A stretch of 64,000 nucleotides of DNA from an uncultured Clostridia bacterium (lineage in GTDB: Bacteria; Bacillota; Clostridia; Lachnospirales; Anaerotignaceae), in contig CALWGC010000017.1 of NCBI GenBank assembly GCA_944378105.1, positions 1-64,000 of the forward strand, written 5' to 3'. Every line of letters begins with the position of its first letter. The stretch's first letter is position 1. Positions 1 through 64,000 of this stretch are shown here, in pieces. The notes under the pieces were generated by a model. It was not told the DNA's origin and did not search any database. It saw only the letters and a list, made by a program, of their open reading frames with translations. The translations under genes and the position numbers were made by a program.

Positions 1-52
1 TGGTTCAAAACGGGTCAGACTATGCCAAAACAGGGCAAACAATCTGAAAAGG

Positions 53-87
53 AAAAACCCCGAAAACCGCATGGTTTCGGGGTTTTT
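53..87 (-). terminator. Terminator of the rplM-rpsI operon
   Basis: A G+C-rich stem (left arm ending in cccc-gaaa, right arm tttc-gggg) around a gcat loop is flanked by A5 and T5 runs, so it can act as a Rho-independent terminator just after the rpsI stop. Positions 1-52 lie outside any gene I can recognise. Confidence 0.85.
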
Positions 88-106
88 GAGCTGTTTTGAA
101 CTAAAA

Positions 107-499
107 TTATCGCTTGCTGAACTGCGGAGCGCGACGGGCTGCCTTGAGACCGTACTTCTTTCTTTCTTTCATTCTTGGGTCACGAGTCAAGTAACCTGCT
201 TTTTTCAGCGCTGGTCTGTAATCAGCATCTGCTTCCAGCAATGCTCTTGCAATACCATGACGGATTGCGCCAGCCTGGCCAGTGAAGCCGCCGCCTTTTA
301 CGTTAACCAAAACGTCGAATTTTGCACCAGTTTCGGTTACATCCAGAGGCTGACGAACGATCAGCTTCAAGGTTTCCAGACCGAAATATTCATCGATGCT
401 TTTTTTGTTGATGGTGATGGTGCCGTTACCTGGTACCAAATATACTCTGGCTACAGAAGATTTTCTTCTGCCGGTGCCGTAATATCTTGCTACTGCCAT
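107..499 (-). CDS. rpsI: 30S ribosomal protein S9 (uS9)
   Basis: This is ribosomal protein S9 of the small subunit, whose C-terminal tail reaches the P-site tRNA. The 130-residue protein starts [15 protein letters not shown] and ends in the basic tail RRAPQFSKR, whose final Lys-Arg is the family hallmark. An ATG eight codons further upstream is in frame, but the chosen ATG at 499 has an AGGAGGAAG-type ribosome site at the right distance and gives the normal family length. It follows rplM by 24 bases and is co-transcribed with it, the usual rplM-rpsI arrangement. Nothing is unusual about it. Confidence 0.98.
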
Positions 500-523
500 T
501 TTTCTTCCTCCTTCCAAATCCAA

Positions 524-961
524 TTACGCATTGATTTCCAAAACTTCCGGTTTCTGAGCCGCATGTTTGTGGTCAGGGCCAGCGTATACGTGAAGTTTTT
601 TGATCATGTTTCTACCCAGCGCATTTTTTGGAAGCATGCCTTTTACTGCATGGAAGATTACTTCTTCTGGCTTGGTTTCCATCATTCTTCTCAGGGTGGT
701 CTGTTTCAAGCCGCCCACATAGCCGGTGTGATGGGTATACAGTTTCTGATCCATTTTTTTGCCGGTTACAGCAATTTTGTCAGCGTTTACAACGATTACA
801 TAATCCCCGGTGTCTACGAAAGAAGTGTAGATGGGTTTGTTTTTCCCTCTCAAAACCTTTGCAACTTCAGATGCAAGACGGCCCAGGGTTTTGCCTTCGG
901 CGTCTACAACATACCATTTTCTTTCAACATCAGCAGCTTTCGCTATGTATGTTGTTCTCAT
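524..961 (-). CDS. rplM: 50S ribosomal protein L13 (uL13)
   Basis: This is ribosomal protein L13, an early assembly protein of the large subunit. The 145-residue reading frame begins [20 protein letters not shown] and contains the conserved segments [19 protein letters not shown] and [10 protein letters not shown], and it ends in the typical [10 protein letters not shown]. An ATG two codons earlier (967) is only about 4 bases from the AGGAGG site, while 961 is about 10 bases away and matches the MRTT start of Bacillus L13, so 961 is preferred. It is the first gene of the rplM-rpsI operon and has a strong promoter and a roughly 150-base leader. Confidence 0.97.
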
Positions 962-1112
962 AAACATGATACCTCCTTGAAAATTCCAACTGTCCCCTTC
1001 TTTTTTGCTCCGCCGGATATTGTGGGATTATCCGTTGTCACAAAAAAAAAGAAAACTCACTTGATCTAGTTTCAAAACTCGGGGCTAACGAGTTTGTAAG
1101 TGGCATTCGAAC
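962..1112 (-). promoter_or_regulatory. Leader of rplM-rpsI, possible L13-type autoregulatory leader
   Basis: About 150 bases separate the predicted transcription start from rplM. The leader contains a perfect 7-bp hairpin (aaactcg at 1075-1081, cgagttt at 1089-1095) near its 5' end. Many Firmicutes control rplM through a structured leader bound by L13. I can see structure but cannot confirm that family by eye. Confidence 0.35.
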
Positions 1113-1118
1113 AGAATA

Positions 1119-1147
1119 ATTATAATACAATCATCCGTGTGTGTCAA
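1119..1147 (-). promoter_or_regulatory. SigmaA-type promoter for rplM-rpsI
   Basis: On the minus strand there is a consensus -35 TTGACA (1142-1147), a 17-base spacer and a consensus -10 TATAAT (1119-1124). The -35 lies just beyond the truA stop codon. Ribosomal protein genes normally have such strong promoters. Confidence 0.85.
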
Positions 1148-1157
1148 CCATCTTTTC

Positions 1158-1907
1158 CTATTTTTCGTACTGAATTTTTACCAATGTCAGTCCATTGGGG
1201 CCGGCTGTTTTTCCGGCTTTGGTACGGTCGCGGCTTTCCAAAATGGTTTGAAGCTGTTCTCTGGAAATCTTGCCTTCTCCCACCATCATCAAGGTGCCTG
1301 CAATGATCCGCACCATGTTATACAAAAATCCGTTTCCTTTGACGCGAATGACAATAAAATCGCCCTCTTTTTTCACTTCAATGGAAAAAATGGTGCGCAC
1401 GGTGGTCTTGGCCGTGGAGCCGGTTGCACAAAAGGCTTTAAAGTCGTGTTCGCCCACCAACACCTGGGCCGCCTCGTCCATGGCTAGGATATCCAATTGA
1501 TTGTGATTAAATTCAGAAATTTTTCGACAAATGGGGTTACGGTATGGCCCATTATAAATTTTGTACTCATACATTTTCCACACACAGTCATACCGTGGGT
1601 GAAACGTTTCGTCCACATCCACCGCATCCATCACCGAAATATCTTCCGGCAGGAAGGAATGGAGGGCCAAAGGCAATTTTTCTGTCGGTACGGTGGTATT
1701 GACCCGAAAGACCGCCCGTTGCCCCAAGGCATGGACGCCCCGGTCGGTGCGGCTTGCGGCCAGGAGGGAAATGGGTTGTTTGAAAAACTTCTCCATTCCC
1801 TTCACCAACGCCTCTTCCACCGTCGGCTGGTCTGCCTTTCTCTGGCCTTGCCAGCCAAAATAGTCACTGCCGTCATAGGCAATCGTTAACAGGATTCTTT
1901 TTTCCAT
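1158..1907 (-). CDS. truA: tRNA pseudouridine(38-40) synthase TruA
   Basis: TruA converts uridines 38-40 of the tRNA anticodon stem-loop to pseudouridine. The 249-residue protein has the catalytic motif ASRTDRGVHALGQ (near residues 51-63) with the nucleophilic Asp, the N-terminal AYDGSDYFGWQ motif and the conserved C-terminal AGPNGLTL segment. The length fits the family. An ATG with GGAGG spaced normally supports the start. It lies 12 bases after ecfT, so it is read with the ECF transporter genes, in the common Firmicute order ecfA1-ecfA2-ecfT-truA-rplM-rpsI. Confidence 0.96.
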   Translation of the reverse strand: MEKRILLTIAYDGSDYFGWQGQRKADQPTVEEALVKGMEKFFKQPISLLAASRTDRGVHALGQRAVFRVNTTVPTEKLPLALHSFLPEDISVMDAVDVDETFHPRYDCVWKMYEYKIYNGPYRNPICRKISEFNHNQLDILAMDEAAQVLVGEHDFKAFCATGSTAKTTVRTIFSIEVKKEGDFIVIRVKGNGFLYNMVRIIAGTLMMVGEGKISREQLQTILESRDRTKAGKTAGPNGLTLVKIQYEK

Positions 1908-1919
1908 ACTTCCTCCGCC

Positions 1920-2723
1920 TTACAACAAAACGCTCAGGACCACTTCCACCACCAAAAAGGCAACACAAACGGCCATCGCCCGATAATCGATGGCGCCAAA
2001 GGCCATCCGGTTTAGCTTGGTGCGATGCTCTCCCCCGCGGTAGCAGCGGGCTTCCATGGCCGTGGCCAATTCCTCTGCCCGGCGAAAAGCCGAAATAAAC
2101 AAAGGTACCAAAATGGGCACCAAGGCTTTTGCTCGATGCACCAAATTGCCCGTTTCAAAATCGGCGCCTCTGGCCTGCTGTGCCTTCATGATTTTATCCG
2201 TCTCGTCCAAAAGCGTCGGAATAAACCGCAAGGCAATGGTCATCATCATGGCAATTTCATGATAAGGCACCCCGATTTTTCCAAAGGGCTTGAGCAAATA
2301 CTCAATGCCATCAGTCAGCTGAATGGGCGTTGTCGTTAACGTCAATAGCGACGAGGCAATGATGAGCATAATCAAACGCAAAATAATCATCCCCGCCATG
2401 GAAAGCCCGCCGGTGGTAATCAAATACCAATCCTGGCCCCAAAGAGGGGTACCGGTTTTATTGGTAAACACATTGATGATACCCGTCAACACAATAATCA
2501 CAAAAATGCTTTGAATCCCCCGCAGCATAAACCGCAGCGGCACTTTGCTGGCCACCACCACAGCCGCCAAAGCCGCAATGGCCACCCCGTAAGTTGCCAC
2601 AGAGCCAATGCAAAAAAGGCTAATGATATAAATCATCACAGCAACCACCTTCAGCCTGGCATCCAGCCGGTGGATGAGGGAGTTTGCCGCATAATATTGT
2701 CCAATGGTAATATCCCGAATCAT
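1920..2723 (-). CDS. ecfT: ECF transporter transmembrane component EcfT
   Basis: EcfT is the integral-membrane coupling subunit of energy-coupling-factor importers. It links two ATPases to exchangeable substrate-binding S-components for vitamins and trace metals. The protein (267 residues from the ATG at 2723) starts [21 protein letters not shown], has several hydrophobic spans, and carries the family ATPase-coupling motifs near GADFETG and EARCYRGG, both containing Ala-Arg or Ala-Arg-Gly. The chosen ATG overlaps the ecfA2 stop as ATGA, indicating translational coupling. The frame could extend seven codons upstream, but that would overlap ecfA2 more. No S-component gene lies in the window. 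Confidence 0.94.
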   Translation of the reverse strand: MIRDITIGQYYAANSLIHRLDARLKVVAVMIYIISLFCIGSVATYGVAIAALAAVVVASKVPLRFMLRGIQSIFVIIVLTGIINVFTNKTGTPLWGQDWYLITTGGLSMAGMIILRLIMLIIASSLLTLTTTPIQLTDGIEYLLKPFGKIGVPYHEIAMMMTIALRFIPTLLDETDKIMKAQQARGADFETGNLVHRAKALVPILVPLFISAFRRAEELATAMEARCYRGGEHRTKLNRMAFGAIDYRAMAVCVAFLVVEVVLSVLL

Positions 2724-3577
2724 TTTTTCGTCCCCTGTAAACAATCAGAAATCGCTTTTGCCGCTTCTTCTATGGTGTAAATATCCTTCGGTAAGGAAAA
2801 CCCTTTTTGTCGCAGCCCCTCCAGAATATAGCTGACCTGCGGGGCCGCAAGGCCAATTTGCTCCAATTCTTTGGCATGGGAAAACACTTCTTTTGGCGTT
2901 CCAGAAAAGGCCACTTTTCCTTGATGCATCACAAAAATCCGATCAGCCAGCCTTGCCACATCTTCCATGCTGTGGCTTACCAGCACCACCAAAAGCCCAA
3001 GCCGCCGGTGCATTTCTTGCACGGCGTCTAAAATTTCGTCTCTTCCCTTGGGGTCCAGTCCAGCCGTTGGCTCATCCAACACCAAGACCTCCGGCTGCAT
3101 CGCCAAAATACCGGCAATGGCCACCCGTCTTTTTTGCCCACCGCTCAGCTCAAACGGCGACTTTTCATACGTTTCTTCCCCCATGCCAACCACTTCCAGC
3201 ACTTCTCTTACCCGCCGGTCAATTTCTTCTTCCGAAAGGCCCAAATTGGTTGGCCCATAGGCCACATCCTGATAGACCGTCATTTCAAAAAGCTGATGTT
3301 CTGGGTATTGAAACACCAGTCCCACCCGCTGACGAATCTCTTTGAGACGTTTTTTATCCTGATGAATGTTTTCGCCGTTTAATAAAATTTCACCGCTGGT
3401 GGGTTTTAAGAGGGCGTTTAAGTGTTGAATGAGGGTGCTTTTGCCGCTTCCGGTGTGGCCGATGAGGCCAATGAATTCCCCATCATGAAACTCCATGGAC
3501 ACATCGTCCAGTGCCGTTTTTGCCATGGCCGTCCCGGGATTATAAATATGGGTTACATGGTTGATTGTAATTGACAT
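2720..3577 (-). CDS. ecfA2: ECF transporter ATPase subunit EcfA2
   Basis: This is one of the two ABC-type ATPases that energise ECF vitamin and metal importers on the cytoplasmic side of the membrane. The 285-residue protein shows Walker A (GHTGSGKS), a Q-loop ([10 protein letters not shown]), the ABC signature (LSGGQKRR), Walker B ([12 protein letters not shown]) and an H-loop (VSHS). The C-terminal region of about 50 residues is typical of EcfA proteins. Its start overlaps the 3' end of ecfA1 by 25 bases and its stop overlaps the ecfT start, so the three genes form a tight operon. Confidence 0.95.
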
Positions 3578-4422
3578 AAGGCACCTACCATTTCTTCTGT
3601 CGTTAAAATATCCTTCGGCACAGCAAGCCCCATCTGCCGCAGCCGGTATGCCAGTTCCGTGGCCTGGGGCACATCCAGTCCAAACCCTTTCACTTTTTCC
3701 ACCTGGGAAAACACCTCTCTGGGTGTTCCTTCCATGGCCACTTTCCCGTCATCAATGATGACCATCCAGTCGGCATCCACCGTTTCTTCCATGTAGTGGG
3801 TGATGAGCACAATGGTGATGCCCTTTTCTTTGTTGAGGCGATGGATGGTTTCGATGACATCCTTGCGCCCCATGGGGTCCAACATGGCCGTTGGCTCATC
3901 CAGTACAATGCATTCCGGCTCCATGGCCAACACCCCGGCAATGGCAATCCGCTGCTTTTGTCCGCCGCTTAATTTTGATGGTGTATCCTTTCGAAACGCC
4001 GTCATGCCCACCGTTTCCAACGCCTGGTCCACCCGGCGGCGAATTTCTTCCGGTTCCACGCCCAGGTTTTCCGGCCCAAAGGCCACATCCTCTTCCACCA
4101 CCGTGGCCACAATCTGGTTATCAGGGTTTTGAAACACCATCCCGGCGCTTTGGCGAATCTCCCAAAGCAGCTCATCGTCGGACGTATCCATGCCGTCCAC
4201 CCAAAGCACGCCTTTGGTTGGCTTTAGCAGGGCATTGATTTCTTTGGCAAAGGTGGATTTGCCAGAACCATTATGCCCCAGCACGGCCACAAAGGCGCCT
4301 TTTGGGATGGTGAGGGTCACATCATTGAGGGCCAGCACCGTTTCCGACCGGCTGCCCTTTTCTTCTTCCACCGTCCGCACATATTCATACGTCAAATGTT
4401 CTGCCCGTATCATTTCGCTCAT
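3553..4422 (-). CDS. ecfA1: ECF transporter ATPase subunit EcfA1
   Basis: This is the second ATPase of the ECF energizing module, pairing with EcfA2. The protein is 289 residues from the ATG at 4422 ([14 protein letters not shown]). It contains Walker A (GHNGSGKS), a Q-loop ([11 protein letters not shown]), the signature LSGGQKQR, Walker B ([13 protein letters not shown]) and a switch His (ITHYMEE). The frame stays open 23 codons upstream, but a purine-rich ribosome site (aaggaagga) and family alignment favour 4422. In many Firmicutes rplQ precedes ecfA1; here the preceding operon is clpC, so that synteny is broken at this point. Confidence 0.95.
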
Positions 4423-4532
4423 GGCCAATCCTTCCTTGCTTCCTGTTTTTTCCTGTTCTCTTTCGCTTTTGGGCGGCAAAACCGCCGGCACTCTAATGTT
4501 TTATTATAACCGATTTTCCCCAAGAATGCTAC

Positions 4533-4572
4533 AAAAAAATAAAAAAGCCCCGTCTGTTTCCAGACAGAGCCT
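4533..4572 (-). terminator. Terminator after clpC
   Basis: On the minus strand a stem GGCTCTGTCTG / CAGACGGGGC with a GAAA tetraloop is followed by TTTTTT and a second T-run. It sits 10 bases past the clpC stop and separates the clp operon from the ECF genes. Confidence 0.88.
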
Positions 4573-4582
4573 TTTGGTTTGG

Positions 4583-7036
4583 TTATGCTTCTTTTTTGGT
4601 GAATGTCATCTTCCCATCTTCTGCGCCGATGACAACGGTATCGCCTGCATGGAAGTTGCCTTCCAAATAGCTTTCTGCAAACTTATCTTCCACTTCGCTT
4701 TGCATTGCCCGCTTCAACGGTCTTGCGCCATAGGCCGGGTCAAAGCCTACTTTGGCAATGGCCGCAACGGCTGCATCGCTAAATTCCACCGTAATATCCA
4801 TGTTTTCTTTGATCCGGGTGGTGATTTCTTTGGCTAAGAGTTTCACAATTTCTTTGATATTGTCTTCGTTGAGGCTGTGGAATACCACAATATCATCAAT
4901 CCGGTTCAAGAATTCTGGACGAAAGACTTTTTTCACTTCATCCATCACTTCTTTTTTCATGGATTCGTAATCTTTTTCTTCCTGCTCCGCGCCGTCGGTG
5001 GTATGAAAGCCCAATTTCTTTGGCGAAACGATGCTTCTAGCCCCTGCATTGGAGGTCATGATGATGACCGTGTTTTTAAAGTCCACTTTCCGGCCCTGGC
5101 CGTCGGTGATATGGCCGTCGTCCAGCACTTGCAGCAAGACGTTAAACACATCCGGCGATGCTTTTTCGATTTCATCGAACAGTACCACCGAGTATGGTTT
5201 TCTTCTTACTTTTTCACTCAGCTGGCCGCCTTCTTCATAGCCCACATATCCCGGAGGAGAACCGATCATTTTAGAGACACTGTGTTTTTCCATGTATTCG
5301 GACATATCAATTCGAATCATGGCATTTTCATCGCCAAAGAGCACTTCGGCCAAGGCTTTGGACAGTTCCGTTTTCCCAACGCCCGTAGGCCCCAAGAACA
5401 GGAACGAACCGATAGGACGTTTTGGATCTTTTAAGCCCACACGGCCACGACGGATGGCTTTGGAGATGGCACTTACGGCTTCTTCCTGGCCCACCACTCT
5501 TTGATGCAACAATTCTTCCATGTGCATCAACCGTTCTCCTTCGCCTTCTTGAATGCTTTTTACTGGGATTCCCGTCCAACCAGAAACCACATCGGCAATG
5601 TCTTCCGGCGTCACTTCTTTTTTGGCGTCGTGGTTGGATTCGGCCCAAGCTTTTTTGGCTTCTTCTAACTGTGCTTTCAAGTCGGCCTGTTCTTTTTTCA
5701 CTTTGGCAGCCTTTTCAAACTCTTCGGTTTTGATGGCTTCTTCTTTTTCTTTTTCCAAAGAAGAAAGTTTGTCTTCCAACTCTTTCACACCGCTTGGCGC
5801 CGTATAGCTTTTCAGTCTCAGTTTCGATGCGGCTTCATCCACCAAGTCGATGGCTTTATCAGGCAAGAAACGGTCGGTGATATACCGTTCGCTCATCTTC
5901 ACGGCAGCCACGATCGCTTCGTCACTGATTTTTACGGCATGGTGGGCTTCGTATTTATCCTTCAAGCCTCGCAGCATTTCAATGGCGTTTTCTTCGGAAG
6001 GTTCTTCCACTTTCACTGGCTGGAATCTCCGTTCCAAAGCGGCATCTTTTTCGATATATTTCCGGTATTCGGCCAAGGTGGTGGCACCAATCAGCTGGAT
6101 TTCGCCACGGGCCAGGGACGGTTTCAAGATGTTGGAGGCATCGATGGCGCCTTCGGCCCCGCCGGCCCCGATGATGGTATGGATTTCATCGATGAACAGT
6201 ACAATCTGCCCATCTTTTTTCACTTCATCCATCACGCTTTTGATTCTTTCTTCAAACTCGCCTCTGTACTTACTGCCGGCCACCATAGAGGAAATATCCA
6301 GACAAACCACCCTCTTGTTTTTCAAGATTTCTGGAATATCGCCTTTGACAATTTTTTGTGCCAATCCTTCCACAATGGCCGTTTTCCCAACGCCGGGATC
6401 GCCCACCAGACAAGGATTGTTTTTGGTACGACGGCTTAAAATCTGGATCACACGCTGAATTTCCTCATCTCGACCAATGATGGGGTCAAACTTATTTTCT
6501 TTGGCCATTTGGGTGAAATCGCGGCTATATTTATCCAAGTTTGGCGTAGCAGAATTGCCGCCTTTGCCCTGGCCCATGGAAGCGCCATTGCCCAGGCCGC
6601 CTTCGCCTTCGCCAAGCATGCCTAAAATTTCTTCATACACTCTTTGGATGTTGACACCCAGGGCTAGCAAAATCCGCACGGCCACACAGTCCGTTTCGTT
6701 TAAGAGGGCCATCAAAATATGTTCCGTGCCCACATAGCCGGTTCCCATATTGTTGGCTTCCTGTATCGAACGGTCCAAAATCCGTTTGACTCTTGGTGTA
6801 TAATCCTGCAGGGCGCCACCGTTACCGGTGCCGATCATTTCCTGCACTTTTTTTCTGATATCTTCTTCCATCACACCCTGGCTTTCCATGGCCTTGGCGG
6901 CAACGCTGTCTTGCACGCCAATGAGCCCCAGCAGCAGGTGCTCTGTCCCCACATAGTTGTGGCCCATGGCCGCCGCATTGTTTTGCGCCGCCCGGATCAC
7001 TTCTTGGGCTTTTTGTGTAAATTTGCCTTGCATCAT
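4583..7036 (-). CDS. clpC: ATP-dependent Clp protease ATPase subunit ClpC
   Basis: ClpC is the AAA+ unfoldase that feeds substrates, including proteins tagged by McsB arginine phosphorylation, into ClpP. The 817-residue protein has two N-terminal Clp repeats (residues about 3-145, each with a YVGTEH motif), AAA domain 1 with Walker A GDPGVGKT (212-219), a coiled middle domain with a UVR-like segment (about 425-465), and AAA domain 2 with GPTGVGKT and the sensor segment [12 protein letters not shown]. It is the last gene of mcsA-mcsB-clpC, 31 bases after mcsB. Two adjacent ATGs are possible starts. Regulation probably comes from the repeat operators upstream of mcsA. Confidence 0.97.
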
Positions 7037-7067
7037 AAAAACCCCCTTTCAAGGTTTGCGTTTTTCC

Positions 7068-8096
7068 TCAATGGCTGCCGCGAAAGACTTGGCGCAGCAG
7101 ATTGGCTCTGGCCACATCCCGCTGGGCAGCTGTTTTGCTCCCGCCTTGCTGCATATGGCAAGGTTGGGTTTCAATAAAGATTTGGTACATGGTTTTTGGA
7201 TAGTTCCAATGGAAAATCCCTTCCTGAGCGCCTTCTCGTAACAAAGACAGACACTGGGCTGCCTCGTTGGCAGAAATGCGTCTGGCCTGTTCCAGCACGC
7301 CCAAGGCACGATACACCTGGTCTTCATAGGCCACTTCGTCTTTTTCACGAATGGCTTTTCGGGCCTTTTGCTCCTGTTCTTTGACCAGATGGATGGCATT
7401 TTTCAAGTTTTTGATGATTTCTTCTTCCGACTGGCCCAAGGTGATTTGGTTGGAGATTTGATAGATACCGCCCAAAGAATCACTGCCTTCGCCATAAATC
7501 CCCCGTACCGTAATACCAAAACGGCTTAAGGTACGGCTTAAGTGTGGCATCTGGCCGGTTTTTTCCAGGCTTGGTACATGGACCATAAAGCTGGCCCGTA
7601 AGCCGGTACCCATGTTGGTTGGGCAAGCGGTGATGAAACCGGCCTGCTCATGATAAGCATATTCTACCGTTTCTTCAATTAAGTTATCCAATTTATCGGC
7701 CAAATCCCATGCGGCGTCGATATCTTCGCCGGGGCAGATGGTTTGAATCCGCACATGGTCTTCTTCGTTGATCATAATGCTGACCGTTTCGTCATCCTTC
7801 ACCATTACGGCACAAGGTTTTTGCTGCTGGGCCAAAACGGGACTGATGATATGGCTTTCCACCATGGTCCGTTTTTCTTCCATCGGCAAGGTATCCACCC
7901 GGCGGAACAAAAACGTATTGGCCAATGGCGTACGGTCGTTCATCACGGCGTCTTTGACCATCTTTAACACTTCTTCTGCCTCTTCTTGTTTCATCTGAAC
8001 CGGAAACGGAAATTTTTTGACGTTTCTGGCCAAACGGACTCTGCTGCTGATGACAATGCCATCGTTGACAACACTGTTTTCATACCATTTTGCCAT
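7068..8096 (-). CDS. mcsB: Protein-arginine kinase McsB
   Basis: McsB phosphorylates arginine residues on misfolded or regulatory proteins, marking them for ClpC-ClpP degradation. The 342-residue protein resembles the phosphagen-kinase catalytic domain: SSRVRLARNV near residue 17, the catalytic-loop TACPTNMGTGLRASFMVH near residue 160-180, and GIYGEGS. The start has AGGAGG eight bases upstream and lies three bases after the mcsA stop, so translation is coupled. McsA is its activator. In most Firmicutes ctsR heads this operon, but here it is absent. Confidence 0.96.
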   Translation of the reverse strand: MAKWYENSVVNDGIVISSRVRLARNVKKFPFPVQMKQEEAEEVLKMVKDAVMNDRTPLANTFLFRRVDTLPMEEKRTMVESHIISPVLAQQQKPCAVMVKDDETVSIMINEEDHVRIQTICPGEDIDAAWDLADKLDNLIEETVEYAYHEQAGFITACPTNMGTGLRASFMVHVPSLEKTGQMPHLSRTLSRFGITVRGIYGEGSDSLGGIYQISNQITLGQSEEEIIKNLKNAIHLVKEQEQKARKAIREKDEVAYEDQVYRALGVLEQARRISANEAAQCLSLLREGAQEGIFHWNYPKTMYQIFIETQPCHMQQGGSKTAAQRDVARANLLRQVFRGSH

Positions 8097-8099
8097 AGG

Positions 8100-8618
8100 T
8101 CATTCCTCCTTTCCCAGTTGACGAATGCGGTCTCTCAATTTTGCCGCTTCTTCAAATTCTTCTTTTTCAATGGCAACTGCCAATTTTCTCTTCAAGGTTC
8201 CAATTTCCCGCCGGGCCATCATCTGTCCGCCGCTTTTTTGTGGGATCTTTCCTTTGTGCTCATTGCTGCCATGGATGCTTTTGAGTGTTGGCTGCAAATA
8301 AGGACCAAAGGTATCATAGCAAGCCGCACAGCCAAGTTTGCCGCCTTGCTTAAACTGTTCCAACGTCATGCCGCACACCGGGCATCTGGTTCCACTTGCT
8401 TTTGTGCCCAGGGCTTCCGGCGCAGCAGAAAAATGAAACATATCCTGAAACATATCATCAAACAGCTGGCCAAACCCATTGTGTCCCCACGTCATATCCT
8501 GCCAGTACCCACCTTCTTCCGCGCAGGCCGCACAGAGATGTTGTTCGGTTGTGACACCGTTTACCACTTGTTTGAGATGCACCGTTGCCGGATTTTTTTT
8601 GCATTTTTCACACAACAT
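8100..8618 (-). CDS. mcsA: McsA, zinc-finger and UVR-motif activator of McsB
   Basis: McsA binds and stimulates the arginine kinase McsB. The 172-residue protein contains four Cys-pair motifs (CEKC, CAAC, CPVC, CAAC), which would form two treble-clef zinc fingers, and ends in a UVR motif (LAVAIEKEEFEEAAKLRDRIR). It is the first gene of mcsA-mcsB-clpC. The ATG at 8618 has AGGAGG nine bases upstream, and a 27-bp inverted repeat ends four bases before that site. The operon lacks ctsR, which normally precedes mcsA. Confidence 0.94.
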   Translation of the reverse strand: MLCEKCKKNPATVHLKQVVNGVTTEQHLCAACAEEGGYWQDMTWGHNGFGQLFDDMFQDMFHFSAAPEALGTKASGTRCPVCGMTLEQFKQGGKLGCAACYDTFGPYLQPTLKSIHGSNEHKGKIPQKSGGQMMARREIGTLKRKLAVAIEKEEFEEAAKLRDRIRQLGKEE

Positions 8619-8637
8619 AAGTCAACGCCTCCTATTA

Positions 8638-8664
8638 TTAGCCACCAAGCCAAGTGATTGCTAA
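8638..8664 (-). promoter_or_regulatory. CIRCE-like 27-bp operator, proximal copy
   Basis: Read on the minus strand this is TTAGCAATC, nine bases, GGTGGCTAA. It has the 9-9-9 architecture of CIRCE (TTAGCACTC-N9-GAGTGCTAA) and matches it at 14 of 18 arm positions. It lies four bases upstream of the mcsA ribosome-binding site, within the transcribed leader, so it could act on DNA or as an RNA stem near the start codon. Confidence 0.6.
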
Positions 8665-8778
8665 TTTCATTCCAAAAAAGAACAAGATGTCGCAATCTCC
8701 TCCTTTTCTTTTGCTCCTCCCCACGACGTTGTTGTTTTTGTTCTGTCCCAGAGCGGCTTTGGCATCAGAAAAGGATTG

Positions 8779-8805
8779 TTAGCCACCAAGGCTATTGATT
8801 GCTAA
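8779..8805 (-). promoter_or_regulatory. CIRCE-like 27-bp operator, promoter-proximal copy
   Basis: This copy has the same arms as the one at 8638-8664 (TTAGCAATC and GGTGGCTAA) and differs only at three spacer positions. It begins about eight bases downstream of the predicted transcription start, the classic place for a repressor operator. HrcA is the obvious candidate protein. No tandem GGTCAAA heptads (CtsR boxes) are visible. Confidence 0.65.
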
Positions 8806-8819
8806 TCTCTATACTTTGT

Positions 8820-8847
8820 ATTATAACGCTTTTTTTGGATTTGTCAC
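8820..8847 (-). promoter_or_regulatory. SigmaA-type promoter for mcsA-mcsB-clpC
   Basis: Minus-strand -35 GTGACA (8842-8847), a 16-base spacer and a consensus -10 TATAAT (8820-8825), immediately upstream of the distal operator copy. Confidence 0.75.
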
Positions 8848-8988
8848 TACTTTTTTGAAAATTTTTTTAAAATTCACAATTTTGTCATACTTTTTCACAG
8901 GAACGCCTGTTTGCTCCTTTCTTCTTTTTCTTTTCTCCATAAGATACGCAAGGGGCCAAAGAAAGTCTGCTTTTTTTCGAAAAATTTC

Positions 8989-9025
8989 AAAAAAAGTGTT
9001 CGCCTTTTTCGACGAACACTTTTTT
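8989..9025 (-). terminator. Strong hairpin terminator, A/T-flanked, possibly bidirectional
   Basis: Inverted arms GTGTTCG / CGAACAC are flanked by A7 and T6. It can work in either orientation and lies downstream of the cold-shock gene on the minus strand. Confidence 0.7.
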
Positions 9026-9060
9026 GGCTTCACTGTCCTTTTTTCAACCCCAAAACATGC

Positions 9061-9094
9061 CAAAAGGCTGCCGCGCAGACGACAGCCTTTTTTG
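9061..9094. terminator. Hairpin with T-run downstream of the cold-shock gene
   Basis: Arms AAAAGGCTG (9062-9070) and CAGCCTTTT (9083-9091). The longer T-run is on the plus strand, but no plus-strand gene precedes it, so it more likely serves the cold-shock gene on the minus strand. Confidence 0.6.
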
Positions 9095-9176
9095 CGTAAA
9101 GCGAGTTTCCTCATTTTTTTCGTACATCAAATGTATATCAAAATGAAAGTACAGTTGATTGCTTGGTGTAAAATGA

Positions 9177-9377
9177 TTATACGCGGGTTACGTTTGCAGC
9201 CTGAGGACCTTTCGCGCCCTGCACTACTTCAAATTCTACTTCCTGGCCTTCTTCCAAGGTTTTGTAACCTTCTGCCTGGATAGCAGAGAAGTGTACGAAA
9301 ACGTCGTCTTCGCCTTCTACAGAGATGAAGCCGAAGCCTTTTTCTGCGTTAAACCATTTTACTGTACCTTTTTTCAT
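9177..9377 (-). CDS. csp: Cold-shock domain protein (CspA family)
   Basis: This is a 66-residue single OB-fold RNA chaperone. It has RNP1 (KGFGFISV), RNP2 (VFVHFSAI) and the start [17 protein letters not shown], and the length is that of CspA/B/D. Such proteins bind single-stranded RNA and DNA and keep mRNA unstructured in the cold or in rapid growth. It is monocistronic, with its own strong promoter about 55 bases upstream and hairpin terminators after it. The ATG has an AGGAGG site. Confidence 0.97.
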
Positions 9378-9431
9378 TGAAAAATCCTCCTTGCAAAAGA
9401 AAATAATAGTGAGTTGTCATTCGACTTTATG

Positions 9432-9460
9432 AGCATACCACATACCAATAGCCCTGTCAA
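9432..9460 (-). promoter_or_regulatory. SigmaA-type promoter of the cold-shock gene
   Basis: Minus-strand -35 TTGACA (9455-9460), a 17-base spacer and -10 TATGCT (9432-9437). The implied 5' UTR is about 50 bases, short for a cold-shock thermosensor leader. Confidence 0.8.
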
Positions 9461-9497
9461 CCAATTTTTTTATCAAATTACTACAAAATACCCCATT

Positions 9498-10739
9498 CTA
9501 TTTTATGTAACCTTCGTCATTTAGCAGTAAATTGTTTAAAATTGCGGCTCTTGCCAAAGCGTCACACCGTTCATTTTCTACATTTTCCGCATGGCCTTTC
9601 ACCCAAATAAATTGCACTTTGTGTAAATCCAGTAAATCCAGCAATTTTTCCCAAAGGTCCACGTTGGACGCACGCTCCGTCTTAGTGCGCATCCAATGAT
9701 TTTTCCGCCATTTTTCCGCCCATCCCTTTGTGATGGCATCCACCACATACTTGGAATCGCTATATAGCTTGACGCGGCAAGGTTTTTTCAATAACTCCAG
9801 CGCTTTGATGACGGCCAGCACCTCCATCCGGTTGTTGGTGGTAACGGCATATCCGGCCGAAAGCTCTTTTCGCTTTCCTTGGTAGAGCAACACCACCCCA
9901 TAGCCGCCTTTGCCGGGATTGCCGGAGCAGGCACCGTCGGTATAGATTTCCACTTCCTGTAACATCCCCTTGGCATCCCTCTTTGGCGATAGCGTATCCA
10001 AAGAGAGCGTCTGCTGTGTTGCGGGCTCTTTTTTCCCTTCTTCCTTGGCGCCCTCTTCCAGGGCCAGAATGGCTGCGCCAAAGGCCATGTCTTCCGGTGT
10101 GGTCAGTTTGATGTTTTGGTAACTCCCCATCACCAGCGCCACGGGTTTTCCCATCCGCTCTACGGCCATGGCATCGTCTGTGATGGCCGCTGTATCCGGC
10201 AGGGCCTCATAGGCTTGGCAAATCAAATCCTTTTGAAACACCTGAGGCGTTTGAATGGCCCAAAGGGTTTCCCTTGGTACCGTTTCTCCCACCAAGTTTC
10301 CCTCTTGCTTTGTCTTCATGGTGTCTTTCACCGGCACCGCCAGTACCGCAGCCCCCATTTCTTTTGCTTTTTCCAGCACTTCTTCCATGCATTCCACCGG
10401 CACAAAGGGTCTGGCTCCGTCATGGATCAACACCATCTCTGTCCCTTCCGGCAGCGCTTGTAACGCGGCCCGCACCGAGTCTTGCCGCTCTTTTCCGCCG
10501 TGGACAAAGGTCACCTCTTCCCAGCCCTCTTCCTTTCCGATCTGTCGCATCTGTTCCTCATCCTCTGGTGCAATCACCATCAAATAGGCATCGATTGCTT
10601 TCATCCGCCGCAACCGCTCCATGGTCCGAACGATAACCGCCTTTCCTTCTAACGGCAGAAATTGCTTTTTCACGCTGCTTTGCATCCGGCTGCCGCTGCC
10701 GGCTGCCATTACCAGACAAATGTTTTTTCCCTTTGCCAT
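9498..10739 (-). CDS. ispD: IspD-RNase HI fusion protein
   Basis: One continuous 413-residue frame joins two enzymes. Residues about 1-230 are IspD, which makes CDP-methylerythritol from MEP and CTP in isoprenoid synthesis; visible motifs are AAGSGSRM, KKQFLPLEGK, HDGARPF and VPVKDTMK. A charged linker (about 231-252) leads to a ribonuclease HI domain with the four acidic residues in place: Asp in IYTDGACSGNPG, Glu in NNRMEV, Asp in LYSDSKYV and Asp in NERCDAL. The ATG at 10739 has a GAAAGGG site; an ATG 13 codons earlier is possible. I see no frameshift or internal stop. ispF is not adjacent. Joining isoprenoid and RNA-DNA hybrid enzymes in one chain is unexpected. Confidence 0.92.
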   Translation of the reverse strand: MAKGKNICLVMAAGSGSRMQSSVKKQFLPLEGKAVIVRTMERLRRMKAIDAYLMVIAPEDEEQMRQIGKEEGWEEVTFVHGGKERQDSVRAALQALPEGTEMVLIHDGARPFVPVECMEEVLEKAKEMGAAVLAVPVKDTMKTKQEGNLVGETVPRETLWAIQTPQVFQKDLICQAYEALPDTAAITDDAMAVERMGKPVALVMGSYQNIKLTTPEDMAFGAAILALEEGAKEEGKKEPATQQTLSLDTLSPKRDAKGMLQEVEIYTDGACSGNPGKGGYGVVLLYQGKRKELSAGYAVTTNNRMEVLAVIKALELLKKPCRVKLYSDSKYVVDAITKGWAEKWRKNHWMRTKTERASNVDLWEKLLDLLDLHKVQFIWVKGHAENVENERCDALARAAILNNLLLNDEGYIK

Positions 10740-10768
10740 TTGCTTCGCCCTTTCTTGTTTCCAAACAG

Positions 10769-10814
10769 AAAAAAGCACGAAACTTTCTGCGCTGTCTCGC
10801 CATTTCGTGCTTTT
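10769..10814 (-). terminator. Terminator between the PIN/TRAM gene and ispD
   Basis: Arms AAAAGCACGAAA / TTTCGTGCTTTT around a 20-base loop, with a T6 run on the minus strand. A related arm (AAAGCACGAAGG) recurs in the terminator at 47023-47064. Confidence 0.8.
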
Positions 10815-10843
10815 CTTTCCTTTTTATTCCAATCTTCCTAGCA

Positions 10844-11908
10844 TCAATCTTTTTTCTTTGCAAAAATCATCCGGCCAGCCGCCGTCTGCAGCACACTGGT
10901 CACAATCACTTTGATGGTCTCGCCGATGTACTTGCTGCCGCCTTCTACGACAATCATGGTGCCATCGTTCAAATAAGCCACCCCTTGGCCATATTCTTTG
11001 CCCGACTTAATCACCGTCACCTGCATATCTTCTCCCGGCAAAACCACCGGCTTGATGGCGTTACTTAATTCGTTGATGTTTAACACCCGCACGCCCTGAA
11101 ACTCGGCCACTTTGTTTAAGTTAAAATCGTTGGTCATCACAAAGGCATCCAGCTTTTCTGCCATCTTCAGCAGCTTGCTGTCCACTTCCATTTCTTCTTT
11201 TGTGTTGAAATCCACAATTTCTACTTTTACCGACGTCTGTTTTTGAATTTCGTTTAAGATATCCAACCCCCGCCGGCCACGGTTGCGCTTGAGGGAGTCG
11301 GCCGAGTCGGCAATATGACGCAACTCTTCCAACACAAAATTGGGGATGATGATTTTGCCTTCAATAAAGCCTGTTTTTAACAAGTCCAAAATCCGCCCGT
11401 CAATGATGACGCTGGTATCCAGGATTTTTGGCTTTCCGCTGGTTGCGTTTTTGCCCCTGGCGTTTTCCGTAAAGCTAATCAGCGATCCCACGCCAATTTC
11501 GTCTTTTTTCCGCCGGGCCACCCGCAACCCCATATAGCCAAACATAATATTGAGCACCACCGTAATGCTGGTACCAATAATCCCATAACCGCTGATGGCA
11601 ATGCCAATCAAATTGGCAATCACAAGCCCAATGAACACACCCGTTAAGCTTGCCAGCAATTCCTTTAAACTCATGCGCACCAGTTTGGTTTCCATGGTGT
11701 CCATTTTATGAAAAATCGCATCGCTAATGAAATGGGCAACCAAAAAGAAAAAGATAATCCCAAACACAGCTCCACAAACGATGGTGACATAGCTTGGCAA
11801 AATGGTGCTCAGTTGGGTAAAATTGGCGTTATAAATCATATCCGTCACAAGATACACCGCCGTGCCAAAGGCGATGCTGACCACCAATTCCAGTAATCTT
11901 TTGAGCAC
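10844..11908 (-). CDS. yacL: PIN and TRAM domain membrane protein (YacL family)
   Basis: This 354-residue protein has an N-terminal membrane domain of about four helices (residues 1-125), then a PIN nuclease-like domain (about 160-280) opening with ILDTSVIIDGRI and including FVLEELRHIAD and TNDFNLNKVA, and a TRAM RNA-binding domain at the C-terminus (about 285-350). The acidic PIN residues appear intact, so RNase activity is possible, though the family's substrate is unsettled. The start is GTG, nine bases after AGGAGG. It follows carD by 58 bases. In Bacillus, yacL lies near ispD and ispF, matching this neighbourhood. Confidence 0.9.
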   Translation of the reverse strand: MLKRLLELVVSIAFGTAVYLVTDMIYNANFTQLSTILPSYVTIVCGAVFGIIFFFLVAHFISDAIFHKMDTMETKLVRMSLKELLASLTGVFIGLVIANLIGIAISGYGIIGTSITVVLNIMFGYMGLRVARRKKDEIGVGSLISFTENARGKNATSGKPKILDTSVIIDGRILDLLKTGFIEGKIIIPNFVLEELRHIADSADSLKRNRGRRGLDILNEIQKQTSVKVEIVDFNTKEEMEVDSKLLKMAEKLDAFVMTNDFNLNKVAEFQGVRVLNINELSNAIKPVVLPGEDMQVTVIKSGKEYGQGVAYLNDGTMIVVEGGSKYIGETIKVIVTSVLQTAAGRMIFAKKKD

Positions 11909-11966
11909 TGCTCAAATCCTCCTATTCCGGGTTTTGATTTCTGGTAATAAAACCCTTTCTCCTATT

Positions 11967-12449
11967 CTAACAATGGAACAGTTTTTTTGCAAGATAATCT
12001 TCGGCTTTTTCCTGTTCCACGCCTTGCACATAGGCAATTTCGCTGCTTAAAATTTGTTTTGTATTGTGAAACATCTTCTTTTCTGCACTGGAAAGGCCGC
12101 GTTCTCTTTCCCGTAACGCCAACGCCCTGGCCACCTCGGCCACCGCCACCAAGTGCCCGCTTCGAATCTTTTCCAAATTTTCTTTGTATCGCAAATTCCA
12201 GTTGGACTGCAACACAACGGGCTCCCCGGCCGCCTGCTCCAAGGCAGAATCGATGGTCTGCATATCGCTGATGGGACGAAGGCCAATGCGCTCCGTCTTT
12301 TCCACCGCCACTTTGATTTTCAAGTTTCCGTTTGGAATCCGGATGACATAATGGCAATGTTCCATTTTTTGATCTTCTGCTTCTTCCACTGCATCAATAA
12401 TGCCTGCGCCATACATCGGATATACCACTTTATCTCCTTTTTGAAACAC
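11967..12449 (-). CDS. carD: CarD/CdnL-type transcription regulator
   Basis: CarD-family proteins bind the RNA polymerase beta subunit and stabilise open promoter complexes. The protein is 160 residues from the GTG at 12449 and opens FQKGDKVVYPMYGAGII, the typical Tudor-like RNAP-interacting domain, followed by an alpha-helical DNA-binding half (about 70-160). The frame extends 42 codons further upstream, but AGAAGG is seven bases before this GTG and the family consensus begins here. It heads a likely carD-yacL unit with a strong promoter. CarD, YacL and IspD are neighbours in many Clostridia. Confidence 0.92.
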   Translation of the reverse strand: MFQKGDKVVYPMYGAGIIDAVEEAEDQKMEHCHYVIRIPNGNLKIKVAVEKTERIGLRPISDMQTIDSALEQAAGEPVVLQSNWNLRYKENLEKIRSGHLVAVAEVARALALRERERGLSSAEKKMFHNTKQILSSEIAYVQGVEQEKAEDYLAKKLFHC

Positions 12450-12530
12450 ATTCACACCTTCTTTTCTTCTCCTGGTAAACACGCTTCCTTCTTTAGGATA
12501 ACACAAAAAAAGTGCAAATGCAAATTTTTT

Positions 12531-12559
12531 ATTATAGCAGTATGTAAAGTTTCTGTCAA
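12531..12559 (-). promoter_or_regulatory. SigmaA-type promoter of carD
   Basis: Minus-strand -35 TTGACA (12554-12559), a 17-base spacer and -10 TATAAT (12531-12536), both perfect consensus. The 5' UTR is about 75 bases. Confidence 0.85.
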
Positions 12560-12623
12560 TCGGAGATGTATACAAAAATATGCCAAAAACATTGGCAATT
12601 ATCCTGCCTTTGGATTGGGCATA

Positions 12624-12652
12624 TTGACAGGAACGAAAAAAAATGATAGATT
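12624..12652 (+). promoter_or_regulatory. Probable promoter of the degV gene
   Basis: -35 TTGACA (12624-12629), a 17-base spacer and -10 TAGATT (12647-12652), about 70 bases before the start codon. Confidence 0.6.
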
Positions 12653-12723
12653 AACCATAAGATACGGTTTTAAATACAACATACTGTCACCCTATGCACA
12701 ACTAACTTTTTTGGGAGGTCGCT

Positions 12724-13602
12724 ATGTCTTTTCAAATTTTCAGCGACGGTGCCGCCGATATTCCTTTGGACGTGGCAGCGGACAACTGTGTACGGATTAT
12801 CCCTTTTTATGTTTCGCTGGACGGACATACATATGAAAAAGAGCTGTATGATATGCCCCTAGAAACGTATTACCGGCGTTTCATTCAAGAAAAACTCTAT
12901 CCCCGCACCTCTTTGCCTTCGGTGCAGGATTATTTGGATGCCTTTTTACCGGTGGTGGAAGAAGGCCGGGACGTGCTTTGCTTTACCATCACAAATACAT
13001 TAAGCGGTTCCATCCAGTCGGCCCAAGTGGCCAAGGAGATGCTGGAGCAAAGCCATCCGGACCGCTCTGTTTGTCTTGTCAATTCCTTCTTGGCCACCGG
13101 CGCCCAGTATCAACTGGTGATGGAAGCTGTGCGGATGAGGGATGCTGGTTTTTCCGTAACCGAAACGGCGCAAAAAATGGACGAATTAAAACAAACCGGC
13201 CGCATTTTCTTTATGGTTGGCGGCCTGGACCATTTACAAAAAGGCGGGCGCATTGGAAAAGTCGGCGCCGCCGCCGGCAACATTTTAAAAATCAAACCAC
13301 TGATCGTCTTACAAGGCGGCGAAATCAACCTCTTGGGCGTCACCCGCAGCCGAAAAAGTGGCCTGAAAAAACTTTGCGAAGCGGCCGATGCCTATCTGAA
13401 AAAAGAAAACGGCAGCCCCTCCACCCATCAAATCACCATGGGTACCACCAACACCCCGGAGGAATTGCCGGAATTTCAATCCCTCTTTGCCAAGCAAACG
13501 GGCTGGGAAATCACTTCCCATTTTCAAATCGGCGCCACCATTTCCAGTCACACTGGCCCCGATACCATTGGCATTTGCCTTTTGAAAAAATACGACGCAT
13601 AG
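12724..13602 (+). CDS. DegV family fatty-acid-binding protein
   Basis: DegV/FakB proteins bind a fatty acid and present it to the kinase FakA for phosphorylation. The 292-residue protein begins with the family segment IFSDGAADIP, continues with PRTSLPSVQDY, and has the conserved TNTLSGS and GGRIGK elements. A GGGAGG ribosome site precedes the ATG. It is a single-gene unit on the plus strand with its own promoter and terminator. The fakA partner is not in the window, and the lipid ligand cannot be read from sequence. Confidence 0.92.
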   Translation: MSFQIFSDGAADIPLDVAADNCVRIIPFYVSLDGHTYEKELYDMPLETYYRRFIQEKLYPRTSLPSVQDYLDAFLPVVEEGRDVLCFTITNTLSGSIQSAQVAKEMLEQSHPDRSVCLVNSFLATGAQYQLVMEAVRMRDAGFSVTETAQKMDELKQTGRIFFMVGGLDHLQKGGRIGKVGAAAGNILKIKPLIVLQGGEINLLGVTRSRKSGLKKLCEAADAYLKKENGSPSTHQITMGTTNTPEELPEFQSLFAKQTGWEITSHFQIGATISSHTGPDTIGICLLKKYDA

Positions 13603-13641
13603 AAAAAAGCTTCTGTTCTTGTTTGGAACAGAAGCTTTTTT
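13603..13641. terminator. Bidirectional terminator between degV and the LarA-like gene
   Basis: Perfect 16-bp arms AAAAAAGCTTCTGTTC / GAACAGAAGCTTTTTT sit between convergent genes and can stop transcription from both sides. Confidence 0.9.
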
Positions 13642-13644
13642 GAT

Positions 13645-14913
13645 TTATTCTTTGATTTCTTCTCCCAACCAGTTGGTTTTCAAATTGCCTGCACCATCAA
13701 AGGTAAGGGTAAAAGGACCACCCAAGCAAGTGATGTCTTCCCGACCCTTCATGGCCTCATAAACGGGTTCCGAAACAGCGATGCGAGCCAAAGCGTTGGT
13801 GTTTTCAATAAAGGCTGCCTTGGCATCTTCTTCTTTTTCTACGCCGCTGGCGCGGATGGCCGTCTCAATGGCCAGCTGATCGGTGGGGGCCACGCAAGGG
13901 ATCTTTGCCTGCAACAGACAGTTGGAGGTCATGCCTGTCAAGCCCGTATCTTCCAGACGAATCTGGTCAAAGAATTTGCGGGTAATCAAATCTACTACGC
14001 CCATGCCCATGGCATTGCCGTGGGAAACTTCGGTAAAACGCAGCGCTGCAATGGTTTTAATCTTGGGTGTGGGTGGATCTGGCTGCCCTGCCATACCAAG
14101 CCGTCCAATGACTTTCGTGTCGACACAGGTACCAGAAATATTTTTCCCCGCTTCCCAAATCAGCAACGTATCCAACTCATCCACTGGCAATTTGACTGCT
14201 TTTGCTTTCACTTCAGAGAGCAGCTGTTTCTCCCCTGCCAGCAAATCCCCTGGCAAAAAGGCACGGATGGTTTCCGTTTCATGTTTCCAGTTTTCCGCAA
14301 TGGCTACCCCGAACGCAATGGGTAGCTTTGCCATGTGTACTTCGGCTGCTTCCCGGATGGCTGCGCCATACCCTTTTTGCAGGGCAATCCGATGGACTTG
14401 TGCTGCCCCCGTGGGGTTCCCAATCCCAATGGCCATCAATTTCAAAAGGCCGCTTTCGGTCACATCGGAAAAATCGGTGTGCATTTTCACCCGGTTACAC
14501 AAAATCACTTGGTCAAATTCCAACGCCAAAGGATTGCCAAAGACTTCCACCCCCGAAGAGGCCCGGCCAAAAGAAACCGTCTCCGCACAAGTGCGAATTT
14601 CTGCCTCCATGGATTCTTCTGTAATCCCAAGAGAAGCCAACACTTCTCTTTGGCCTTGGGCTGTACCGCAACCGTGGCTTCCCATGGCTGCAAACAACAC
14701 TGGCGTGCCACCGCCTTCTTTGACCAGCTGTACCAAAGTATGGATGATGTTGGGCAGGTTGCTGATACCTCTGCTTCCAACGGCAATGCCTACCGTCTGA
14801 TTTTCCCATTTGGGCAATGGGGAAAGCTGTGCCACTGCTTCCCGCACGGCTTTCTCCACATCGTCCAGCCGGTTACAAGGGCGATGCTGTTCCATGCTAT
14901 ACCAACGAATCAT
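13645..14913 (-). CDS. Lactate-racemase-like (LarA N-terminal/DUF2088-type) protein
   Basis: This 422-residue protein resembles the LarA nickel-pincer racemase family in layout. It has an N-terminal nucleotide-like segment (VGSRGISNLPNIIHTL), a His-containing AMGSHGCGT motif, and the segment GLLKLMAIGIGNP that lines up by eye with the cofactor-bearing lysine loop of LarA (GGRKSVLPGI). It is shorter and more divergent than true LarA, so racemase activity is not assured. It starts 19 bases downstream of the UxaA-type lyase and ends the operon, suggesting an epimerase or racemase step, or another role in hydroxy-acid breakdown. The start has GGAGG seven bases upstream. Confidence 0.6.
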   Translation of the reverse strand: MIRWYSMEQHRPCNRLDDVEKAVREAVAQLSPLPKWENQTVGIAVGSRGISNLPNIIHTLVQLVKEGGGTPVLFAAMGSHGCGTAQGQREVLASLGITEESMEAEIRTCAETVSFGRASSGVEVFGNPLALEFDQVILCNRVKMHTDFSDVTESGLLKLMAIGIGNPTGAAQVHRIALQKGYGAAIREAAEVHMAKLPIAFGVAIAENWKHETETIRAFLPGDLLAGEKQLLSEVKAKAVKLPVDELDTLLIWEAGKNISGTCVDTKVIGRLGMAGQPDPPTPKIKTIAALRFTEVSHGNAMGMGVVDLITRKFFDQIRLEDTGLTGMTSNCLLQAKIPCVAPTDQLAIETAIRASGVEKEEDAKAAFIENTNALARIAVSEPVYEAMKGREDITCLGGPFTLTFDGAGNLKTNWLGEEIKE

Positions 14914-14931
14914 GTTGTTTCCTCCTTCTGC

Positions 14932-16092
14932 TTATGTTAAAATCGGCGAAATCCGATACAGGCTAAATTCTCTGTGTCCCAGCTTTTCTGCCGCCGTCTC
15001 TTTCCCTTCGGCCACCTGCAAGATTTCTTGCCACAGTTTTTCTCCTTCCTCCAATACAGAGGTTTTCCGTTCCAAAATGCCCGATACGTCCAAATCGAAG
15101 TTTTCCTGCATCCGGCGATAGACACCATGGTTTGCCGTCACCTTAAACACAGGCGCTGCCGCAAAGCCCATGGGCGTGCCCCGGCCGGTGGTAAAAATCA
15201 CAATCTGCGCCCCGGCTGCACACAACCCCAGCGTGCAAGCCAAGTCATTGCCCGGTGTATCCACATAGGTCACCCCAGGCTTTGTCGCTCTTTGACCAAA
15301 GGCAATGGCATCCACAATGCGGGCCTGACCAATTTTGCAAACACCGCCCAAAGATTTTTCTTCGATGGTGGATAACCCCCCTGCAATATTGCCTGGCGAA
15401 GGTTGGGTTCCGCGTAAATCTTCCTTATAAAATAAAGCCGTATCTTCTACCCGACGAATGGCCGCTTCGATGGTTTCATACACCTCTCTTGATATACTGC
15501 GTTGATACAGCACATCTTCTGCCCCCATCAACTCTGCCGTTTCGCCAAAGACCACTTTGCCCCCGGCTTTCGTCAGTTTTTCCGTAAAAACGCCCACAGC
15601 AGGATTGGCCGCAATGCCGGAAGAAAAGTCCGATCCGCCGCATTCCACAGCCACCGTTAAGTTGGACACATCCACCGACACCCTTTGCTGTTGCCGCAGC
15701 TTTGCCGCAAATTCCTTGCAGATTTCCACCCCGCGGGCAATGGTGGTGGCCGTACCACCCACTTCCTGCATAATCAGATATTCGGCCAAAGACCGGCTTT
15801 GCCGAATCTTTCCACAAAGTCTGGCCGCATCAATTTCTTCACAACCCAAACCAATGACCAAAGCGGCCCCTTGGTTGGGGTGAATCCCCATCTCCAATAA
15901 CGATTGTTCCGAAAGCGCTCGGTCAAATCCCAACTGATCGCATCCATATGCATGGGTATAGGCATCGGCGCCCGGCACTTCGGCGGCAATTTGTTCCACC
16001 ACATGGTTGACACAAGCCACCGTAGCAATGACTGCAATGCGGTTTCTTACGCCATAGCGTCCGTCTTCTCTTTGAAACAGTGCCACATTCAT
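14932..16092 (-). CDS. UxaA family hydro-lyase/sulfo-lyase large subunit
   Basis: This 386-residue protein matches the C-terminal catalytic domain of altronate/galactarate dehydratases and the large subunit of sulfolactate sulfo-lyase (SuyB). Seen motifs are GYxRxDGRYGVRN-like GRYGVRNRIAV, VACVNHVVEQI, HAYGCDQ, LGCEEID, VECGGSDFSSGIAANPA, VDTPGND and FTTGRGTPMG; Cys and Glu residues in these motifs bind metal in the family. It overlaps the small-subunit gene as ATGA. Split large and small subunits fit SuyAB and some archaeal-type UxaA lyases, whereas classical UxaA is one chain. The substrate is a 2-hydroxy acid (sugar acid or sulfolactate), not assignable from sequence. Confidence 0.85.
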   Translation of the reverse strand: MNVALFQREDGRYGVRNRIAVIATVACVNHVVEQIAAEVPGADAYTHAYGCDQLGFDRALSEQSLLEMGIHPNQGAALVIGLGCEEIDAARLCGKIRQSRSLAEYLIMQEVGGTATTIARGVEICKEFAAKLRQQQRVSVDVSNLTVAVECGGSDFSSGIAANPAVGVFTEKLTKAGGKVVFGETAELMGAEDVLYQRSISREVYETIEAAIRRVEDTALFYKEDLRGTQPSPGNIAGGLSTIEEKSLGGVCKIGQARIVDAIAFGQRATKPGVTYVDTPGNDLACTLGLCAAGAQIVIFTTGRGTPMGFAAAPVFKVTANHGVYRRMQENFDLDVSGILERKTSVLEEGEKLWQEILQVAEGKETAAEKLGHREFSLYRISPILT

Positions 16093-16382
16093 ACCAAATC
16101 CCCCCTGCCTCTGCGGCTGTCTAAATTATGCGTATGTACACGATCCCCCGGCGAAATGGCGGCAGAAGCAACGCCGATGGAATAGCCATACTTGATCACA
16201 TCATCCCCGGCCTGCATGGCACAAAGCGCAATTTTATGGCCCTGGTCAATGGCTTCTTGCGCCGTTTGCACACCCAGTGGATGATTTTCCATGTCAATCA
16301 AGGTGACACTTTCGCCGCCTTGCACCGATTCCAGCAACGTGGCCACGGTGTCGGTTGGGTGTAAACGAAGAGCTGCTTTCAT
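16089..16382 (-). CDS. SAF-domain small subunit of the UxaA-type lyase
   Basis: This 97-residue protein is a free-standing SAF domain like the N-terminal part of UxaA or the SuyA subunit. It contains GHKIALCAMQAGDDVIKYGYSIG, with the family His and Lys-Tyr-Gly pattern, and ends near VHTHNLDSRRG, another family motif with HTHN. It is first in the operon, and its stop overlaps the large-subunit start, as expected for obligate partners. The ATG has AGGAGG six bases upstream. An IclR-type regulator is divergently encoded. Confidence 0.88.
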   Translation of the reverse strand: MKAALRLHPTDTVATLLESVQGGESVTLIDMENHPLGVQTAQEAIDQGHKIALCAMQAGDDVIKYGYSIGVASAAISPGDRVHTHNLDSRRGRGDLV

Positions 16383-16421
16383 TTCGATCCTCCTTTATTT
16401 GATGGCAAAAACCTTTTTATT

Positions 16422-16508
16422 CTATTATTTAGGATAGCATTCTGTTTTTGTTGTAAAGAAAGACAAAGCACTTTTCATCCTAATATTTAGAACACTATCC
16501 TATTTATT
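16422..16508. promoter_or_regulatory. Repeated TAGGATA elements, candidate IclR operators
   Basis: Three related A/T-rich sites lie between the divergent lyase and regulator genes: 16422-16438 (CTATTATTTAGGATAGC), 16476-16490 (CATCCTAATATTTAG) and 16495-16508 (CTATCCTATTTATT). The first is in inverted orientation to the other two. Such repeats in a divergent spacer are typical of local regulator binding. Promoter boxes here are not clear enough to place. Confidence 0.45.
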
Positions 16509-16621
16509 AAAATATAACAAACTCTTTCCCCTTTGTCAAGTCCTTTCCCCAAAAAAGAAAAATAGTTGCCAGAACCAAAAAAAACAGCTAAAATAAGAAC
16601 AATAGAAAGGTAGGCGAAAAC

Positions 16622-17425
16622 ATGGAAGGACGGTATCAAGCCAAATACCCGGTGCAGACAGTGGAAAAGGCGCTGGATATTTTGCTTTATTTAAAAGAGA
16701 ATGCCAGCGGCAACGGGCTTTCTCTCAATCAAATCAGCGATGGCACCGGCATGGGCAAAAGTAGCGTCCACCGGTTTTTGGATACGTTATTGGAGTATGA
16801 CTTTGTGGAAAAATCCGCCGATGGATTGGCCTATAAACTGGGCTGGGGTGCCTTTTCTTTGGGCTGTAACATTCCCAAAAACAATGGGCTGGACCAGGAA
16901 AAGATTGCATCGGCCTTGAAGGACTTGAGCAATCAATTTGGCGAAATTGTCAACCTTGGCATCCAAAACCAGTATCATATGATCATCATCCAACGTTTTT
17001 TCCCCGACCACACACCCCCTTCCCAGCGTCTGGTGGCCAACGTCACCATTGGCGAACGGGAACCGCTCTCTTGTACAGGGATTGGGAAACTGTTTTTAAG
17101 CGAAATGAAGGACAGCGAAGTGTTGGCGGCTTTTCGCAGCACACCGCCAGTACAGACCACAGCCACTTCCATCGTCACAGAAGAAGCCCTTTTGGACGAG
17201 ATCACCCAAGTGCGTAAGCAGGGTTATGCCTTGGACCGAGGCGAGGCCGCGCCGGATGTGTTTTGCATCGCCACACCACTGAAAGACTATACCGGACGCA
17301 CCGTGGCCGGCATCAGTATTTCCATCCCCACCGGGCGCATGGAAGAAGAAAAGCTGATTCCCATGGTGGAACAGATGAAAGAGGCAGCCTATGGCATCTC
17401 CAAACGGCTGGGGTATCCAGGATAA
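16622..17425 (+). CDS. IclR family transcriptional regulator
   Basis: This 267-residue regulator has an N-terminal winged helix (VQTVEKALDILLYLKEN, LSLNQISDGTGMGKSSVHRFLDTL, residues 10-75) and a C-terminal IclR effector domain (about 95-262) with the conserved LSCTGIGKLFLS and GEAAPDVFCIATPL segments. The effector is probably a small organic acid. It is transcribed away from the SAF/UxaA/LarA-like operon, which it most likely controls through the repeats in the shared spacer. A GAAAGG site precedes the ATG. Confidence 0.92.
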   Translation: MEGRYQAKYPVQTVEKALDILLYLKENASGNGLSLNQISDGTGMGKSSVHRFLDTLLEYDFVEKSADGLAYKLGWGAFSLGCNIPKNNGLDQEKIASALKDLSNQFGEIVNLGIQNQYHMIIIQRFFPDHTPPSQRLVANVTIGEREPLSCTGIGKLFLSEMKDSEVLAAFRSTPPVQTTATSIVTEEALLDEITQVRKQGYALDRGEAAPDVFCIATPLKDYTGRTVAGISISIPTGRMEEEKLIPMVEQMKEAAYGISKRLGYPG

Positions 17426-17441
17426 ATCTTTGGATTGTAAC

Positions 17442-17482
17442 AAAAAAGCAGGAATCCTTGTTTTTCGGATTCCTGCTTTCTT
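17442..17482. terminator. Terminator hairpin, copy 1 of a repeated sequence
   Basis: Perfect 13-bp arms AAAGCAGGAATCC (17445-17457) and GGATTCCTGCTTT (17467-17479). It ends the IclR gene and, on the other strand, the two-gene unit at 17546-18595. The same arm sequence recurs at 18753-18794. Confidence 0.85.
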
Positions 17483-17545
17483 TGTTTTCTGAGGAAACAG
17501 CGGCACATTCCATGCCTGTATCTTTCTCCACCAAACAGACTGCTT

Positions 17546-17884
17546 TTACCCTTGATTTTCTTCTGCTTCTTTTTGTGCTTTCTTTTTTTGTTTTCGATCT
17601 TGAAAAAAATGTTTCGTTGCATAAATCATTAACGTCAACTGCATGAATTGGACTATGTTTAACACATGAAAAATCTGATCCATCAGCGCACGAAATTCCG
17701 CTGTGGAAACAAAGTTATCCAGGTCGTAAAACTGAAAAAAAGCATACCTCAGCCGCCATAAAAGAAAAAAGAGGATTCCATGTACAAAAACAAAAATAAT
17801 CGGATGCTCCTCCTGGCCATCTACAAATTCCAAAAATCTTTCATTCCAAGGAAGTTTCTCCTTCGTTTCTCTTTTTTCGTCCAT
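17546..17884 (-). CDS. Small membrane protein of unknown function
   Basis: I do not recognise this 112-residue protein. It has a charged N-terminus, a hydrophobic segment (about residues 28-50, IIFVFVHGILFFLLW), a second amphipathic or hydrophobic stretch (about 72-92) and a very basic Lys-rich tail. That suggests a two-helix membrane protein with its ends in the cytoplasm. It follows the exported protein gene at 17924 by 39 bases and is probably co-transcribed. Codon use looks like that of its neighbours. Confidence 0.6.
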   Translation of the reverse strand: MDEKRETKEKLPWNERFLEFVDGQEEHPIIFVFVHGILFFLLWRLRYAFFQFYDLDNFVSTAEFRALMDQIFHVLNIVQFMQLTLMIYATKHFFQDRKQKKKAQKEAEENQG

Positions 17885-17923
17885 CCTGTTCGCCCCCGAT
17901 CTCCAACCGGTTTATGGGATACA

Positions 17924-18595
17924 TTATCTTCCAAACTGCATCGCAAGTCCAATATCCATGAAAAAGTAAAGATATGGGCCTATCAGAAACGAAGCATACA
18001 CCGGCTGGGTTTGCCACCGGCTGCCAACAAAACCATAGAGCGGGGCCCCAAACCATGACTCTTGTTCTTCTTCCCTGCTCTCTTCTTCTCCCTCCAGCAT
18101 CAGTTCTTTTGTTTCCACCGGCACACCATTTCGGTACAGCTGATGGTCGATTTCTTCCAGACCCATCTCCTCTGCATTTCCCCTTGTAGCGGTCACCTCT
18201 TTGCCATCGATCAACAGACGTCCATCGTCCATCCAAATCACTTCGTTCCGTTTGTCTCCTTCCACCACAAGAAAGCCCACGCCGCCTTCCACATCCAGCA
18301 ACGTCATGTTCCACTCCATCATCCTTCCCTGGCTTTTGAGATCTATCAGAAACGTAAACCAAAACCTGCCGTCTGCGTCCAAAGAAATTTCCGTCAGGCT
18401 CTCGTCGTCAAAAAAGAGTTTTTCTTCCAATTCCTTTGCCTCTGCCCGAATCTGTTCCTTTTGTTCGTCAGAAAACGTACACGTTTCCAATACCTGCTCT
18501 AATGTGGACATTTCTTCCGTCTCCTTGGCCAAGGCCGTCACTGGCATCAACAGCAACCACATACACACCAAGACCAACAACATCTTTTTTGGCAT
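17924..18595 (-). CDS. Exported or membrane-anchored protein of unknown function
   Basis: I do not recognise this 223-residue protein. It begins with a clear signal peptide (MPKKMLLVLVCMWLLL, probable cleavage after ALA-KE). A soluble, Glu-rich domain (about 27-180) follows, and near the C-terminus there is a hydrophobic segment (YASFLIGPYLYFFMDIG) that may be a membrane anchor. It has its own strong promoter and is followed by a small membrane protein gene, so the two may form a complex. There is no enzymatic motif. Confidence 0.65.
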   Translation of the reverse strand: MPKKMLLVLVCMWLLLMPVTALAKETEEMSTLEQVLETCTFSDEQKEQIRAEAKELEEKLFFDDESLTEISLDADGRFWFTFLIDLKSQGRMMEWNMTLLDVEGGVGFLVVEGDKRNEVIWMDDGRLLIDGKEVTATRGNAEEMGLEEIDHQLYRNGVPVETKELMLEGEEESREEEQESWFGAPLYGFVGSRWQTQPVYASFLIGPYLYFFMDIGLAMQFGR

Positions 18596-18629
18596 TCCAA
18601 TCCCCCCAATCTGATTTTATCTTGCTTCC

Positions 18630-18658
18630 ACTATAATCTTCCTTTTTTTCCCTGTCAA
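18630..18658 (-). promoter_or_regulatory. SigmaA-type promoter for the two-gene membrane/exported unit
   Basis: Minus-strand -35 TTGACA (18653-18658), a 17-base spacer and -10 TATAGT (18630-18635), about 35 bases before the start codon. Its strength suggests the pair is really expressed. Confidence 0.8.
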
Positions 18659-18752
18659 TGGAACCCATTTTTTATCATAACAAATGCAAAAAAAGAAAGG
18701 ATTTGTCACAAAAGAAAACTGACTTTTCTTCGATCTGGCCCATAAAAAATAG

Positions 18753-18795
18753 AAAAAGCAGGAATCCTTGAAACACAAAAGATTCCTGCTTTTTT
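18753..18795 (-). terminator. Terminator of the hydrogenase operon, copy 2 of a repeated hairpin
   Basis: Perfect 14-bp arms AAAAAGCAGGAATC (18753-18766) and GATTCCTGCTTTTT (18781-18794). The arms and part of the loop match the terminator at 17442-17482. Confidence 0.88.
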
Positions 18796-18855
18796 CATGG
18801 AACGAAAGCGATTTTCTTCTAAAACCTGCTTCGCCCCATGGGCTTATGGTTCTGT

Positions 18856-20355
18856 TTATTGTTCTGTTTTTTCTTCTGCCTTTTCTTCCATCCCTGGGTA
18901 TTTCCGTTCCAAATCCACCACATCCAGATTGAAGACACGGGTGGCCTGCACAGAGTTTTCTTCCTTACTCAGTTTCCCGTATTTGTCCACTTCTGTCACA
19001 TCTTTTGGTCCATGGCTCAAGGATGCGGCGCCGCCAATGCAGCCGCCCTTGCAGGCCATGCCTTCCATAAAGTTACCAGGCAAGCGGTTCAGCTTGGCCA
19101 GACGCAAATTTTTCACCACTTCGTCCAGCCCGTTGCACTTAATGGGGCGATAGTCGGCATCGATGCCCTTCACTTCGATGGCCTGTTGCACTGCTTCGCT
19201 CACCCCGCCGCTTCTTGCAAACAAACGACCAAAGTAAGAAGCATTGTCTAGCGAAGTCTCTTCGCACTGGCTCAGGTCGATTTCCATAGCATCCAAAATG
19301 GCCTGCAATTCTTCAAAGGTCAATACATAATCCACGTCGCCCTTCAAATCGTCTTCTTTGATTTCCATTTTCTTTGCCGTACAAGGTCCAATGAAGACGA
19401 TCTTGCAGTTTTCTTCCACGCTGCGCAGCAGTCTTGCAATGGCAATCATCGGCGAAACGGTGCCAGAAACGTGTTCCATCAGTTCGGGATAGCTGGTCTG
19501 GATATATTTCACAAATGCTGGACAGCAAGAAGAAGTCATCCACTGACGTTCCGTGATGGTGTTGGCAAATTCTTCTGCTTCGTGGCAGGAAACAATGTCG
19601 GCCCCCAAAGCCACTTCCACGGCATGATAGAACCCGATTTTTTCAATGCCGTTAATCACCTGTTCCACCTTCACATCGGTAAACTGGCTGCCGATGGCCG
19701 GAGCCACAATGGCATAAACACGATATTTGGTGTTGTTTTCCGATTCTTTGATCAGCTTCATGACATCCAGCACATAGCTTTTGTCCACCACGGCGCCAAA
19801 GGGGCAGTTGTAAACACAAGCGCCACAGGAGACGCATTTTTCATCGTCGATATATGCTTTCTTTTCCTCATCAAACACGATGGCTTTGATGGCGCAAGAA
19901 CGGATGCAAGGACGCTGTACATCGCTGATGGCATGGAACGGGCAAACATCTTTACACCGGCCACATTCCACACAAAGCTGCTGGTTGATGTAGGCCCGCT
20001 GGCCCATAATCATAATGGCGCCTCTGGGGCAAACATCTTTGCAGCGATGGGCCAGACAGCCGCGGCATGCTTCCGTTACCACATAACGGTCGATGGGACA
20101 TTCATCGCAGGCCGAGCGGAGAATCTGGATCACGTTTTTGCCTTTCAATGGTTCAATGACAGCCTTGGCGCGTTCTTTGACAATATGGCGTTCTTTATAA
20201 ATACAGCAACGGGTCATCGGTTTTGGCCCCGGGATAATGGATTCTGCAATTTCATCCAGATGTTCGCTGCATTCTTCCCCCTGTAAAAAATGCTTGGTGA
20301 CTTCTTTGTTCACCTGATATTTCAAGAATTGTACGTTGCTTTCGAATTTTCTCAT
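18856..20355 (-). CDS. [FeFe]-hydrogenase-type protein with multiple 4Fe-4S clusters (group B-like)
   Basis: This 499-residue iron-sulfur protein has a Cys-rich N-terminal part (residues 50-105), ferredoxin-type 4Fe-4S motifs (CVECGRCKDVCP near 128-139; CVSCGACVYNCP near 174-185) and the three H-cluster motifs: L1 TSSCCPAF (about 274-281), L2 GPCTAKKME (about 323-331) and L3 EGMACKGGCIGG (about 437-448). These match monomeric [FeFe] hydrogenases of the ancestral B type rather than the bifurcating HydA. It would oxidise or evolve H2 using ferredoxin in the cytoplasm. It ends the operon with HydS, a SpoIIE-like phosphatase and a [2Fe-2S] protein. The maturases HydEFG are not in the window. Confidence 0.85.
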   Translation of the reverse strand: MRKFESNVQFLKYQVNKEVTKHFLQGEECSEHLDEIAESIIPGPKPMTRCCIYKERHIVKERAKAVIEPLKGKNVIQILRSACDECPIDRYVVTEACRGCLAHRCKDVCPRGAIMIMGQRAYINQQLCVECGRCKDVCPFHAISDVQRPCIRSCAIKAIVFDEEKKAYIDDEKCVSCGACVYNCPFGAVVDKSYVLDVMKLIKESENNTKYRVYAIVAPAIGSQFTDVKVEQVINGIEKIGFYHAVEVALGADIVSCHEAEEFANTITERQWMTSSCCPAFVKYIQTSYPELMEHVSGTVSPMIAIARLLRSVEENCKIVFIGPCTAKKMEIKEDDLKGDVDYVLTFEELQAILDAMEIDLSQCEETSLDNASYFGRLFARSGGVSEAVQQAIEVKGIDADYRPIKCNGLDEVVKNLRLAKLNRLPGNFMEGMACKGGCIGGAASLSHGPKDVTEVDKYGKLSKEENSVQATRVFNLDVVDLERKYPGMEEKAEEKTEQ

Positions 20356-20386
20356 ATATCCTTCCTCGTTTTCCTGTATTAAATTT

Positions 20387-21562
20387 TTAGATGTAAATGA
20401 AGTTTACTTCTTTTCCCATTTTTTCCACCAGACGTCCCAATTCCCGCAGCTGATTGATTTTGAAGTTAAAGTCCATGGGAAATCCATTTTTTTGGTGTGC
20501 CGGGTTAACGGCTTGGCCAATCCACATGTTCAGCTTATCGCAGTTTTCAATCAAAAGCTTGGCAAGCATGGCCGCCGCATTGCGCTCGTTGAGCGCCGCC
20601 ATGGCCCGGGCGTTAAAGCCGGGGGTTTGATAATGGCGGATCAATTCGATGGCTTTGTTGATGGTCAAAACCCCTTCGGTCACCAGTTCCACTCGGTCAA
20701 TCTTTCCGGCTGGTGGAATTTCCGGTGTCATCGTTTCCAAATCCACCTGCATTTCCGTGCCCAAAATCCGGGCCACCACGCTGGCCGTGGTCCCGCCGCA
20801 AACGACGACTTTGCCTTCCGATTTCAAAATTTCTTCAATGACGGCATAGTCGTTTTCCGGGTTTTTCGGTGGCCCAGAGAACAAATTGATGGTTTCTTGT
20901 TCTCGAATTTTCACCGCCAACACCGTCGTATCGTCTCCGGCTTGGTTTTCATATAATTTCTGGCAAACCTCCAACACATTGGCGGTCACCGTTGTGGTTG
21001 TGGTATCTTTATAAGAAAAGTCTTTCAAGTACTCGTTTACGTTTTTCCATTGCCACCCCAAACTCAAACTGTGGCCCACGCCGGCATGGATCACGCCGTC
21101 GCTAACGGCCACCAAAAGGCTATTTTCATCCAGCATAAACCGGCTTTCTAAAATCACCTTGTCGTTGATGGTCCGCGTGGTTTTATTGATGGGCACGCTT
21201 TGGCCATTGCGCAGCAAAAACACCGAGGGGTTATCAAACTCGGCCACATACACCACGCCATCCCGATAGGCCTTGATGATGGTGAAGGTGGAATAGGCCA
21301 AATGCCGCTCGTTACAAACGGGAAGCGTATGGACAATGGTGTCGATGGTCTCGTCCAGCGAGGCCCCTTCCCGCAGCATGGTGGCCGCAATCTTGGAGGT
21401 GAGGGTGGCCAAAATATTGGCTTTTACGCCGCTACCCATGCCGTCGGCCAGCACCAAAATCTTGCTGTCTTCCAAATTCACCTGTTCGATGTGGTCGCCG
21501 CAAAGCTCTTCGCCGTGCTTATGGATGCTGTTATAGGCGGTATCGATGAAATACAACCTCAC
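20387..21562 (-). CDS. SpoIIE-like PP2C phosphatase of the hydrogenase operon
   Basis: This 391-residue protein has a SpoIIE/PP2C-type Ser/Thr phosphatase fold in its first about 220 residues, with metal-site motifs LADGMGSGVKA, VAVSDGV and AGDDTTVLAV. The C-terminal 170 residues (from about 235) form a second domain I cannot name, with a Gly-rich CGGTTASVVAR segment. It starts with GTG overlapping the hydS stop (GTGA). In Thermoanaerobacterium hfs loci and the Ruminococcus albus hydA2-hydS region a similar phosphatase sits beside a PAS hydrogenase, so it probably relays a redox or H2 signal. Confidence 0.88.
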   Translation of the reverse strand: MRLYFIDTAYNSIHKHGEELCGDHIEQVNLEDSKILVLADGMGSGVKANILATLTSKIAATMLREGASLDETIDTIVHTLPVCNERHLAYSTFTIIKAYRDGVVYVAEFDNPSVFLLRNGQSVPINKTTRTINDKVILESRFMLDENSLLVAVSDGVIHAGVGHSLSLGWQWKNVNEYLKDFSYKDTTTTTVTANVLEVCQKLYENQAGDDTTVLAVKIREQETINLFSGPPKNPENDYAVIEEILKSEGKVVVCGGTTASVVARILGTEMQVDLETMTPEIPPAGKIDRVELVTEGVLTINKAIELIRHYQTPGFNARAMAALNERNAAAMLAKLLIENCDKLNMWIGQAVNPAHQKNGFPMDFNFKINQLRELGRLVEKMGKEVNFIYI

Positions 21563-23274
21563 TCACCTTCTTTCAGCATAACGTCTTTCAGTTTGTTTAA
21601 GGCCACTTTCGTCTCTGCCGTTGTCTCGCCCAAAAGGCTTGCAATTTCCTGGGCCACGCGCATTTGTTTTTCAATGACGTTTTGCGCCACTTCCACGGTG
21701 TGCTTTTTCAGCTGCACCAGTTCTTTTTGCCGTTTCACTTCGGCTGTAATATCCTGCATAGAAACATAAAGCTCGTCCCCTTCGATATAAACAATGTTGC
21801 ACATCACATCCAGGCCATATTTATCCAAGTGCATTTTTCTGGCCATGATGTCTTTTTTGGTGGCCAAGGCATAGGCATAGTCGTCGCTGGCCAAGTGCAG
21901 CGCCGTCACCGGCTGGCCCACCACATCTTCGTTTTTCACCCCAAAATAGCGCTCGGCCACCGGGTTGATCTGCGTAATACGGGTGGTGCCGTCCAACATC
22001 ACAATGATGTTTCTGGCGTTATAGAAAATGGTATCGCCTTTTCGCTCTGCCCGTTTTCTTAAGTTTGGCCAACACATTTCAATGTCTGCCATGCCTTCAT
22101 ACACGGCCTGGGCCTTTTCCCGGCAAGTGTTATAGCCACAGGCGCCACAGTCGTGTTCGTCGGCTCTTGTCATGCGACCCATTTTATGGAGAATCTCTTC
22201 CAACTCTGCCATGCTGGCTTTCTTTCTTGGCACGGCAATGGGTTCAAAGGTCCGGCTCAAATCAATGTCCGACCAGTCGATGGGTGGGTAATTGCCTTCC
22301 ACACCCCATCCATGGACAGCAAACTGGGTAATCCGCTGGCGCCGGCAGAACAAATCCAACGATTGCAGCGGAATAAAAGGACCGTTGATGCAGCTTTCTT
22401 CGCAGGCCGAAATGCCAATATAGCAAGGCCCCAAATTTTCATTTTCCATGCTTTCAAACAACTTTTTCACGTTATTTAAGCCATTGACTTTCAATACGTC
22501 ATAGTCGTTTTGATGCATCAAATCCGTAATTTTCGGCCACATATCGCCGGAAATGGAATAACTGGTACCCACGTTTTTTGCCACCCGGTCCGGCACTTCC
22601 GGTTCCAGCGATTCCAAATCAATCATTTTCCGCCGGAACAAGCGCACAATTTCCTGACAGGTGATATGGGCGTTGATGGGTGCCGCATCGGTTTTGGGCA
22701 ATGTTTCATATTTCTTGCTCATGCAAGGACCAATGTATACGGTAAAGGTGGTGGGGTCTTCCTTTTTGATGGCCTTGCCCAAGGCAATCATTGGCGTTAC
22801 CACCGGCAATAAGTATTTCACTAAAGTAGGATGATATTTTTGAATGAATAAATAAATGGATGGACAAGTGCTGGACATGAAATACTTTTGCTCGCCCACA
22901 TGTTCTTGAATATATTTCACATATTCTTCCGAAACTTCTTCCCCGGCCACGGCCACTTCTTCTACACTGTCAAAGCCCAACCGGCGCAGCGCCGCCACAT
23001 ATTGCCCCGGCACTTTAAAGGAGCCCAGGTAAGCCGAATCAATGCAGGCCACCACCCGTCTTGGCGAAGCCAACATCCGGCCCACCAACTCCACATCGTT
23101 TTCCATATTCCGTGCATACCGCGGGCAAGTGGTGAAACACTGCCCACAAGCAATACATTTTTTCTCGTCAATTTCTGCCCGATTGTTGCGAAAACGAATG
23201 GCCTTCACCGGACATTCCCGCACACATTTATTGCAGTTTTGACAACGTTCTGCGGTAAAGTTAAATAATCTCAA
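21559..23274 (-). CDS. hydS: Putative sensory [FeFe] hydrogenase with PAS domain (HydS-like)
   Basis: The 571-residue protein has two 4Fe-4S motifs (CQNCNKCVRECP, CIACGQCFTTCP; residues 11-50), an H-cluster domain (about 60-345) with variant motifs L1 SSTCPS, L2 GPCMSKKYE and L3 SACEESC, a further Fe-S region with CGACGYNTC (about 375-410), a PAS domain (about 425-520) and a C-terminal helical tail. This layout is typical of group C sensory hydrogenases, which are thought to sense H2 or redox state rather than turn over H2 efficiently. The start is TTG after AAGGTGA. It lies between the [2Fe-2S] protein and the phosphatase, with which it is translationally coupled. Confidence 0.88.
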   Translation of the reverse strand: MRLFNFTAERCQNCNKCVRECPVKAIRFRNNRAEIDEKKCIACGQCFTTCPRYARNMENDVELVGRMLASPRRVVACIDSAYLGSFKVPGQYVAALRRLGFDSVEEVAVAGEEVSEEYVKYIQEHVGEQKYFMSSTCPSIYLFIQKYHPTLVKYLLPVVTPMIALGKAIKKEDPTTFTVYIGPCMSKKYETLPKTDAAPINAHITCQEIVRLFRRKMIDLESLEPEVPDRVAKNVGTSYSISGDMWPKITDLMHQNDYDVLKVNGLNNVKKLFESMENENLGPCYIGISACEESCINGPFIPLQSLDLFCRRQRITQFAVHGWGVEGNYPPIDWSDIDLSRTFEPIAVPRKKASMAELEEILHKMGRMTRADEHDCGACGYNTCREKAQAVYEGMADIEMCWPNLRKRAERKGDTIFYNARNIIVMLDGTTRITQINPVAERYFGVKNEDVVGQPVTALHLASDDYAYALATKKDIMARKMHLDKYGLDVMCNIVYIEGDELYVSMQDITAEVKRQKELVQLKKHTVEVAQNVIEKQMRVAQEIASLLGETTAETKVALNKLKDVMLKEGE

Positions 23275-23275
23275 A

Positions 23276-23518
23276 TTACATCACCTTTTTTTCCACAACC
23301 GTCTCAAAAAACTTGCCCACATTTTCTGGCTGCACCGAATAAATCTCGCCGTCTGCCTTCACACAAACAGCCCCCGTGCAGTTGCCCAGACAAAAGGCCG
23401 CCTTGATGGTCACACGGTCTTCCAAGCCATGGCTTGCAATCATTTCTTCCAACTGGTGGATGATGTCGTAGGAGCCTTTTAAATGGCACACACTTCCGAT
23501 ACAAACTTGAATCTCCAT
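23276..23518 (-). CDS. Thioredoxin-like [2Fe-2S] ferredoxin (NuoE C-terminal type)
   Basis: This 80-residue protein corresponds to the C-terminal [2Fe-2S] domain of NuoE/HydC proteins. Four cysteines are arranged as CxxxxC (CIGSVC) and CxxxC (CLGNC) in a thioredoxin-like fold. It would pass electrons to or from the adjacent hydrogenase proteins. It is separated from hydS by one base. The full bifurcating subunits HydA/HydB/HydC are not present here, so it probably works with HydS. The upstream HD-domain gene ends 18 bases earlier and may share the transcript. Confidence 0.88.
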   Translation of the reverse strand: MEIQVCIGSVCHLKGSYDIIHQLEEMIASHGLEDRVTIKAAFCLGNCTGAVCVKADGEIYSVQPENVGKFFETVVEKKVM

Positions 23519-23536
23519 AGTTCTTATCCCCTTTTA

Positions 23537-24127
23537 CTATTTTAATACACCTTTTTCATAGGCCGTATCAATGATTTCTCTCATATACGCCGCAATCACA
23601 TCCGGGCCTTGGAACGTGGCAGCATTGCGCTTTTCCACCTGTTCTTTGTAGATGCCATGCTCCACCCAGCTGCGCCCGCCTTGGGCGTGGTTTAACATGG
23701 TGGGCTGCACCCGATCCAAGATGGCACAAAACTTGGCTTCTTCCGTCTGCCCTGCTTCAAATTCCTGCCAAAGGGCCATCATTTCTTCCCTTTGGTCCGG
23801 GGGCAGCAGTCCATAGATTTTTTCGGCCGCGGCCATCTCCCTTGCATCCTTATCCTGATAGCCCACCGTGTCATAACAATACGTATCTCCCGCATAAATT
23901 TCCACCACATCGTGCAGCAACATCATGGCCATGGTCTTTGCCAAATCGGCCTTTGGAAAATATTCCGAAAGCACCACCGCCATCACTGCCGCATGCCAGG
24001 AGTGTTCCGCATCGTTTTCAAACCGGCTACCGTCGGCCAAATACGTCTGACGGCCAATCAATTTCACTTTGTCTAGCTCCAACAAAAAATCCATCTGCCG
24101 GCGAAACCGTTTTGTCTTTTCATCCAT
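23537..24127 (-). CDS. HD domain hydrolase (YfbR-type 5'-nucleotidase family)
   Basis: The 196-residue protein (ATG at 24127) has the metal-dependent HD pattern: His and Glu-His in FENDAEHSWHAA (about 38-49), the His-Asp pair in MLLHDVVEIYAGD (about 70-82) and a late Asp in AILDRVQP (about 138). This matches HD-domain 5'-deoxynucleotidases of the YfbR/YGK1 kind. The substrate is not certain. A TTG nine bases earlier is too close to the AAGGAAGG site to be the start. It lies between the purD terminator and the hydrogenase operon and probably leads the latter transcript, though a promoter is not obvious. Confidence 0.85.
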   Translation of the reverse strand: MDEKTKRFRRQMDFLLELDKVKLIGRQTYLADGSRFENDAEHSWHAAVMAVVLSEYFPKADLAKTMAMMLLHDVVEIYAGDTYCYDTVGYQDKDAREMAAAEKIYGLLPPDQREEMMALWQEFEAGQTEEAKFCAILDRVQPTMLNHAQGGRSWVEHGIYKEQVEKRNAATFQGPDVIAAYMREIIDTAYEKGVLK

Positions 24128-24153
24128 CCCGTCCAAACCTTCCTTCTTGCCTG

Positions 24154-24199
24154 AAAAAAAGCATCAGAACGAATCCTTTGCTTCGGCCTGATGCTTTCT
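24154..24199 (-). terminator. Terminator of the purMND operon
   Basis: Minus-strand arms AAAGCATCAG / CTGATGCTTT with a T7 tail, 10 bases past the purD stop. Confidence 0.85.
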
Positions 24200-24208
24200 T
24201 TGCATTAC

Positions 24209-25468
24209 TTACTTTATGCCAATATCATGCCGAAAGTGCTTCTTTTCAAAGTGAACCAGTTCCACCCCTTCATAGGCAATGGAAATGGCTTCTTGCAAGT
24301 CTTTGCCGATGCCAGTAATCCCCAGCACACGGCCGCCGTTGGTGTAAAACTTGCCGTTTTCTGCCTTTGTGCCGGCATGGAATACCACGATGTCATCTCT
24401 TTTGGCTGCCTCTTCCAGGCCAGTGATTTCAAAGCCTTTTTCATAGCTTTCTGGATAGCCGCCGCTGGCTTCCACCACGCAAACAGCCGCATTGTCGTAC
24501 CATTCAATGTCCATTTGGTCCAACGTGCCATCGACGCAAGCTTCCATGATGGAAAGCAAGTCCGTTTTTAACCGCGGCAAAATCACCTGGGTTTCTGGAT
24601 CGCCAAACCGGGCATTATATTCAATCACTTTCATGCCCTTTGGCGTTAACATCAGCCCAAAATATAGCACGCCCACAAAAGGACGGCCTTCTTTGGCCAT
24701 GGCTGCCACCGTTGGTTTAAAAATTTCTTCCATGCAGGTTTTTGCTACTTCTTCTGTATAAATCCGGCTGGGGGAGAAGGTACCCATGCCGCCGGTGTTT
24801 AACCCTTGATCTCCGTCATAGGCCCGCTTGTGGTCCTGAGCCGAAACCATGGGGCGCACGGTTTTACCGTCACAGAAAGAAAGGACAGACACTTCCGGCC
24901 CGGTCAAAAATTCTTCGATGACCACTTTGGTACCGCTTTTGCCAAATTTTTGGTCAATCATCATTTCTTTTAAGCCTTCCAAGGCTTCTTCTTTTGTTTG
25001 GCAAATCAAAACGCCTTTGCCCAAGGCCAGACCGTCTGCTTTTAAAACGATGGGCAAATCCTGTTTTTCCACATAGGCCTTTGCTGCTTCATAATCCGAA
25101 AACGTTTCATAGCCAGCCGTTGGAATCCCATATTTTTTCATCAGTTCTTTGCTAAAGGCCTTGCTGCCTTCCAAAATGGCTGCATTTTTCCGTGGTCCAA
25201 ATACCCGCAGGCCCTTGGCCTCGAAGGCGTCTACCACGCCGCCCACCAACGGGTCATCCATGCCAATGATGGTAAAATCAATCTGGTTTTCTTCCACAAA
25301 GGCCGTCAATTTGTCAAATTCCATGGCGCCAATGGGCACACAAGTGGCATCCTGGGCAATGCCGCCGTTACCAGGTGCACAAAAAATTTCGTCTGCCCGG
25401 CCATCTTGTTTCAATTTCCAGACAATGGCATGTTCTCTGCCGCCGCTGCCAACCACCAATACTTTCAT
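24209..25468 (-). CDS. purD: Phosphoribosylamine-glycine ligase (GAR synthetase)
   Basis: PurD joins glycine to phosphoribosylamine using ATP, the second step of purine synthesis. The protein has 419 residues from the ATG at 25468, beginning [19 protein letters not shown]. It contains the ATP-grasp region (VLKADGLALGKGVL; GPEVSVLSFCDG), DHKRAYDGDQGLNTGGMGTFSP and the C-terminal FGDPETQ motif, all family hallmarks. The frame extends 28 codons upstream, but the start given is the family start and overlaps the purN stop (ATGA). It is the last gene of purM-purN-purD. Confidence 0.97.
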   Translation of the reverse strand: MKVLVVGSGGREHAIVWKLKQDGRADEIFCAPGNGGIAQDATCVPIGAMEFDKLTAFVEENQIDFTIIGMDDPLVGGVVDAFEAKGLRVFGPRKNAAILEGSKAFSKELMKKYGIPTAGYETFSDYEAAKAYVEKQDLPIVLKADGLALGKGVLICQTKEEALEGLKEMMIDQKFGKSGTKVVIEEFLTGPEVSVLSFCDGKTVRPMVSAQDHKRAYDGDQGLNTGGMGTFSPSRIYTEEVAKTCMEEIFKPTVAAMAKEGRPFVGVLYFGLMLTPKGMKVIEYNARFGDPETQVILPRLKTDLLSIMEACVDGTLDQMDIEWYDNAAVCVVEASGGYPESYEKGFEITGLEEAAKRDDIVVFHAGTKAENGKFYTNGGRVLGITGIGKDLQEAISIAYEGVELVHFEKKHFRHDIGIK

Positions 25469-26094
25469 CTTGTTGTCCTCCTTACCCTGCCGTCTACCAC
25501 TTCCACCGCGCCGGAACAAATCAAACGGATGGCTTCGGGGAAAATCTTCCATTCTGCCTCTTCCATCACCCGTTTTTGTAACACCTCTGCCGTGTCGCCC
25601 TCTTGTACTTGGACTGCCTTTTGCAGCAAAATGGGCCCGCCGTCGGTTTCTTCATTGACAAAATGCACCGTGGCCCCGGTCACCTTCACCCCTTTGGCCA
25701 AGGCTGCTTCATGGACTTTCAAGCCATAAAACCCATCACCGCAAAAAGAAGGGATCAAAGAGGGATGGATATTGATGATCCGGTTTGCAAAGGCCTGGAT
25801 AAATGCCGGGGTCAGCACCGTCATAAACCCGGCCAACACCACCAAATCCACTTCCATCTTCCGCAAATGACCAATCATGGCTTCCATCAAATCATCGGCA
25901 CTGGCAAAGTCTTTTTTCGAAAGCACCACGGCATCAATACCATGCTTTTTGGCCCGCTCCAAGGCATAGGCATCGGCACGGCTGCTGATGACGGTCACCA
26001 CCTGGGCCCCTGGGATTTCTCCCCGGTCAATGGCGTCCAAAATGGCCTGCAAATTGGTGCCGCCGCCGGAAACCAAAGCTCCTATTTTAAACAT
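25465..26094 (-). CDS. purN: Phosphoribosylglycinamide formyltransferase
   Basis: PurN transfers a formyl group from 10-formyl-THF to GAR. The 209-residue protein starts [19 protein letters not shown] and has the catalytic Asn-His-Asp set in [13 protein letters not shown] and GGPILLQ, with Asp in ETDGGP. The length is normal. Its stop overlaps the purD start, and its start overlaps the purM 3' end by 13 bases. One local departure from the usual PSLLPAFKG loop ([11 protein letters not shown]) still keeps the catalytic His. Confidence 0.96.
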
Positions 26095-27122
26095 ACTTCT
26101 ACCTCTTTTTCGTCGTTTTTGGTGATTTTACCAATGATGTAACCCGTATCTCCCAAGGCTTTGATTTCGTCCAAGGCCTTTTGGGCGTTTTCTGCCGAAA
26201 CCACCAACACCATACCAATGCCCATGTTGAAGGTGTTATACATATGGGCCCGGTCAATATCGCCTCTCTGCTGCATCAAATCAAAGATAGGCAGCACCGG
26301 CCAGGTACCTTCTTCGATGGTGGCGCAAAGCCCTTTACCCTTTGGCAGACAGCGAGGAATGTTTTCGATAAAACCGCCGCCGGTGATGTTGCTGATGCCT
26401 TTGATTTCCACTTTCTTCATCAGTTCCAAAATTTCTTTCACATAGATTTTGGTTGGGGTGAGCAGTTCTTCCCCAATGGTCTTACCCAAAGTGTCCACAT
26501 ATTCTTTGGCCGTTTCTTCGATGGGTTCAAAGACTTTGCGCACCAAAGAATAGCCGTTGGAGTGGATACCGCTGGAAGGAAGGCCAATGATGACGTCGCC
26601 TTCTACAATCTTTTCGCCGTTGATGATGTCCTTTTTGTCTACAACACCCACGGCAAAGCCTGCCATGTCATATTCGTCTTCCGGATAAAAACCGGGCATT
26701 TCTGCCGTTTCGCCACCAATGAGGGCGCATCCGCTTTGACGGCAACCATTGGCCACGCCGCTAACAATTTCAGCAATGCGTTCTGGCACATTTTTGCCAC
26801 AAGCAATATAATCCAGGAAAAACAGCGGTTGCGCGCCGTTACAGATGATGTCATTGACGCACATGGCCACACAGTCAATGCCCACCGTATCGTGTTTATC
26901 CTGCACAAAAGCCAGTCTCAGTTTGGTGCCAACCCCGTCGGTACCACTGATGAGCACAGGTTCTTCCATCTGCAAGCCGCCCAAGGTAAACAGTCCGCCA
27001 AAGCCGCCGATGTCGGTCAGTACTTCCGGACGGAATGTGCTTTTGACATGCTCTCCCATCAGCTTGACTGCCTTGTAACCGGCTTCCACATCCACACCGG
27101 CGTTTTTGTAATCCAAACCCAT
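26082..27122 (-). CDS. purM: Phosphoribosylformylglycinamidine cyclo-ligase (AIR synthetase)
   Basis: PurM cyclises FGAM to AIR with ATP. The protein has 346 residues from the ATG at 27122 ([19 protein letters not shown]). It shows [46 protein letters not shown] and [12 protein letters not shown], all standard PurM motifs. The frame stays open 28 codons upstream, but the family starts here. It is first in a short purM-purN-purD operon; the usual purE, C, F, H and L genes are elsewhere. Confidence 0.97.
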
Positions 27123-27218
27123 TTTGTTTCCTCCTTCAAACTGCCTGCTTTGTCTCCACGAAAAAGCAGGAAACGACAGTATTTTTCTTCCGTTTTCAAA
27201 CAGCAAAAACTACTTTTC

Positions 27219-27247
27219 ATTGTAATATAGCAGTACTAAAAAGTCAA
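27219..27247 (-). promoter_or_regulatory. SigmaA-type promoter of purMND
   Basis: Minus-strand -35 TTGACT (27242-27247), a 17-base spacer and -10 TACAAT (27219-27224), with a leader of about 90 bases. I see no clear purine riboswitch or PurR box. Confidence 0.75.
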
Positions 27248-27370
27248 GGGAGGCGGCCGGTTTGGCCTGCCATTTCTTCGGGGAAAAACCGGCGTTTTTT
27301 CAGCCTTTTTTCCCCCCTATCCCCCGGGCCATGCCTCCCCCATTTTGGACAGAAACAATTAGGCTTTCCT

Positions 27371-27419
27371 AAAAAAAAGCAGCCTTGAAATTTGACAGAT
27401 TTTGTCAAATTAAGCCTGC
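27371..27419 (-). terminator. Terminator of the RNase G operon
   Basis: On the minus strand a long imperfect stem (GCAGGCTT / AAGGCTGC outside, TTTGACA / TGTCAAA inside) ends in T8. It terminates the radical SAM-DUF2344-rng unit. Confidence 0.85.
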
Positions 27420-27451
27420 AATTTTTCTCCTTTTTTTTCCAAAAAGTTCAG

Positions 27452-28843
27452 TTAATTTTTCTTTCCCTTCAGCTCGTAATAGGATAGGGCCCCAGTGGGC
27501 ATTTCATGGAAAGAAACGGTCTTTTGGTATGCTTCTTCCAAACGAGAAAGGACACCGGATTGCTTCAGGGATTCCAAAAGATGGGCATTGGACCAAATTT
27601 CCACCTGGTTATAGATGGTTTGCAAAAACAAAGACCGCACTTCCCGGTAAATCTGATCGATGACCAGTTGGTCCGAAGGCAAAAGCCCCGTCCCCTGACA
27701 GTATTTACAAGGGTAAGAGATCTGGGCAGAAAGGGGCGCACTGGTTTTTTTTCTGGTTATCTGCATCAACCCCAGTTCCGTCATCCCCACCACCGTCGTT
27801 TTGATTCTGTCTTTTTTTACACAATCTTCCAAAAAACGCTGGAGCGTTTCCCGGTGGGCCGCCTCTTTCATATCGATGAAATCCACAATAATCATGCCCG
27901 AAAGATTGCGCAGCCGCAACTGTAGCGCAATTTCTTCTGCCGCCTCCAAGTTGGTTTTTAACACCGTTTCTTGAAAATTCTTCTTTCCCGTAAACTTGCC
28001 CGTGTTCACATCAATGACCACACAAGCCTCCGTCTGCTCGATGATGAGAAAGCCGCCACTTTTGAGCCACACCCGTTTATGGAGCAGCTTTGCAATCTGG
28101 CTTTCCACAAAATAAGCTTCCATCAGCCCCACGGCGCCGTCATAAAGTTCCACCTCGTTGGCCCGCTTTGGAAAGCTTTGTTGCAGTTGCTCATAGGTGG
28201 CCTTGTCGTTGACCACCAAACTTTCCACATCGTCCAAAAACAAATCCTTGGCCGCCCGCATGGCTAGACCCCCTTGGTCTAACACCAGGCTTGGCGCCTT
28301 TTCATATTGACCCTTTTGCAATATCTGCTGGGCCAAGGGCAGCAGCCGGTTTAACTCCTTGGCAAAGTCCTCTTCCGTCTTTCCCGCAGCCCCCGTCCGC
28401 ACAATCAACCCAAATCCTTCCGGCACCAAGGCCTTGGCCATGGCAAAAATCCGCTCCCTTTCTTGGGTATCCGTGATTTTTTGGGAAATCCCAATGTTGT
28501 GTTCTCCCAATAGCAACACCAAAAACGGGCCGGAAAGAGAAATCTTTTGGGTCACCAAAGCCCCTTTTTGCTTGGAGGCGTCTTTTTCCACCTGCACCAA
28601 TACATGGCCATAGGCCTGAACTTGATGATGCTTGGGCAAGGGCAAATAGGCGTTTTTTTCGGTCCCAATATCCACAAAGCAAGCCTGCATCCCCTTATGG
28701 ACATTCATCACCCGGCCCACATAGATGTTGCCCACCAAGCTTTTTTTCTCCCGGTCTTCATATTGAAACTCCACCAAGCGGCCCTCTTCCACCAACGCCA
28801 CCCGGCTGGCCTTTGGCGTCACATCCATCAATAACCGCTTCAT
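27452..28843 (-). CDS. rng: Ribonuclease E/G family protein (RNase G type)
   Basis: This 463-residue endoribonuclease processes rRNA and mRNA. It has an S1 domain near residues 38-120 (GNIYVGRVMNVHKGMQACFVD), the catalytic DVNTGKFTG segment with its Asp, a second Asp in IIVDFIDM, and the zinc-link CKYCQGTG. The length matches RNase G. It overlaps the DUF2344 gene upstream by four bases and is last in a three-gene operon. In many Clostridia rplU-ysxB-rpmA follows rng; here they are missing and the terminator comes instead. Confidence 0.95.
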   Translation of the reverse strand: MKRLLMDVTPKASRVALVEEGRLVEFQYEDREKKSLVGNIYVGRVMNVHKGMQACFVDIGTEKNAYLPLPKHHQVQAYGHVLVQVEKDASKQKGALVTQKISLSGPFLVLLLGEHNIGISQKITDTQERERIFAMAKALVPEGFGLIVRTGAAGKTEEDFAKELNRLLPLAQQILQKGQYEKAPSLVLDQGGLAMRAAKDLFLDDVESLVVNDKATYEQLQQSFPKRANEVELYDGAVGLMEAYFVESQIAKLLHKRVWLKSGGFLIIEQTEACVVIDVNTGKFTGKKNFQETVLKTNLEAAEEIALQLRLRNLSGMIIVDFIDMKEAAHRETLQRFLEDCVKKDRIKTTVVGMTELGLMQITRKKTSAPLSAQISYPCKYCQGTGLLPSDQLVIDQIYREVRSLFLQTIYNQVEIWSNAHLLESLKQSGVLSRLEEAYQKTVSFHEMPTGALSYYELKGKKN

Positions 28844-29541
28844 GGCAGCGGCACCTCCTCGTCTAAAGGCACAAAACCTGCCTGCCCTTGCTGATAAAGG
28901 TCGATGCGGTGATAGCTGGCATCATAAGGCCCAAAGGGCACGCCACAAAACTCACATAAGGAAGCCACCACTGCGTCGGCCCGCAAGCTTTGGACGCTAC
29001 CCATGGCCAAAACCATCTCCATGGCCGCTTTGTTTTCCTTTGTCGCATCCTGCAAAGAAAAAATCAACGGCTTGATATTGGTTTGCACCATGCCTTTTTT
29101 CGTTTTCTTGTCAGCCAAAATTTCTTTTTGCGCCCAAAAACGTTCTAACACCGCTCCAAATCCTTCTGCGGCAATGGTCTTAGGTAACGTCACCCGATAC
29201 CGGGCCGCCACCAAAGAGGCCATGGTGTTTTTGGCCTCGTCGCCAATGGCCGTCACCCGCAATAGCTCCATGCCGTCGGGTAGCTGTGCCCCCAACCGCT
29301 CTTTCACTTCCTCTGCCGCTAGTTCTTCTTTCAGCCGCAAATCGCCATATTCCCCCTCGCTGGTATAGCCCAAAGATAGGGGGCTTGCAAAGGTCAAAAG
29401 CTGGTGAGGGTTAAAGCCGTTGGAAAAGGCAATGGGAAGCTTGGCCCGCTTGATGGCCCGCTGGAAAGCCACCATCATATCCAGATACCCCAAAAGCTTC
29501 AGTTCTTCCCCTTTCGTATACTTAAACCGATACGTTCTCAA
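28840..29541 (-). CDS. DUF2344/TIGR03936 radical SAM-linked protein
   Basis: This protein is about 233 residues from a TTG at 29541 (RTYRFKYTKGEELKLLGYLD). The family always accompanies, or is fused to, the B12-binding radical SAM protein TIGR03960, as here. The recognisable segment is AFSNGFNPHQLLTFASPLSLG. Its role is unknown; it may handle tRNA or RNA as a substrate-binding partner. GGGGAGG is seven bases before this TTG. A frame start at 29559 is less likely. It overlaps the upstream gene by 20 bases, so translation is coupled. Confidence 0.85.
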   Translation of the reverse strand: MRTYRFKYTKGEELKLLGYLDMMVAFQRAIKRAKLPIAFSNGFNPHQLLTFASPLSLGYTSEGEYGDLRLKEELAAEEVKERLGAQLPDGMELLRVTAIGDEAKNTMASLVAARYRVTLPKTIAAEGFGAVLERFWAQKEILADKKTKKGMVQTNIKPLIFSLQDATKENKAAMEMVLAMGSVQSLRADAVVASLCEFCGVPFGPYDASYHRIDLYQQGQAGFVPLDEEVPLP

Positions 29542-31375
29542 AGCAGACACCTCCCCCAAAACTTTTGGCCCCGCAGTTGGAACAATGCTCCCGACAGTTG
29601 GGCGTGCATTCTGCCCGCAGCGCTTTTTCCCGCTCTTCCATCAAAAACCGGCGGGAAACGCCCACCGAAATATGGTCCCAAGGCAAAATCTCGTCATAAG
29701 GGCGTACCCGGTTGGCATAAAAGGCAATGGTCAAGCCTGTCTCCGCAAAGGCTTGTTCCCACTTGTCCCACAAAAACAAATCACTCCAGCTGTCGTACCG
29801 GCAACCCAGCTCCCAGGCCCGGTATAATAACTTGGCCACCTTCCGGTCGCCTCTGGCCATCACACCTTCCAGAGAGCTCATCTTTGTGTTGTGATAGGTA
29901 AAGCGCACCTGTTTTCTGGTGACGCTGTGTTTTGCAATCTTGGCCTTTTCCCCAAAACTTTCATAGGTTTCTTGGGCATCCCATTGGAAAGGCGTAAAGG
30001 GTTTTGGCACAAAGCAAGAGGCGCTGGCCGTCACGGTCACAGGGCGTGGCCGCTCTTCTTTTGGAATTTCAAAATATTGGTCCACAATTTTATCGGCCAA
30101 GGCGCCAATGCCTTTTAAGTCTTCTTCCGTCTCCGTCGGCAGCCCCAACATGAAGTATAACTTCACTTTGTTCCATCCGCCGTCAAAGGCCAGCTTACAG
30201 CCGTTTAAAATCATTTCTTCCGTCAAGTTTTTGTTGATGACATTGCGCAGCCGCTGGGTGCCGGCTTCGGCGGCAAAGGTCAAACTGCTTTTGCGCACCT
30301 CTTGAATCCGCTGCATCAAGTCCAGCGAAAAGGCATCAATCCGTAACGACGGCAAAGAAAGACTCACGGCGTCCTTGGAAAATTCATTCAGCAATCCGTC
30401 GGCCAAATCGGAAAAACAAGTAAAATCGCTGGTGGCCAAAGAAATCAAACTGATTTCCTCGTGTCCCGACGTATCCACCAAACTTTTGGCTTGCCGCAGC
30501 AACGTATCCACTTTCTTTTCCCTCACCGGGCGGTACACAAACCCCGCTTGGCAAAAACGACAGCCCCGGATGCAGCCCCGAAATAGCTCTAACGTCACCC
30601 GGTTATGAATCACATCCATCAATGGCACCAGCTGTTTTTCCGGATAAAACACCTGGTCCATGTCTTTGACAATCACTTTTTTTAAGATCGGTCTGGCCTT
30701 TGGATGGTTTGGCGTAAAGCTTTGGATGGTACCATCTTCGTGATAGGTCACATCATAATACTTGGGGATATAAAGCCCGTCCCAATCCAGCAGGCTTTCC
30801 AAATATTCTGCTTTCGTTTTCCCCATTTTTTTGTATTCTTTGTACCGGTCCAGCATCTGGTCATAGAGCACTTCCCCCTCGCCCAGATAAAACACATCCA
30901 CAAACTCTGCTAACGGCTCTGGATTATAAGCACAAGAGCCGCCGCAGAGGATGATGGGGTCGTCTTCGGTGCGCTCGCTGGCCCAGGCCGAAATGCCGCT
31001 CATCTCAAGCATATTGATTAAATTGGTATAGCAAAGCTCGTATTGCAGCGTAAAGCCCACAAAGTCAAAGTCTTTCAGGGAGGATTGGGTTTCCAGGGTA
31101 AAACAAGGAATCTTCTCTTTTACCATATACTGTTCCAAATCCACCCAGGGTGCAAAGGCCCGTTCGCAATAAGTATCTTCCCTGCGATTTAAAAAGAAAT
31201 ATAAAATCTGTACCGCCAAACAGCTCATGCCCACTTCATACACATCGGGAAAACAAAAGGCAAAGCGGATATCCACATCCTTGGGATCTTTTTTCACCAT
31301 ATTGGTTTCCCGGCCGATGTAGCGAGCCGGTTTTTCCATTTGCAGCAGCACTTGATCTGGGATTGCAAGTTTCAT
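29522..31375 (-). CDS. B12-binding-like radical SAM protein (TIGR03960 family)
   Basis: This 617-residue enzyme (ATG at 31375) has a cobalamin-binding-like N-terminal domain (about 30-220) and a radical SAM core with the CxxxCxxC motif in FRGCIRGCRFCQAG (about 270). A C-terminal Cys-rich segment (CTPNCREHCSNCGAKSFGGG) lies near the end. The family's substrate is unknown. It is the first gene of the radical SAM-DUF2344-rng operon, a conserved Clostridial set that often follows spoIVFA-spoIVFB. An upstream in-frame extension of 28 codons is unlikely because GGAGG precedes 31375. Confidence 0.9.
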   Translation of the reverse strand: MKLAIPDQVLLQMEKPARYIGRETNMVKKDPKDVDIRFAFCFPDVYEVGMSCLAVQILYFFLNRREDTYCERAFAPWVDLEQYMVKEKIPCFTLETQSSLKDFDFVGFTLQYELCYTNLINMLEMSGISAWASERTEDDPIILCGGSCAYNPEPLAEFVDVFYLGEGEVLYDQMLDRYKEYKKMGKTKAEYLESLLDWDGLYIPKYYDVTYHEDGTIQSFTPNHPKARPILKKVIVKDMDQVFYPEKQLVPLMDVIHNRVTLELFRGCIRGCRFCQAGFVYRPVREKKVDTLLRQAKSLVDTSGHEEISLISLATSDFTCFSDLADGLLNEFSKDAVSLSLPSLRIDAFSLDLMQRIQEVRKSSLTFAAEAGTQRLRNVINKNLTEEMILNGCKLAFDGGWNKVKLYFMLGLPTETEEDLKGIGALADKIVDQYFEIPKEERPRPVTVTASASCFVPKPFTPFQWDAQETYESFGEKAKIAKHSVTRKQVRFTYHNTKMSSLEGVMARGDRKVAKLLYRAWELGCRYDSWSDLFLWDKWEQAFAETGLTIAFYANRVRPYDEILPWDHISVGVSRRFLMEEREKALRAECTPNCREHCSNCGAKSFGGGVCFENVSV

Positions 31376-31462
31376 GTTGTTCCTCCGTTTCCGTCTAGCA
31401 GACCTTTTTGGCCCGTCTATTCTGTCTACTAGTGTAACCGAAAGAACCGAAAAATGCACGAA

Positions 31463-31744
31463 CTAATTTTCATTTCCCGTCGTTTTTGGCGAAAAAACCG
31501 TCGTTTTCTCTTCCAAAAAGGTCTCCACCGTCTCCTTGGCCTCTAGAGCCGCTTCCTTGACTTGGGAAAAGGTCACCTGTTGGCTCAGCTTTTTTTGAAA
31601 CGGCTCCACCCATGCTTGCTTGCTGATACTACCCACCAATAGAAGCGCCGCCAACACCACACAACAAATCCCCCGCCGAAAAAAGCTGGCCTCCCCCGGC
31701 AAAGGCGCTGCTTTCTTCCGTCTTGTTTTTCGTTTTTTCTCCAT
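31463..31744 (-). CDS. Short single-pass membrane protein, possible SpoIVFA-like remnant
   Basis: This 93-residue protein starts MEKKRKTRRKKAAPL, a very basic cytoplasmic tail, then has one hydrophobic helix (ICCVVLAALLLVGSI, about 28-43) and a short outer part with an amphipathic helix (VKEAALEAKETVETFLEE). The layout and position just before the TIGR03960 gene recall the N-terminal half of the M23-type SpoIVFA protein that occupies this place in related genomes. There is no peptidase domain and no spoIVFB downstream. It could equally be an unrelated small protein. Confidence 0.55.
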   Translation of the reverse strand: MEKKRKTRRKKAAPLPGEASFFRRGICCVVLAALLLVGSISKQAWVEPFQKKLSQQVTFSQVKEAALEAKETVETFLEEKTTVFSPKTTGNEN

Positions 31745-31801
31745 ATGCCTCACCAAAAACCTGTTTGTCTACCTTATGATGAAAATTCATAAAATATTCA
31801 T

Positions 31802-31830
31802 TTGCAACTGACGGCAAATTCCGCTATAAT
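31802..31830 (+). promoter_or_regulatory. SigmaA-type promoter of the TlpA-like lipoprotein gene
   Basis: -35 TTGCAA (31802-31807), a 17-base spacer and a consensus -10 TATAAT (31825-31830), 38 bases before the ATG. Confidence 0.75.
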
Positions 31831-31868
31831 ACTATAAGTTGAGAAAAAACGCAAGGAGGAACGTTATC

Positions 31869-33023
31869 ATGAAAAAATTAGCCATCATGCTGTGCCTTTG
31901 CATGGGTTTTGGCGTATTGGCCGGTGGATGTACCAACACAAACGAACAAACACAGTCTTCCACCTCCACCAATTCCCGCGATGTCACTTATGAACAACTG
32001 GGCCTTTCCTATACATTGCCGGATGAATGGAAAGAACTGGAAGGCACGCAAGTGGTGCAAGAATCCATCCGTGGGGAAAACACATTTGCTCAGATCATCT
32101 ATTCCTACTTGACGGCGGAAGATGCCGCCACATTGGCAGAAGATCCCACATTGTCCATCTATAACTACATGAAACCCATCTGCCAGATTGTGCTTTCCTC
32201 TGCCAGCGAAGATGCCTTATCGGAACTGTTTTCTGAATACAACACCGTGCAAACCGTTGGTGAGGAACAGCAGGGCTATACCTACTACTTCCTCAGCGGC
32301 AACAAAGAAGCCCTTTCTTCTTTGGAAGGAGAAGACCTGGAAAACTATAACATGCTCTTAGACTCCTCTGCTTTGCTGGCCTCTTCCATCAAAACCCAAG
32401 ATTTCGACCCCGAAGCATTGGACACCCTCAATGATGAGCTGAACCAATATATCACCTTTGACACCAAATCCATCCAAGGCATGGAAGTGGACAGCACCAT
32501 TTTCGGCGCCTATGATTTGACCATGGTGAACTTTGGCGCCAGCTACACCTATCCTCAGTTTGACGAGTTTGAAGTGCTGGAACAGGTGTATAACTCCCGC
32601 CGCAGCTTCCCTGTGGACTTTAACCTGGTGACGGCCGTCATCGATACGCCGGGCGAAGATGCGGAAAAAGCCGTAACCAACGCCAGAAAAGACGCCGATG
32701 TATCCTTCTTGACCATCATGATGGACGACACTTTGGGCAGTTGGGTGCTCAATAACTTGACTTCCATTCCTTCCACCGTCTTTGTAGACCGGGATGGGAA
32801 AATCGTTGGCGAAATTGTGGAAGGCACAAAAACCTATGAAGAGTATATGGACGAAGTCTATGCCCATATTGACGTATTAAACGGCGTAGAACCAGAAACC
32901 ACAGAAGAAACGACGGATGAAACGACCGATGAATCTGCACAAGATGCTTCCACAGAAGAAAGCACTGCAAACGAAACCGACGCGGGCACCACTAAGTTGC
33001 CTGTGGAAGTGACACAAGAATAA
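31869..33023 (+). CDS. Lipoprotein with a cysteine-less TlpA/thioredoxin-like domain
   Basis: This 384-residue protein (ATG at 31869, AGGAGG upstream) has a lipoprotein signal with lipobox VLAGGC. The first half is a domain with a YTLPDEWKE segment, like other exported Clostridial proteins. From about residue 215 a thioredoxin-like fold is recognisable: LTMVNFGASYTYPQFDEFEVLEQV aligns with the VNFWATWCPPC motif of TlpA, and IPSTVFVDRDGKIVGE is the cis-Pro segment and last strand. Tyr and Gln replace both catalytic cysteines. A low-complexity Glu/Thr-rich tail follows. It is probably a surface-anchored structural or binding protein, not a disulfide reductase. Confidence 0.7.
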   Translation: MKKLAIMLCLCMGFGVLAGGCTNTNEQTQSSTSTNSRDVTYEQLGLSYTLPDEWKELEGTQVVQESIRGENTFAQIIYSYLTAEDAATLAEDPTLSIYNYMKPICQIVLSSASEDALSELFSEYNTVQTVGEEQQGYTYYFLSGNKEALSSLEGEDLENYNMLLDSSALLASSIKTQDFDPEALDTLNDELNQYITFDTKSIQGMEVDSTIFGAYDLTMVNFGASYTYPQFDEFEVLEQVYNSRRSFPVDFNLVTAVIDTPGEDAEKAVTNARKDADVSFLTIMMDDTLGSWVLNNLTSIPSTVFVDRDGKIVGEIVEGTKTYEEYMDEVYAHIDVLNGVEPETTEETTDETTDESAQDASTEESTANETDAGTTKLPVEVTQE

Positions 33024-33030
33024 TCCACCT

Positions 33031-33061
33031 CCCCTGTCTTTTTTGACAGGGGATTTTTTTG
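33031..33061 (+). terminator. Terminator of the lipoprotein gene
   Basis: Perfect 8-bp G+C-rich arms CCCCTGTC / GACAGGGG with a T6 loop, followed by T7. Confidence 0.92.
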
Positions 33062-33093
33062 TGCTTTTTTCTTCTATTGTTTTTGCACACAAC

Positions 33094-33125
33094 AAAAAAG
33101 CCGTCCCGGGGAAGGACGGCCTTTT
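33094..33125. terminator. Second terminator hairpin, bidirectional
   Basis: Arms GCCGTCC / GGACGGC with A6 on one side and T4 on the other. It is either a backup for the lipoprotein gene or the end of minus-strand transcription through recQ's upstream neighbour; neither is certain. Confidence 0.6.
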
Positions 33126-33164
33126 GTCTGAAACGATATTGTTTCAAAAGGAAGGATGGTATTT

Positions 33165-33251
33165 ATGAATTTTGGGGTTTTGGGGTTTTTCTTGCTTGCA
33201 AAGATAGGATACCGAAAAACTGTGTCCTGGCTATGTCCACTTTGTAAATAA
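33165..33251 (+). CDS. Possible 28-residue small protein
   Basis: ATG at 33165 has AAGGAAGG about eight bases upstream. The peptide starts MNFGVLGFFLLAKIGY, a short hydrophobic stretch, and ends in CPLC-K with two cysteines. A perfect 6-bp inverted repeat (TGAAAC / GTTTCA) precedes it. It is too short to assess coding potential and may be chance. Confidence 0.2.
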   Translation: MNFGVLGFFLLAKIGYRKTVSWLCPLCK

Positions 33252-33548
33252 TTTTTGAACTTGTCAACAATCTGTTCCTTTCTTTTTCCTTCTTTGGTTT
33301 TTTTGGATTTTCTTTGCCCTTCTTTGCCAAAAAACGCCAGCATTCCCATGGTTTTGAATCTGGCGGAAAAATTTTTTCCGTTGCCGCCATGTTTCGACAG
33401 AAAGGTATGTCGCTTCGTTGTATAATATCCCTAAAGAAGCCGAAACGGCGTTCTTTTTCCACCCTCGATTGCTTGCACCTGGCCACAAAGCCGGGTATAG
33501 AAACAAAAAAAATACAAACCCTATCGAAAAAGAAACGGAGGAATGAAC

Positions 33549-33824
33549 ATGAACCAATTACCAGAACACTACTGCACGCTCTTTGCCCGTGTTACCCAGC
33601 AGACGGCATCCTGTCAAGCTCTGCTTGCACAGTTACATGCTCTCTCTGAAACTCCTTCCCTTCCTTTCCAAGTCACTTCTCAGTTGAAACAGGCAACCGC
33701 CTCCCTCTCTCTCATCTATGAAGCACTGATGTCTGCTCAAGTAGAAGCAGAAACGGCCTATCTGGAAGAAAACGAAGACCTGCTTTGCTTTCCCTCCTCT
33801 TCCTACCGAAAAAAGGCCATTTAA
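33549..33824 (+). CDS. Small helical protein of unknown function
   Basis: I do not recognise this 91-residue protein (ATG at 33549, GGAG eight bases upstream). It is rich in Gln, Ala, Leu and Ser, with heptad-like helices and no signal peptide or membrane segment. It ends in a short Ser-rich basic tail. The stop codon overlaps the recQ stop by four bases, so the genes are convergent with no room for a terminator between them. Codon use is ordinary. Confidence 0.5.
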   Translation: MNQLPEHYCTLFARVTQQTASCQALLAQLHALSETPSLPFQVTSQLKQATASLSLIYEALMSAQVEAETAYLEENEDLLCFPSSSYRKKAI

Positions 33825-35392
33825 CACTGATCGCAATAATCGGCAATGGCATCCAAAAACGCCTTGCCATAAAGCTCCATCTTCTTTTGCCCTACACCAG
33901 AAATCCGCAACAACTGTTTTTCGGTGCGGGGCATTTTTTCCACCATTTCTTCCAGCGTGGCATCAGAAAACACCACAAAGGCCGGCACGCCAGACCGCTC
34001 GGCCAGTTGTTTTCTCACCTGCTTCAGCTGCTCAAACAAGGGATGGTCTTTCCAGGACGTGTTTTTCTTTTTGCCGCGGCGAGCCAAAAAACCGTCCTCG
34101 TCCCAAAAACTTTCAACCACACGAGAAAAAAACCGTTCTTCCGATACATAATCTGTTTCTTCCTTTCTGGCATAACCCAGACAGTTGCCGCAGGAAGGAC
34201 AGGTTTTGGGCGCGGCCTCGTCAAAATAACGCAGCAAATACCGCCGCAGGCATTCCTTTGTCTTGCAATACCAAGTCATTTGCTTTAACCGCTCTTCATC
34301 GGCCATCTGCACTTTGGCCTTCTCCTCGTCAGAAAGCCGGTCATTGTCTTTGTTGTTGCGGATGAGAAATTGCTGCACCATCACGTCTTTTTTGGCGTAC
34401 AGCAAAAGACACTGGGCCTTTTGCCCATCGCGCCCGGCCCGGCCTGCTTCTTGGTAATAGCTTTCCACGTCCTTTGGCATTTGATAATGGACCACAAAGC
34501 GGACATTGGGTTTATCAATGCCCATGCCAAAGGCATTGGTAGCCACCATCAAAGGCACCCGGTCATACAAAAAATCTTCCTGGTTTTTGGCCCGCTGCTG
34601 ATGGTCCATTCCCCCGTGGTACGCCACAGCCTTGCGGCCTTTTTCTTGCAGAAAGGCACAAAGCTCTTCCACAGTCTTGCGTGTGGCGCAATAGATGATG
34701 CCGCTTTTTCCCTCCTGCTCCTCTAAAAAGTCCCAAAGGGCCGCCCGCTTATCCTTCGGTTCCATGACGCGGAAAAACAAATTGGGCCGGTCAAAGCCCA
34801 ATCCGAGGGTCAACGGATGGTTCAGCTGTAACAGCTGCAAAATGTCTGCCTTCACCTTTGGCGTTGCCGTGGCCGTAAAGGCGCCCACCACAGGACGGCG
34901 CGGCAGGCGGCCGATGAATTCTGCAATGTCCAAATAGCTGGGCCGAAAATCCTGGCCCCATTGGCTGACACAATGGGCCTCGTCCACGGCCACCATGGAA
35001 ATGGGAGCCGAAAGGGCAAAGGATAAAAACCGGGGGGTGAGCAATCGCTCCGGCGCCACATAGATGATTTTATATTTTCCCGCCTTGGCATTTTCCACTG
35101 CCTTTTCGTATTGCCGCTCCGTCAGGGAGCTATTGAGATAGGCCCCGGCCACACCATTGGCCACCAGCGTCATCACCTGGTCTTTCATCAGCGATAATAA
35201 CGGCGAAATCACCAGCGTAATACCGTCCATCAAAAGGGCCGGTACCTGAAAACAGATGGATTTTCCCGCCCCCGTTGGCATCACCGCCAATGCGTCTTTG
35301 CCCTCCAAAAGGGCATCCACCACCTGCTCCTGCCCGGGCCGAAAAGAGTCGTACCCAAAATATTGCTTTAAAACTTCCCGTTTGTCTCTCAT
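33821..35392 (-). CDS. recQ: ATP-dependent DNA helicase RecQ
   Basis: RecQ is a superfamily 2 helicase that unwinds DNA in recombination and repair. The 523-residue protein has motif 0 FGYDSFRPGQ, Walker A MPTGAGKS, the DEAH motif VAVDEAHCVSQWG, FTATATP, and motifs V-VI (ATNAFGMGIDKPNVR, QEAGRAGRDG). Zinc-binding cysteines follow (about 360-385, with CPSCGNC), and the tail has a winged-helix trace and an HRDC-like domain (about 445-515). It is shorter than E. coli RecQ but normal for many Firmicutes. The start has an A-rich site. It is a single gene, convergent with the small protein at 33549. Confidence 0.96.
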   Translation of the reverse strand: MRDKREVLKQYFGYDSFRPGQEQVVDALLEGKDALAVMPTGAGKSICFQVPALLMDGITLVISPLLSLMKDQVMTLVANGVAGAYLNSSLTERQYEKAVENAKAGKYKIIYVAPERLLTPRFLSFALSAPISMVAVDEAHCVSQWGQDFRPSYLDIAEFIGRLPRRPVVGAFTATATPKVKADILQLLQLNHPLTLGLGFDRPNLFFRVMEPKDKRAALWDFLEEQEGKSGIIYCATRKTVEELCAFLQEKGRKAVAYHGGMDHQQRAKNQEDFLYDRVPLMVATNAFGMGIDKPNVRFVVHYQMPKDVESYYQEAGRAGRDGQKAQCLLLYAKKDVMVQQFLIRNNKDNDRLSDEEKAKVQMADEERLKQMTWYCKTKECLRRYLLRYFDEAAPKTCPSCGNCLGYARKEETDYVSEERFFSRVVESFWDEDGFLARRGKKKNTSWKDHPLFEQLKQVRKQLAERSGVPAFVVFSDATLEEMVEKMPRTEKQLLRISGVGQKKMELYGKAFLDAIADYCDQC

Positions 35393-35402
35393 TTTTTCTC
35401 CT

Positions 35403-35435
35403 AAAAAAGCCGCCGGGCCAAGCCCGGCAGCTTTT
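35403..35435 (-). terminator. Terminator of the activase/dehydratase gene
   Basis: On the minus strand, arms GCTGCCGGGC / GCCCGGCGGC with a ttg loop and T6. Confidence 0.88.
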
Positions 35436-35449
35436 GACTGTTTCTCTGC

Positions 35450-38400
35450 TTAGATGCTGGCACCCACGCTTTGTGGTCTTGCCACTGGTTCAAAGCTTTG
35501 TTCTTTCTTTTGTTCCAATTTATCCAAGTTCCGCTCTGCGGCAGCCAACATCAGCTTGATTCGGTTCAGCTGGTTGACTTCGCTGGCGCCTGGGTCATAG
35601 TCGATGGCCACCACATTGGCCAACGGGTTTCTGCGGCGCAGCTCTTTGATAACGCCTTTGCCCACCACATGGTTTGGCAGACAAGCAAAGGGCTGGGTAC
35701 AGATGATGTTGTGCACGCCATTATGGATCAGTTCCATCATTTCTGCCGTCAAGAACCAACCTTCTCCTGTTTGGTTACAAAGGGAAACGATAGGTTCTGC
35801 CATTTTGGCCATTTCTATAATTCCGCTTGGCACACCAAACCGGTCGCTCTTTTTCAGAGCCTGAATCATCGGCCGCTGATAGCTTTGGATGAACGCCATG
35901 GCCGCCCGCGCCTTCATTTCTGTCCCCAGGCCAAGGCCCAGATAGCGGTGTTTGATGACGCTGTTATAGCTGCTGTATAACGCAAAGGTCAGCAAATCCG
36001 GCACAACGGCTTCAGCCCCTTCTCTTTCCAGCAAAGAAACGATGTCGTTATTGGCCGTCGGATGGAATTTTACCAAAATTTCACCCACCACGCCAACCCG
36101 TGGTTTCTTCATGCCGTTTAACGGCAACTGGTCAAAGTCGCGGACAATGCCGTTTAAGTTTTTGGCAAAGTTTTTGCCTTCCCAAATGTCTCGTTTTACT
36201 TTCTCGTTCCATTTTTCATAGAGGGCATTGGCGCTGCCTTCCACCCGTTCATAAGGACGGGTGCGATAGAGCACGCGCATGAACAAGTCGCCATAGACAA
36301 AGGCCTGCATCGCCCGGTTTGCAATGGGCAGACTATAATTCCAGCCAGGATTTTTTTCAATGCCGCTGCTGGAAACAGAAATCACAGGAATGTGTTCCAG
36401 GCCCATGTTCTTTAACGCCTTACGGAAAAAGCCGATGTAGTTTGTGGCACGGCAACCGCCGCCCGTTTGGGTCATCAAAATGGCCACTTTGTTCAAGTCA
36501 TACTTGCCGCTTTTTAACGCGTTAATCACCTGGCCGGCCGTAATCAAAGCCGGATAGCAAGCATCGTTATTGACATATTTTAACCCTGTTTCAATGCTGC
36601 TCTTATCCAAAGCCGGCATCACGTCAATACGGTACCCGCAAGAACGGAAGGCTTCTTTCAAAATATCAAAATGAATCGGGGCCATCTGCGGACAAAGCAG
36701 TGTATAGTCCTTATTCATTTCTTTCGTATACAATACCCGTTTCAAAGATGCATCGCCCACATGGATTTCCCGATGTTTTTCTCTCCGGTCTTCCATGGCA
36801 GCAATCAAGGAACGGATTCGAATGCGGGCTGCACCCAAGTTATTGACTTCGTCAATTTTCAATACCGTATAAATTTTTCCGGCCGCCTGCAAAATGTCTT
36901 TCACTTCGTCGGTGGTCACGGCATCCAGCCCACAGCCAAAGCTGTTGAGCTGTACATACTCGATATTTTCTTGGGTCTTTACAAAGGCCGCTGCTTCGTA
37001 CAACCGGCTGTGGAACATCCACTGGTCCCGTACCACAAGCGGCCGTTCCACTTTGCCCAAGTGGGCCACGCTGTCTTCCGTCAAAACGGCAATGCCAAAG
37101 CTGGTAATCATTTCGGGAATCCCGTGATTTACTTCTGGGTCAATGTGATAAGGCCGCCCGCCCAGTACGATGGCCGGCATTTTGTGTTCTTTGATATAGG
37201 CCAATGCTTCTTCGCCTTTTTTGTGCATGTCGTTGCGGAACGCATCCCAAGCATCCCAGCCTTTTTCCACGGCCGCTTCTGCTTCGGCCTTGGTCACGCC
37301 AAAGGAAGCAAATTCGTCGGCAATGCGGTTCATCAATGCCTTTTTATTTTTGAAGGAGAAGAACGGGTTCAAGAACCGAATGGCCTTGTCTTGCAGTTCT
37401 TCCATGTTGTTTTTGATATTTTCGCAATAGCTTGCCACAATCGGACAGCTATAGCTTTCATCGGCGGCTGCAATATCCGGCCGTTCGTAAACGATACCGG
37501 GATAGAAAATGGTGCGCACGCCCTGTTCCAATAACCATTTCACATGGCCATGGACTAGCTTGGCCGGATAGCAAACGCTTTCCGACGGAATGCTTTCAAT
37601 GCCCTTTTCATAAAGGGCCTTGGAAGAAAGCGGCGAAAGCTTCACCGAGAAGCCCAGTTCTGTCAGCACTGCATGCCAGAACGGATAATCTTCATACATG
37701 TTCAGCACCCGCGGAATGCCGATGACACCGCGTCTGGCCTCTGCTTCTGGCAAGGAAGCCATGGAGAAAAGCCGCTGTTTTTTGTATTCGTATAAGTTTG
37801 GCACCGTCTGGTCTTGTTTTACTTTGCCTTCGCCTTTTTCACAGCGGTTACCGGTGATGAAATGGCGGCCGCTATTGAATTTATTGATGGTCAACAGACA
37901 GTTGTTGGCGCAGCGTCCACAACGCACATGGTCCACCTGGACTTCCAGTTCGTTCATGGCCTGCTGGCTTACCAGCGTCGTTTCATAGCCTTCCTGGTAT
38001 TTTTCCACCGCAATCAACCCGCACCCAAAGGCGCCCATGATCCCGGCGATATCTGGCCGCACGGCTTCCCGTTCGCTGATCAATTCAAAGCTTCTCAGCA
38101 CTGCGTCGTTATAGAAGGTGCCGCCCTGCACCACAATGCTTTTGCCCAAGGCCTTGGGGTCGGCAATTTTGATGACTTTTAACAATGCATTCTTGATGAC
38201 AGAATAAGCAAGGCCGGCGGAAATATCTGCCACAGCTGCCCCTTCTTTTTGCGCCTGTTTCACACGGCTATTCATAAACACCGTGCAACGGGAACCCAAG
38301 TCGATGGGGGTGCGGCTTTCCAGTGCAATCTTGGCAAAATCCTGCACCGAATAGTTCAGCCCTTTGGCAAAGGTCTCAATGAACGAACCACAGCCAGAAG

Positions 38401-39742
38401 AGCATGCTTCGTTCAGCTGGACACTGTCAATGACGCCATCTTTGATGCGCAGACATTTCATATCCTGTCCGCCGATATCCAAAATAAAGTCTACGTCTGG
38501 TTTAAAGAAAGCGGCTGCCTTATAGTGGGCCACCGTTTCGATGTATCCCAAATCCACCTGCAAGGCTTCTTTGATCAGCCCTTCGCCATAGCCGGTCACG
38601 CAGGAGTTGACAATTTTTACGTCTTTTGGCATCTTGCCATACAAATCGTTCAACGCTTCGATGACCACTTTCAAAGGACTGCCTTCGTTACTGGTATAGT
38701 AGGAATAAAGCAGATCCCCTTGTTCGCTCACCAATGCAATCTTGGTGGTGGTACTGCCGGCGTCGATGCCCAAAAAGGCCTTGCCATGATAGTCGGACAA
38801 GTTCTTTCTGGTCACTTTTTCTTTTTCATGGCGTGCAAAGAACGCCTGATAATCCTCTTTCGTTTCAAAAAGTGGATTCAGACGGTTCACTTCCATTTCC
38901 AAACTGCCGACTTGCTTTAAATTTCCTAAAAGTTGGGAAAAGGTAAGAACGGCGCAGTCTTTTTTTGCACTGACCGCAGAACCAAATGCCGCAAAGAGAT
39001 GTGAATTTTCCGGTATAATGGTGGTATCTGGAGTTAGACTGAGCGTTTCGACAAAACGCTGCCGAAGTTCTGATAAGAAATGGAGAGGCCCGCCTAAAAA
39101 AGCAATGTTACCGCGGATGGGTTTTCCGCAGGCCAGGCCGCTGATGGTTTGGTTGACCACTGCTTGGAAGATGGATGCGGCCAAGTCTTCTTTGGCGGCC
39201 CCTTCGTTAATCAGTGGTTGAATATCCGTTTTGGCAAACACGCCGCAGCGGCTTGCGATGGGGTAAATGACGTGATGGCGTTTGGCCAATTCGTTTAACC
39301 CCGTGGCGTCCGTTTGCAGTAACGTTGCCATCTGATCGATGAAGCTACCCGTACCGCCGGCACAAACGCCATTCATTCTCTGTTCAATGCCGTTATCAAA
39401 ATAGATGATTTTGGCATCTTCGCCGCCCAATTCAATGGCAACGTCGGTCTGTGGTGCAACCGTTTCCACAGCGTTGGCCGTGGCCACCACTTCCTGAATA
39501 AAATTAACGCCAATGGCTTCTGCCATCGACACACCGCCACTGCCGGTCATCATTGCGGTAAAGGAAATATCCCCCAATTTTTGATGGGCCCGCTCCACAA
39601 TGCCCTGCAGTGTTTCTTTAATCTGAGAAAAATGTCTGGTATATTCTGCAAACAAGGTTTTGTTTCCACCGTCCAACACGATCACTTTCACCGTGGTGGA
39701 GCCGATGTCAATGCCCAGACGACATATGTCTGAAATTTTCAT
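35450..39742 (-). CDS. Large CoA-dehydratase activase fusion (two BadF/BcrA-type ATPase domains plus HgdB-like part)
   Basis: This 1430-residue protein has two ASKHA ATPase domains of the 2-hydroxyacyl-CoA dehydratase activator type: residues about 8-255 (LGIDIGSTTVKV, GGEDAKII, CAGGTGSF) and about 322-580 (LGIDAGSTTTKIA, GGQDMKCL, CSSGCGSF). A Cys motif (CGRCANNC, about 615-622) follows. A DUF2229 domain (about 680-900) and a C-terminal region resembling dehydratase subunits complete it. Activators use ATP to push one electron into the dehydratase. Such fusions are common in Clostridia and their substrate is unknown. It comes 150 bases after the small protein gene at 39894, so it may have its own promoter. 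Confidence 0.9.
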   Translation of the reverse strand: MKISDICRLGIDIGSTTVKVIVLDGGNKTLFAEYTRHFSQIKETLQGIVERAHQKLGDISFTAMMTGSGGVSMAEAIGVNFIQEVVATANAVETVAPQTDVAIELGGEDAKIIYFDNGIEQRMNGVCAGGTGSFIDQMATLLQTDATGLNELAKRHHVIYPIASRCGVFAKTDIQPLINEGAAKEDLAASIFQAVVNQTISGLACGKPIRGNIAFLGGPLHFLSELRQRFVETLSLTPDTTIIPENSHLFAAFGSAVSAKKDCAVLTFSQLLGNLKQVGSLEMEVNRLNPLFETKEDYQAFFARHEKEKVTRKNLSDYHGKAFLGIDAGSTTTKIALVSEQGDLLYSYYTSNEGSPLKVVIEALNDLYGKMPKDVKIVNSCVTGYGEGLIKEALQVDLGYIETVAHYKAAAFFKPDVDFILDIGGQDMKCLRIKDGVIDSVQLNEACSSGCGSFIETFAKGLNYSVQDFAKIALESRTPIDLGSRCTVFMNSRVKQAQKEGAAVADISAGLAYSVIKNALLKVIKIADPKALGKSIVVQGGTFYNDAVLRSFELISEREAVRPDIAGIMGAFGCGLIAVEKYQEGYETTLVSQQAMNELEVQVDHVRCGRCANNCLLTINKFNSGRHFITGNRCEKGEGKVKQDQTVPNLYEYKKQRLFSMASLPEAEARRGVIGIPRVLNMYEDYPFWHAVLTELGFSVKLSPLSSKALYEKGIESIPSESVCYPAKLVHGHVKWLLEQGVRTIFYPGIVYERPDIAAADESYSCPIVASYCENIKNNMEELQDKAIRFLNPFFSFKNKKALMNRIADEFASFGVTKAEAEAAVEKGWDAWDAFRNDMHKKGEEALAYIKEHKMPAIVLGGRPYHIDPEVNHGIPEMITSFGIAVLTEDSVAHLGKVERPLVVRDQWMFHSRLYEAAAFVKTQENIEYVQLNSFGCGLDAVTTDEVKDILQAAGKIYTVLKIDEVNNLGAARIRIRSLIAAMEDRREKHREIHVGDASLKRVLYTKEMNKDYTLLCPQMAPIHFDILKEAFRSCGYRIDVMPALDKSSIETGLKYVNNDACYPALITAGQVINALKSGKYDLNKVAILMTQTGGGCRATNYIGFFRKALKNMGLEHIPVISVSSSGIEKNPGWNYSLPIANRAMQAFVYGDLFMRVLYRTRPYERVEGSANALYEKWNEKVKRDIWEGKNFAKNLNGIVRDFDQLPLNGMKKPRVGVVGEILVKFHPTANNDIVSLLEREGAEAVVPDLLTFALYSSYNSVIKHRYLGLGLGTEMKARAAMAFIQSYQRPMIQALKKSDRFGVPSGIIEMAKMAEPIVSLCNQTGEGWFLTAEMMELIHNGVHNIICTQPFACLPNHVVGKGVIKELRRRNPLANVVAIDYDPGASEVNQLNRIKLMLAAAERNLDKLEQKKEQSFEPVARPQSVGASI

Positions 39743-39765
39743 GTTTCAGCCTCCTAACAATCATT

Positions 39766-39782
39766 ATCATGTAAGACATGAT
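39766..39782. promoter_or_regulatory. Palindrome upstream of the activase gene
   Basis: ATCATG (39766-39771) and CATGAT (39777-39782) are perfect inverted arms 5 bases apart, 25 bases upstream of the start codon. It may be an operator or a small RNA stem, and it is untested. Confidence 0.3.
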
Positions 39783-39893
39783 ATTGCCTATACCAATTAT
39801 ACATCCTCTCTTCCAAAAAATCCATTGGTATAAGCACGAAGAAATAAGCCAGAAGGACCCCCATTTTGTCACGTTTTGGCTCAACAACAAACT

Positions 39894-40292
39894 CTACTTC
39901 TGCATGAGTGTCGTCATTTCGACCATATCTTCTATTTTGTCAATCTCATGAGCAATGATATGTGGCCCAACAATCACACATAGCAACCCCTTCTCATTGC
40001 GGCCAATCAATTCGCCTTCAATGATGCGTTTTTGGAATGTGGTGATCCGCACCATCATTCCCTTGGTGAACACCTGGCCACGAAAATGGACCGTATCCAC
40101 CGGAAAAAGTGCAACACAATTTTGTATTGCTGTTTTTCTATCCAGATCAGCTGCCGTCTCCCCTCCCTGTTGACGGTACTGACCGACTTTGGTCAATTTG
40201 GAAATGTTTGTCACCAACCGCATTAAAATGTAGGCCATCACTGCCGCATACAGATAATCAGCCCAAGTTAAGCTTTGTAATGCTTGTAACAT
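39894..40292 (-). CDS. Membrane-associated protein of unknown function
   Basis: I do not recognise this 132-residue protein (ATG at 40292, GGAGGT seven bases upstream). It has a hydrophobic N-terminal segment (WADYLYAAVMAYILMRLV, about 10-28), then a small beta-rich domain (about 60-125) with FPVDTVHFRGQVFTKG and LLCVIVGPHII. It could be a single-pass membrane protein with a cytoplasmic SH3-like or OB-like domain. It sits five bases after the decarboxylase gene and before the activase. Confidence 0.6.
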   Translation of the reverse strand: MLQALQSLTWADYLYAAVMAYILMRLVTNISKLTKVGQYRQQGGETAADLDRKTAIQNCVALFPVDTVHFRGQVFTKGMMVRITTFQKRIIEGELIGRNEKGLLCVIVGPHIIAHEIDKIEDMVEMTTLMQK

Positions 40293-40297
40293 CGTAT

Positions 40298-41692
40298 TCA
40301 CCTCCACACCTTATCATACCGAATTATCGAAATTTTTGCAAGCCCATCTGCACAAATTCCCATGACATTTCCATGACAAGACAGAGCTTTTTCCAAAACC
40401 AAAAGGACTTCTTTTGTGATGATTTCGCCTGGAAACAGCAGTGGAATCCCGGGCGGATAAGGAATCACGGCCTGGGCCGCCACCTCCCCCAAGGCCTCTT
40501 TTAGCGCCACTTTTTCCACCCTTTGGTTTCTGCATTGGCGGGGAGAAAGGGCGGTTTTTGGCAAAGGATAGGCCCAAGAAGGCGCATTTATAGTCGAAAC
40601 AGGTAATGTTTTTTCTAAAAAGGAAATGGCTTTTTGCAGCTTCTCTCCCCCCTCTGCCGTATCAAAGGGGGACGTCATCAAACAAATATGGGTGGGCAGC
40701 ACAAACTCTGCCTCCAGTCCAAACTGGTGGCGTAAGGCCTCGCCCACCGGCAGCATCGTTTCTTTTTTTGCAAATAGAATCAGTTTGCTTCTATCATAAT
40801 TTTTTCCACCGTCAAAGAGCAAAAATCGCTGGTTTTGACCAAGCCCCTGGCGTAACGCCTCCAGCCATGCTTCGTATCTTCCTTCTTCCCTTTCTTCCAT
40901 CATCGCCCGACTGCGGTCCAGATAGCCCATCAATAAATAGGAAGGACTGCTGCTTTGGACCATGGAAAGGGCCTGTTTGAGCCGTTCTTCGTCCACCCGG
41001 TTGCTGCAAAGATGGAGCACCGCCGTCTGGGTGGGGGCCGGCATCATTTTGTGACAGCTTTGAATCACCACATCGGCCCCCAAGCCAATGGCACTGTCGG
41101 GAAACGAGGGCAAAAAGGGCAAATGGGCGCCATGGGCTTCATCCACCACCAACACCATGCCGGCCTGATGGACCAAGGCGGCAATGGAGGCAATGTCGCT
41201 TAACATTCCTTCATAGGTGGGGCTGGTGAGAAAAACGGCCTTGGCCTTTGGATAATCCTGGATGGCTTTTGCCACCCGTTCCACGGCACAGGCGCCAAAA
41301 ACGCCCAGCGCTTCCACCGGTTCGGGATAAAAAAACCGGGGCATTGCCCCGCTAAAAATCAGTCCGTCCCATACGCTTTTGTGGCAGTTGCGCGCCACAA
41401 TCACCTCATCTGCGTCTCCGCAAATGGCCAGCATCGCCGCCTGCAAACCGCAAGAAGCGCCGTTGACTAAAAAAAAGGTCCGTTTGGCCCCCACGGATGC
41501 CGCATACCTTTCCTCCGCTTCCAAAATCACCCCTTGGGCCTGGTGCAAATTGTCAAATCCGTCGATCTCTGTCAAATCCATGGCAAATAAGTCATGGTCC
41601 ATCCCCCGGCCCATCTTATGCCCCGGCATATGAAAGGGATACCGGGGGTTTTTGGCATAGGATTGTAATTTTGAAAATAAAGGTGTATCCAT
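40298..41692 (-). CDS. Orn/Lys/Arg-type PLP decarboxylase (YaaO family)
   Basis: This 464-residue PLP enzyme starts with the family N-terminal pattern PFHMPGHKMGRG and contains the PLP region VVDEAHGAHLPF and SCHKMMPAPTQTAVLH, in which the Lys forms the aldimine. Family members decarboxylate lysine, ornithine or arginine to polyamine precursors. In Bacillus the homolog YaaO lies beside tmk, and here it follows rsmI in the same block. No antizyme or transporter gene is adjacent. Substrate choice cannot be read from the sequence. Confidence 0.92.
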   Translation of the reverse strand: MDTPLFSKLQSYAKNPRYPFHMPGHKMGRGMDHDLFAMDLTEIDGFDNLHQAQGVILEAEERYAASVGAKRTFFLVNGASCGLQAAMLAICGDADEVIVARNCHKSVWDGLIFSGAMPRFFYPEPVEALGVFGACAVERVAKAIQDYPKAKAVFLTSPTYEGMLSDIASIAALVHQAGMVLVVDEAHGAHLPFLPSFPDSAIGLGADVVIQSCHKMMPAPTQTAVLHLCSNRVDEERLKQALSMVQSSSPSYLLMGYLDRSRAMMEEREEGRYEAWLEALRQGLGQNQRFLLFDGGKNYDRSKLILFAKKETMLPVGEALRHQFGLEAEFVLPTHICLMTSPFDTAEGGEKLQKAISFLEKTLPVSTINAPSWAYPLPKTALSPRQCRNQRVEKVALKEALGEVAAQAVIPYPPGIPLLFPGEIITKEVLLVLEKALSCHGNVMGICADGLAKISIIRYDKVWR

Positions 41693-41731
41693 GGGGCTCC
41701 TCTTTTCTATTTCTATGGTTTCTTTTCTGCA

Positions 41732-42571
41732 TTACCCTTTCCAAAGGGCATAAATGTCTCGTTTGGAAACGCCGCGGTCTTTGGCCACTTGTTTCATGGC
41801 GTCTTTTTCCGACCAACCTTTTTCCAGGTATTGCTGCATGTGTTCTTCCAAGGGCATGGCCGAAAAAGAGGCTTCTTTTTCTTTTTTGGCCTCCTGGGGA
41901 TCTTTGCCTGCCAGGACAATCACAAATTCCCCTTTGGGCGAATTGGCCTCATAATAGGCCGCCAAATCCAGTAAGGCATCTTCTCTTCGTTCTTCGTATT
42001 TTTTCGTCAATTCCCGCAAACAGCAAGCCCGGCGGTTTTCCGTTGCCTGGGCCAACAGACGTAAGGTCTCTGGCAGGCGGTGGGGCGCTTCATAAAAAAT
42101 CGTCGTCCGCTCTTCGTCTTTCAGCCGTTCCAGCACCGCCGCCCGTTCTTTTTTGTCCGGCGGCAAAAATCCTTCAAACACAAACCGTCGTCCGCCCATG
42201 GCCGAAAGCACCAGCGCCGTCACCACCGCCGAGGCCCCCGGCGCCACCGTCACCGGCACCTCCGCTTCATAACAAAGCCGCACCAAATCCTCTCCCGGGT
42301 CGGAAATGCCAGGCATCCCCGCATCGGTCACCAGGGCAATGTTCTTTCCCTCTTGCAAAAGCTGTACCAACTGAGGTCCCTTGGCCGCTTTGTTGTGCTC
42401 ATGATAGCTGATCAGCGGTGTGGTAATTTCAAAATGGTTCAGTAATTTTAACGTGTGGCGCGTATCTTCCGCCGCCACCACATCGCATTCTCGCAATAAC
42501 CGCAGCACCCGCAAAGAAATGTCTTCCAAATTTCCAATGGGCGTTGCACATAAATAAAGGGTTCCGGCCAC
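41732..42571 (-). CDS. rsmI: 16S rRNA (cytidine1402-2'-O)-methyltransferase RsmI
   Basis: RsmI 2'-O-methylates C1402 of 16S rRNA in the decoding centre. The 279-residue protein begins MAGTLYLCATPIGNLEDIS and has the SAM-binding tetrapyrrole-methylase fold motifs AEDTRHTLKLL, VTDAGMPGISDPG and PGASAVVTAL. It ends with a short helical tail, DIYALWKG. It follows trmN6 by 63 bases, and its neighbours match Bacillus yabC (rsmI). yazA, which usually lies between trmN6 and rsmI, is missing. Confidence 0.96.
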   Translation of the reverse strand: MAGTLYLCATPIGNLEDISLRVLRLLRECDVVAAEDTRHTLKLLNHFEITTPLISYHEHNKAAKGPQLVQLLQEGKNIALVTDAGMPGISDPGEDLVRLCYEAEVPVTVAPGASAVVTALVLSAMGGRRFVFEGFLPPDKKERAAVLERLKDEERTTIFYEAPHRLPETLRLLAQATENRRACCLRELTKKYEERREDALLDLAAYYEANSPKGEFVIVLAGKDPQEAKKEKEASFSAMPLEEHMQQYLEKGWSEKDAMKQVAKDRGVSKRDIYALWKG

Positions 42572-42634
42572 GTCCTTTGCCTCCTTTGAGAAAAGAGGGC
42601 AGTGGCTTTGGCCCGCGGCCGCCTCCCTGCCCTA

Positions 42635-43390
42635 TCATTCATAATATATTTGTATCGTTTCTTTCGTATAACTGCCATCGGCCTCATAAATCACCAAAGG
42701 CGGCAGCACTTTTAACATGGGCTTTCCGCTGCGCACCGCTTCGATCAGCACCATCATTGGCTCTTTTTGCACATAGGGATGCACCAAGCGCATCTGTTTT
42801 GGCTCCAACTTATATTGCCGCAAGAGACAAAAGATGTCCACCAGCCGATGGGGCCTGTGCACCAAATAAAACCGGCCGCCAAAGGAAAGCAGGCGGCTGG
42901 CCTGGGCCACCACCTCTTCCAAATTCACCAACACTTCGTGGCGAGCAATGGCTTTGGGCCCAAACTGGTTTTGCAGCCCTCCGCCGCTATTCATATACGG
43001 CGGATTGCAGGTCACCACCTGAAACGAAGAGGGTTTTAACTGGGCCGGCGGCGCTTTGATGTCCCCTTCCAAGATGGTAATGCGCTCTTGGAGGTGGTTC
43101 AGCGCCACACTCCGGCTTGCCATTTCGGCGCTTTCCGCCTGGATTTCCAGCCCGTAAATCTCCTCTGCTTCGGTTCTGGCCGCAAGCAGGATGGGGATAA
43201 TCCCGGTGCCAGTGCCCAAATCCACCACCCGTTCCCCCTTGGCCGCCTTGGCAAAGCCGCTTAATAAAACGGCATCCACGCCAAAGCAAAACCGCTTGGG
43301 ATCTTGAATGATGCGAAACCCGTTGCGGTGTAAATCATCCACCCGCTCCCCGGGCCGCAGTTCTACTTCTTGTTCCATCGCCTCAACCAT
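42635..43390 (-). CDS. trmN6: tRNA1(Val) adenine(37)-N6-methyltransferase (TrmN6/YabB)
   Basis: The 251-residue class I SAM-dependent methyltransferase has a VVDLGTGTGIIPILLA motif I, an acidic LEIQ end to strand 2, and the N6-adenine signature CNPPYMNSGGG. It starts near the 3' end of ricT, with which it overlaps by eight bases. YabB homologs lie here in Bacillus and Clostridium. The ATG at 43390 is kept; a downstream ATG at 43378 is possible but close to its purine tract. Confidence 0.9.
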   Translation of the reverse strand: MVEAMEQEVELRPGERVDDLHRNGFRIIQDPKRFCFGVDAVLLSGFAKAAKGERVVDLGTGTGIIPILLAARTEAEEIYGLEIQAESAEMASRSVALNHLQERITILEGDIKAPPAQLKPSSFQVVTCNPPYMNSGGGLQNQFGPKAIARHEVLVNLEEVVAQASRLLSFGGRFYLVHRPHRLVDIFCLLRQYKLEPKQMRLVHPYVQKEPMMVLIEAVRSGKPMLKVLPPLVIYEADGSYTKETIQIYYE

Positions 43391-44291
43391 CCAAATCTAA
43401 ATCCAGCACGTCTTCTTTGTTTTTGCCTTTTTTCCCTTCCGGTTTTGGCTCTGGTTTTGGTTTTCTGCTTTTTTTAGAGCGGATCACCTTCACCTCGTCC
43501 ACATGGTAAAAGGCAATGGTGGGCGGGTCGTTTTCCTTTTTGCGCACCGCCGCTTTCACCTGCTGCATCAACACATTGACCGCCAAAATTTCGCCTGTGC
43601 CGTCTGGCACTTCAATGATGTCGCCCACAAAAGGCAATTTTCGGTTCAGTTCTTCATATACGTCTTCTTCATATTTCAAACAGCACATCAAGCGGCCACA
43701 AATACCGCTGATTTTTGTGGGGTTTAAAGAAAGGTTTTGCTCTTTGGCCATTTTGATGGAAACAGGCGTAAAATCGCCCAAGAAGCTGGCGCAGCACAGC
43801 GGCCGACCACAGATGCCAATGCCGTTGAGCATTTTTGCTTCATCCCGCACCCCAATTTGCCGCAGCTCAATACGGGTGCGAAATACCGAAGCCAATTCTT
43901 TGACCAGTTCCCGAAAATCCACCCGGCCATCGGCCGTAAAATAGAAAATCAGCTTGTTATGGTCAAAAGTCATCTCCACATCCACCAGTTTCATGCCCAA
44001 GTCGTGCTTGGCAATCTTTTCTTCACAAATGGCAAATGCTTCCTGCTCCTTTTGATGATCTGCCTCCTGTTGGGCAATGTCTTCTTTGGTGGCTTTGCGC
44101 AGCACCTGTTTTAAGGGCTGTACCACCTGCTCGTCTTCCACCATGGTGTTGCCTTTGACCACGGCGCCAAATTCCACCCCGCGGGCCGTTTCCACAATGG
44201 CAAACTCTCCTTTTTGCAGCGTAATGCCATTGGGATCAAAAAAATAGACCTTACCGGCTTTTTTAAACCGGACTCCTACCACTTCAAACAT
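43383..44291 (-). CDS. ricT: PSP1-domain protein RicT (YaaT)
   Basis: RicT is part of the Y-complex (RicA-RicF-RicT) that binds Fe-S clusters and directs mRNA maturation in Bacillus. The 302-residue protein contains the PSP1 domain (about 60-150) and the Cys-rich signature CGRPLCCASFLGDF and ISGICGRLMCCLKYE (about 170-210). It ends in a low-complexity Lys/Pro/Glu-rich tail. It lies between holB and trmN6, as in Bacillus yaaT; yabA, normally next, is missing. Its start overlaps the holB end by eight bases. Confidence 0.94.
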   Translation of the reverse strand: MFEVVGVRFKKAGKVYFFDPNGITLQKGEFAIVETARGVEFGAVVKGNTMVEDEQVVQPLKQVLRKATKEDIAQQEADHQKEQEAFAICEEKIAKHDLGMKLVDVEMTFDHNKLIFYFTADGRVDFRELVKELASVFRTRIELRQIGVRDEAKMLNGIGICGRPLCCASFLGDFTPVSIKMAKEQNLSLNPTKISGICGRLMCCLKYEEDVYEELNRKLPFVGDIIEVPDGTGEILAVNVLMQQVKAAVRKKENDPPTIAFYHVDEVKVIRSKKSRKPKPEPKPEGKKGKNKEDVLDLDLDG

Positions 44292-45279
44292 GTTGTTCTC
44301 CTTTTATTGTTAACAGCATCTCTTCCAATGCCATTTGCAGATTCAAATTTTGCGCCGCCTGCTTTTTGGCCGTCCAAACGGCGTCCAAACTGCGGCGGAT
44401 TTGTCCCGGCGTCAAGGCCTGGCTGAGGGCGGCAATTTGACTTTGCTTTTCCTTTTCCAGCAAAAACCGAGACTGGGGCAACTGGTTTTCCAACAATACA
44501 TCGCGATAAAACAAAAGCAAAACCTCCCAAAACAGCGAATTTTGCTTATATTGCACCCACTCGGCGGCCCAGCTTAACACCGTTGCCGTATTGGTTTTGG
44601 GCAATGCACAAAGTTTTTCCAACACATCGCTTTGCATCGCCAAAAATCCTTCGTCTTCCAATAACCAAAGGGCTTTTCCGATGGTCCCTGCGGCATATTC
44701 ACCCAAAAACGCAGCCTGCTCCTTTGGCACTTGTTTTTCTTCCATCAAAAAAGAAGCCACTTCCCCTTGGGAAAGAGGTTTCAGTGCATACACCGGACAG
44801 CGGGAACGCACCGTCGGCAAAAGGGAAGCCGCTTGTTCGGCTAACAGCAAGAAAACGCCATAGGCCGGAGGCTCTTCCAATGTTTTTAAAAACCCGTTTT
44901 GCGCCGCCACCGTCATTTGGTCTGCCTCCGGCAGCACAAACACTTTATACCGGCTGCGATAAGGCTTGATGGCCACTTCCTGCACCACTTGCTCCCGGAT
45001 ATCTTCCACGCCCAGCACTTTTGTCTTTTTCGGCTCCACCCAAAACACGTCGGGGTGGTTGCCACTTTCTATGGTGCGACAAGAAACACAACTTCCGCAA
45101 GAAACGCCTTCTCCTTGCTCACACTGAAGCGCCCGGGCCAAAGAAAGGGCCAAAAGCCCCTTGCCGCACCCCTTTGGGCCTTGCAAAATACAGGCATGGG
45201 GAAAGCGGCCCTGCCGGATGGCCGAAAACAGCCGCCGACGCAGGGCCTCGTTTCCCCTCATTTTCTCCATTGCATTCAT
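44284..45279 (-). CDS. holB: DNA polymerase III delta' subunit HolB
   Basis: The delta' subunit is part of the clamp-loader complex that loads the beta sliding clamp. The 331-residue protein has Walker A GPKGCGKG, a four-Cys zinc site (CGSCVSCRTI, preceded by CEQGEGVSC), the KTLEEPP segment and SRC. Gly rather than Ser or Thr follows the P-loop Lys, and the clamp-loader delta' subunit is normally not catalytic. It follows darA by 12 bases. yaaR, found between darA and holB in Bacillus, is absent. Confidence 0.93.
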   Translation of the reverse strand: MNAMEKMRGNEALRRRLFSAIRQGRFPHACILQGPKGCGKGLLALSLARALQCEQGEGVSCGSCVSCRTIESGNHPDVFWVEPKKTKVLGVEDIREQVVQEVAIKPYRSRYKVFVLPEADQMTVAAQNGFLKTLEEPPAYGVFLLLAEQAASLLPTVRSRCPVYALKPLSQGEVASFLMEEKQVPKEQAAFLGEYAAGTIGKALWLLEDEGFLAMQSDVLEKLCALPKTNTATVLSWAAEWVQYKQNSLFWEVLLLFYRDVLLENQLPQSRFLLEKEKQSQIAALSQALTPGQIRRSLDAVWTAKKQAAQNLNLQMALEEMLLTIKGEQHV

Positions 45280-45291
45280 GGGCGCCGCACC

Positions 45292-45618
45292 TTAAATCTT
45301 GATGAATTGTTCCACATCCACCACAAACACCGTAGCACCGCCCACTTTCACTTCGATGGGCCGGCGTACAAAGCCGTCCAAATTGGTATATGGCGTATAG
45401 TCGCCCACCATTTTGTTTTTCATTTTGCAGTTGGTGCGGAAAATATCCAACACTTCTTCCACCTTGTCGTCTTCCACACCGGAAATAAGCGTCGTGTTGC
45501 CCACGCGCAAAAAGCCGCCGGAAGAAACCAGTTTCGTTACCATAAAGCCTTCCTGGTTTAACAACCGCACCAATTTTGCCGCATCATCATCGTGTACAAT
45601 CGCAATCACTAATTTCAT
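45292..45618 (-). CDS. darA: Cyclic di-AMP receptor DarA/PstA (DUF970)
   Basis: This is a 108-residue PII-like protein from the ATG at 45618 (MKLVIAIVHDDDAAKLVRLL), GGAGG nine bases upstream. It carries the family segments VTKLVSSGGFLRVGNTTLISG and, near the end, GGATVFVVDVEQFIKI. DarA binds c-di-AMP as a trimer; its downstream targets are poorly known. It lies between tmk and holB, as in Bacillus yaaQ. A TTG two codons earlier is less likely. Confidence 0.94.
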   Translation of the reverse strand: MKLVIAIVHDDDAAKLVRLLNQEGFMVTKLVSSGGFLRVGNTTLISGVEDDKVEEVLDIFRTNCKMKNKMVGDYTPYTNLDGFVRRPIEVKVGGATVFVVDVEQFIKI

Positions 45619-45633
45619 CGTCAAACACCTCCA

Positions 45634-46257
45634 TCAACGTTTCAGCCGGCTCCAAACGGCTTGCTGCACGTCCTTTGCCACCTCTTCCACCGACTGGGAC
45701 GCATCCACGGCCACCACGCGATTGGGCGCAGCCTTGGCCAGAGCCTGATAGGCTTCGTAGACCGTCTCTTGAAAAGACAGCCCTTCTTGTTCCAATCGGT
45801 CCGGGGTATGGTCCTTGCTTGCCCGATCCAATGCCTTTTTGGGCGGCAAAGTAAATAATAACGTACAATCCGGCTCCAATCCATCCAGCGCCCATTGGTT
45901 GATGCTTTGGACCATTGCTTCGCCCAAACCTCTGCCATAGGCCTGGTAAACCACACTGCTATCATAAAACCGGTCACAAATGACCACGGCCCCCGCTTCC
46001 AGGGCCGGACGAATGGTCTGGGATACATGTTGGGCCCGGCTTGCTGCATACAGCAAAGCCTCTGTACTTGGCGTCATATCGCCATTTTCCACATCCAGCA
46101 AAATCTGCCGGATTTTTTCCCCAATGGGTGTTCCCCCCGGTTCTCTGGTCAACACCACCGGCAGGCCTTTTTGGCGTAAAAATTCTGCCAAAAGGGCAAT
46201 TTGGGTCGACTTTCCTGTCCCATCGGTGCCTTCTATGGTGATGAACGTTCCTTTCAT
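45634..46257 (-). CDS. tmk: Thymidylate kinase
   Basis: Tmk phosphorylates dTMP to dTDP with ATP. The 207-residue protein has the P-loop EGTDGTGKST, the DR(Y/H) region CDRFYDSSVVYQAYGRG, the TREPGGTPIGEKIR motif and an ordinary lid segment. It is the first gene of the tmk-darA-holB-ricT-trmN6-rsmI block and has its own promoter about 60 bases upstream. Confidence 0.97.
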   Translation of the reverse strand: MKGTFITIEGTDGTGKSTQIALLAEFLRQKGLPVVLTREPGGTPIGEKIRQILLDVENGDMTPSTEALLYAASRAQHVSQTIRPALEAGAVVICDRFYDSSVVYQAYGRGLGEAMVQSINQWALDGLEPDCTLLFTLPPKKALDRASKDHTPDRLEQEGLSFQETVYEAYQALAKAAPNRVVAVDASQSVEEVAKDVQQAVWSRLKR

Positions 46258-46306
46258 GTCCAGTCCCTCCGTCTACCTTTCTGTTTCAAAACCAAGTTCC
46301 GTTTTT

Positions 46307-46335
46307 ATTATACCAAATCTGCCCCTGCATCGCAA
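46307..46335 (-). promoter_or_regulatory. SigmaA-type promoter of the tmk operon
   Basis: Minus-strand -35 TTGCGA (46330-46335), a 17-base spacer and a consensus -10 TATAAT (46307-46312). Confidence 0.7.
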
Positions 46336-46367
46336 TGACTTCTCCAAGACAGATCCATCCAAATGCG

Positions 46368-46874
46368 TCATTCCCCCACCGGGCCAAACCGAGAAAGAGG
46401 AAAGAGTCGAAAAATTACTTTTCCTTGCACATCGTCGGCGTCAATGGTGCCAAAGGTACGGCTGTCGGTACTGGCCGGCCGGTTATCCCCCATCACAAAC
46501 ACTTCTCCCGGCGGCACCGTCATCCAAACGATTCCCTCCGTCTCTCCTGCGATGTAAGTCTCTTCCAGCTCTTTTCCGTTGACCGTCACAACGCCGTTTT
46601 CAATGCCCACCGTGTCTCCTTCTAAGGCGATGACCCGTTTTACCATATCAATGGACTTCCCGTCCACTTCTTTGGTAAAGGTGATGATGTCTCCTGTGTC
46701 ATACCACCCCATCCACGCCGCCAAACGGCTGATGCAAAGAGTATCTCCGTCTAAAATGCCCGGCTCCATGGAACTGCCGTCCACCTTGGCCGGGAAACAA
46801 ACCACATATAAAATCAATAAAATCAGCAGTGCTTCCACCACTGCCGATAACCAGCTTTTGATGTTTTGCTCCAA
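46368..46874 (-). CDS. lepB: Signal peptidase I
   Basis: This type I signal peptidase cleaves Sec signal peptides at the membrane. The 168-residue protein has one N-terminal transmembrane helix (about 8-30), the catalytic Ser in GSSMEPGI (about 35), the Lys in DMVKRVIALEGD (about 79) and the structural GDNRPASTDSR box. It is short like the SipS-type enzymes of Gram-positives. The start is TTG at 46874, eight bases after AGGAG. It is a single gene between pgcA and the tmk operon. Confidence 0.95.
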   Translation of the reverse strand: MEQNIKSWLSAVVEALLILLILYVVCFPAKVDGSSMEPGILDGDTLCISRLAAWMGWYDTGDIITFTKEVDGKSIDMVKRVIALEGDTVGIENGVVTVNGKELEETYIAGETEGIVWMTVPPGEVFVMGDNRPASTDSRTFGTIDADDVQGKVIFRLFPLSRFGPVGE

Positions 46875-46907
46875 TGTGTCTGCTCCTTTAAAAACTTCTT
46901 TTTCAAC

Positions 46908-46937
46908 AGTATATGCCTATTGTTCCTGTTTTTTCAA
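46908..46937 (-). promoter_or_regulatory. Probable promoter of lepB
   Basis: Minus-strand -35 TTGAAA (46932-46937), an 18-base spacer and -10 TATACT (46908-46913). Confidence 0.6.
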
Positions 46938-47022
46938 GTATTTCTGGCAGATCGTATGATTTTTGTCATAATTTTGCAAAACAATGCACCAAAGCTTTGT
47001 TTTTTGGCTAGATTGGCGGGAG

Positions 47023-47064
47023 AAAAAAGCACGAAGGTGCTCTGAAAAATCCTTCGTGCTTTTG
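47023..47064 (-). terminator. Terminator of pgcA
   Basis: On the minus strand, arms AAAAGCACGAAGG / CCTTCGTGCTTTT and a T6 tail follow the stop closely. Confidence 0.88.
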
Positions 47065-47089
47065 TGTCATTTTTTCTTGCTCTATTCTT

Positions 47090-48823
47090 TTATGCTTCCA
47101 CACCCATGCGGGCACAAACTGCCTGTTCCAGCGTCTGGGAAAGGGCCTTGGCCTCGGCCAAAGATGTCCCTTTTACGCCGTAATAGATTTTGATTTTCGG
47201 TTCCGTTCCCGATGGCCGCACGCAAACCCAATCGCCATTGGATAAGGTATAGCGCAACACATTGGAAGGCGGCAACAGGTTTTCTTCTTTCTGGCCCGTT
47301 TGCAGGTTTTGGAACTCTTTTTTGGTATAGTCGCGACACCAAACCACATCCTGCCCAGCAAAAGACGTTGGCGGATTTTGCCGCAGGTCTTCCATCATGG
47401 CCTGGATTTTTTGCGCGCCTTCCATGCCCTTTAAGGTCACGGATTTTACGCCTTCTTGATAATATCCATAGGTTTCATACAGATGTAACAGCCCTTGGTA
47501 TAAGGTCATGCCCTGCTTTTTATAATAAGCTGTCATTTCTGCAATGAGCATGGTGGCCCCTACGGCGTCTTTATCTCTGGCGTAGGTTCCGGCCAGGCTG
47601 CCATAGCTTTCTTCAAAGCCAAATAAGTAGGTATAAGCGCCGGTCTGTTCAAATTGTTTGATTTTTTCGCCAATATATTTAAACCCGGTCAACACATCAA
47701 ACACCGTCACGCCATAGGCCTCTGCAATTGGGCGCACCATGTCGGTGCTGACAATGGTTTTCACCAATGCGCCATGTTCCGGCAGCTTTCCTGCCGCCTT
47801 TCTTTGGCTTAACACATACTCGGCCAACAGCGCACCGGTCATATTGCCCGTCAATACCACATATTCGCCCGTTTCGTCTTTGACCATCACACCCACCCGG
47901 TCGGCGTCGGGGTCGGTGGCCACAATCACATCGGCGTTTTCCTTCTTGGCAATGGCAAGGCCCAAGGCAAACACATTGGGGTCTTCCGGATTGGGGTAGC
48001 CCACAGTGGTAAAATTGCCATCCGGCGCCTCTTGCTGTGGCACCACAAACACATGCTCATAACCCATCTCTGCCAAAATCCGGCGCACCGGCACATTGCC
48101 GGTACCGTGTAACGGCGTATACACCAATTTCAATTCTTTGCCCATTTCTTTGGCCAGCGCTGGGTTTAAGCTGATGCCTTTTAAAGTTTCGATGTAAGCA
48201 TCATCGATGGCTTCATCGATTTCTTCATACAGCCCGGCTGCTTTGGCTTCTGCTTCGGACATGGTTTTGATGGCTGCAAAATCTGTAATTTCGTTTACTT
48301 TTTCAATGATTTGGCCATCTTTTGGATAAGGCACCTGTCCGCCGTCATCGCCATAAACTTTATAGCCATTATATTCCGGGGGATTATGGCTTGCCGTCAC
48401 CACAATCCCGGCATCGCACCCCAGGCGGCGTACGGCAAAGGACAGTTCTGGCGTCGGGCGCAAAGACGAAAACACATAGGCCTTGATGCCGTTTGCCGCC
48501 ATCACCAATCCGGCCCGTTTGGCAAAGAGCGGAGAGTTGTTGCGAGAGTCATAGGCAATAACCACTTGCAGTGCTTTTTGTGGTTTTTCTGCCTTCAAAA
48601 AATTGGCCAAGCCCTGGGTGGCCCTTCCTACGGTGTAAATGTTCATCCGATTGGTGCCGGCCCCCATGATGCCCCGCAGGCCACCGGTGCCAAATTCCAA
48701 ATCTTTATAAAACCGTTCCTCGATTTCCTTCTCATTGTCTTTGATGGCGGCCAGTTCGTTTCTTGTCTCTTCATCAAACAGTGGGTTATTGAGCCAGCTT
48801 TCATACTGTTGCATAAATCCCAT
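47090..48823 (-). CDS. pgcA: Phosphoglucomutase/phosphomannomutase (alpha-D-phosphohexomutase)
   Basis: This 577-residue enzyme interconverts glucose 1- and 6-phosphate. It has the active-site Ser loop VTASHNPPEYNGYKVY (about 148-163), metal-binding ATDPDADRVGV, sugar-loop GFEESYG and phosphate-binding RPSGTEPKIK near the C-terminus. The length fits the Bacillus PgcA family. It is the second gene of a unit after the PEGA protein (15 bases downstream). Glucose 1-phosphate is a precursor for cell-surface sugars, consistent with a surface-protein neighbour. Confidence 0.95.
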   Translation of the reverse strand: MGFMQQYESWLNNPLFDEETRNELAAIKDNEKEIEERFYKDLEFGTGGLRGIMGAGTNRMNIYTVGRATQGLANFLKAEKPQKALQVVIAYDSRNNSPLFAKRAGLVMAANGIKAYVFSSLRPTPELSFAVRRLGCDAGIVVTASHNPPEYNGYKVYGDDGGQVPYPKDGQIIEKVNEITDFAAIKTMSEAEAKAAGLYEEIDEAIDDAYIETLKGISLNPALAKEMGKELKLVYTPLHGTGNVPVRRILAEMGYEHVFVVPQQEAPDGNFTTVGYPNPEDPNVFALGLAIAKKENADVIVATDPDADRVGVMVKDETGEYVVLTGNMTGALLAEYVLSQRKAAGKLPEHGALVKTIVSTDMVRPIAEAYGVTVFDVLTGFKYIGEKIKQFEQTGAYTYLFGFEESYGSLAGTYARDKDAVGATMLIAEMTAYYKKQGMTLYQGLLHLYETYGYYQEGVKSVTLKGMEGAQKIQAMMEDLRQNPPTSFAGQDVVWCRDYTKKEFQNLQTGQKEENLLPPSNVLRYTLSNGDWVCVRPSGTEPKIKIYYGVKGTSLAEAKALSQTLEQAVCARMGVEA

Positions 48824-48838
48824 AACAAATAACCTCCT

Positions 48839-50326
48839 TTATTCTTCCAAATTGATGGTCACACGGGTATCGGGGCCTTTGACTTCCACCGTCTCCGTGT
48901 TGGATTCTCCATCCATTTCTGCCGTAATTTCATAACTGCCATAGGGCAGCCTTGTCATCACCGGCGAAACGCCAACATATTCTCCGTTAATATAAACCTT
49001 CGCCCATCCTGGATCAGTATAAACGGTACAATTTCCCGTTGTTGGTTCTTGTTTTGGCGCATTCTTTGGCACATAGGGCACTTCTTGGGCAATTTTTTTC
49101 ATGGTCACCTGTAATTCCACTGGGTCCTTGCCCACCGTCACCGTTTTGCTCCAGCGTTCATACCCTTCCATAAACACTTCCACTTTGTGGCTTCCGGCGG
49201 CCACTTCCAATTCCGTCTCTCCCGCCGGCTGTTCCACGCCATCCACATATACCAGCGCCCCCGCCGGTTCTATGGTGAGGCGTACTATGCCCTTTTCCAC
49301 CTTCGATGTGGCCTCTGCCAAATCGATGGTGGTGCGGTCTTTGTCATCCACGTTGACATACACCATGTATTCTTCAATGTTGTCCCCAGAAATGTTCAAC
49401 AAGTGCCGCCCACAGCCCAGTTCCATTAACCCCGTCTCCAAATCCAGCTGGGCTTCTTCTTCATCCACCAAAACTTGCAGGTTTTCCACCATTTTTCTGT
49501 TTTTGAAATAAACATAGCCATGGCTTTGTTCCACCCGCAGGGATAAAATGCTGTTGTTTTGGCCAAAAATGGTCAGCGTATCGGTGGCCGAAATATCGCC
49601 GGGGCTGACGGTTTTGCCCTGATACAAAAAGTAAGTATCCTCTTCGTATTGATAAGTCGTTCCATCCAGTGTCAGCGTTTTGTTGTTAAAATCCACCGTG
49701 GCCCCCACCACGTTTTCCTTTTTCCAAACCTGCGCCGAAAGGGCCAGGGACGAAAGTACCTGGCTTTCCCCCTTCAAGGTATAGACCACCACATCGCCGG
49801 CTTGAAAATCGGAAAAAGAAAGGGCATGCCCCGTCTCATCCAAAAACTTCGTCTCCAAATCCACATCCAGCTGGATGGGCTCTCCTTTTGCAATGTCATA
49901 CAGGGACAACGATTTGTCGGCCTGCACCGGCAACAAAATGGCCAATCCCTCTGTCGTTTCCTCCAAGGCCTCCGACAGCGTTGGCGTATTGCCGGAAGAA
50001 GAGGAGGACGGTTGCGCCGAGGAATCGATGCTGCGGTTCATATAAACCATAGCTGCTACAAAAATGCAGACAAAGACAATCAGACCGGCAAAGAGCACGG
50101 CTTTGAAAAAATTGCGGTTTAACACGCCGTCTTCTCCTGTTTCTTCCATAGGTTCTGGCTCTTTGGGAAGGTTTTTTGCTTGGCTTTGTTTGCGCATGGG
50201 TTTTACCGGCGGAAATTCTCTTGTGCCTTCCTCGCCGGCTTGTTCGCGTACTTTTTCCTTGAGACTGTCCAGACGAACGGTCGCCCCAAAATCTTTGCTG
50301 TTATCTTCAAAATGGTAGTTTGACAT
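48839..50326 (-). CDS. PEGA-domain membrane protein
   Basis: This 495-residue protein has a cytoplasmic, charged N-terminus (about 1-72), one transmembrane helix (about 75-97, FFKAVLFAGLIVFVC), a Ser-rich linker, a beta-rich middle and two PEGA repeats (about 350-415 and 425-490). The repeats contain GALVYVDGVEQPAGETEL and GWAKVYINGEYVGVSP, ending in VTINLEE. PEGA domains are surface modules linked to S-layer or cell-wall proteins. It has no sortase signal. It precedes pgcA by 15 bases. Function is unknown. Confidence 0.8.
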   Translation of the reverse strand: MSNYHFEDNSKDFGATVRLDSLKEKVREQAGEEGTREFPPVKPMRKQSQAKNLPKEPEPMEETGEDGVLNRNFFKAVLFAGLIVFVCIFVAAMVYMNRSIDSSAQPSSSSSGNTPTLSEALEETTEGLAILLPVQADKSLSLYDIAKGEPIQLDVDLETKFLDETGHALSFSDFQAGDVVVYTLKGESQVLSSLALSAQVWKKENVVGATVDFNNKTLTLDGTTYQYEEDTYFLYQGKTVSPGDISATDTLTIFGQNNSILSLRVEQSHGYVYFKNRKMVENLQVLVDEEEAQLDLETGLMELGCGRHLLNISGDNIEEYMVYVNVDDKDRTTIDLAEATSKVEKGIVRLTIEPAGALVYVDGVEQPAGETELEVAAGSHKVEVFMEGYERWSKTVTVGKDPVELQVTMKKIAQEVPYVPKNAPKQEPTTGNCTVYTDPGWAKVYINGEYVGVSPVMTRLPYGSYEITAEMDGESNTETVEVKGPDTRVTINLEE

Positions 50327-50507
50327 GGCACGCCCACCTTTTTTCTCTGGTTTGTTTCTTTTTCTCTATTTTACTGATTTCTACGCCACTTGGCAAGCAA
50401 AAAAAGCGGCGCAATTCTTCTCCTTTCGCCAAGGAAAACGCAACTTTTTTCCCGCCGTGCCACTGCCTTTTTCTTTTTGGGCCATCGTTTTGTTGCTTTT
50501 GCCACAC

Positions 50508-50553
50508 AAAAAACACCTCTGTTTTTTATCTTTCCAAACAAAGGTGTTTTTTT
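50508..50553 (-). terminator. Terminator of the threonine aldolase gene
   Basis: On the minus strand a stem with arms AAACACCTTTGTTT / AAACAGAGGTGTTT (one mismatch) is followed by T6. It follows the stop of the aldolase gene. Confidence 0.8.
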
Positions 50554-50561
50554 CTATCTTC

Positions 50562-51602
50562 TTATGAGAAAATCCGGTCCAGTTCTGCTAACAAGGCATC
50601 CACGTCTTCTGTCTTCGTGGCCCAGCTGGTGCAAAAACGAATGAGGGTGTGGGTTTCATCCCAAGGGCCGTTATTGGAGATGGCAAAATTTTTGGTCAGT
50701 TCTGCCAGGGCCTCATTGGGGAAAATCACAAACTGCTGATTGGTGGGGGAGTCACACTGAAAAGCGATGCCCTTTTCCTGCAATTTGGCCTTGATTCGCA
50801 TGGCCTGCTGGTTGGCATGCTGGCTCATTTTAAAATACAATCCCTCTTCCAACAATGCCAAAAATTGCAGCCCAAACAGACGCCCTTTGGCCAACAAACC
50901 GCCAATGCGGCGAATCATATACCGAAAATCTCTTTGCAGCGCCTGGTTACAAATCACAATGGCTTCGCCAAACAAGGCGCCTTGTTTGGTCCCGCCAATA
51001 TAAAATACATCGCACAGGCGAGAGAGGTCAAACATGGTCAAGTCGTTTCCTTCTGCCATCAACGCATAGCCAAGGCGGGCCCCATCCACATACAAATACA
51101 ATCCTTTTTCCCGGCAAACGGCACTGATTGCTTCCAATTCTGCCTTGGTATAAATGGTCCCAACTTCCGTGGAGTTGGACAGGTATACCATGCCCGGCTG
51201 TACCATTTGATCGTGCACATCGTCGGCCCAGTGGGCGTCTACATAGTCAGCAATCTGTTTTGCCGTGATTTTTCCTTCCACCGAAGGCAGGGGCAATACT
51301 TTGTGGCCTGTGGCTTCAATGGCGCCGGTTTCATGGACATTGATATGGGCCAAGTCGGAGCAGAGCACCCCTTGATAAGGCCGAAGCAGGGCCCCGATGA
51401 CCGTTGCATTGGTCTGGGTGCCGCCGGAGAGGAAATGTACCTCTGCTTCCTGACGGCCCACCATATCGCGAATCATCTGTACGGCTTTGGCGCAGTAGGG
51501 GTCCAGGCTATAGCCCGGCGTTTGTTCCATGTTGGTTAAAAGCAGCCGTTCCAACACTTGTGGCGCTGCCCCCATGTTATAGTCACATTCAAAACGAATC
51601 AA
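50562..51602 (-). CDS. ltaE: Low-specificity L-threonine aldolase (PLP-dependent)
   Basis: This 346-residue enzyme (TTG at 51602, AGGAG nine bases upstream) cleaves threonine and allo-threonine to glycine and acetaldehyde. The fold-type I PLP motifs are FLSGGTQTN, INVHETGAIEATGHKVLPLP, YVDGARLGYALM and GGTKQGALFGEA, whose Lys binds PLP. The frame could extend 25 codons upstream, but family members start near this residue. It is a single gene, divergent from the SLC13-like transporter. Confidence 0.93.
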   Translation of the reverse strand: MIRFECDYNMGAAPQVLERLLLTNMEQTPGYSLDPYCAKAVQMIRDMVGRQEAEVHFLSGGTQTNATVIGALLRPYQGVLCSDLAHINVHETGAIEATGHKVLPLPSVEGKITAKQIADYVDAHWADDVHDQMVQPGMVYLSNSTEVGTIYTKAELEAISAVCREKGLYLYVDGARLGYALMAEGNDLTMFDLSRLCDVFYIGGTKQGALFGEAIVICNQALQRDFRYMIRRIGGLLAKGRLFGLQFLALLEEGLYFKMSQHANQQAMRIKAKLQEKGIAFQCDSPTNQQFVIFPNEALAELTKNFAISNNGPWDETHTLIRFCTSWATKTEDVDALLAELDRIFS

Positions 51603-51792
51603 ATCTGTTCTCTCCTTCCCAAAAGTCTGTTTTGTCTTTCTACCATAGAACATACCATAGTTGTCCATAAAAAACAACCACCGGCCCCCCTTTCCGTACT
51701 TTTTGCCAAAAAAGGTTGCAATTTTCTTTTTTTGTGATACCCTCTAAGAGTATGTTTCATACCAAAATGAAAACGAGAGGAGATCAAGCGTT

Positions 51793-52890
51793 GTGTTATC
51801 CTTTTTGAAAAAAGAACCGGTGCTTTCGGCTGCGGCCGTCTGTGCGGTCCTTTCCATGTTTGTTGTACCGCCTTCGGCCGCCTATCTTTCCTATATTGAT
51901 GTGCGGGTCCTTTGCCTGTTGTTTTGCTTGATGGCCATTGTGGCCGGGTTACAAAGCTGCGGCGTGTTTCTTGTTTTGGCGGAAGGGCTTTTGCGGGGGA
52001 GAAAAAACATGCGGCTCTTATCGCTGTTACTGGTGCTTTTGCCCTTTTTTTCTGCCATGCTGATTACAAACGATGTGGCCTTAATCACCTTCGTTCCCTT
52101 TACCCTACTGATTTTAGATTTGGCCGACGCCAAGGAGCGGACCATCCCCATTGTGGTATTGCAAACCATGGCCGCAAACTTAGGCAGCATGGCCACCCCG
52201 GTGGGAAACCCCCAAAACCTCTTTTTGTGCGCCGCTTATGGACTTTCTGCCGCCGACTTTTTTGGCACCATGCTGCCCTTGACTTTGGTCAGCCTCATCG
52301 GCCTTTCCATTGGCGCCATGGTCACCAAAAGCCGCGTCATTGAAGTGCATTTTCCAGAAAAATCCACCCTCATAAACCCCAAAAAGCTATTGGTGTATGT
52401 GGTACTGTTTTTCTTTAGCCTCCTTTCGGTGTTCCATGTGTTGCACTATGGCATTTTGACGGTGCTGGTTTTGATTTGTATGGCCGTTTTACAGCCGCAA
52501 ATTCTCAAAAAAGTGGATTATAAATTGCTTTTGACCTTTGTGTTCTTTTTCCTCTTTGCCGGAAACATGGGCGAAATTCCTGCTTTGCAGCATCTTTTGG
52601 CCGGGTGGATGGAAAAAAATGCCGCCCTCACCTCCCTGTTTGCAAGCCAGATCATCAGTAATGTACCGGCTGCTGTGCTTTTGGCCGGGTTTACCGACCA
52701 GTGGCAGGGGCTTTTGACCGGCGTCAACATCGGCGGCCTGGGCACCCCCATCGCCTCTTTGGCCAGCCTCATTTCTCTTCGGTTTTACTGCGCCAGCCCC
52801 CAAGGACGCACCGGGGCCTATTTGAAAGTCTTTACGGCCTGCAATGTGGCCGGTTTGGTGATTTTATATCTGTTCTATGTTTTGTTTTAA
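51793..52890 (+). CDS. SLC13/ArsB-like anion transporter
   Basis: This 365-residue protein is highly hydrophobic, with about 10 membrane segments. The re-entrant segments of the ion-transporter superfamily appear twice: LITNDVALITFVPF with NLGSMATPVGNPQN (about 93-150) and SQIISNVPAAVLLAGF with GVNIGGLGTPIASL (about 285-330). That suggests transport of an anion such as a dicarboxylate, sulfate or arsenite. Start is GTG at 51793, about 10 bases after GAGAGGAG. It is a single gene, divergent from threonine aldolase, and no substrate is indicated. Confidence 0.88.
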   Translation: MLSFLKKEPVLSAAAVCAVLSMFVVPPSAAYLSYIDVRVLCLLFCLMAIVAGLQSCGVFLVLAEGLLRGRKNMRLLSLLLVLLPFFSAMLITNDVALITFVPFTLLILDLADAKERTIPIVVLQTMAANLGSMATPVGNPQNLFLCAAYGLSAADFFGTMLPLTLVSLIGLSIGAMVTKSRVIEVHFPEKSTLINPKKLLVYVVLFFFSLLSVFHVLHYGILTVLVLICMAVLQPQILKKVDYKLLLTFVFFFLFAGNMGEIPALQHLLAGWMEKNAALTSLFASQIISNVPAAVLLAGFTDQWQGLLTGVNIGGLGTPIASLASLISLRFYCASPQGRTGAYLKVFTACNVAGLVILYLFYVLF

Positions 52891-52900
52891 TTTCAGATCC

Positions 52901-52942
52901 AAAAAAAAGCCGTTCTTCCTTTCGGAAAGAACGGCTTTTTTG
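52901..52942. terminator. Bidirectional terminator between the transporter and Lrp-like genes
   Basis: Arms AAAGCCGTTCTTCC / GGAAAGAACGGCTTTT with A and T runs on either side, between convergent genes. Confidence 0.88.
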
Positions 52943-52944
52943 CA

Positions 52945-53430
52945 TCAGGGCGAAATAATCATCCGGTGATCGGTTTTGCCGCCGTGGTTAATGATGATGC
53001 CATGGTCTTTATAATTTTTCAGCACAAAATGGGTGGCTGTGCCAATGACAGCGTCGATGGGAGAAAGCTTGTCGGAAACAAAAAACGCAATTTCTTTCAG
53101 GCTTTTTTCTTCCAAAATCACCGTCAAGTCAAACCCGCCGCTCATCAAATAAACGGCTTTCACTTCTTCAAACTGGTAAATCCGTTCGGCAATCTTGTCA
53201 AAGCCGTTTCCTCTTTGGGGCGTCACTTTCACTTCGATCAAAGCCGTCACCAATTCCCGGTCGGTGTTTTCCCAGTTAATCAATGTGTTATAGCCACAAA
53301 TGACTTGTTTTTCTTCCATCAGCTTGATTTCCTTGGCCACTTCTGCCGGATCGGCCCCAATCTGGGCCCCGATTTCTTCTGGCGTTAAGCGGCTGTTTTT
53401 GGCCAACAGCTGCAAAATCTTTCCTCTCAT
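52945..53430 (-). CDS. Lrp/AsnC family transcriptional regulator
   Basis: This 161-residue protein has a winged-helix N-terminal domain (about 4-50, LTPEEIGAQIGADPAEVAKEIKLMEE) and an Lrp/AsnC ligand-binding RAM domain (about 70-145, LIEVKV, VYLMSGGFDLTVILEE). The N-terminal domain is slightly shorter than in Lrp. It follows the VanW-type gene by 24 bases and is probably read from the same promoter. The target and ligand are unknown, although amino acids are typical. Confidence 0.88.
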   Translation of the reverse strand: MRGKILQLLAKNSRLTPEEIGAQIGADPAEVAKEIKLMEEKQVICGYNTLINWENTDRELVTALIEVKVTPQRGNGFDKIAERIYQFEEVKAVYLMSGGFDLTVILEEKSLKEIAFFVSDKLSPIDAVIGTATHFVLKNYKDHGIIINHGGKTDHRMIISP

Positions 53431-53454
53431 GGTCCTTCGCTTCCTTTCTTTTGT

Positions 53455-54915
53455 CTAATCTCCAAAAATGCTTTCGCCCATTTGGCTGCCAGCCGGCGTC
53501 GTTTCTTCTGTCTCTTCGGCCGGACCGGTGCCAATGGTCACTTCATCGGCCACCGCTTTATAGGTGGATCGGTTAAACCGTTCCCGACTGATCTGTTTTC
53601 CGTTTTCATACACCACCAAATAGGTGCTGACCCGATAACCCACTTTGCCTGTATAGGTTACTTCCCGGTACCCCTCTGGTTTTGTAGGGTCTTCCGTGAT
53701 TTTTTCGGCCGGTTTTGGAATGGTTTCGTCCACTTCGGCATCCAATTCCACTTTTCTGGACGGGTCTCTGGTTTCGTGGCCATACAGCTTCGTCACCACC
53801 TGTCCTCCCCCGGCATAGGCTTCCAAATAAACGGGATAATCAGTATTGTTTTTGAATTTAAAATCAATATAGTCCCCGGCAATGGCTGCATCATGGCCCA
53901 ACGGCACATAGGAAACCGGCAAAGAATGATTGCTGCGCTCCACCACTTCCAGTTCTGCCTTCACCACGGCGTTATATAACGTGGTGGTCACCTGGCAAAC
54001 GCCGCCTGCAATGCCATCTTCAATTTTGCCGTTGACAATGACGGCGGCATCCCGAAAACCGTTTTCATAAGTCTGGTCGCCCAAACCGGCATTCATGCTG
54101 AACACTTCCCCTGGGGCCAGTATGGTGCCATTGATTTTTTCGCATCCCACAATCAAGTTGATGTTCCGGCCCAAAGAGTCGTTTCCGGTGTAGGAGGTGG
54201 AAAACGTACCCAATAAATCAGTGGAAGATTCCAATTCTTCTCTGGTCACTTCTGCCGGGGTGCTTTCCCCCGTCAAGGCCACCGTGCCTGCTTCCGCCTG
54301 TTCCACCAAGGCGCATACTTCGTTTACCGCCTCGTCGGTATGTACGGTAAACCCATCCACCGAATCGGTGATTTGAAAGGCGCCGCCACTTCTGGTCATG
54401 GTGGCATCTTTGGCCTCTCGCTCCAAAGGCGTTGTAATGGCTTCCACCTGCTGGCGCACCTTGTCTTTGTCATAAGAAAGGCTTGCTTCCAAAGCATAGC
54501 CATTTTTTTGCATCTCTTCATATTGGGCATAGCGCTCTTTTAAAGACGCCTCGCTTTCCCGGCCCAGCTGATACGCCTCTGTGACGGCCGCCTGTAAATC
54601 ATAATTGGCTCCCATGGCGCCAAAGGAAATGCCCCAGCTTTCTTCTCCATAGGTCATGGTCACCTGCTTTTGCCGCAAGGCGTCATTGACTTCTGCCTCC
54701 AGCTTAGAAAAGGCATCGGCCTTGGAAAGCCCGCCCACATCCACGCCTTCAATGGTAATCCCCGGATAAATGGTATTGACATTGAGGGCCAGCTGCATTT
54801 TTTTCGTATTTCGTTTTTGTATCGTATAAACGCCGCCAATCACCACCGCCACAGCCACCAGAACAATCAACACAATCCACGGCGCTTTGGAGCTTTTTTG
54901 TTTTTTTCTCTCCAC
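53455..54915 (-). CDS. VanW-family cell-wall-associated protein with peptidoglycan-binding-like repeat and G5-like tail
   Basis: The 486-residue protein has a short basic N-terminus and a transmembrane helix (about 13-33), then a peptidoglycan-binding-4-type domain (about 60-210), and a VanW domain (about 215-375) with the GRNINLIVGCEKINGTILAPGEVFS segment and GGVCQVTTTLYNA, LPVSYVPLGHDAAI motifs. A G5-like beta domain and a Glu/Thr tail end it. VanW proteins occur at vancomycin-resistance loci, and their chromosomal role is unknown. The Lrp-like gene follows it. Confidence 0.88.
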   Translation of the reverse strand: MERKKQKSSKAPWIVLIVLVAVAVVIGGVYTIQKRNTKKMQLALNVNTIYPGITIEGVDVGGLSKADAFSKLEAEVNDALRQKQVTMTYGEESWGISFGAMGANYDLQAAVTEAYQLGRESEASLKERYAQYEEMQKNGYALEASLSYDKDKVRQQVEAITTPLEREAKDATMTRSGGAFQITDSVDGFTVHTDEAVNEVCALVEQAEAGTVALTGESTPAEVTREELESSTDLLGTFSTSYTGNDSLGRNINLIVGCEKINGTILAPGEVFSMNAGLGDQTYENGFRDAAVIVNGKIEDGIAGGVCQVTTTLYNAVVKAELEVVERSNHSLPVSYVPLGHDAAIAGDYIDFKFKNNTDYPVYLEAYAGGGQVVTKLYGHETRDPSRKVELDAEVDETIPKPAEKITEDPTKPEGYREVTYTGKVGYRVSTYLVVYENGKQISRERFNRSTYKAVADEVTIGTGPAEETEETTPAGSQMGESIFGD

Positions 54916-54957
54916 CTGCCAAACACCTCCTTCTCCCGGTACGATTGTTCATGAATC

Positions 54958-54986
54958 ATTATAGCCATTTTTCTCCTTCTTTACAA
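54958..54986 (-). promoter_or_regulatory. SigmaA-type promoter of the VanW-Lrp unit
   Basis: Minus-strand -35 TTGTAA (54981-54986), a 17-base spacer and a consensus -10 TATAAT (54958-54963), about 35 bases before the start. Confidence 0.75.
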
Positions 54987-55048
54987 TAACCTTTCGAAAC
55001 CTGTAATACACTTGTGATGTTTTTGCAAAAAAATCCAACCAAACCACA

Positions 55049-55076
55049 TTGCAATTTTATGCGAATATGCTATGAT
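55049..55076 (+). promoter_or_regulatory. Possible sigmaA-type promoter upstream of the ECF sigma gene
   Basis: -35 TTGCAA (55049-55054), a 16-base spacer and -10 TATGAT (55071-55076). It lies upstream of the 27-bp repeat at 55113-55139, so the sigma gene may have two promoters. Confidence 0.5.
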
Positions 55077-55112
55077 GAAGAAGAAAAATTGCCGAAAAGA
55101 AACAAAATGCCA

Positions 55113-55139
55113 GCAATAAAAAACCGTCTTGCTGCATTA
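55113..55139 (+). promoter_or_regulatory. 27-bp repeated element upstream of the ECF sigma gene
   Basis: It begins GCAATAAAA and ends TTGCTGCATTA and matches the element at 56757-56783 at 23 of 27 positions with no gap. It lies 40 bases before the sigma start. Being shared by the sigma gene and a downstream gene of the same locus, it is a candidate promoter recognised by this sigma factor. Confidence 0.6.
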
Positions 55140-55179
55140 ACACCATAGATGGGGAATTTGTTATGGAAGGATTTTGCCT

Positions 55180-55785
55180 ATGCTGCTATTTGCCACTTTT
55201 TCAGCCCTGCCCACACCGAGCAAGAAAAAAGAGCACATCCACGCCCTCACCGTGGATGAATCTCTTTTGTCAGAAATCGGCGCCGGGAGCAAAGAAGCCT
55301 TTGCCGCTTTTTATCATCAAACCAAGGGCGCCGTTTATGCCTTTGCCCTCTCCATGCTGAAAAATCACGACGAAGCTTGTGATGTGATGCAGGAGACCTA
55401 TTTAAAAATCCGGGCAGCGGCCCACCTTTATCAACCCATGGGAAAGCCCATGGCCTGGGTCTTTACCATCACCCGAAATTTTTGCCTCATGCGTCTGCGC
55501 TCCCAAAACCGGCTTTCGCCTTTGGCCGAAGAAGCCGAAGGGCTTTCGCCGGAGGCCCTCACCTTTGTGGAAGACCATGACGACCGGATGGTGCTTTCGG
55601 CCGTTTTGGAACGGTTGAGCGCAGAAGAGCGAAACATCGTCTTGCTCCACGCCGTCAGCGGCATGAAGCACCACGAAATTGCGTCCCTGCTTTCCATCGG
55701 CCTTTCCACCGAACTATCCAAATACCATCGCGCCATCAAAAAATTAAAAAAAGCCTTACAGGAAGGAGGTTACCACCATGCATAA
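55180..55785 (+). CDS. ECF-type RNA polymerase sigma factor
   Basis: This 201-residue sigma factor (ATG at 55180, GGAAGG nine bases upstream) has a region 2 helix set (EAFAAFYHQTKGAVYAFALSMLKN, DVMQETYLKIRAAA) and a region 4 helix-turn-helix (about 145-195, LSAEERNIVLLHAVSGMKHHEIA, then LSKYHRAIKKLKKAL). The frame could start at TTG 55174. It overlaps the RsgI-like gene by eight bases, so sigma and anti-sigma are translationally coupled. It has a 27-bp element upstream, repeated before the third gene of the locus. Confidence 0.88.
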   Translation: MLLFATFSALPTPSKKKEHIHALTVDESLLSEIGAGSKEAFAAFYHQTKGAVYAFALSMLKNHDEACDVMQETYLKIRAAAHLYQPMGKPMAWVFTITRNFCLMRLRSQNRLSPLAEEAEGLSPEALTFVEDHDDRMVLSAVLERLSAEERNIVLLHAVSGMKHHEIASLLSIGLSTELSKYHRAIKKLKKALQEGGYHHA

Positions 55786-56737
55786 AGTGGAATATGCCAT
55801 TCAAAAAGCCATTTTGCACCAAGTGCCCGATCAATTGAAGCAACTACAAAACACCCCCGTGGCACCCTTGCAAGAACCGGATTTTATTGTGCGGCAGACC
55901 ATGCCTCCCAAAAAACGAGTGCCTTTTGGAAAGGGATTTTTGATCCTTTGCATCCTCTTAGTAGTTCTTTTTACCTGTGCCTCTCTTTTACTTACCCATC
56001 GCACCACCGCCGCCGTCTTGACCATTGACGGCCCCTGTGGCATAGAGCTTACCTTAAACAAAGCCGGAACCATATTACAAACCGAAGCCACCAACGAAGC
56101 CGGCGCTGCCTTTTTAGACGACTGGAAGGCCCCCAGCGCCAAAGCCAAAGAAGCCATTCCATCTTTGCTGGAAGAAATGGTGTCCTCCGGTGTCTTTTCC
56201 AACACCACGGAGCCTGTGCTGCTTTCTTTGGTCACCCAAGAAAATGTGGATTTCGATTTGGAAGATGACCTACTTTTTGATGTGGCCTCGGCCCTTTGGG
56301 CCAAAGAGCAACTGCCAAGCCTTTTGCTCTGCCAAGAAACAGACGTAGATGTGCTGCGCAAGGCCATGAAAGCATGGCGTCCAGAAGGTGTCTCCTTTGG
56401 CAAATGGATTTTGGCCGGGGAATTGGCAGAAGAAAGCGAAGAAATAGACCAAGGCACCTGGGCTTCCATGACCCTTTCCGATCTGGTTTTGACGGCGGCC
56501 TCCCAGGGATTGGACTTGGATGATTTGTTGGATTTAAAAGAAGAATTCTTCCTTTTGTGGCTTGATACCATCCAAAATGCATCGGATTCTTCTTTGGAAG
56601 AAACTTCCATCGATGCCGTCACCCTGCCTTCTCCGCTCCCTTCGTCCAAAGAGGAAGCCTTTGGCCACCAAAACCAATATCATGGCAATCATTTTGACGA
56701 TGATGAGGAAGAGGATGACGAAGACGACGACGATTAA
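55778..56737 (+). CDS. RsgI-like membrane anti-sigma factor with acidic tail
   Basis: This 319-residue protein has a cytoplasmic part (about 1-52), one transmembrane helix (about 53-73) and an outer domain. Just after the helix, TIDGPCGIELTLNKAGTI aligns with the RsgI periplasmic segment TIDINPSVEMALN. The Asn-Pro site where RsgI is cleaved is replaced by Pro-Cys. A long helical region follows, and the C-terminus is nearly pure Asp/Glu (about 306-319). Position after the sigma gene supports an anti-sigma role. There is no classical zinc-binding ASD motif. The trigger is unknown. Confidence 0.7.
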   Translation: MHKVEYAIQKAILHQVPDQLKQLQNTPVAPLQEPDFIVRQTMPPKKRVPFGKGFLILCILLVVLFTCASLLLTHRTTAAVLTIDGPCGIELTLNKAGTILQTEATNEAGAAFLDDWKAPSAKAKEAIPSLLEEMVSSGVFSNTTEPVLLSLVTQENVDFDLEDDLLFDVASALWAKEQLPSLLLCQETDVDVLRKAMKAWRPEGVSFGKWILAGELAEESEEIDQGTWASMTLSDLVLTAASQGLDLDDLLDLKEEFFLLWLDTIQNASDSSLEETSIDAVTLPSPLPSSKEEAFGHQNQYHGNHFDDDEEEDDEDDDD

Positions 56738-56756
56738 AAAAATTTTTTCTTTCTTT

Positions 56757-56783
56757 GCAATAAAACGGCTTCTTGCTGCATTA
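56757..56783 (+). promoter_or_regulatory. 27-bp repeated element upstream of the Cys-His-Asp-rich secreted protein gene
   Basis: The second copy of the element at 55113-55139, 68 bases before the start. The mismatches lie in the middle (positions 10-12 and 14), while the outer GCAATAAAA and TTGCTGCATTA blocks are identical, as expected for two promoter or operator boxes. Confidence 0.6.
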
Positions 56784-56851
56784 CTCTAGTGAAAAGGAAA
56801 AAAACAGAAGCTTTTCCCAGGAAAAGTCCAAACGCAAAGGAGGTATTTCTT

Positions 56852-58063
56852 ATGAAAAAATGGAAAAAAACAGTATTCGCTTGTTCCCTGACGCTGGCCC
56901 TGGCCATCCCGGCTGCAACGTTTGCCTTTGGCAATAACACGTCTCTTCTCACTCCAAAAGCCGACTATGCCCTCTCCACCGGCACCGTAAAAACCCTCTC
57001 CACCTATCAGGACGAAACGTATCTGACCTTGACCGTTTCAAACCAAAGCCTGGTTTATGACTTGGATGACGATTTCTTTGTTCTGGACGGCAAAACTGCT
57101 TCCAAAGTAACGGCTTCTTCCATCCAAACCGGCAGCACCGTCACCGTGGTTTATGACAAAGAAGATGCCTTAAAGGATCGGGAAATTGATGCCGAAGGCG
57201 TTATCGTTAACCCTTCCCGCACCCAGGTGGCCCTGGCGCTTTTTGATAGCGACTTGGTAAGCCAGGATAACAAACTGAAACTGACCCCCGATTCCGACAC
57301 CCTCATTTACGACGAAGACGGCCGCACGCTGCCAGAGTCTTCCGTCAAAAACAGCGAAAGCTTGGTGCTCTATTCCTCTGCCACCAAGAGCACCCCAGCC
57401 AAAACCACACCCGAACTGATCGTCGTGCTGGATGATTATGATATTGTGGCAACCAATGGCGCAAAATACTACACCCTGCGAGATGTGGCCGAACAATACG
57501 GCTATACCATCACCTGGAAAGGCACAAACCAGCCTCTGCAAGTGAAAAATAACGCCATCACCCTCTCCTTTTCGGCCAATTCTAAAGCCTATACTGCAGG
57601 CAATGAAAACGGCACACTGACTTTCCCCGTATTATTAGAAAACGGCACCACCTTGGTGCCCGGCCAAGTGGTACAGATGATGGCTTACTATGCTTCTCAA
57701 AACGCTTCTGCCATCACCTGCATCCATGGCAATGCCAAAGACAGTTGCCCCGTTTGCAAAAACGCCACCACCTGGGCCTGGGATGACGATTGGTGCCGCC
57801 ACGGCGTAGATTGGGATGACTGCTCCATCTGCCAACAGTCCTACCGTCAGTCCAATGGCAATCACCATGGCTGGGAAAATGGCAACGGCAACAGCAACCG
57901 CCATGACTGGGACGACGATTGGTGCATCCATGGCATCGATGAAGACGACTGCCGCATCTGCGATGACGACTGGGACGATGACTGGGATGATGATTGGGAC
58001 GACGATTGGGACGACATCTGCATCCACGGCATCGATGAAGACCATTGCCGTTACTGCGACTAA
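56852..58063 (+). CDS. Secreted protein with copper-amine-oxidase-like domain and four CxHGx5CxxC motifs
   Basis: This 403-residue protein (ATG at 56852 after AAAGGAGG) has a signal peptide (MKKWKKTVFACSLTLALAIP, cleavage near TFA-FG). A beta-rich middle and a copper-amine-oxidase-N1-like domain (about 195-280; YYTLRDVAEQYGYTITWKG, VLLENGTTLVPGQVVQ) follow. The C-terminal 115 residues carry four C-x-H-G-x5-C-x2-C motifs at about residues 290, 315, 358 and 390. Between them lie a Gly/Asn/His-rich stretch and a (DDDW)n repeat (about 370-388). The motif suggests zinc, copper or iron binding outside the cell. It is third in the sigma/anti-sigma locus. Confidence 0.75.
   Translation: MKKWKKTVFACSLTLALAIPAATFAFGNNTSLLTPKADYALSTGTVKTLSTYQDETYLTLTVSNQSLVYDLDDDFFVLDGKTASKVTASSIQTGSTVTVVYDKEDALKDREIDAEGVIVNPSRTQVALALFDSDLVSQDNKLKLTPDSDTLIYDEDGRTLPESSVKNSESLVLYSSATKSTPAKTTPELIVVLDDYDIVATNGAKYYTLRDVAEQYGYTITWKGTNQPLQVKNNAITLSFSANSKAYTAGNENGTLTFPVLLENGTTLVPGQVVQMMAYYASQNASAITCIHGNAKDSCPVCKNATTWAWDDDWCRHGVDWDDCSICQQSYRQSNGNHHGWENGNGNSNRHDWDDDWCIHGIDEDDCRICDDDWDDDWDDDWDDDWDDICIHGIDEDHCRYCD
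57963..58016 (+). repeat. Tandem 12-bp repeat encoding Asp-Asp-Asp-Trp
   Basis: About four and a half copies of a GAYGAYGAYTGG unit run in frame and encode consecutive DDDW blocks. The synonymous Asp codons vary between copies (gac/gat), so the repeat is under protein-level rather than DNA-level constraint, or has had time to drift. Confidence 0.85.
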
Positions 58064-58165
58064 CCGATGCCATCTCGTTTGAGGTTTTTTTGAGAATTTG
58101 AGGAAGAGAAACAGACACATTCTTTTTGCCAACCTCTCCTCTTATCTTAAATTCTAGTTCCATTT

Positions 58166-58200
58166 ACGCTTCTATGGGCTTCCCATGGAAGCGTTTTTTT
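58166..58200 (+). terminator. Terminator of the sigma/anti-sigma/secreted-protein locus
   Basis: Arms ACGCTTCTATGGG / CCCATGGAAGCGT (one mismatch) followed by T7, about 100 bases past the stop. Confidence 0.88.
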
Positions 58201-58248
58201 GTGCAAAAAAAGGACTGGCATTTGGCGCAGCTTTCAAAGAAAACAAAG

Positions 58249-58290
58249 ATGGCAGCAATCCTTACAGACAAAGGATTGCTGCCATTTTAT
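58249..58290. terminator. Hairpin with perfect 15-bp arms
   Basis: Arms ATGGCAGCAATCCTT (58249-58263) and AAGGATTGCTGCCAT (58271-58285) around a 7-base loop, then a T-rich stretch on the plus strand. It may end the YbjQ gene on the minus strand or back up the terminator at 58166. Confidence 0.7.
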
Positions 58291-58424
58291 TTTTGCTGAG
58301 GTTGTTTTCTTCGAAAGACTGCTTTCGCAATTTCCAAGAAGAAAAGAAGAAAAGCAAAAACGAGGATTTCTTCTTGGAAAACTGCTTTTGCCAATCCCTT
58401 TTCCTTTTGGCCTGGCGGTTTTGT

Positions 58425-58739
58425 TTATTTTACAAACCGTACTGCCGTGCCATAAGCCAGGACTTCCGAAGAACCTTGCATGATGGAGCTTGTGGTGTAC
58501 CGTACGCCCAAAACGGCATCGGCCCCTCTTTTTTGTGCCTGTTCCATCATCCGCTCTGTGGCAATGCGTCTGGAATCTTCCATCATTTCTGTATAACTGG
58601 TCAATTCTCCGCCCACCAATGTTTTTAAGCCGTTTAAAAAGTCTTTGCCCACATGGACCGACTGCACCATGCTACCTTCCACAATGCCCAAAAATTCCAC
58701 TTCTTTTCCCGGGATCTGTTCTGTTGTAATCAGTAACAT
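58425..58739 (-). CDS. YbjQ/UPF0145 family protein
   Basis: The 104-residue protein begins MLLITTEQIPGKEVEFLGIV and contains GADAVLGVRYTTSSIMQGSSEVLAYGTAV, which is the YbjQ family signature. The family is small, forms multimeric rings and has no known function. It starts 13 bases after the stop of the VWA gene upstream and is probably the last gene of that operon. Confidence 0.93.
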   Translation of the reverse strand: MLLITTEQIPGKEVEFLGIVEGSMVQSVHVGKDFLNGLKTLVGGELTSYTEMMEDSRRIATERMMEQAQKRGADAVLGVRYTTSSIMQGSSEVLAYGTAVRFVK

Positions 58740-58752
58740 TGCTCTCGCCTCC

Positions 58753-61530
58753 TTATGAATTTCGCTTTTTCTTTTTTGCCATCAGCACATCCATGGTAGA
58801 AGCAGGCTTTCCTGTTTCGCCTTTTTTCTCTTCGGATGGCTGGGATATGGTTTTTTGTTTTTTGTTTTTCGCTTTGCTTTGTGCTGTACTTTCTTTTGGT
58901 TCTGCTGTTGTTTTTGCCGCTGCTTCTGGTTTTGTGCCTGGGATAGCGGTTTCTTTCTTCCGTTTCCATCTACCCAGTTGCCGTTCCAACCACAATCCCA
59001 AAACGGCAAACCGCCGAAACGCAATATCTACCAAAAACAACAACAGAGCCAACGTCAAAAGCCAAGGCCAAAGCTCTTTTTGCTGTACCGCTTCTTTGCC
59101 TACATCCGTCAACGTATCCTCACTGGATGTCAGCATCCGCCCGCCGGTCAACGAAACCACCTGGCGCAGCTTCGCTTCTCCTTCGGCCATTTTTGTCACA
59201 TCATATTCCGGACTATAGGAAAAATACACGCCGCCACGGACATATTCTTTCGTCCCGTCGGTCTGTTCCAATTCCAGCTGTACTTGATAGCTGCCTTCTG
59301 TTAACTTTGCCGACGAAGCTTCATACACCCCTGGCTCCACCGCCGTAAAGGTCAGTGGAATTTCCTCATTATCCATGTTGACCGCCACACCGCTGACCGA
59401 AGAAACGCCTGCATCATAGCCCATCTCGGCCCTCAAGATGCCCGTTCCACCTTCGGTGCGTCCTGTAAAGGTGGTGTCTTTACCCACACTGGTTTGGGTG
59501 GCCGCCGAAACCAGATTGCGAAGCAGCGTCTGCCCCTGCTCGCTTGCCAAATATTGGCTGCTCCAAAGGCCATTGGTGTCGCTCATCCAGGCAATGACTT
59601 TTCCAAGGCCGTATTGCCACTGGCTTAAAAGCGGTTCGCCCGTTTCGCTTTGGAGCACCACATCGGCCCTGGGCTTTGCCGTGCTGCCCACATAGCCGTC
59701 TAAGGCCGGCAGGGCGTCAATGCCTGCCAATAAGGTGCTGCTGCCTGCCGTTTCTGGGAAAAACGTGCCTTCTTTGATGTATTCCTGCCCGGCCAGTACC
59801 GTCTCTGTGGCAAAGATTTCCGGCAAATCGGAAAAAGCATCGGTATAATAATACCGCCCGCCGGCGCGCTGGGCCAAAGAGGATAACAGCCGGACATCGG
59901 CGCCACCTCCCACGGCAACGGTGGATAATGTGATGCCGCTTGTATTCATCCGGTTGATGACGCCATCATAGCCGGTCTGTTCTGCCTGGCCGTCGGTTAA
60001 GAGGATGATATGTTTTTTTCTGGCATCCAGTTTGTTGATGGCGTCATAGGCCTCCTGCAAGGCCGGCAAAATACTGGTGCCCCCGGCTGGCACAATGGTA
60101 TTGATTTTTCCAATCATATCCTGCCGGTTTTCTCCCACCAACGCCGGTTCCACCACCCAGGTATAGTTCGAGTCAAAGGCCAGCACACCGGCCCAGTCGG
60201 TATCGGAAAGCTCTTCCACGGCCCGCACTGCCGCTTCCTTGGCCATCCCCATGGGACTGATGCCGCTTTCGCCCCCTGCCATACTGCCCGAGTGGTCGAT
60301 GACCATAATCATGGCCAAATCCGGCTGCTCGCCTTCGGTTTTTAATTCCATCTCCACCGGAAGCAGGTCCGAAAGGACTGTATTTTGATAACCGCCCAGG
60401 GCATAGCTTTTGTCCCCGCCGGTAACCAAAAGCCCGTTCCCGCTGGTTTTGACAAACTGTTCCAAGGAGGATAAAAAGGCAGAAGAAAGGGCATTGGCCG
60501 GCACATTGGAAAGGAGCACGCCGTCATAGACGCTCAACTCTTCCAAAGACTGTGGCACCTGGGACGGGGAAAGCACCTGTACCCGTAGGCCGCTTTGATT
60601 TAACAGCTTTTCCATTTCTCGGCTGCTGCCTTCCCCGTTATCCACCAACAGCACCGCCGGCACATCTTCCACGTAAGTATAGGCATAGGCCTGGTTGTTT
60701 TGATACCAAGTATCGTCCCGGCTTTCCACCTCCGCCCGATAGAGCAGGGCCCCTTGGCCTTCGCCGCTATCTTGGAAGGTGAAAAAGTTATTGCCACTGG
60801 AAAGCTGCACTTCTTCTTGCACCATCAGTGAGCTGCCGCGGTAAATCCGCAGCGTGGCCGTGGTGTTGACGGTGGCATAGACTTCTGCCTCCACAGAAAA
60901 GGCCGTGTTGCCATCCACATAATCCGGCGTATGTAACGCCGTTAGCTGCACTTCTTTTTCCGGTACGCCCTGCAACAAATATCCGTCAATGGTCACCCCC
61001 TGGGCCTGCAACTGCCGTGCCGCCGCCAGGGCCTCTCCGGTGGTTTCCACCCCGTCGGTTAACACCACCACATGTTTTTTCCCATGGGAGGGAAGGAGGG
61101 TTCCGGCCACTTGCAGCCCTTCGGTCCAGTTTGTGCCTGCCCCCGCAACGGCTTCTCCCAACAGGTCTTTGGGCAGTTCTTCTCCCACCTCCACGGCCAC
61201 CGAAGCCCATTGGCCAAAGGTCACAACGCCTTGATCCATCTGCTCGTTGGTGGAAGAGAGGGATTCTTGCAAAAAGGTTCTGGCTTCCTCGCTGGCCCCA
61301 GAGGCACTGTCGGATACGTCCACCACATAAACACAAGTTTGCCGCCCGGAAGAAAGACCAATGGACATACCGGCCATGGCCAAAATCACCAGCCCGCAAA
61401 CGATGCTACGCAAAACCGTCTCTACCCGCTTGCGAAAGGATGGCGGCGTTTTGCGACTGGTGAACACCAAAAAAAGTACCACCACCACAAAGGCCATCAG
61501 CCAGATTGGTTTTGTAAATTCAATGCCCAC
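58753..61530 (-). CDS. Large membrane protein with two VWA domains (glutamine-amidotransferase-like/BatA-type)
   Basis: This 925-residue protein has two N-terminal membrane segments (about 8-25 and 40-60), a first von Willebrand A domain (about 67-215, MIDAS motif DVSDSAS), a beta-rich region, a GATase-like stretch (about 290-390), a second VWA domain (about 405-580, MIDAS motif DHSGSM, then LLTDGQA), a further extracytoplasmic part, a transmembrane helix (about 825-845) and a Lys-rich cytoplasmic tail. It overlaps the second VWA gene by 11 bases. These pairs are linked to stress or envelope functions with MoxR-type ATPases, none of which lies in the window. Confidence 0.85.
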   Translation of the reverse strand: MGIEFTKPIWLMAFVVVVLFLVFTSRKTPPSFRKRVETVLRSIVCGLVILAMAGMSIGLSSGRQTCVYVVDVSDSASGASEEARTFLQESLSSTNEQMDQGVVTFGQWASVAVEVGEELPKDLLGEAVAGAGTNWTEGLQVAGTLLPSHGKKHVVVLTDGVETTGEALAAARQLQAQGVTIDGYLLQGVPEKEVQLTALHTPDYVDGNTAFSVEAEVYATVNTTATLRIYRGSSLMVQEEVQLSSGNNFFTFQDSGEGQGALLYRAEVESRDDTWYQNNQAYAYTYVEDVPAVLLVDNGEGSSREMEKLLNQSGLRVQVLSPSQVPQSLEELSVYDGVLLSNVPANALSSAFLSSLEQFVKTSGNGLLVTGGDKSYALGGYQNTVLSDLLPVEMELKTEGEQPDLAMIMVIDHSGSMAGGESGISPMGMAKEAAVRAVEELSDTDWAGVLAFDSNYTWVVEPALVGENRQDMIGKINTIVPAGGTSILPALQEAYDAINKLDARKKHIILLTDGQAEQTGYDGVINRMNTSGITLSTVAVGGGADVRLLSSLAQRAGGRYYYTDAFSDLPEIFATETVLAGQEYIKEGTFFPETAGSSTLLAGIDALPALDGYVGSTAKPRADVVLQSETGEPLLSQWQYGLGKVIAWMSDTNGLWSSQYLASEQGQTLLRNLVSAATQTSVGKDTTFTGRTEGGTGILRAEMGYDAGVSSVSGVAVNMDNEEIPLTFTAVEPGVYEASSAKLTEGSYQVQLELEQTDGTKEYVRGGVYFSYSPEYDVTKMAEGEAKLRQVVSLTGGRMLTSSEDTLTDVGKEAVQQKELWPWLLTLALLLFLVDIAFRRFAVLGLWLERQLGRWKRKKETAIPGTKPEAAAKTTAEPKESTAQSKAKNKKQKTISQPSEEKKGETGKPASTMDVLMAKKKKRNS

Positions 61531-63295
61531 GCCGCATCACCCACCATTCTCCAAGCAGTAACAATAGCACGGCGGCCAACAAAAATTGCTGAAGCGAAAT
61601 GCCGCTGCGAAGTCCGCCCGTTGCCCCGCCTGCTCTATCTTCTGCCTGCATCAAACTGCTTTCTTGTTCTGTCTGCGGGTTTACCGCAAAGGCCACCTCA
61701 CCTTGGCTTCCATCGCCATAGGTTTCTATGACCGTATAAAAACCGCTTTGTTTTTTCTCCGTAAAAATCGGTTCTTCCGTGGAGATGCCTCTCTCTGTGC
61801 CATCGGGCGCAACCACAACGGCCTCTTTTGTGCTGGGCGAAAGGGACAGTTCCACCACGCTGCCGCCGAGAATGCTGCCGGACTGGGCCACCTGGCCTGG
61901 GAAGAAATATTGCATCAACTGATAAACCAAAATGGGAAACTCTTGCTGCAAAGGCAACGTGGACTGGCTTAAGTCAAAGGTAAAGAGGCAAATTTTTTGC
62001 GCCCCTTCGCTGCCAAGCCAAATCAAAGGCCCGTCCGTCCCCGCAAGCACCGTCTGCCCTCCTTGGGGCAAGGACACCGTTTTGGCCTGCTGCACATAAA
62101 AGGACAGTTGGTCCATATATTCCTCCAACGGCTCCATCATGACACCGCTGGTCTGATCTTTACTGGTACCCTTGGCGCCAAAGGGCATGGTGCCTTCCGG
62201 CGGATTGAGAATCCAAATTTGCCCTTCTTCTGGTAGCTCTTCGGGCAAGGTGCCATCCAATATGGTCAAATCAAAGCCGGAGGAAAGGGGCTGCGTAGGG
62301 CTTTGGCGGTACAAACTGATATCGTCCAAAGCGCCCAGGGCCTTTTCCAGGTACCAGTTGCCTTCGCTTACCAACAACACTTTTTTCTCCGTGTCCGTCC
62401 GTAAGGCCATGGCATAGGTATCGTCTCCGGGCAGCGCATCTTCGCTCATCACCCGCACCGAAACGGTTTGGGGCAATTCTCCTTCCAAGGTAAAGACCAC
62501 ATCGGCCTGATTGTTTTTGGGCGAAAGCACCGCCTGCTGATTTTCCAGCACAACGCCATCGCCAAAAAGCGATACTTCCACCGTTTTTTCTCCTTGCAGA
62601 TGATACCCCACCACCTTTGCCAACAAATATTCGTCTCTGCGGCTGAGGGATGTGACGGCCAAATTTTCTTCCGGCACACCATAGGCCACCACCGTGGCAT
62701 TTTCCGGCGACACGCCAAAGGGATAGTCACTAAAGACCACCACTTGGGCCCCTTCGGAGGAAAGCACCGAAAGGAGGTTGGTCAAAGGCGCCTCTGCATT
62801 GGCGTCAATGCCCGCCGAAAGGTCCTCCAGGGCCGACAGCACCACCGATTTGTCTGTGCTTTCTTGCACCAACACCCGCGCTTCGCTGTTCCATTCCACC
62901 AGGGTAAAAGACCCCCGGTGGCCGCGGATGTATTGGGCCGCGTCGCTTTTGGCCTCGTCCAGCCTCGTTTTCTCTTCTCCCTTGGCAGACATGCTAAAAG
63001 AGGTATCCATCACCAAAATTTGATGGGCCGCATCTCCTGCGCCCAAAAAAAGAGGATTGGCCAACGCCAGCGCCAATCCCAGCGCCGCCAGCAACTGAAG
63101 CACCAACAGGGTTTTCCATTTCAGTTTCTGTCTCCAACAATAGCCGGCATTTTGCTGCAACACTTTTTGCCACAGCCATAACGACGGGACATCCTTTCTT
63201 TGATGGCGCTGTTTTAAAATATAAAACAACACAATCACCGGCAGCGCTAACAGCGCCAACAACCCCCAAGGATTGGAAAAACCCAACGCATTCAC
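61520..63295 (-). CDS. BatA-type membrane protein with VWA domain
   Basis: This 591-residue protein starts with a BatA N-terminal motif (SNPWGLLALLALPVIVLFYILKQR), has a second membrane helix (about 60-85), a VWA domain (about 90-215, MIDAS DTSFSMS), an extracytoplasmic domain, and a final helix (about 565-585). It overlaps the larger VWA gene, so the two are made together, and the Gly-rich protein precedes it by 35 bases. The role is not known; a stress- or cell-envelope-linked complex is likely from the family. Confidence 0.85.
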   Translation of the reverse strand: MNALGFSNPWGLLALLALPVIVLFYILKQRHQRKDVPSLWLWQKVLQQNAGYCWRQKLKWKTLLVLQLLAALGLALALANPLFLGAGDAAHQILVMDTSFSMSAKGEEKTRLDEAKSDAAQYIRGHRGSFTLVEWNSEARVLVQESTDKSVVLSALEDLSAGIDANAEAPLTNLLSVLSSEGAQVVVFSDYPFGVSPENATVVAYGVPEENLAVTSLSRRDEYLLAKVVGYHLQGEKTVEVSLFGDGVVLENQQAVLSPKNNQADVVFTLEGELPQTVSVRVMSEDALPGDDTYAMALRTDTEKKVLLVSEGNWYLEKALGALDDISLYRQSPTQPLSSGFDLTILDGTLPEELPEEGQIWILNPPEGTMPFGAKGTSKDQTSGVMMEPLEEYMDQLSFYVQQAKTVSLPQGGQTVLAGTDGPLIWLGSEGAQKICLFTFDLSQSTLPLQQEFPILVYQLMQYFFPGQVAQSGSILGGSVVELSLSPSTKEAVVVAPDGTERGISTEEPIFTEKKQSGFYTVIETYGDGSQGEVAFAVNPQTEQESSLMQAEDRAGGATGGLRSGISLQQFLLAAVLLLLLGEWWVMRRGH

Positions 63296-63330
63296 TTCCT
63301 TTCTGACGGAATTGATTTATTGCTCCAAAT

Positions 63331-64000
63331 TTATTGCTCCAAAGTGGAAAAATAAGTTTCCACCATTTCTTTTAACCCATAGGGCACATTACTTTCTTCC
63401 AGACGGTTTAACTGGGCCTGGCTATAATCGCCCAACACTTCTTCCAGGGGCACTTGTTTGCCGTCTTGGCCAATGATTTGGGCCGAGACGGTTTGGCTTG
63501 TGCCGGAGAGGGTGTCAGTGCCTTGCAACTGGGTTTCATAGCCTTCTTTGTTGGCTGCTTCGGCATTTTCTTCTCCAAAGACTTCCCCGCTACCAAAGCC
63601 GCGGCCTTGACCGCCGGAACCACTTCCCTGGCCGCCTTGCCCGGTGCCGCCTCCGGCTCCGCTGCCGTTTCCTTTGCCTTGCCCTTCGCCGCTTCCGCTG
63701 CCTTCTCCACCTGTGCCGTTTTGCCCGTTTCCAGACTGGCCTTGCAGTTTTTGGGCTGCGTTTTTCAATTGTTGATTGACGGCAGAAATGGAGGCCTGGG
63801 CTTTGGTGGCCTGTTGGATAGCCTGGGCCATGGCTTGATTGAGAGAAGAGAGAGTGCCCACGGAGAGACTCCCTTGGGCGACCTGGCTTGCCGCCTGGGA
63901 AAGGGCTTCTTTTAACTGGCTTTCTTGGGCCTGCTCTGCCGCTTCTTCCAATGCCTTAGCCAATGCCGCAAGCTCTTCCTCACTCATGGAAGAAAGGCTT
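63331..64000 (-). CDS. C-terminal part of a helical, Gly-rich protein preceding the VWA genes (partial)
   Basis: The frame runs past the right window edge on the minus strand, and reading upstream of 63987 gives in-frame Ser-Leu-Ser-Ser before MSEEELAALAKAL, so the real start is outside. The visible 220 residues are Ala/Gln-rich helices (about 1-85), then a Gly/Ser/Gln low-complexity stretch (about 86-135), and a soluble C-terminus with LNRLEESNVPYGLKEMVETYFSTLEQ. It is the first of the visible VWA operon genes. It could be the cytoplasmic or outer end of a large membrane protein. No catalytic motif is visible. Confidence 0.55.
   Translation of the reverse strand, partial: SLSSMSEEELAALAKALEEAAEQAQESQLKEALSQAASQVAQGSLSVGTLSSLNQAMAQAIQQATKAQASISAVNQQLKNAAQKLQGQSGNGQNGTGGEGSGSGEGQGKGNGSGAGGGTGQGGQGSGSGGQGRGFGSGEVFGEENAEAANKEGYETQLQGTDTLSGTSQTVSAQIIGQDGKQVPLEEVLGDYSQAQLNRLEESNVPYGLKEMVETYFSTLEQ

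Follow-up and report, generated by a model that had tools for sequence, protein, structure and literature searches.

The window, that is the whole stretch of 64 kb analysed here, contains an operon with the gene order mcsA, mcsB and clpC, all on the minus strand (Table 1). As the initial annotation had stated, the operon begins directly with mcsA, and no CtsR ORF adjoins it. The McsA equivalog was the only NCBIfam match of the mcsA product and its score lies below the equivalog cut-off; the name ClpC was assigned from the domains together with the operon context. The mcsA leader is flanked by two copies of a 27 bp element: a proximal one (op1), located just 5' of GGAGG, the Shine-Dalgarno sequence of mcsA, and a distal one (op2), close behind a promoter of the sigma-70 type. 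Both copies lie on the minus strand and conform exactly to TTAGCAATC-N9-GGTGGCTAA. They are identical to each other at 24 out of 27 positions, with differences at the other three, and the duplication and the placement of both copies are as had been described initially. When up to three mismatches are allowed, this pattern is found twice in the 64 kb, compared to an expectation of 0.09 (sd 0.35). The promoter hexamers GTGACA/TATAAT of the clp operon are shared by relatives, in which, according to sequence comparison, op1 also has the same position. Directly upstream of the operon and on the same strand there is a cold-shock protein gene, which is followed by two terminator-like hairpins.

Table 1. 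Features of the clp locus, numbered by positions in the window.
Feature	Position	Strand	Description
clpC, Hsp100 unfoldase	4583..7036	-	Clp_N repeats, two AAA modules, UVR motif
mcsB, protein-arginine kinase	7068..8096	-	PF00217; NF002194 above cut-off
mcsA, activator of protein-arginine kinase	8100..8618	-	McsA equivalog E 5.6e-51, UVR motif
op1, proximal asymmetric CIRCE-like operator	8638..8664	-	TTAGCAATCACTTGGCTTGGTGGCTAA; begins 46 nt ahead of mcsA ATG
Leader hairpin	8675..8708	-	GAAAAGGAGGAGAT-TGCGAC-ATCTTGTTCTTTTT; ends 10 nt before op1
op2, distal asymmetric CIRCE-like operator	8779..8805	-	TTAGCAATCAATAGCCTTGGTGGCTAA; start at about +8
Sigma-70-type promoter	8820..8847	-	GTGACA-N16-TATAAT; 11/12 consensus positions
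Terminator-like hairpin	9025-8990
Terminator-like hairpin	9091-9062
Cold-shock protein gene	9177-9377	-

The likeness to CIRCE suggested by the initial annotation holds for the 9-9-9 form, since op1 and op2 both have arms of 9 bp, a spacer of 9 bp and the outer TTAGC/GCTAA. The sites are not canonical: the full consensus TTAGCACTC-N9-GAGTGCTAA is matched at 14 out of 18 arm positions, and the mismatches are unequally distributed between the arms (one versus three), the right half carrying three in both window copies. The genome to which the window belongs (2.04 Mb in 34 contigs, 98.5% complete) has Candidatus Neoanaerotignum galli (L097) as its closest named relative, which NCBI classifies no further than Clostridia and which we take to be a member of the GTDB family Anaerotignaceae, order Lachnospirales. 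Whole-genome scans were made by pattern search. Within the entire 2.04 Mb, TTAGC-N17-GCTAA occurs five times, namely as op1, op2 and three perfect CIRCE elements, which are located at groESL, at hrcA-grpE-dnaK and at htpG; the reversed-pattern control gave two matches. A single match was obtained for hrcA (E 1.1e-61), preceded by perfect CIRCE, and a second paralogue was not found in this genome. The findings which the initial annotation had named as arguments against control by HrcA, a ctsR gene elsewhere or absence of the motif from other heat-shock genes, were looked for and did not refute it: no ctsR was detected (see below), and CIRCE stands at groESL, hrcA-dnaK and htpG. We call op1 and op2 a CIRCE variant which would work like CIRCE without being canonical, and binding of HrcA to it is predicted.

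The deviation from CIRCE is itself highly regular. In the canonical sites of the family (n=59) each half begins with TTAGCA. At the clp sites of the family, positions 6-7 of the gene-side half are CA in 33 out of 33 cases when the opposite strand is read (TTAGCCA or TCAGCCA), versus A followed by C, T or G in 59 out of 59 canonical sites. This corresponds to TGGCT in all 33 versus GTGCT at canonical sites. The promoter-side half stays TTAGCAnTC, and the asymmetry was never found in the opposite orientation. Furthermore, the 9 bp spacers of the clp operators vary freely, and numerous genera have the outer arms and TGGCT in common. Exact matches to TTAGCANTC-N11-TGGCTAA occur in 90 out of 392 Lachnospirales genomes versus none out of 372 Clostridia genomes from outside the order, and the reversed-pattern control gave no match. 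Two further ideas about the architecture were discarded. The spacings between op1 and op2 vary from about 97 to 160 bp among relatives, which speaks against fixed helical phasing. Also, sequence comparison shows that the pairing of the inner arms is lost in relatives; therefore, recognition as DNA is preferred over an RNA stem.

Each of the 12 mcsA-bearing family genomes examined has the variant upstream of mcsA (two copies in seven of them), and 14 family genomes lacking mcsA have it upstream of clpC. Ten of these 14 clpC loci had been chosen for carrying the motif, the other four stem from five further loci that were checked (4/5 with the variant, three ending in GGCTGA). In most genera of the family the site thus precedes mcsA, or clpC where mcsAB is missing; no such operator was found at clpC of genus g9 (G010). 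A McsA match is missing in many genera of family f1 (e.g. G008-G015), in which clpC and the operator are retained. Further Lachnospirales families carry the variant at mcsA or clpC, and near-consensus forms stand at mcsA in sister families, such as a perfect CIRCE (G312) and, in G047, a site matching at 17/18 positions. Many clp operons of the Lachnospirales have neither ctsR nor a recognisable operator; therefore, control by HrcA does not follow in every case where CtsR was lost. Examples are the mcsA genes at L033, L038, L040, L044, L045, L130, L149, L157 and L168 from other families of the order, which have no ctsR and no CIRCE. At these loci (e.g. L033) small genes precede mcsA, several of which encode Cys-rich tails resembling zinc ribbons.

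The same operon type is the target of CtsR in class III control as known from Bacillus subtilis (ctsR-mcsA-mcsB-clpC). The locus investigated here differs in having no ctsR in the genome or the sampled order and no tandem GGTCAAA box. Such a box, the criterion for the CtsR regulon, was found at many ctsR loci and is absent upstream of the window operon. As had been noted initially, not even a GGTCAAA half-site is present in the clp promoter region of the window, and the two nearby matches both fall within mcsB. Pfam searches for CtsR were not relied on alone, since their control was positive only in Lactococcus and missed Bacillus subtilis. Therefore, an alignment (A2) was built from 13 sequences of ctsR-mcsA loci. 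It finds CtsR in 142 out of 196 Clostridia genomes, all 142 being among the 188 from outside the Lachnospirales, and in none of the eight Lachnospirales genomes of this sample. A set of 60 Lachnospirales genomes from 25 families was likewise negative with A2. In the window's genome neither PF05848 nor PF17727 nor A2 gave a match, so that no CtsR encoded elsewhere in it was detected. It appears that this lineage is one in which CtsR, by which the ClpC genes for repair and degradation of proteins are usually repressed, was lost, and CtsR seems to be missing from an entire order of gut Clostridia. Among public genomes, operator and ctsR exclude each other: no CIRCE-like site was found at 61 mcsA loci with ctsR directly upstream, and no ctsR at the examined mcsA loci bearing such a site.

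We read twenty further Lachnospirales matches of the asymmetric pattern individually. Seven stand at hsp20, four at clpB, one each at lon and htpG, and two directly at mcsA; two lacked an ORF in the sequence retrieved, although by its coordinates one of the two is upstream of mcsA, and the last three had no heat-shock gene beside them. Pfam confirmed one example of Hsp20 and one of the ClpB N-domain; all other examples, and likewise the fragments of lon and htpG, were identified by inspecting the sequence and not from a model match. Thus, heat-shock genes carry the canonical form in the window's genome and the variant across the order. The operator ahead of the apparent lon and htpG genes in two genomes of the order (L266, 1-1801; L268, 1-2001) suggests that the HrcA regulon may be wider in Lachnospirales. 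At the hsp20, the clpB and some of the mcsA sites, the gene-side arm coincides with a -35 box (TTGACA/TTGATG), followed after 16–17 nt by the -10 element. In the merged promoters of hsp20 and clpB (L256-L264, L274), TTAGCACTC is combined with TTGACA or a similar hexamer running into TGGCTAA, and the -10 element comes at 17 nt. Merging of operator and promoter, as in these sister families, is a plausible origin of the arm deviation. In the window, no -35 box lies inside the operators and the promoter is located upstream, yet the TGGCTAA arm is retained; therefore, it is probable that HrcA accepts this arm or makes use of it.

Between promoter and operator, the leaders of the family show two layouts. 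In type A (eight genomes, the window among them) op2 lies at +8 to +10 in seven of the eight and op1 at +105 to +170. Type B (18 loci) has one operator only, which begins no earlier than +37 and is preceded by a hairpin with a U-rich tail; the 3' end of this hairpin is 8–16 nt from the operator in the 18 loci. In 15 family loci this hairpin has 12 pairs with 96% of the cells paired, and six pairs show double changes (26 double-change cells versus 8.0, sd 2.2, in shuffles). Compared to hairpins beside canonical CIRCE the type B hairpin is far more stable (p ~2e-8), and for type A the comparison with canonical CIRCE flanks gave p ~0.005, the related genomes not being independent in either case. 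The window hairpin is weak (E -10.7, with 1 of 20 shuffles as low) and is the apparent counterpart of the covarying hairpin in the relatives. The 12 bp covarying hairpin with its U-rich tail was observed between clp promoter and operator at L025-L027, L039 and L076-L085. The same clp-leader hairpin, resembling a small attenuator, occurs in the clpC leaders of G013, G014, G026 and G034 (L177, L178, L176 and L179, respectively). Rfam yielded only sub-threshold matches on the clp leader and no family for the hairpin; a cspA match in a relative was confined to the gene upstream and did not lie in the leader.

We consider it highly probable that op1 and op2 are HrcA operators of an asymmetric CIRCE type, which would control mcsA-mcsB-clpC after the loss of CtsR. 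The initial annotation had proposed that HrcA, or another repressor, has replaced CtsR. The conserved site, its mutual exclusion with ctsR, the variant at heat-shock genes and the perfect CIRCE in G312 all favour HrcA. An unrelated repressor whose operator merely looks like CIRCE would agree with the deviation at 4 out of 18 arm positions and with the restriction of the exact variant to clp in the window's genome. However, the 5-17-5 geometry is identical, sister families have intermediates up to perfect CIRCE at this very position, and the variant recurs at other heat-shock genes, which makes such a repressor very improbable. We give slightly less credit still to the view that both sites are decaying copies of CIRCE with little function. 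They match the consensus at just 14 of 18 positions, and similar degenerate copies in Spiroplasma have been considered lost (PMC5138195), but outer arms and TGGCT would hardly be kept in many genera next to 9 bp spacers that are free to vary. That the deviant half is fixed (33/33) instead of drifting, and always on the gene side, could also indicate a composite operator, with HrcA on the canonical half and a second regulator on the invariant TGGCTAA half, so that two signals are integrated. This appears unlikely: other families have the same half at hsp20, clpB, lon and htpG, the 17 bp spacing between the outer arms is maintained, and where this half overlaps the -35 box, as it does at hsp20, at clpB and at part of the mcsA sites, the overlap explains the deviation without another protein.

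A further proposal is compatible with the reading as HrcA operators and would refine it, and forms its least certain part. With the operator at +37 or beyond, simple occlusion of the promoter is unlikely; therefore, a roadblock was proposed, which possibly aids termination at the hairpin. Bound HrcA would stall RNA polymerase, and the weak terminator-like hairpin would then release the transcript. The covarying, largely paired stem and the type B arrangement fit this idea, the flanks of canonical CIRCE being without a hairpin. On the other hand, the window hairpin is weak and op2 lies at the promoter, and since much of the U-tract is paired within the stem, the strength of the terminator is uncertain. 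We regard release of the transcript in this manner as a tentative possibility, and it is with similar reserve that the clp leaders of the family may be seen as bearing a roadblock made from a directional, half-degenerate CIRCE just downstream of a weak terminator, which bound HrcA would render efficient.

Judged from sequence comparison, there is strong support for the view that HrcA controls the clp operon by way of a conserved asymmetric CIRCE, and probably one repressor took over both heat-shock circuits. In the proposed mechanism, HrcA would recognise a nearly canonical promoter-side half, TTAGCAnTC, and a gene-side half, nnTGGCTAA, by which mcsA-mcsB-clpC would join groESL, hrcA-grpE-dnaK and htpG under HrcA. 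Bound at op2 (+8 to +34), HrcA may block initiation or promoter escape; at op1, about 140 bp further downstream, it could act as a roadblock to elongation or cooperate with op2. Misfolded protein would titrate the chaperones, HrcA would be released and the operon induced. The weaker half may allow a graded response, in which repression of clp would be lifted before that of groESL and dnaK or would be less tight than theirs.

Compared to the class I operators of the CIRCE/HrcA system, the sites share the 9-9-9 inverted repeat, the outer TTAGC/GCTAA arms, the association with heat-shock promoters and the presence of hrcA. They differ in the gene-side half, which is fixed at TGGCTAA where CIRCE has GTGCTAA, in the target mcsA-mcsB-clpC and in the presence of two copies, one of them far downstream of the start point. 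In Lactobacillus plantarum the HrcA and CtsR regulons overlap at shared heat-shock promoters, and two copies of CIRCE were described at the promoter of the hrcA operon (PMC3842655). There, too, the two circuits meet and a promoter carries two copies, but both repressors are present, whereas here only HrcA seems to remain. In Mollicutes HrcA controls clpB and lon (PMC5138195), which resembles our case in that Clp and Lon genes are under CIRCE and copies are paired. However, only near-canonical CIRCE was counted as functional there, whereas here the asymmetric form itself is conserved, and the target is mcsAB-clpC. In the freely accessible papers that were searched, we found no report of CIRCE at mcsA-clpC in Lachnospirales, nor of heat-shock genes at which a repressor roadblock is paired with an intrinsic terminator. 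Likewise, no report was found there on the operator variant, on the replacement of CtsR by HrcA in Lachnospirales or on the hairpin of the clp leader.

The conserved operator lies below the consensus and is missed by standard CIRCE searches, whether these use the full consensus or TAGCA-N15-TGCTAA. With the conserved hairpin beside it, a new way in which HrcA may act becomes open to testing. With several Lachnospirales families apparently placing the Clp operon under HrcA, this appears to be a clean natural case of regulator replacement, and it is predicted that in these families one repressor sets the levels of both the chaperones and ClpC.
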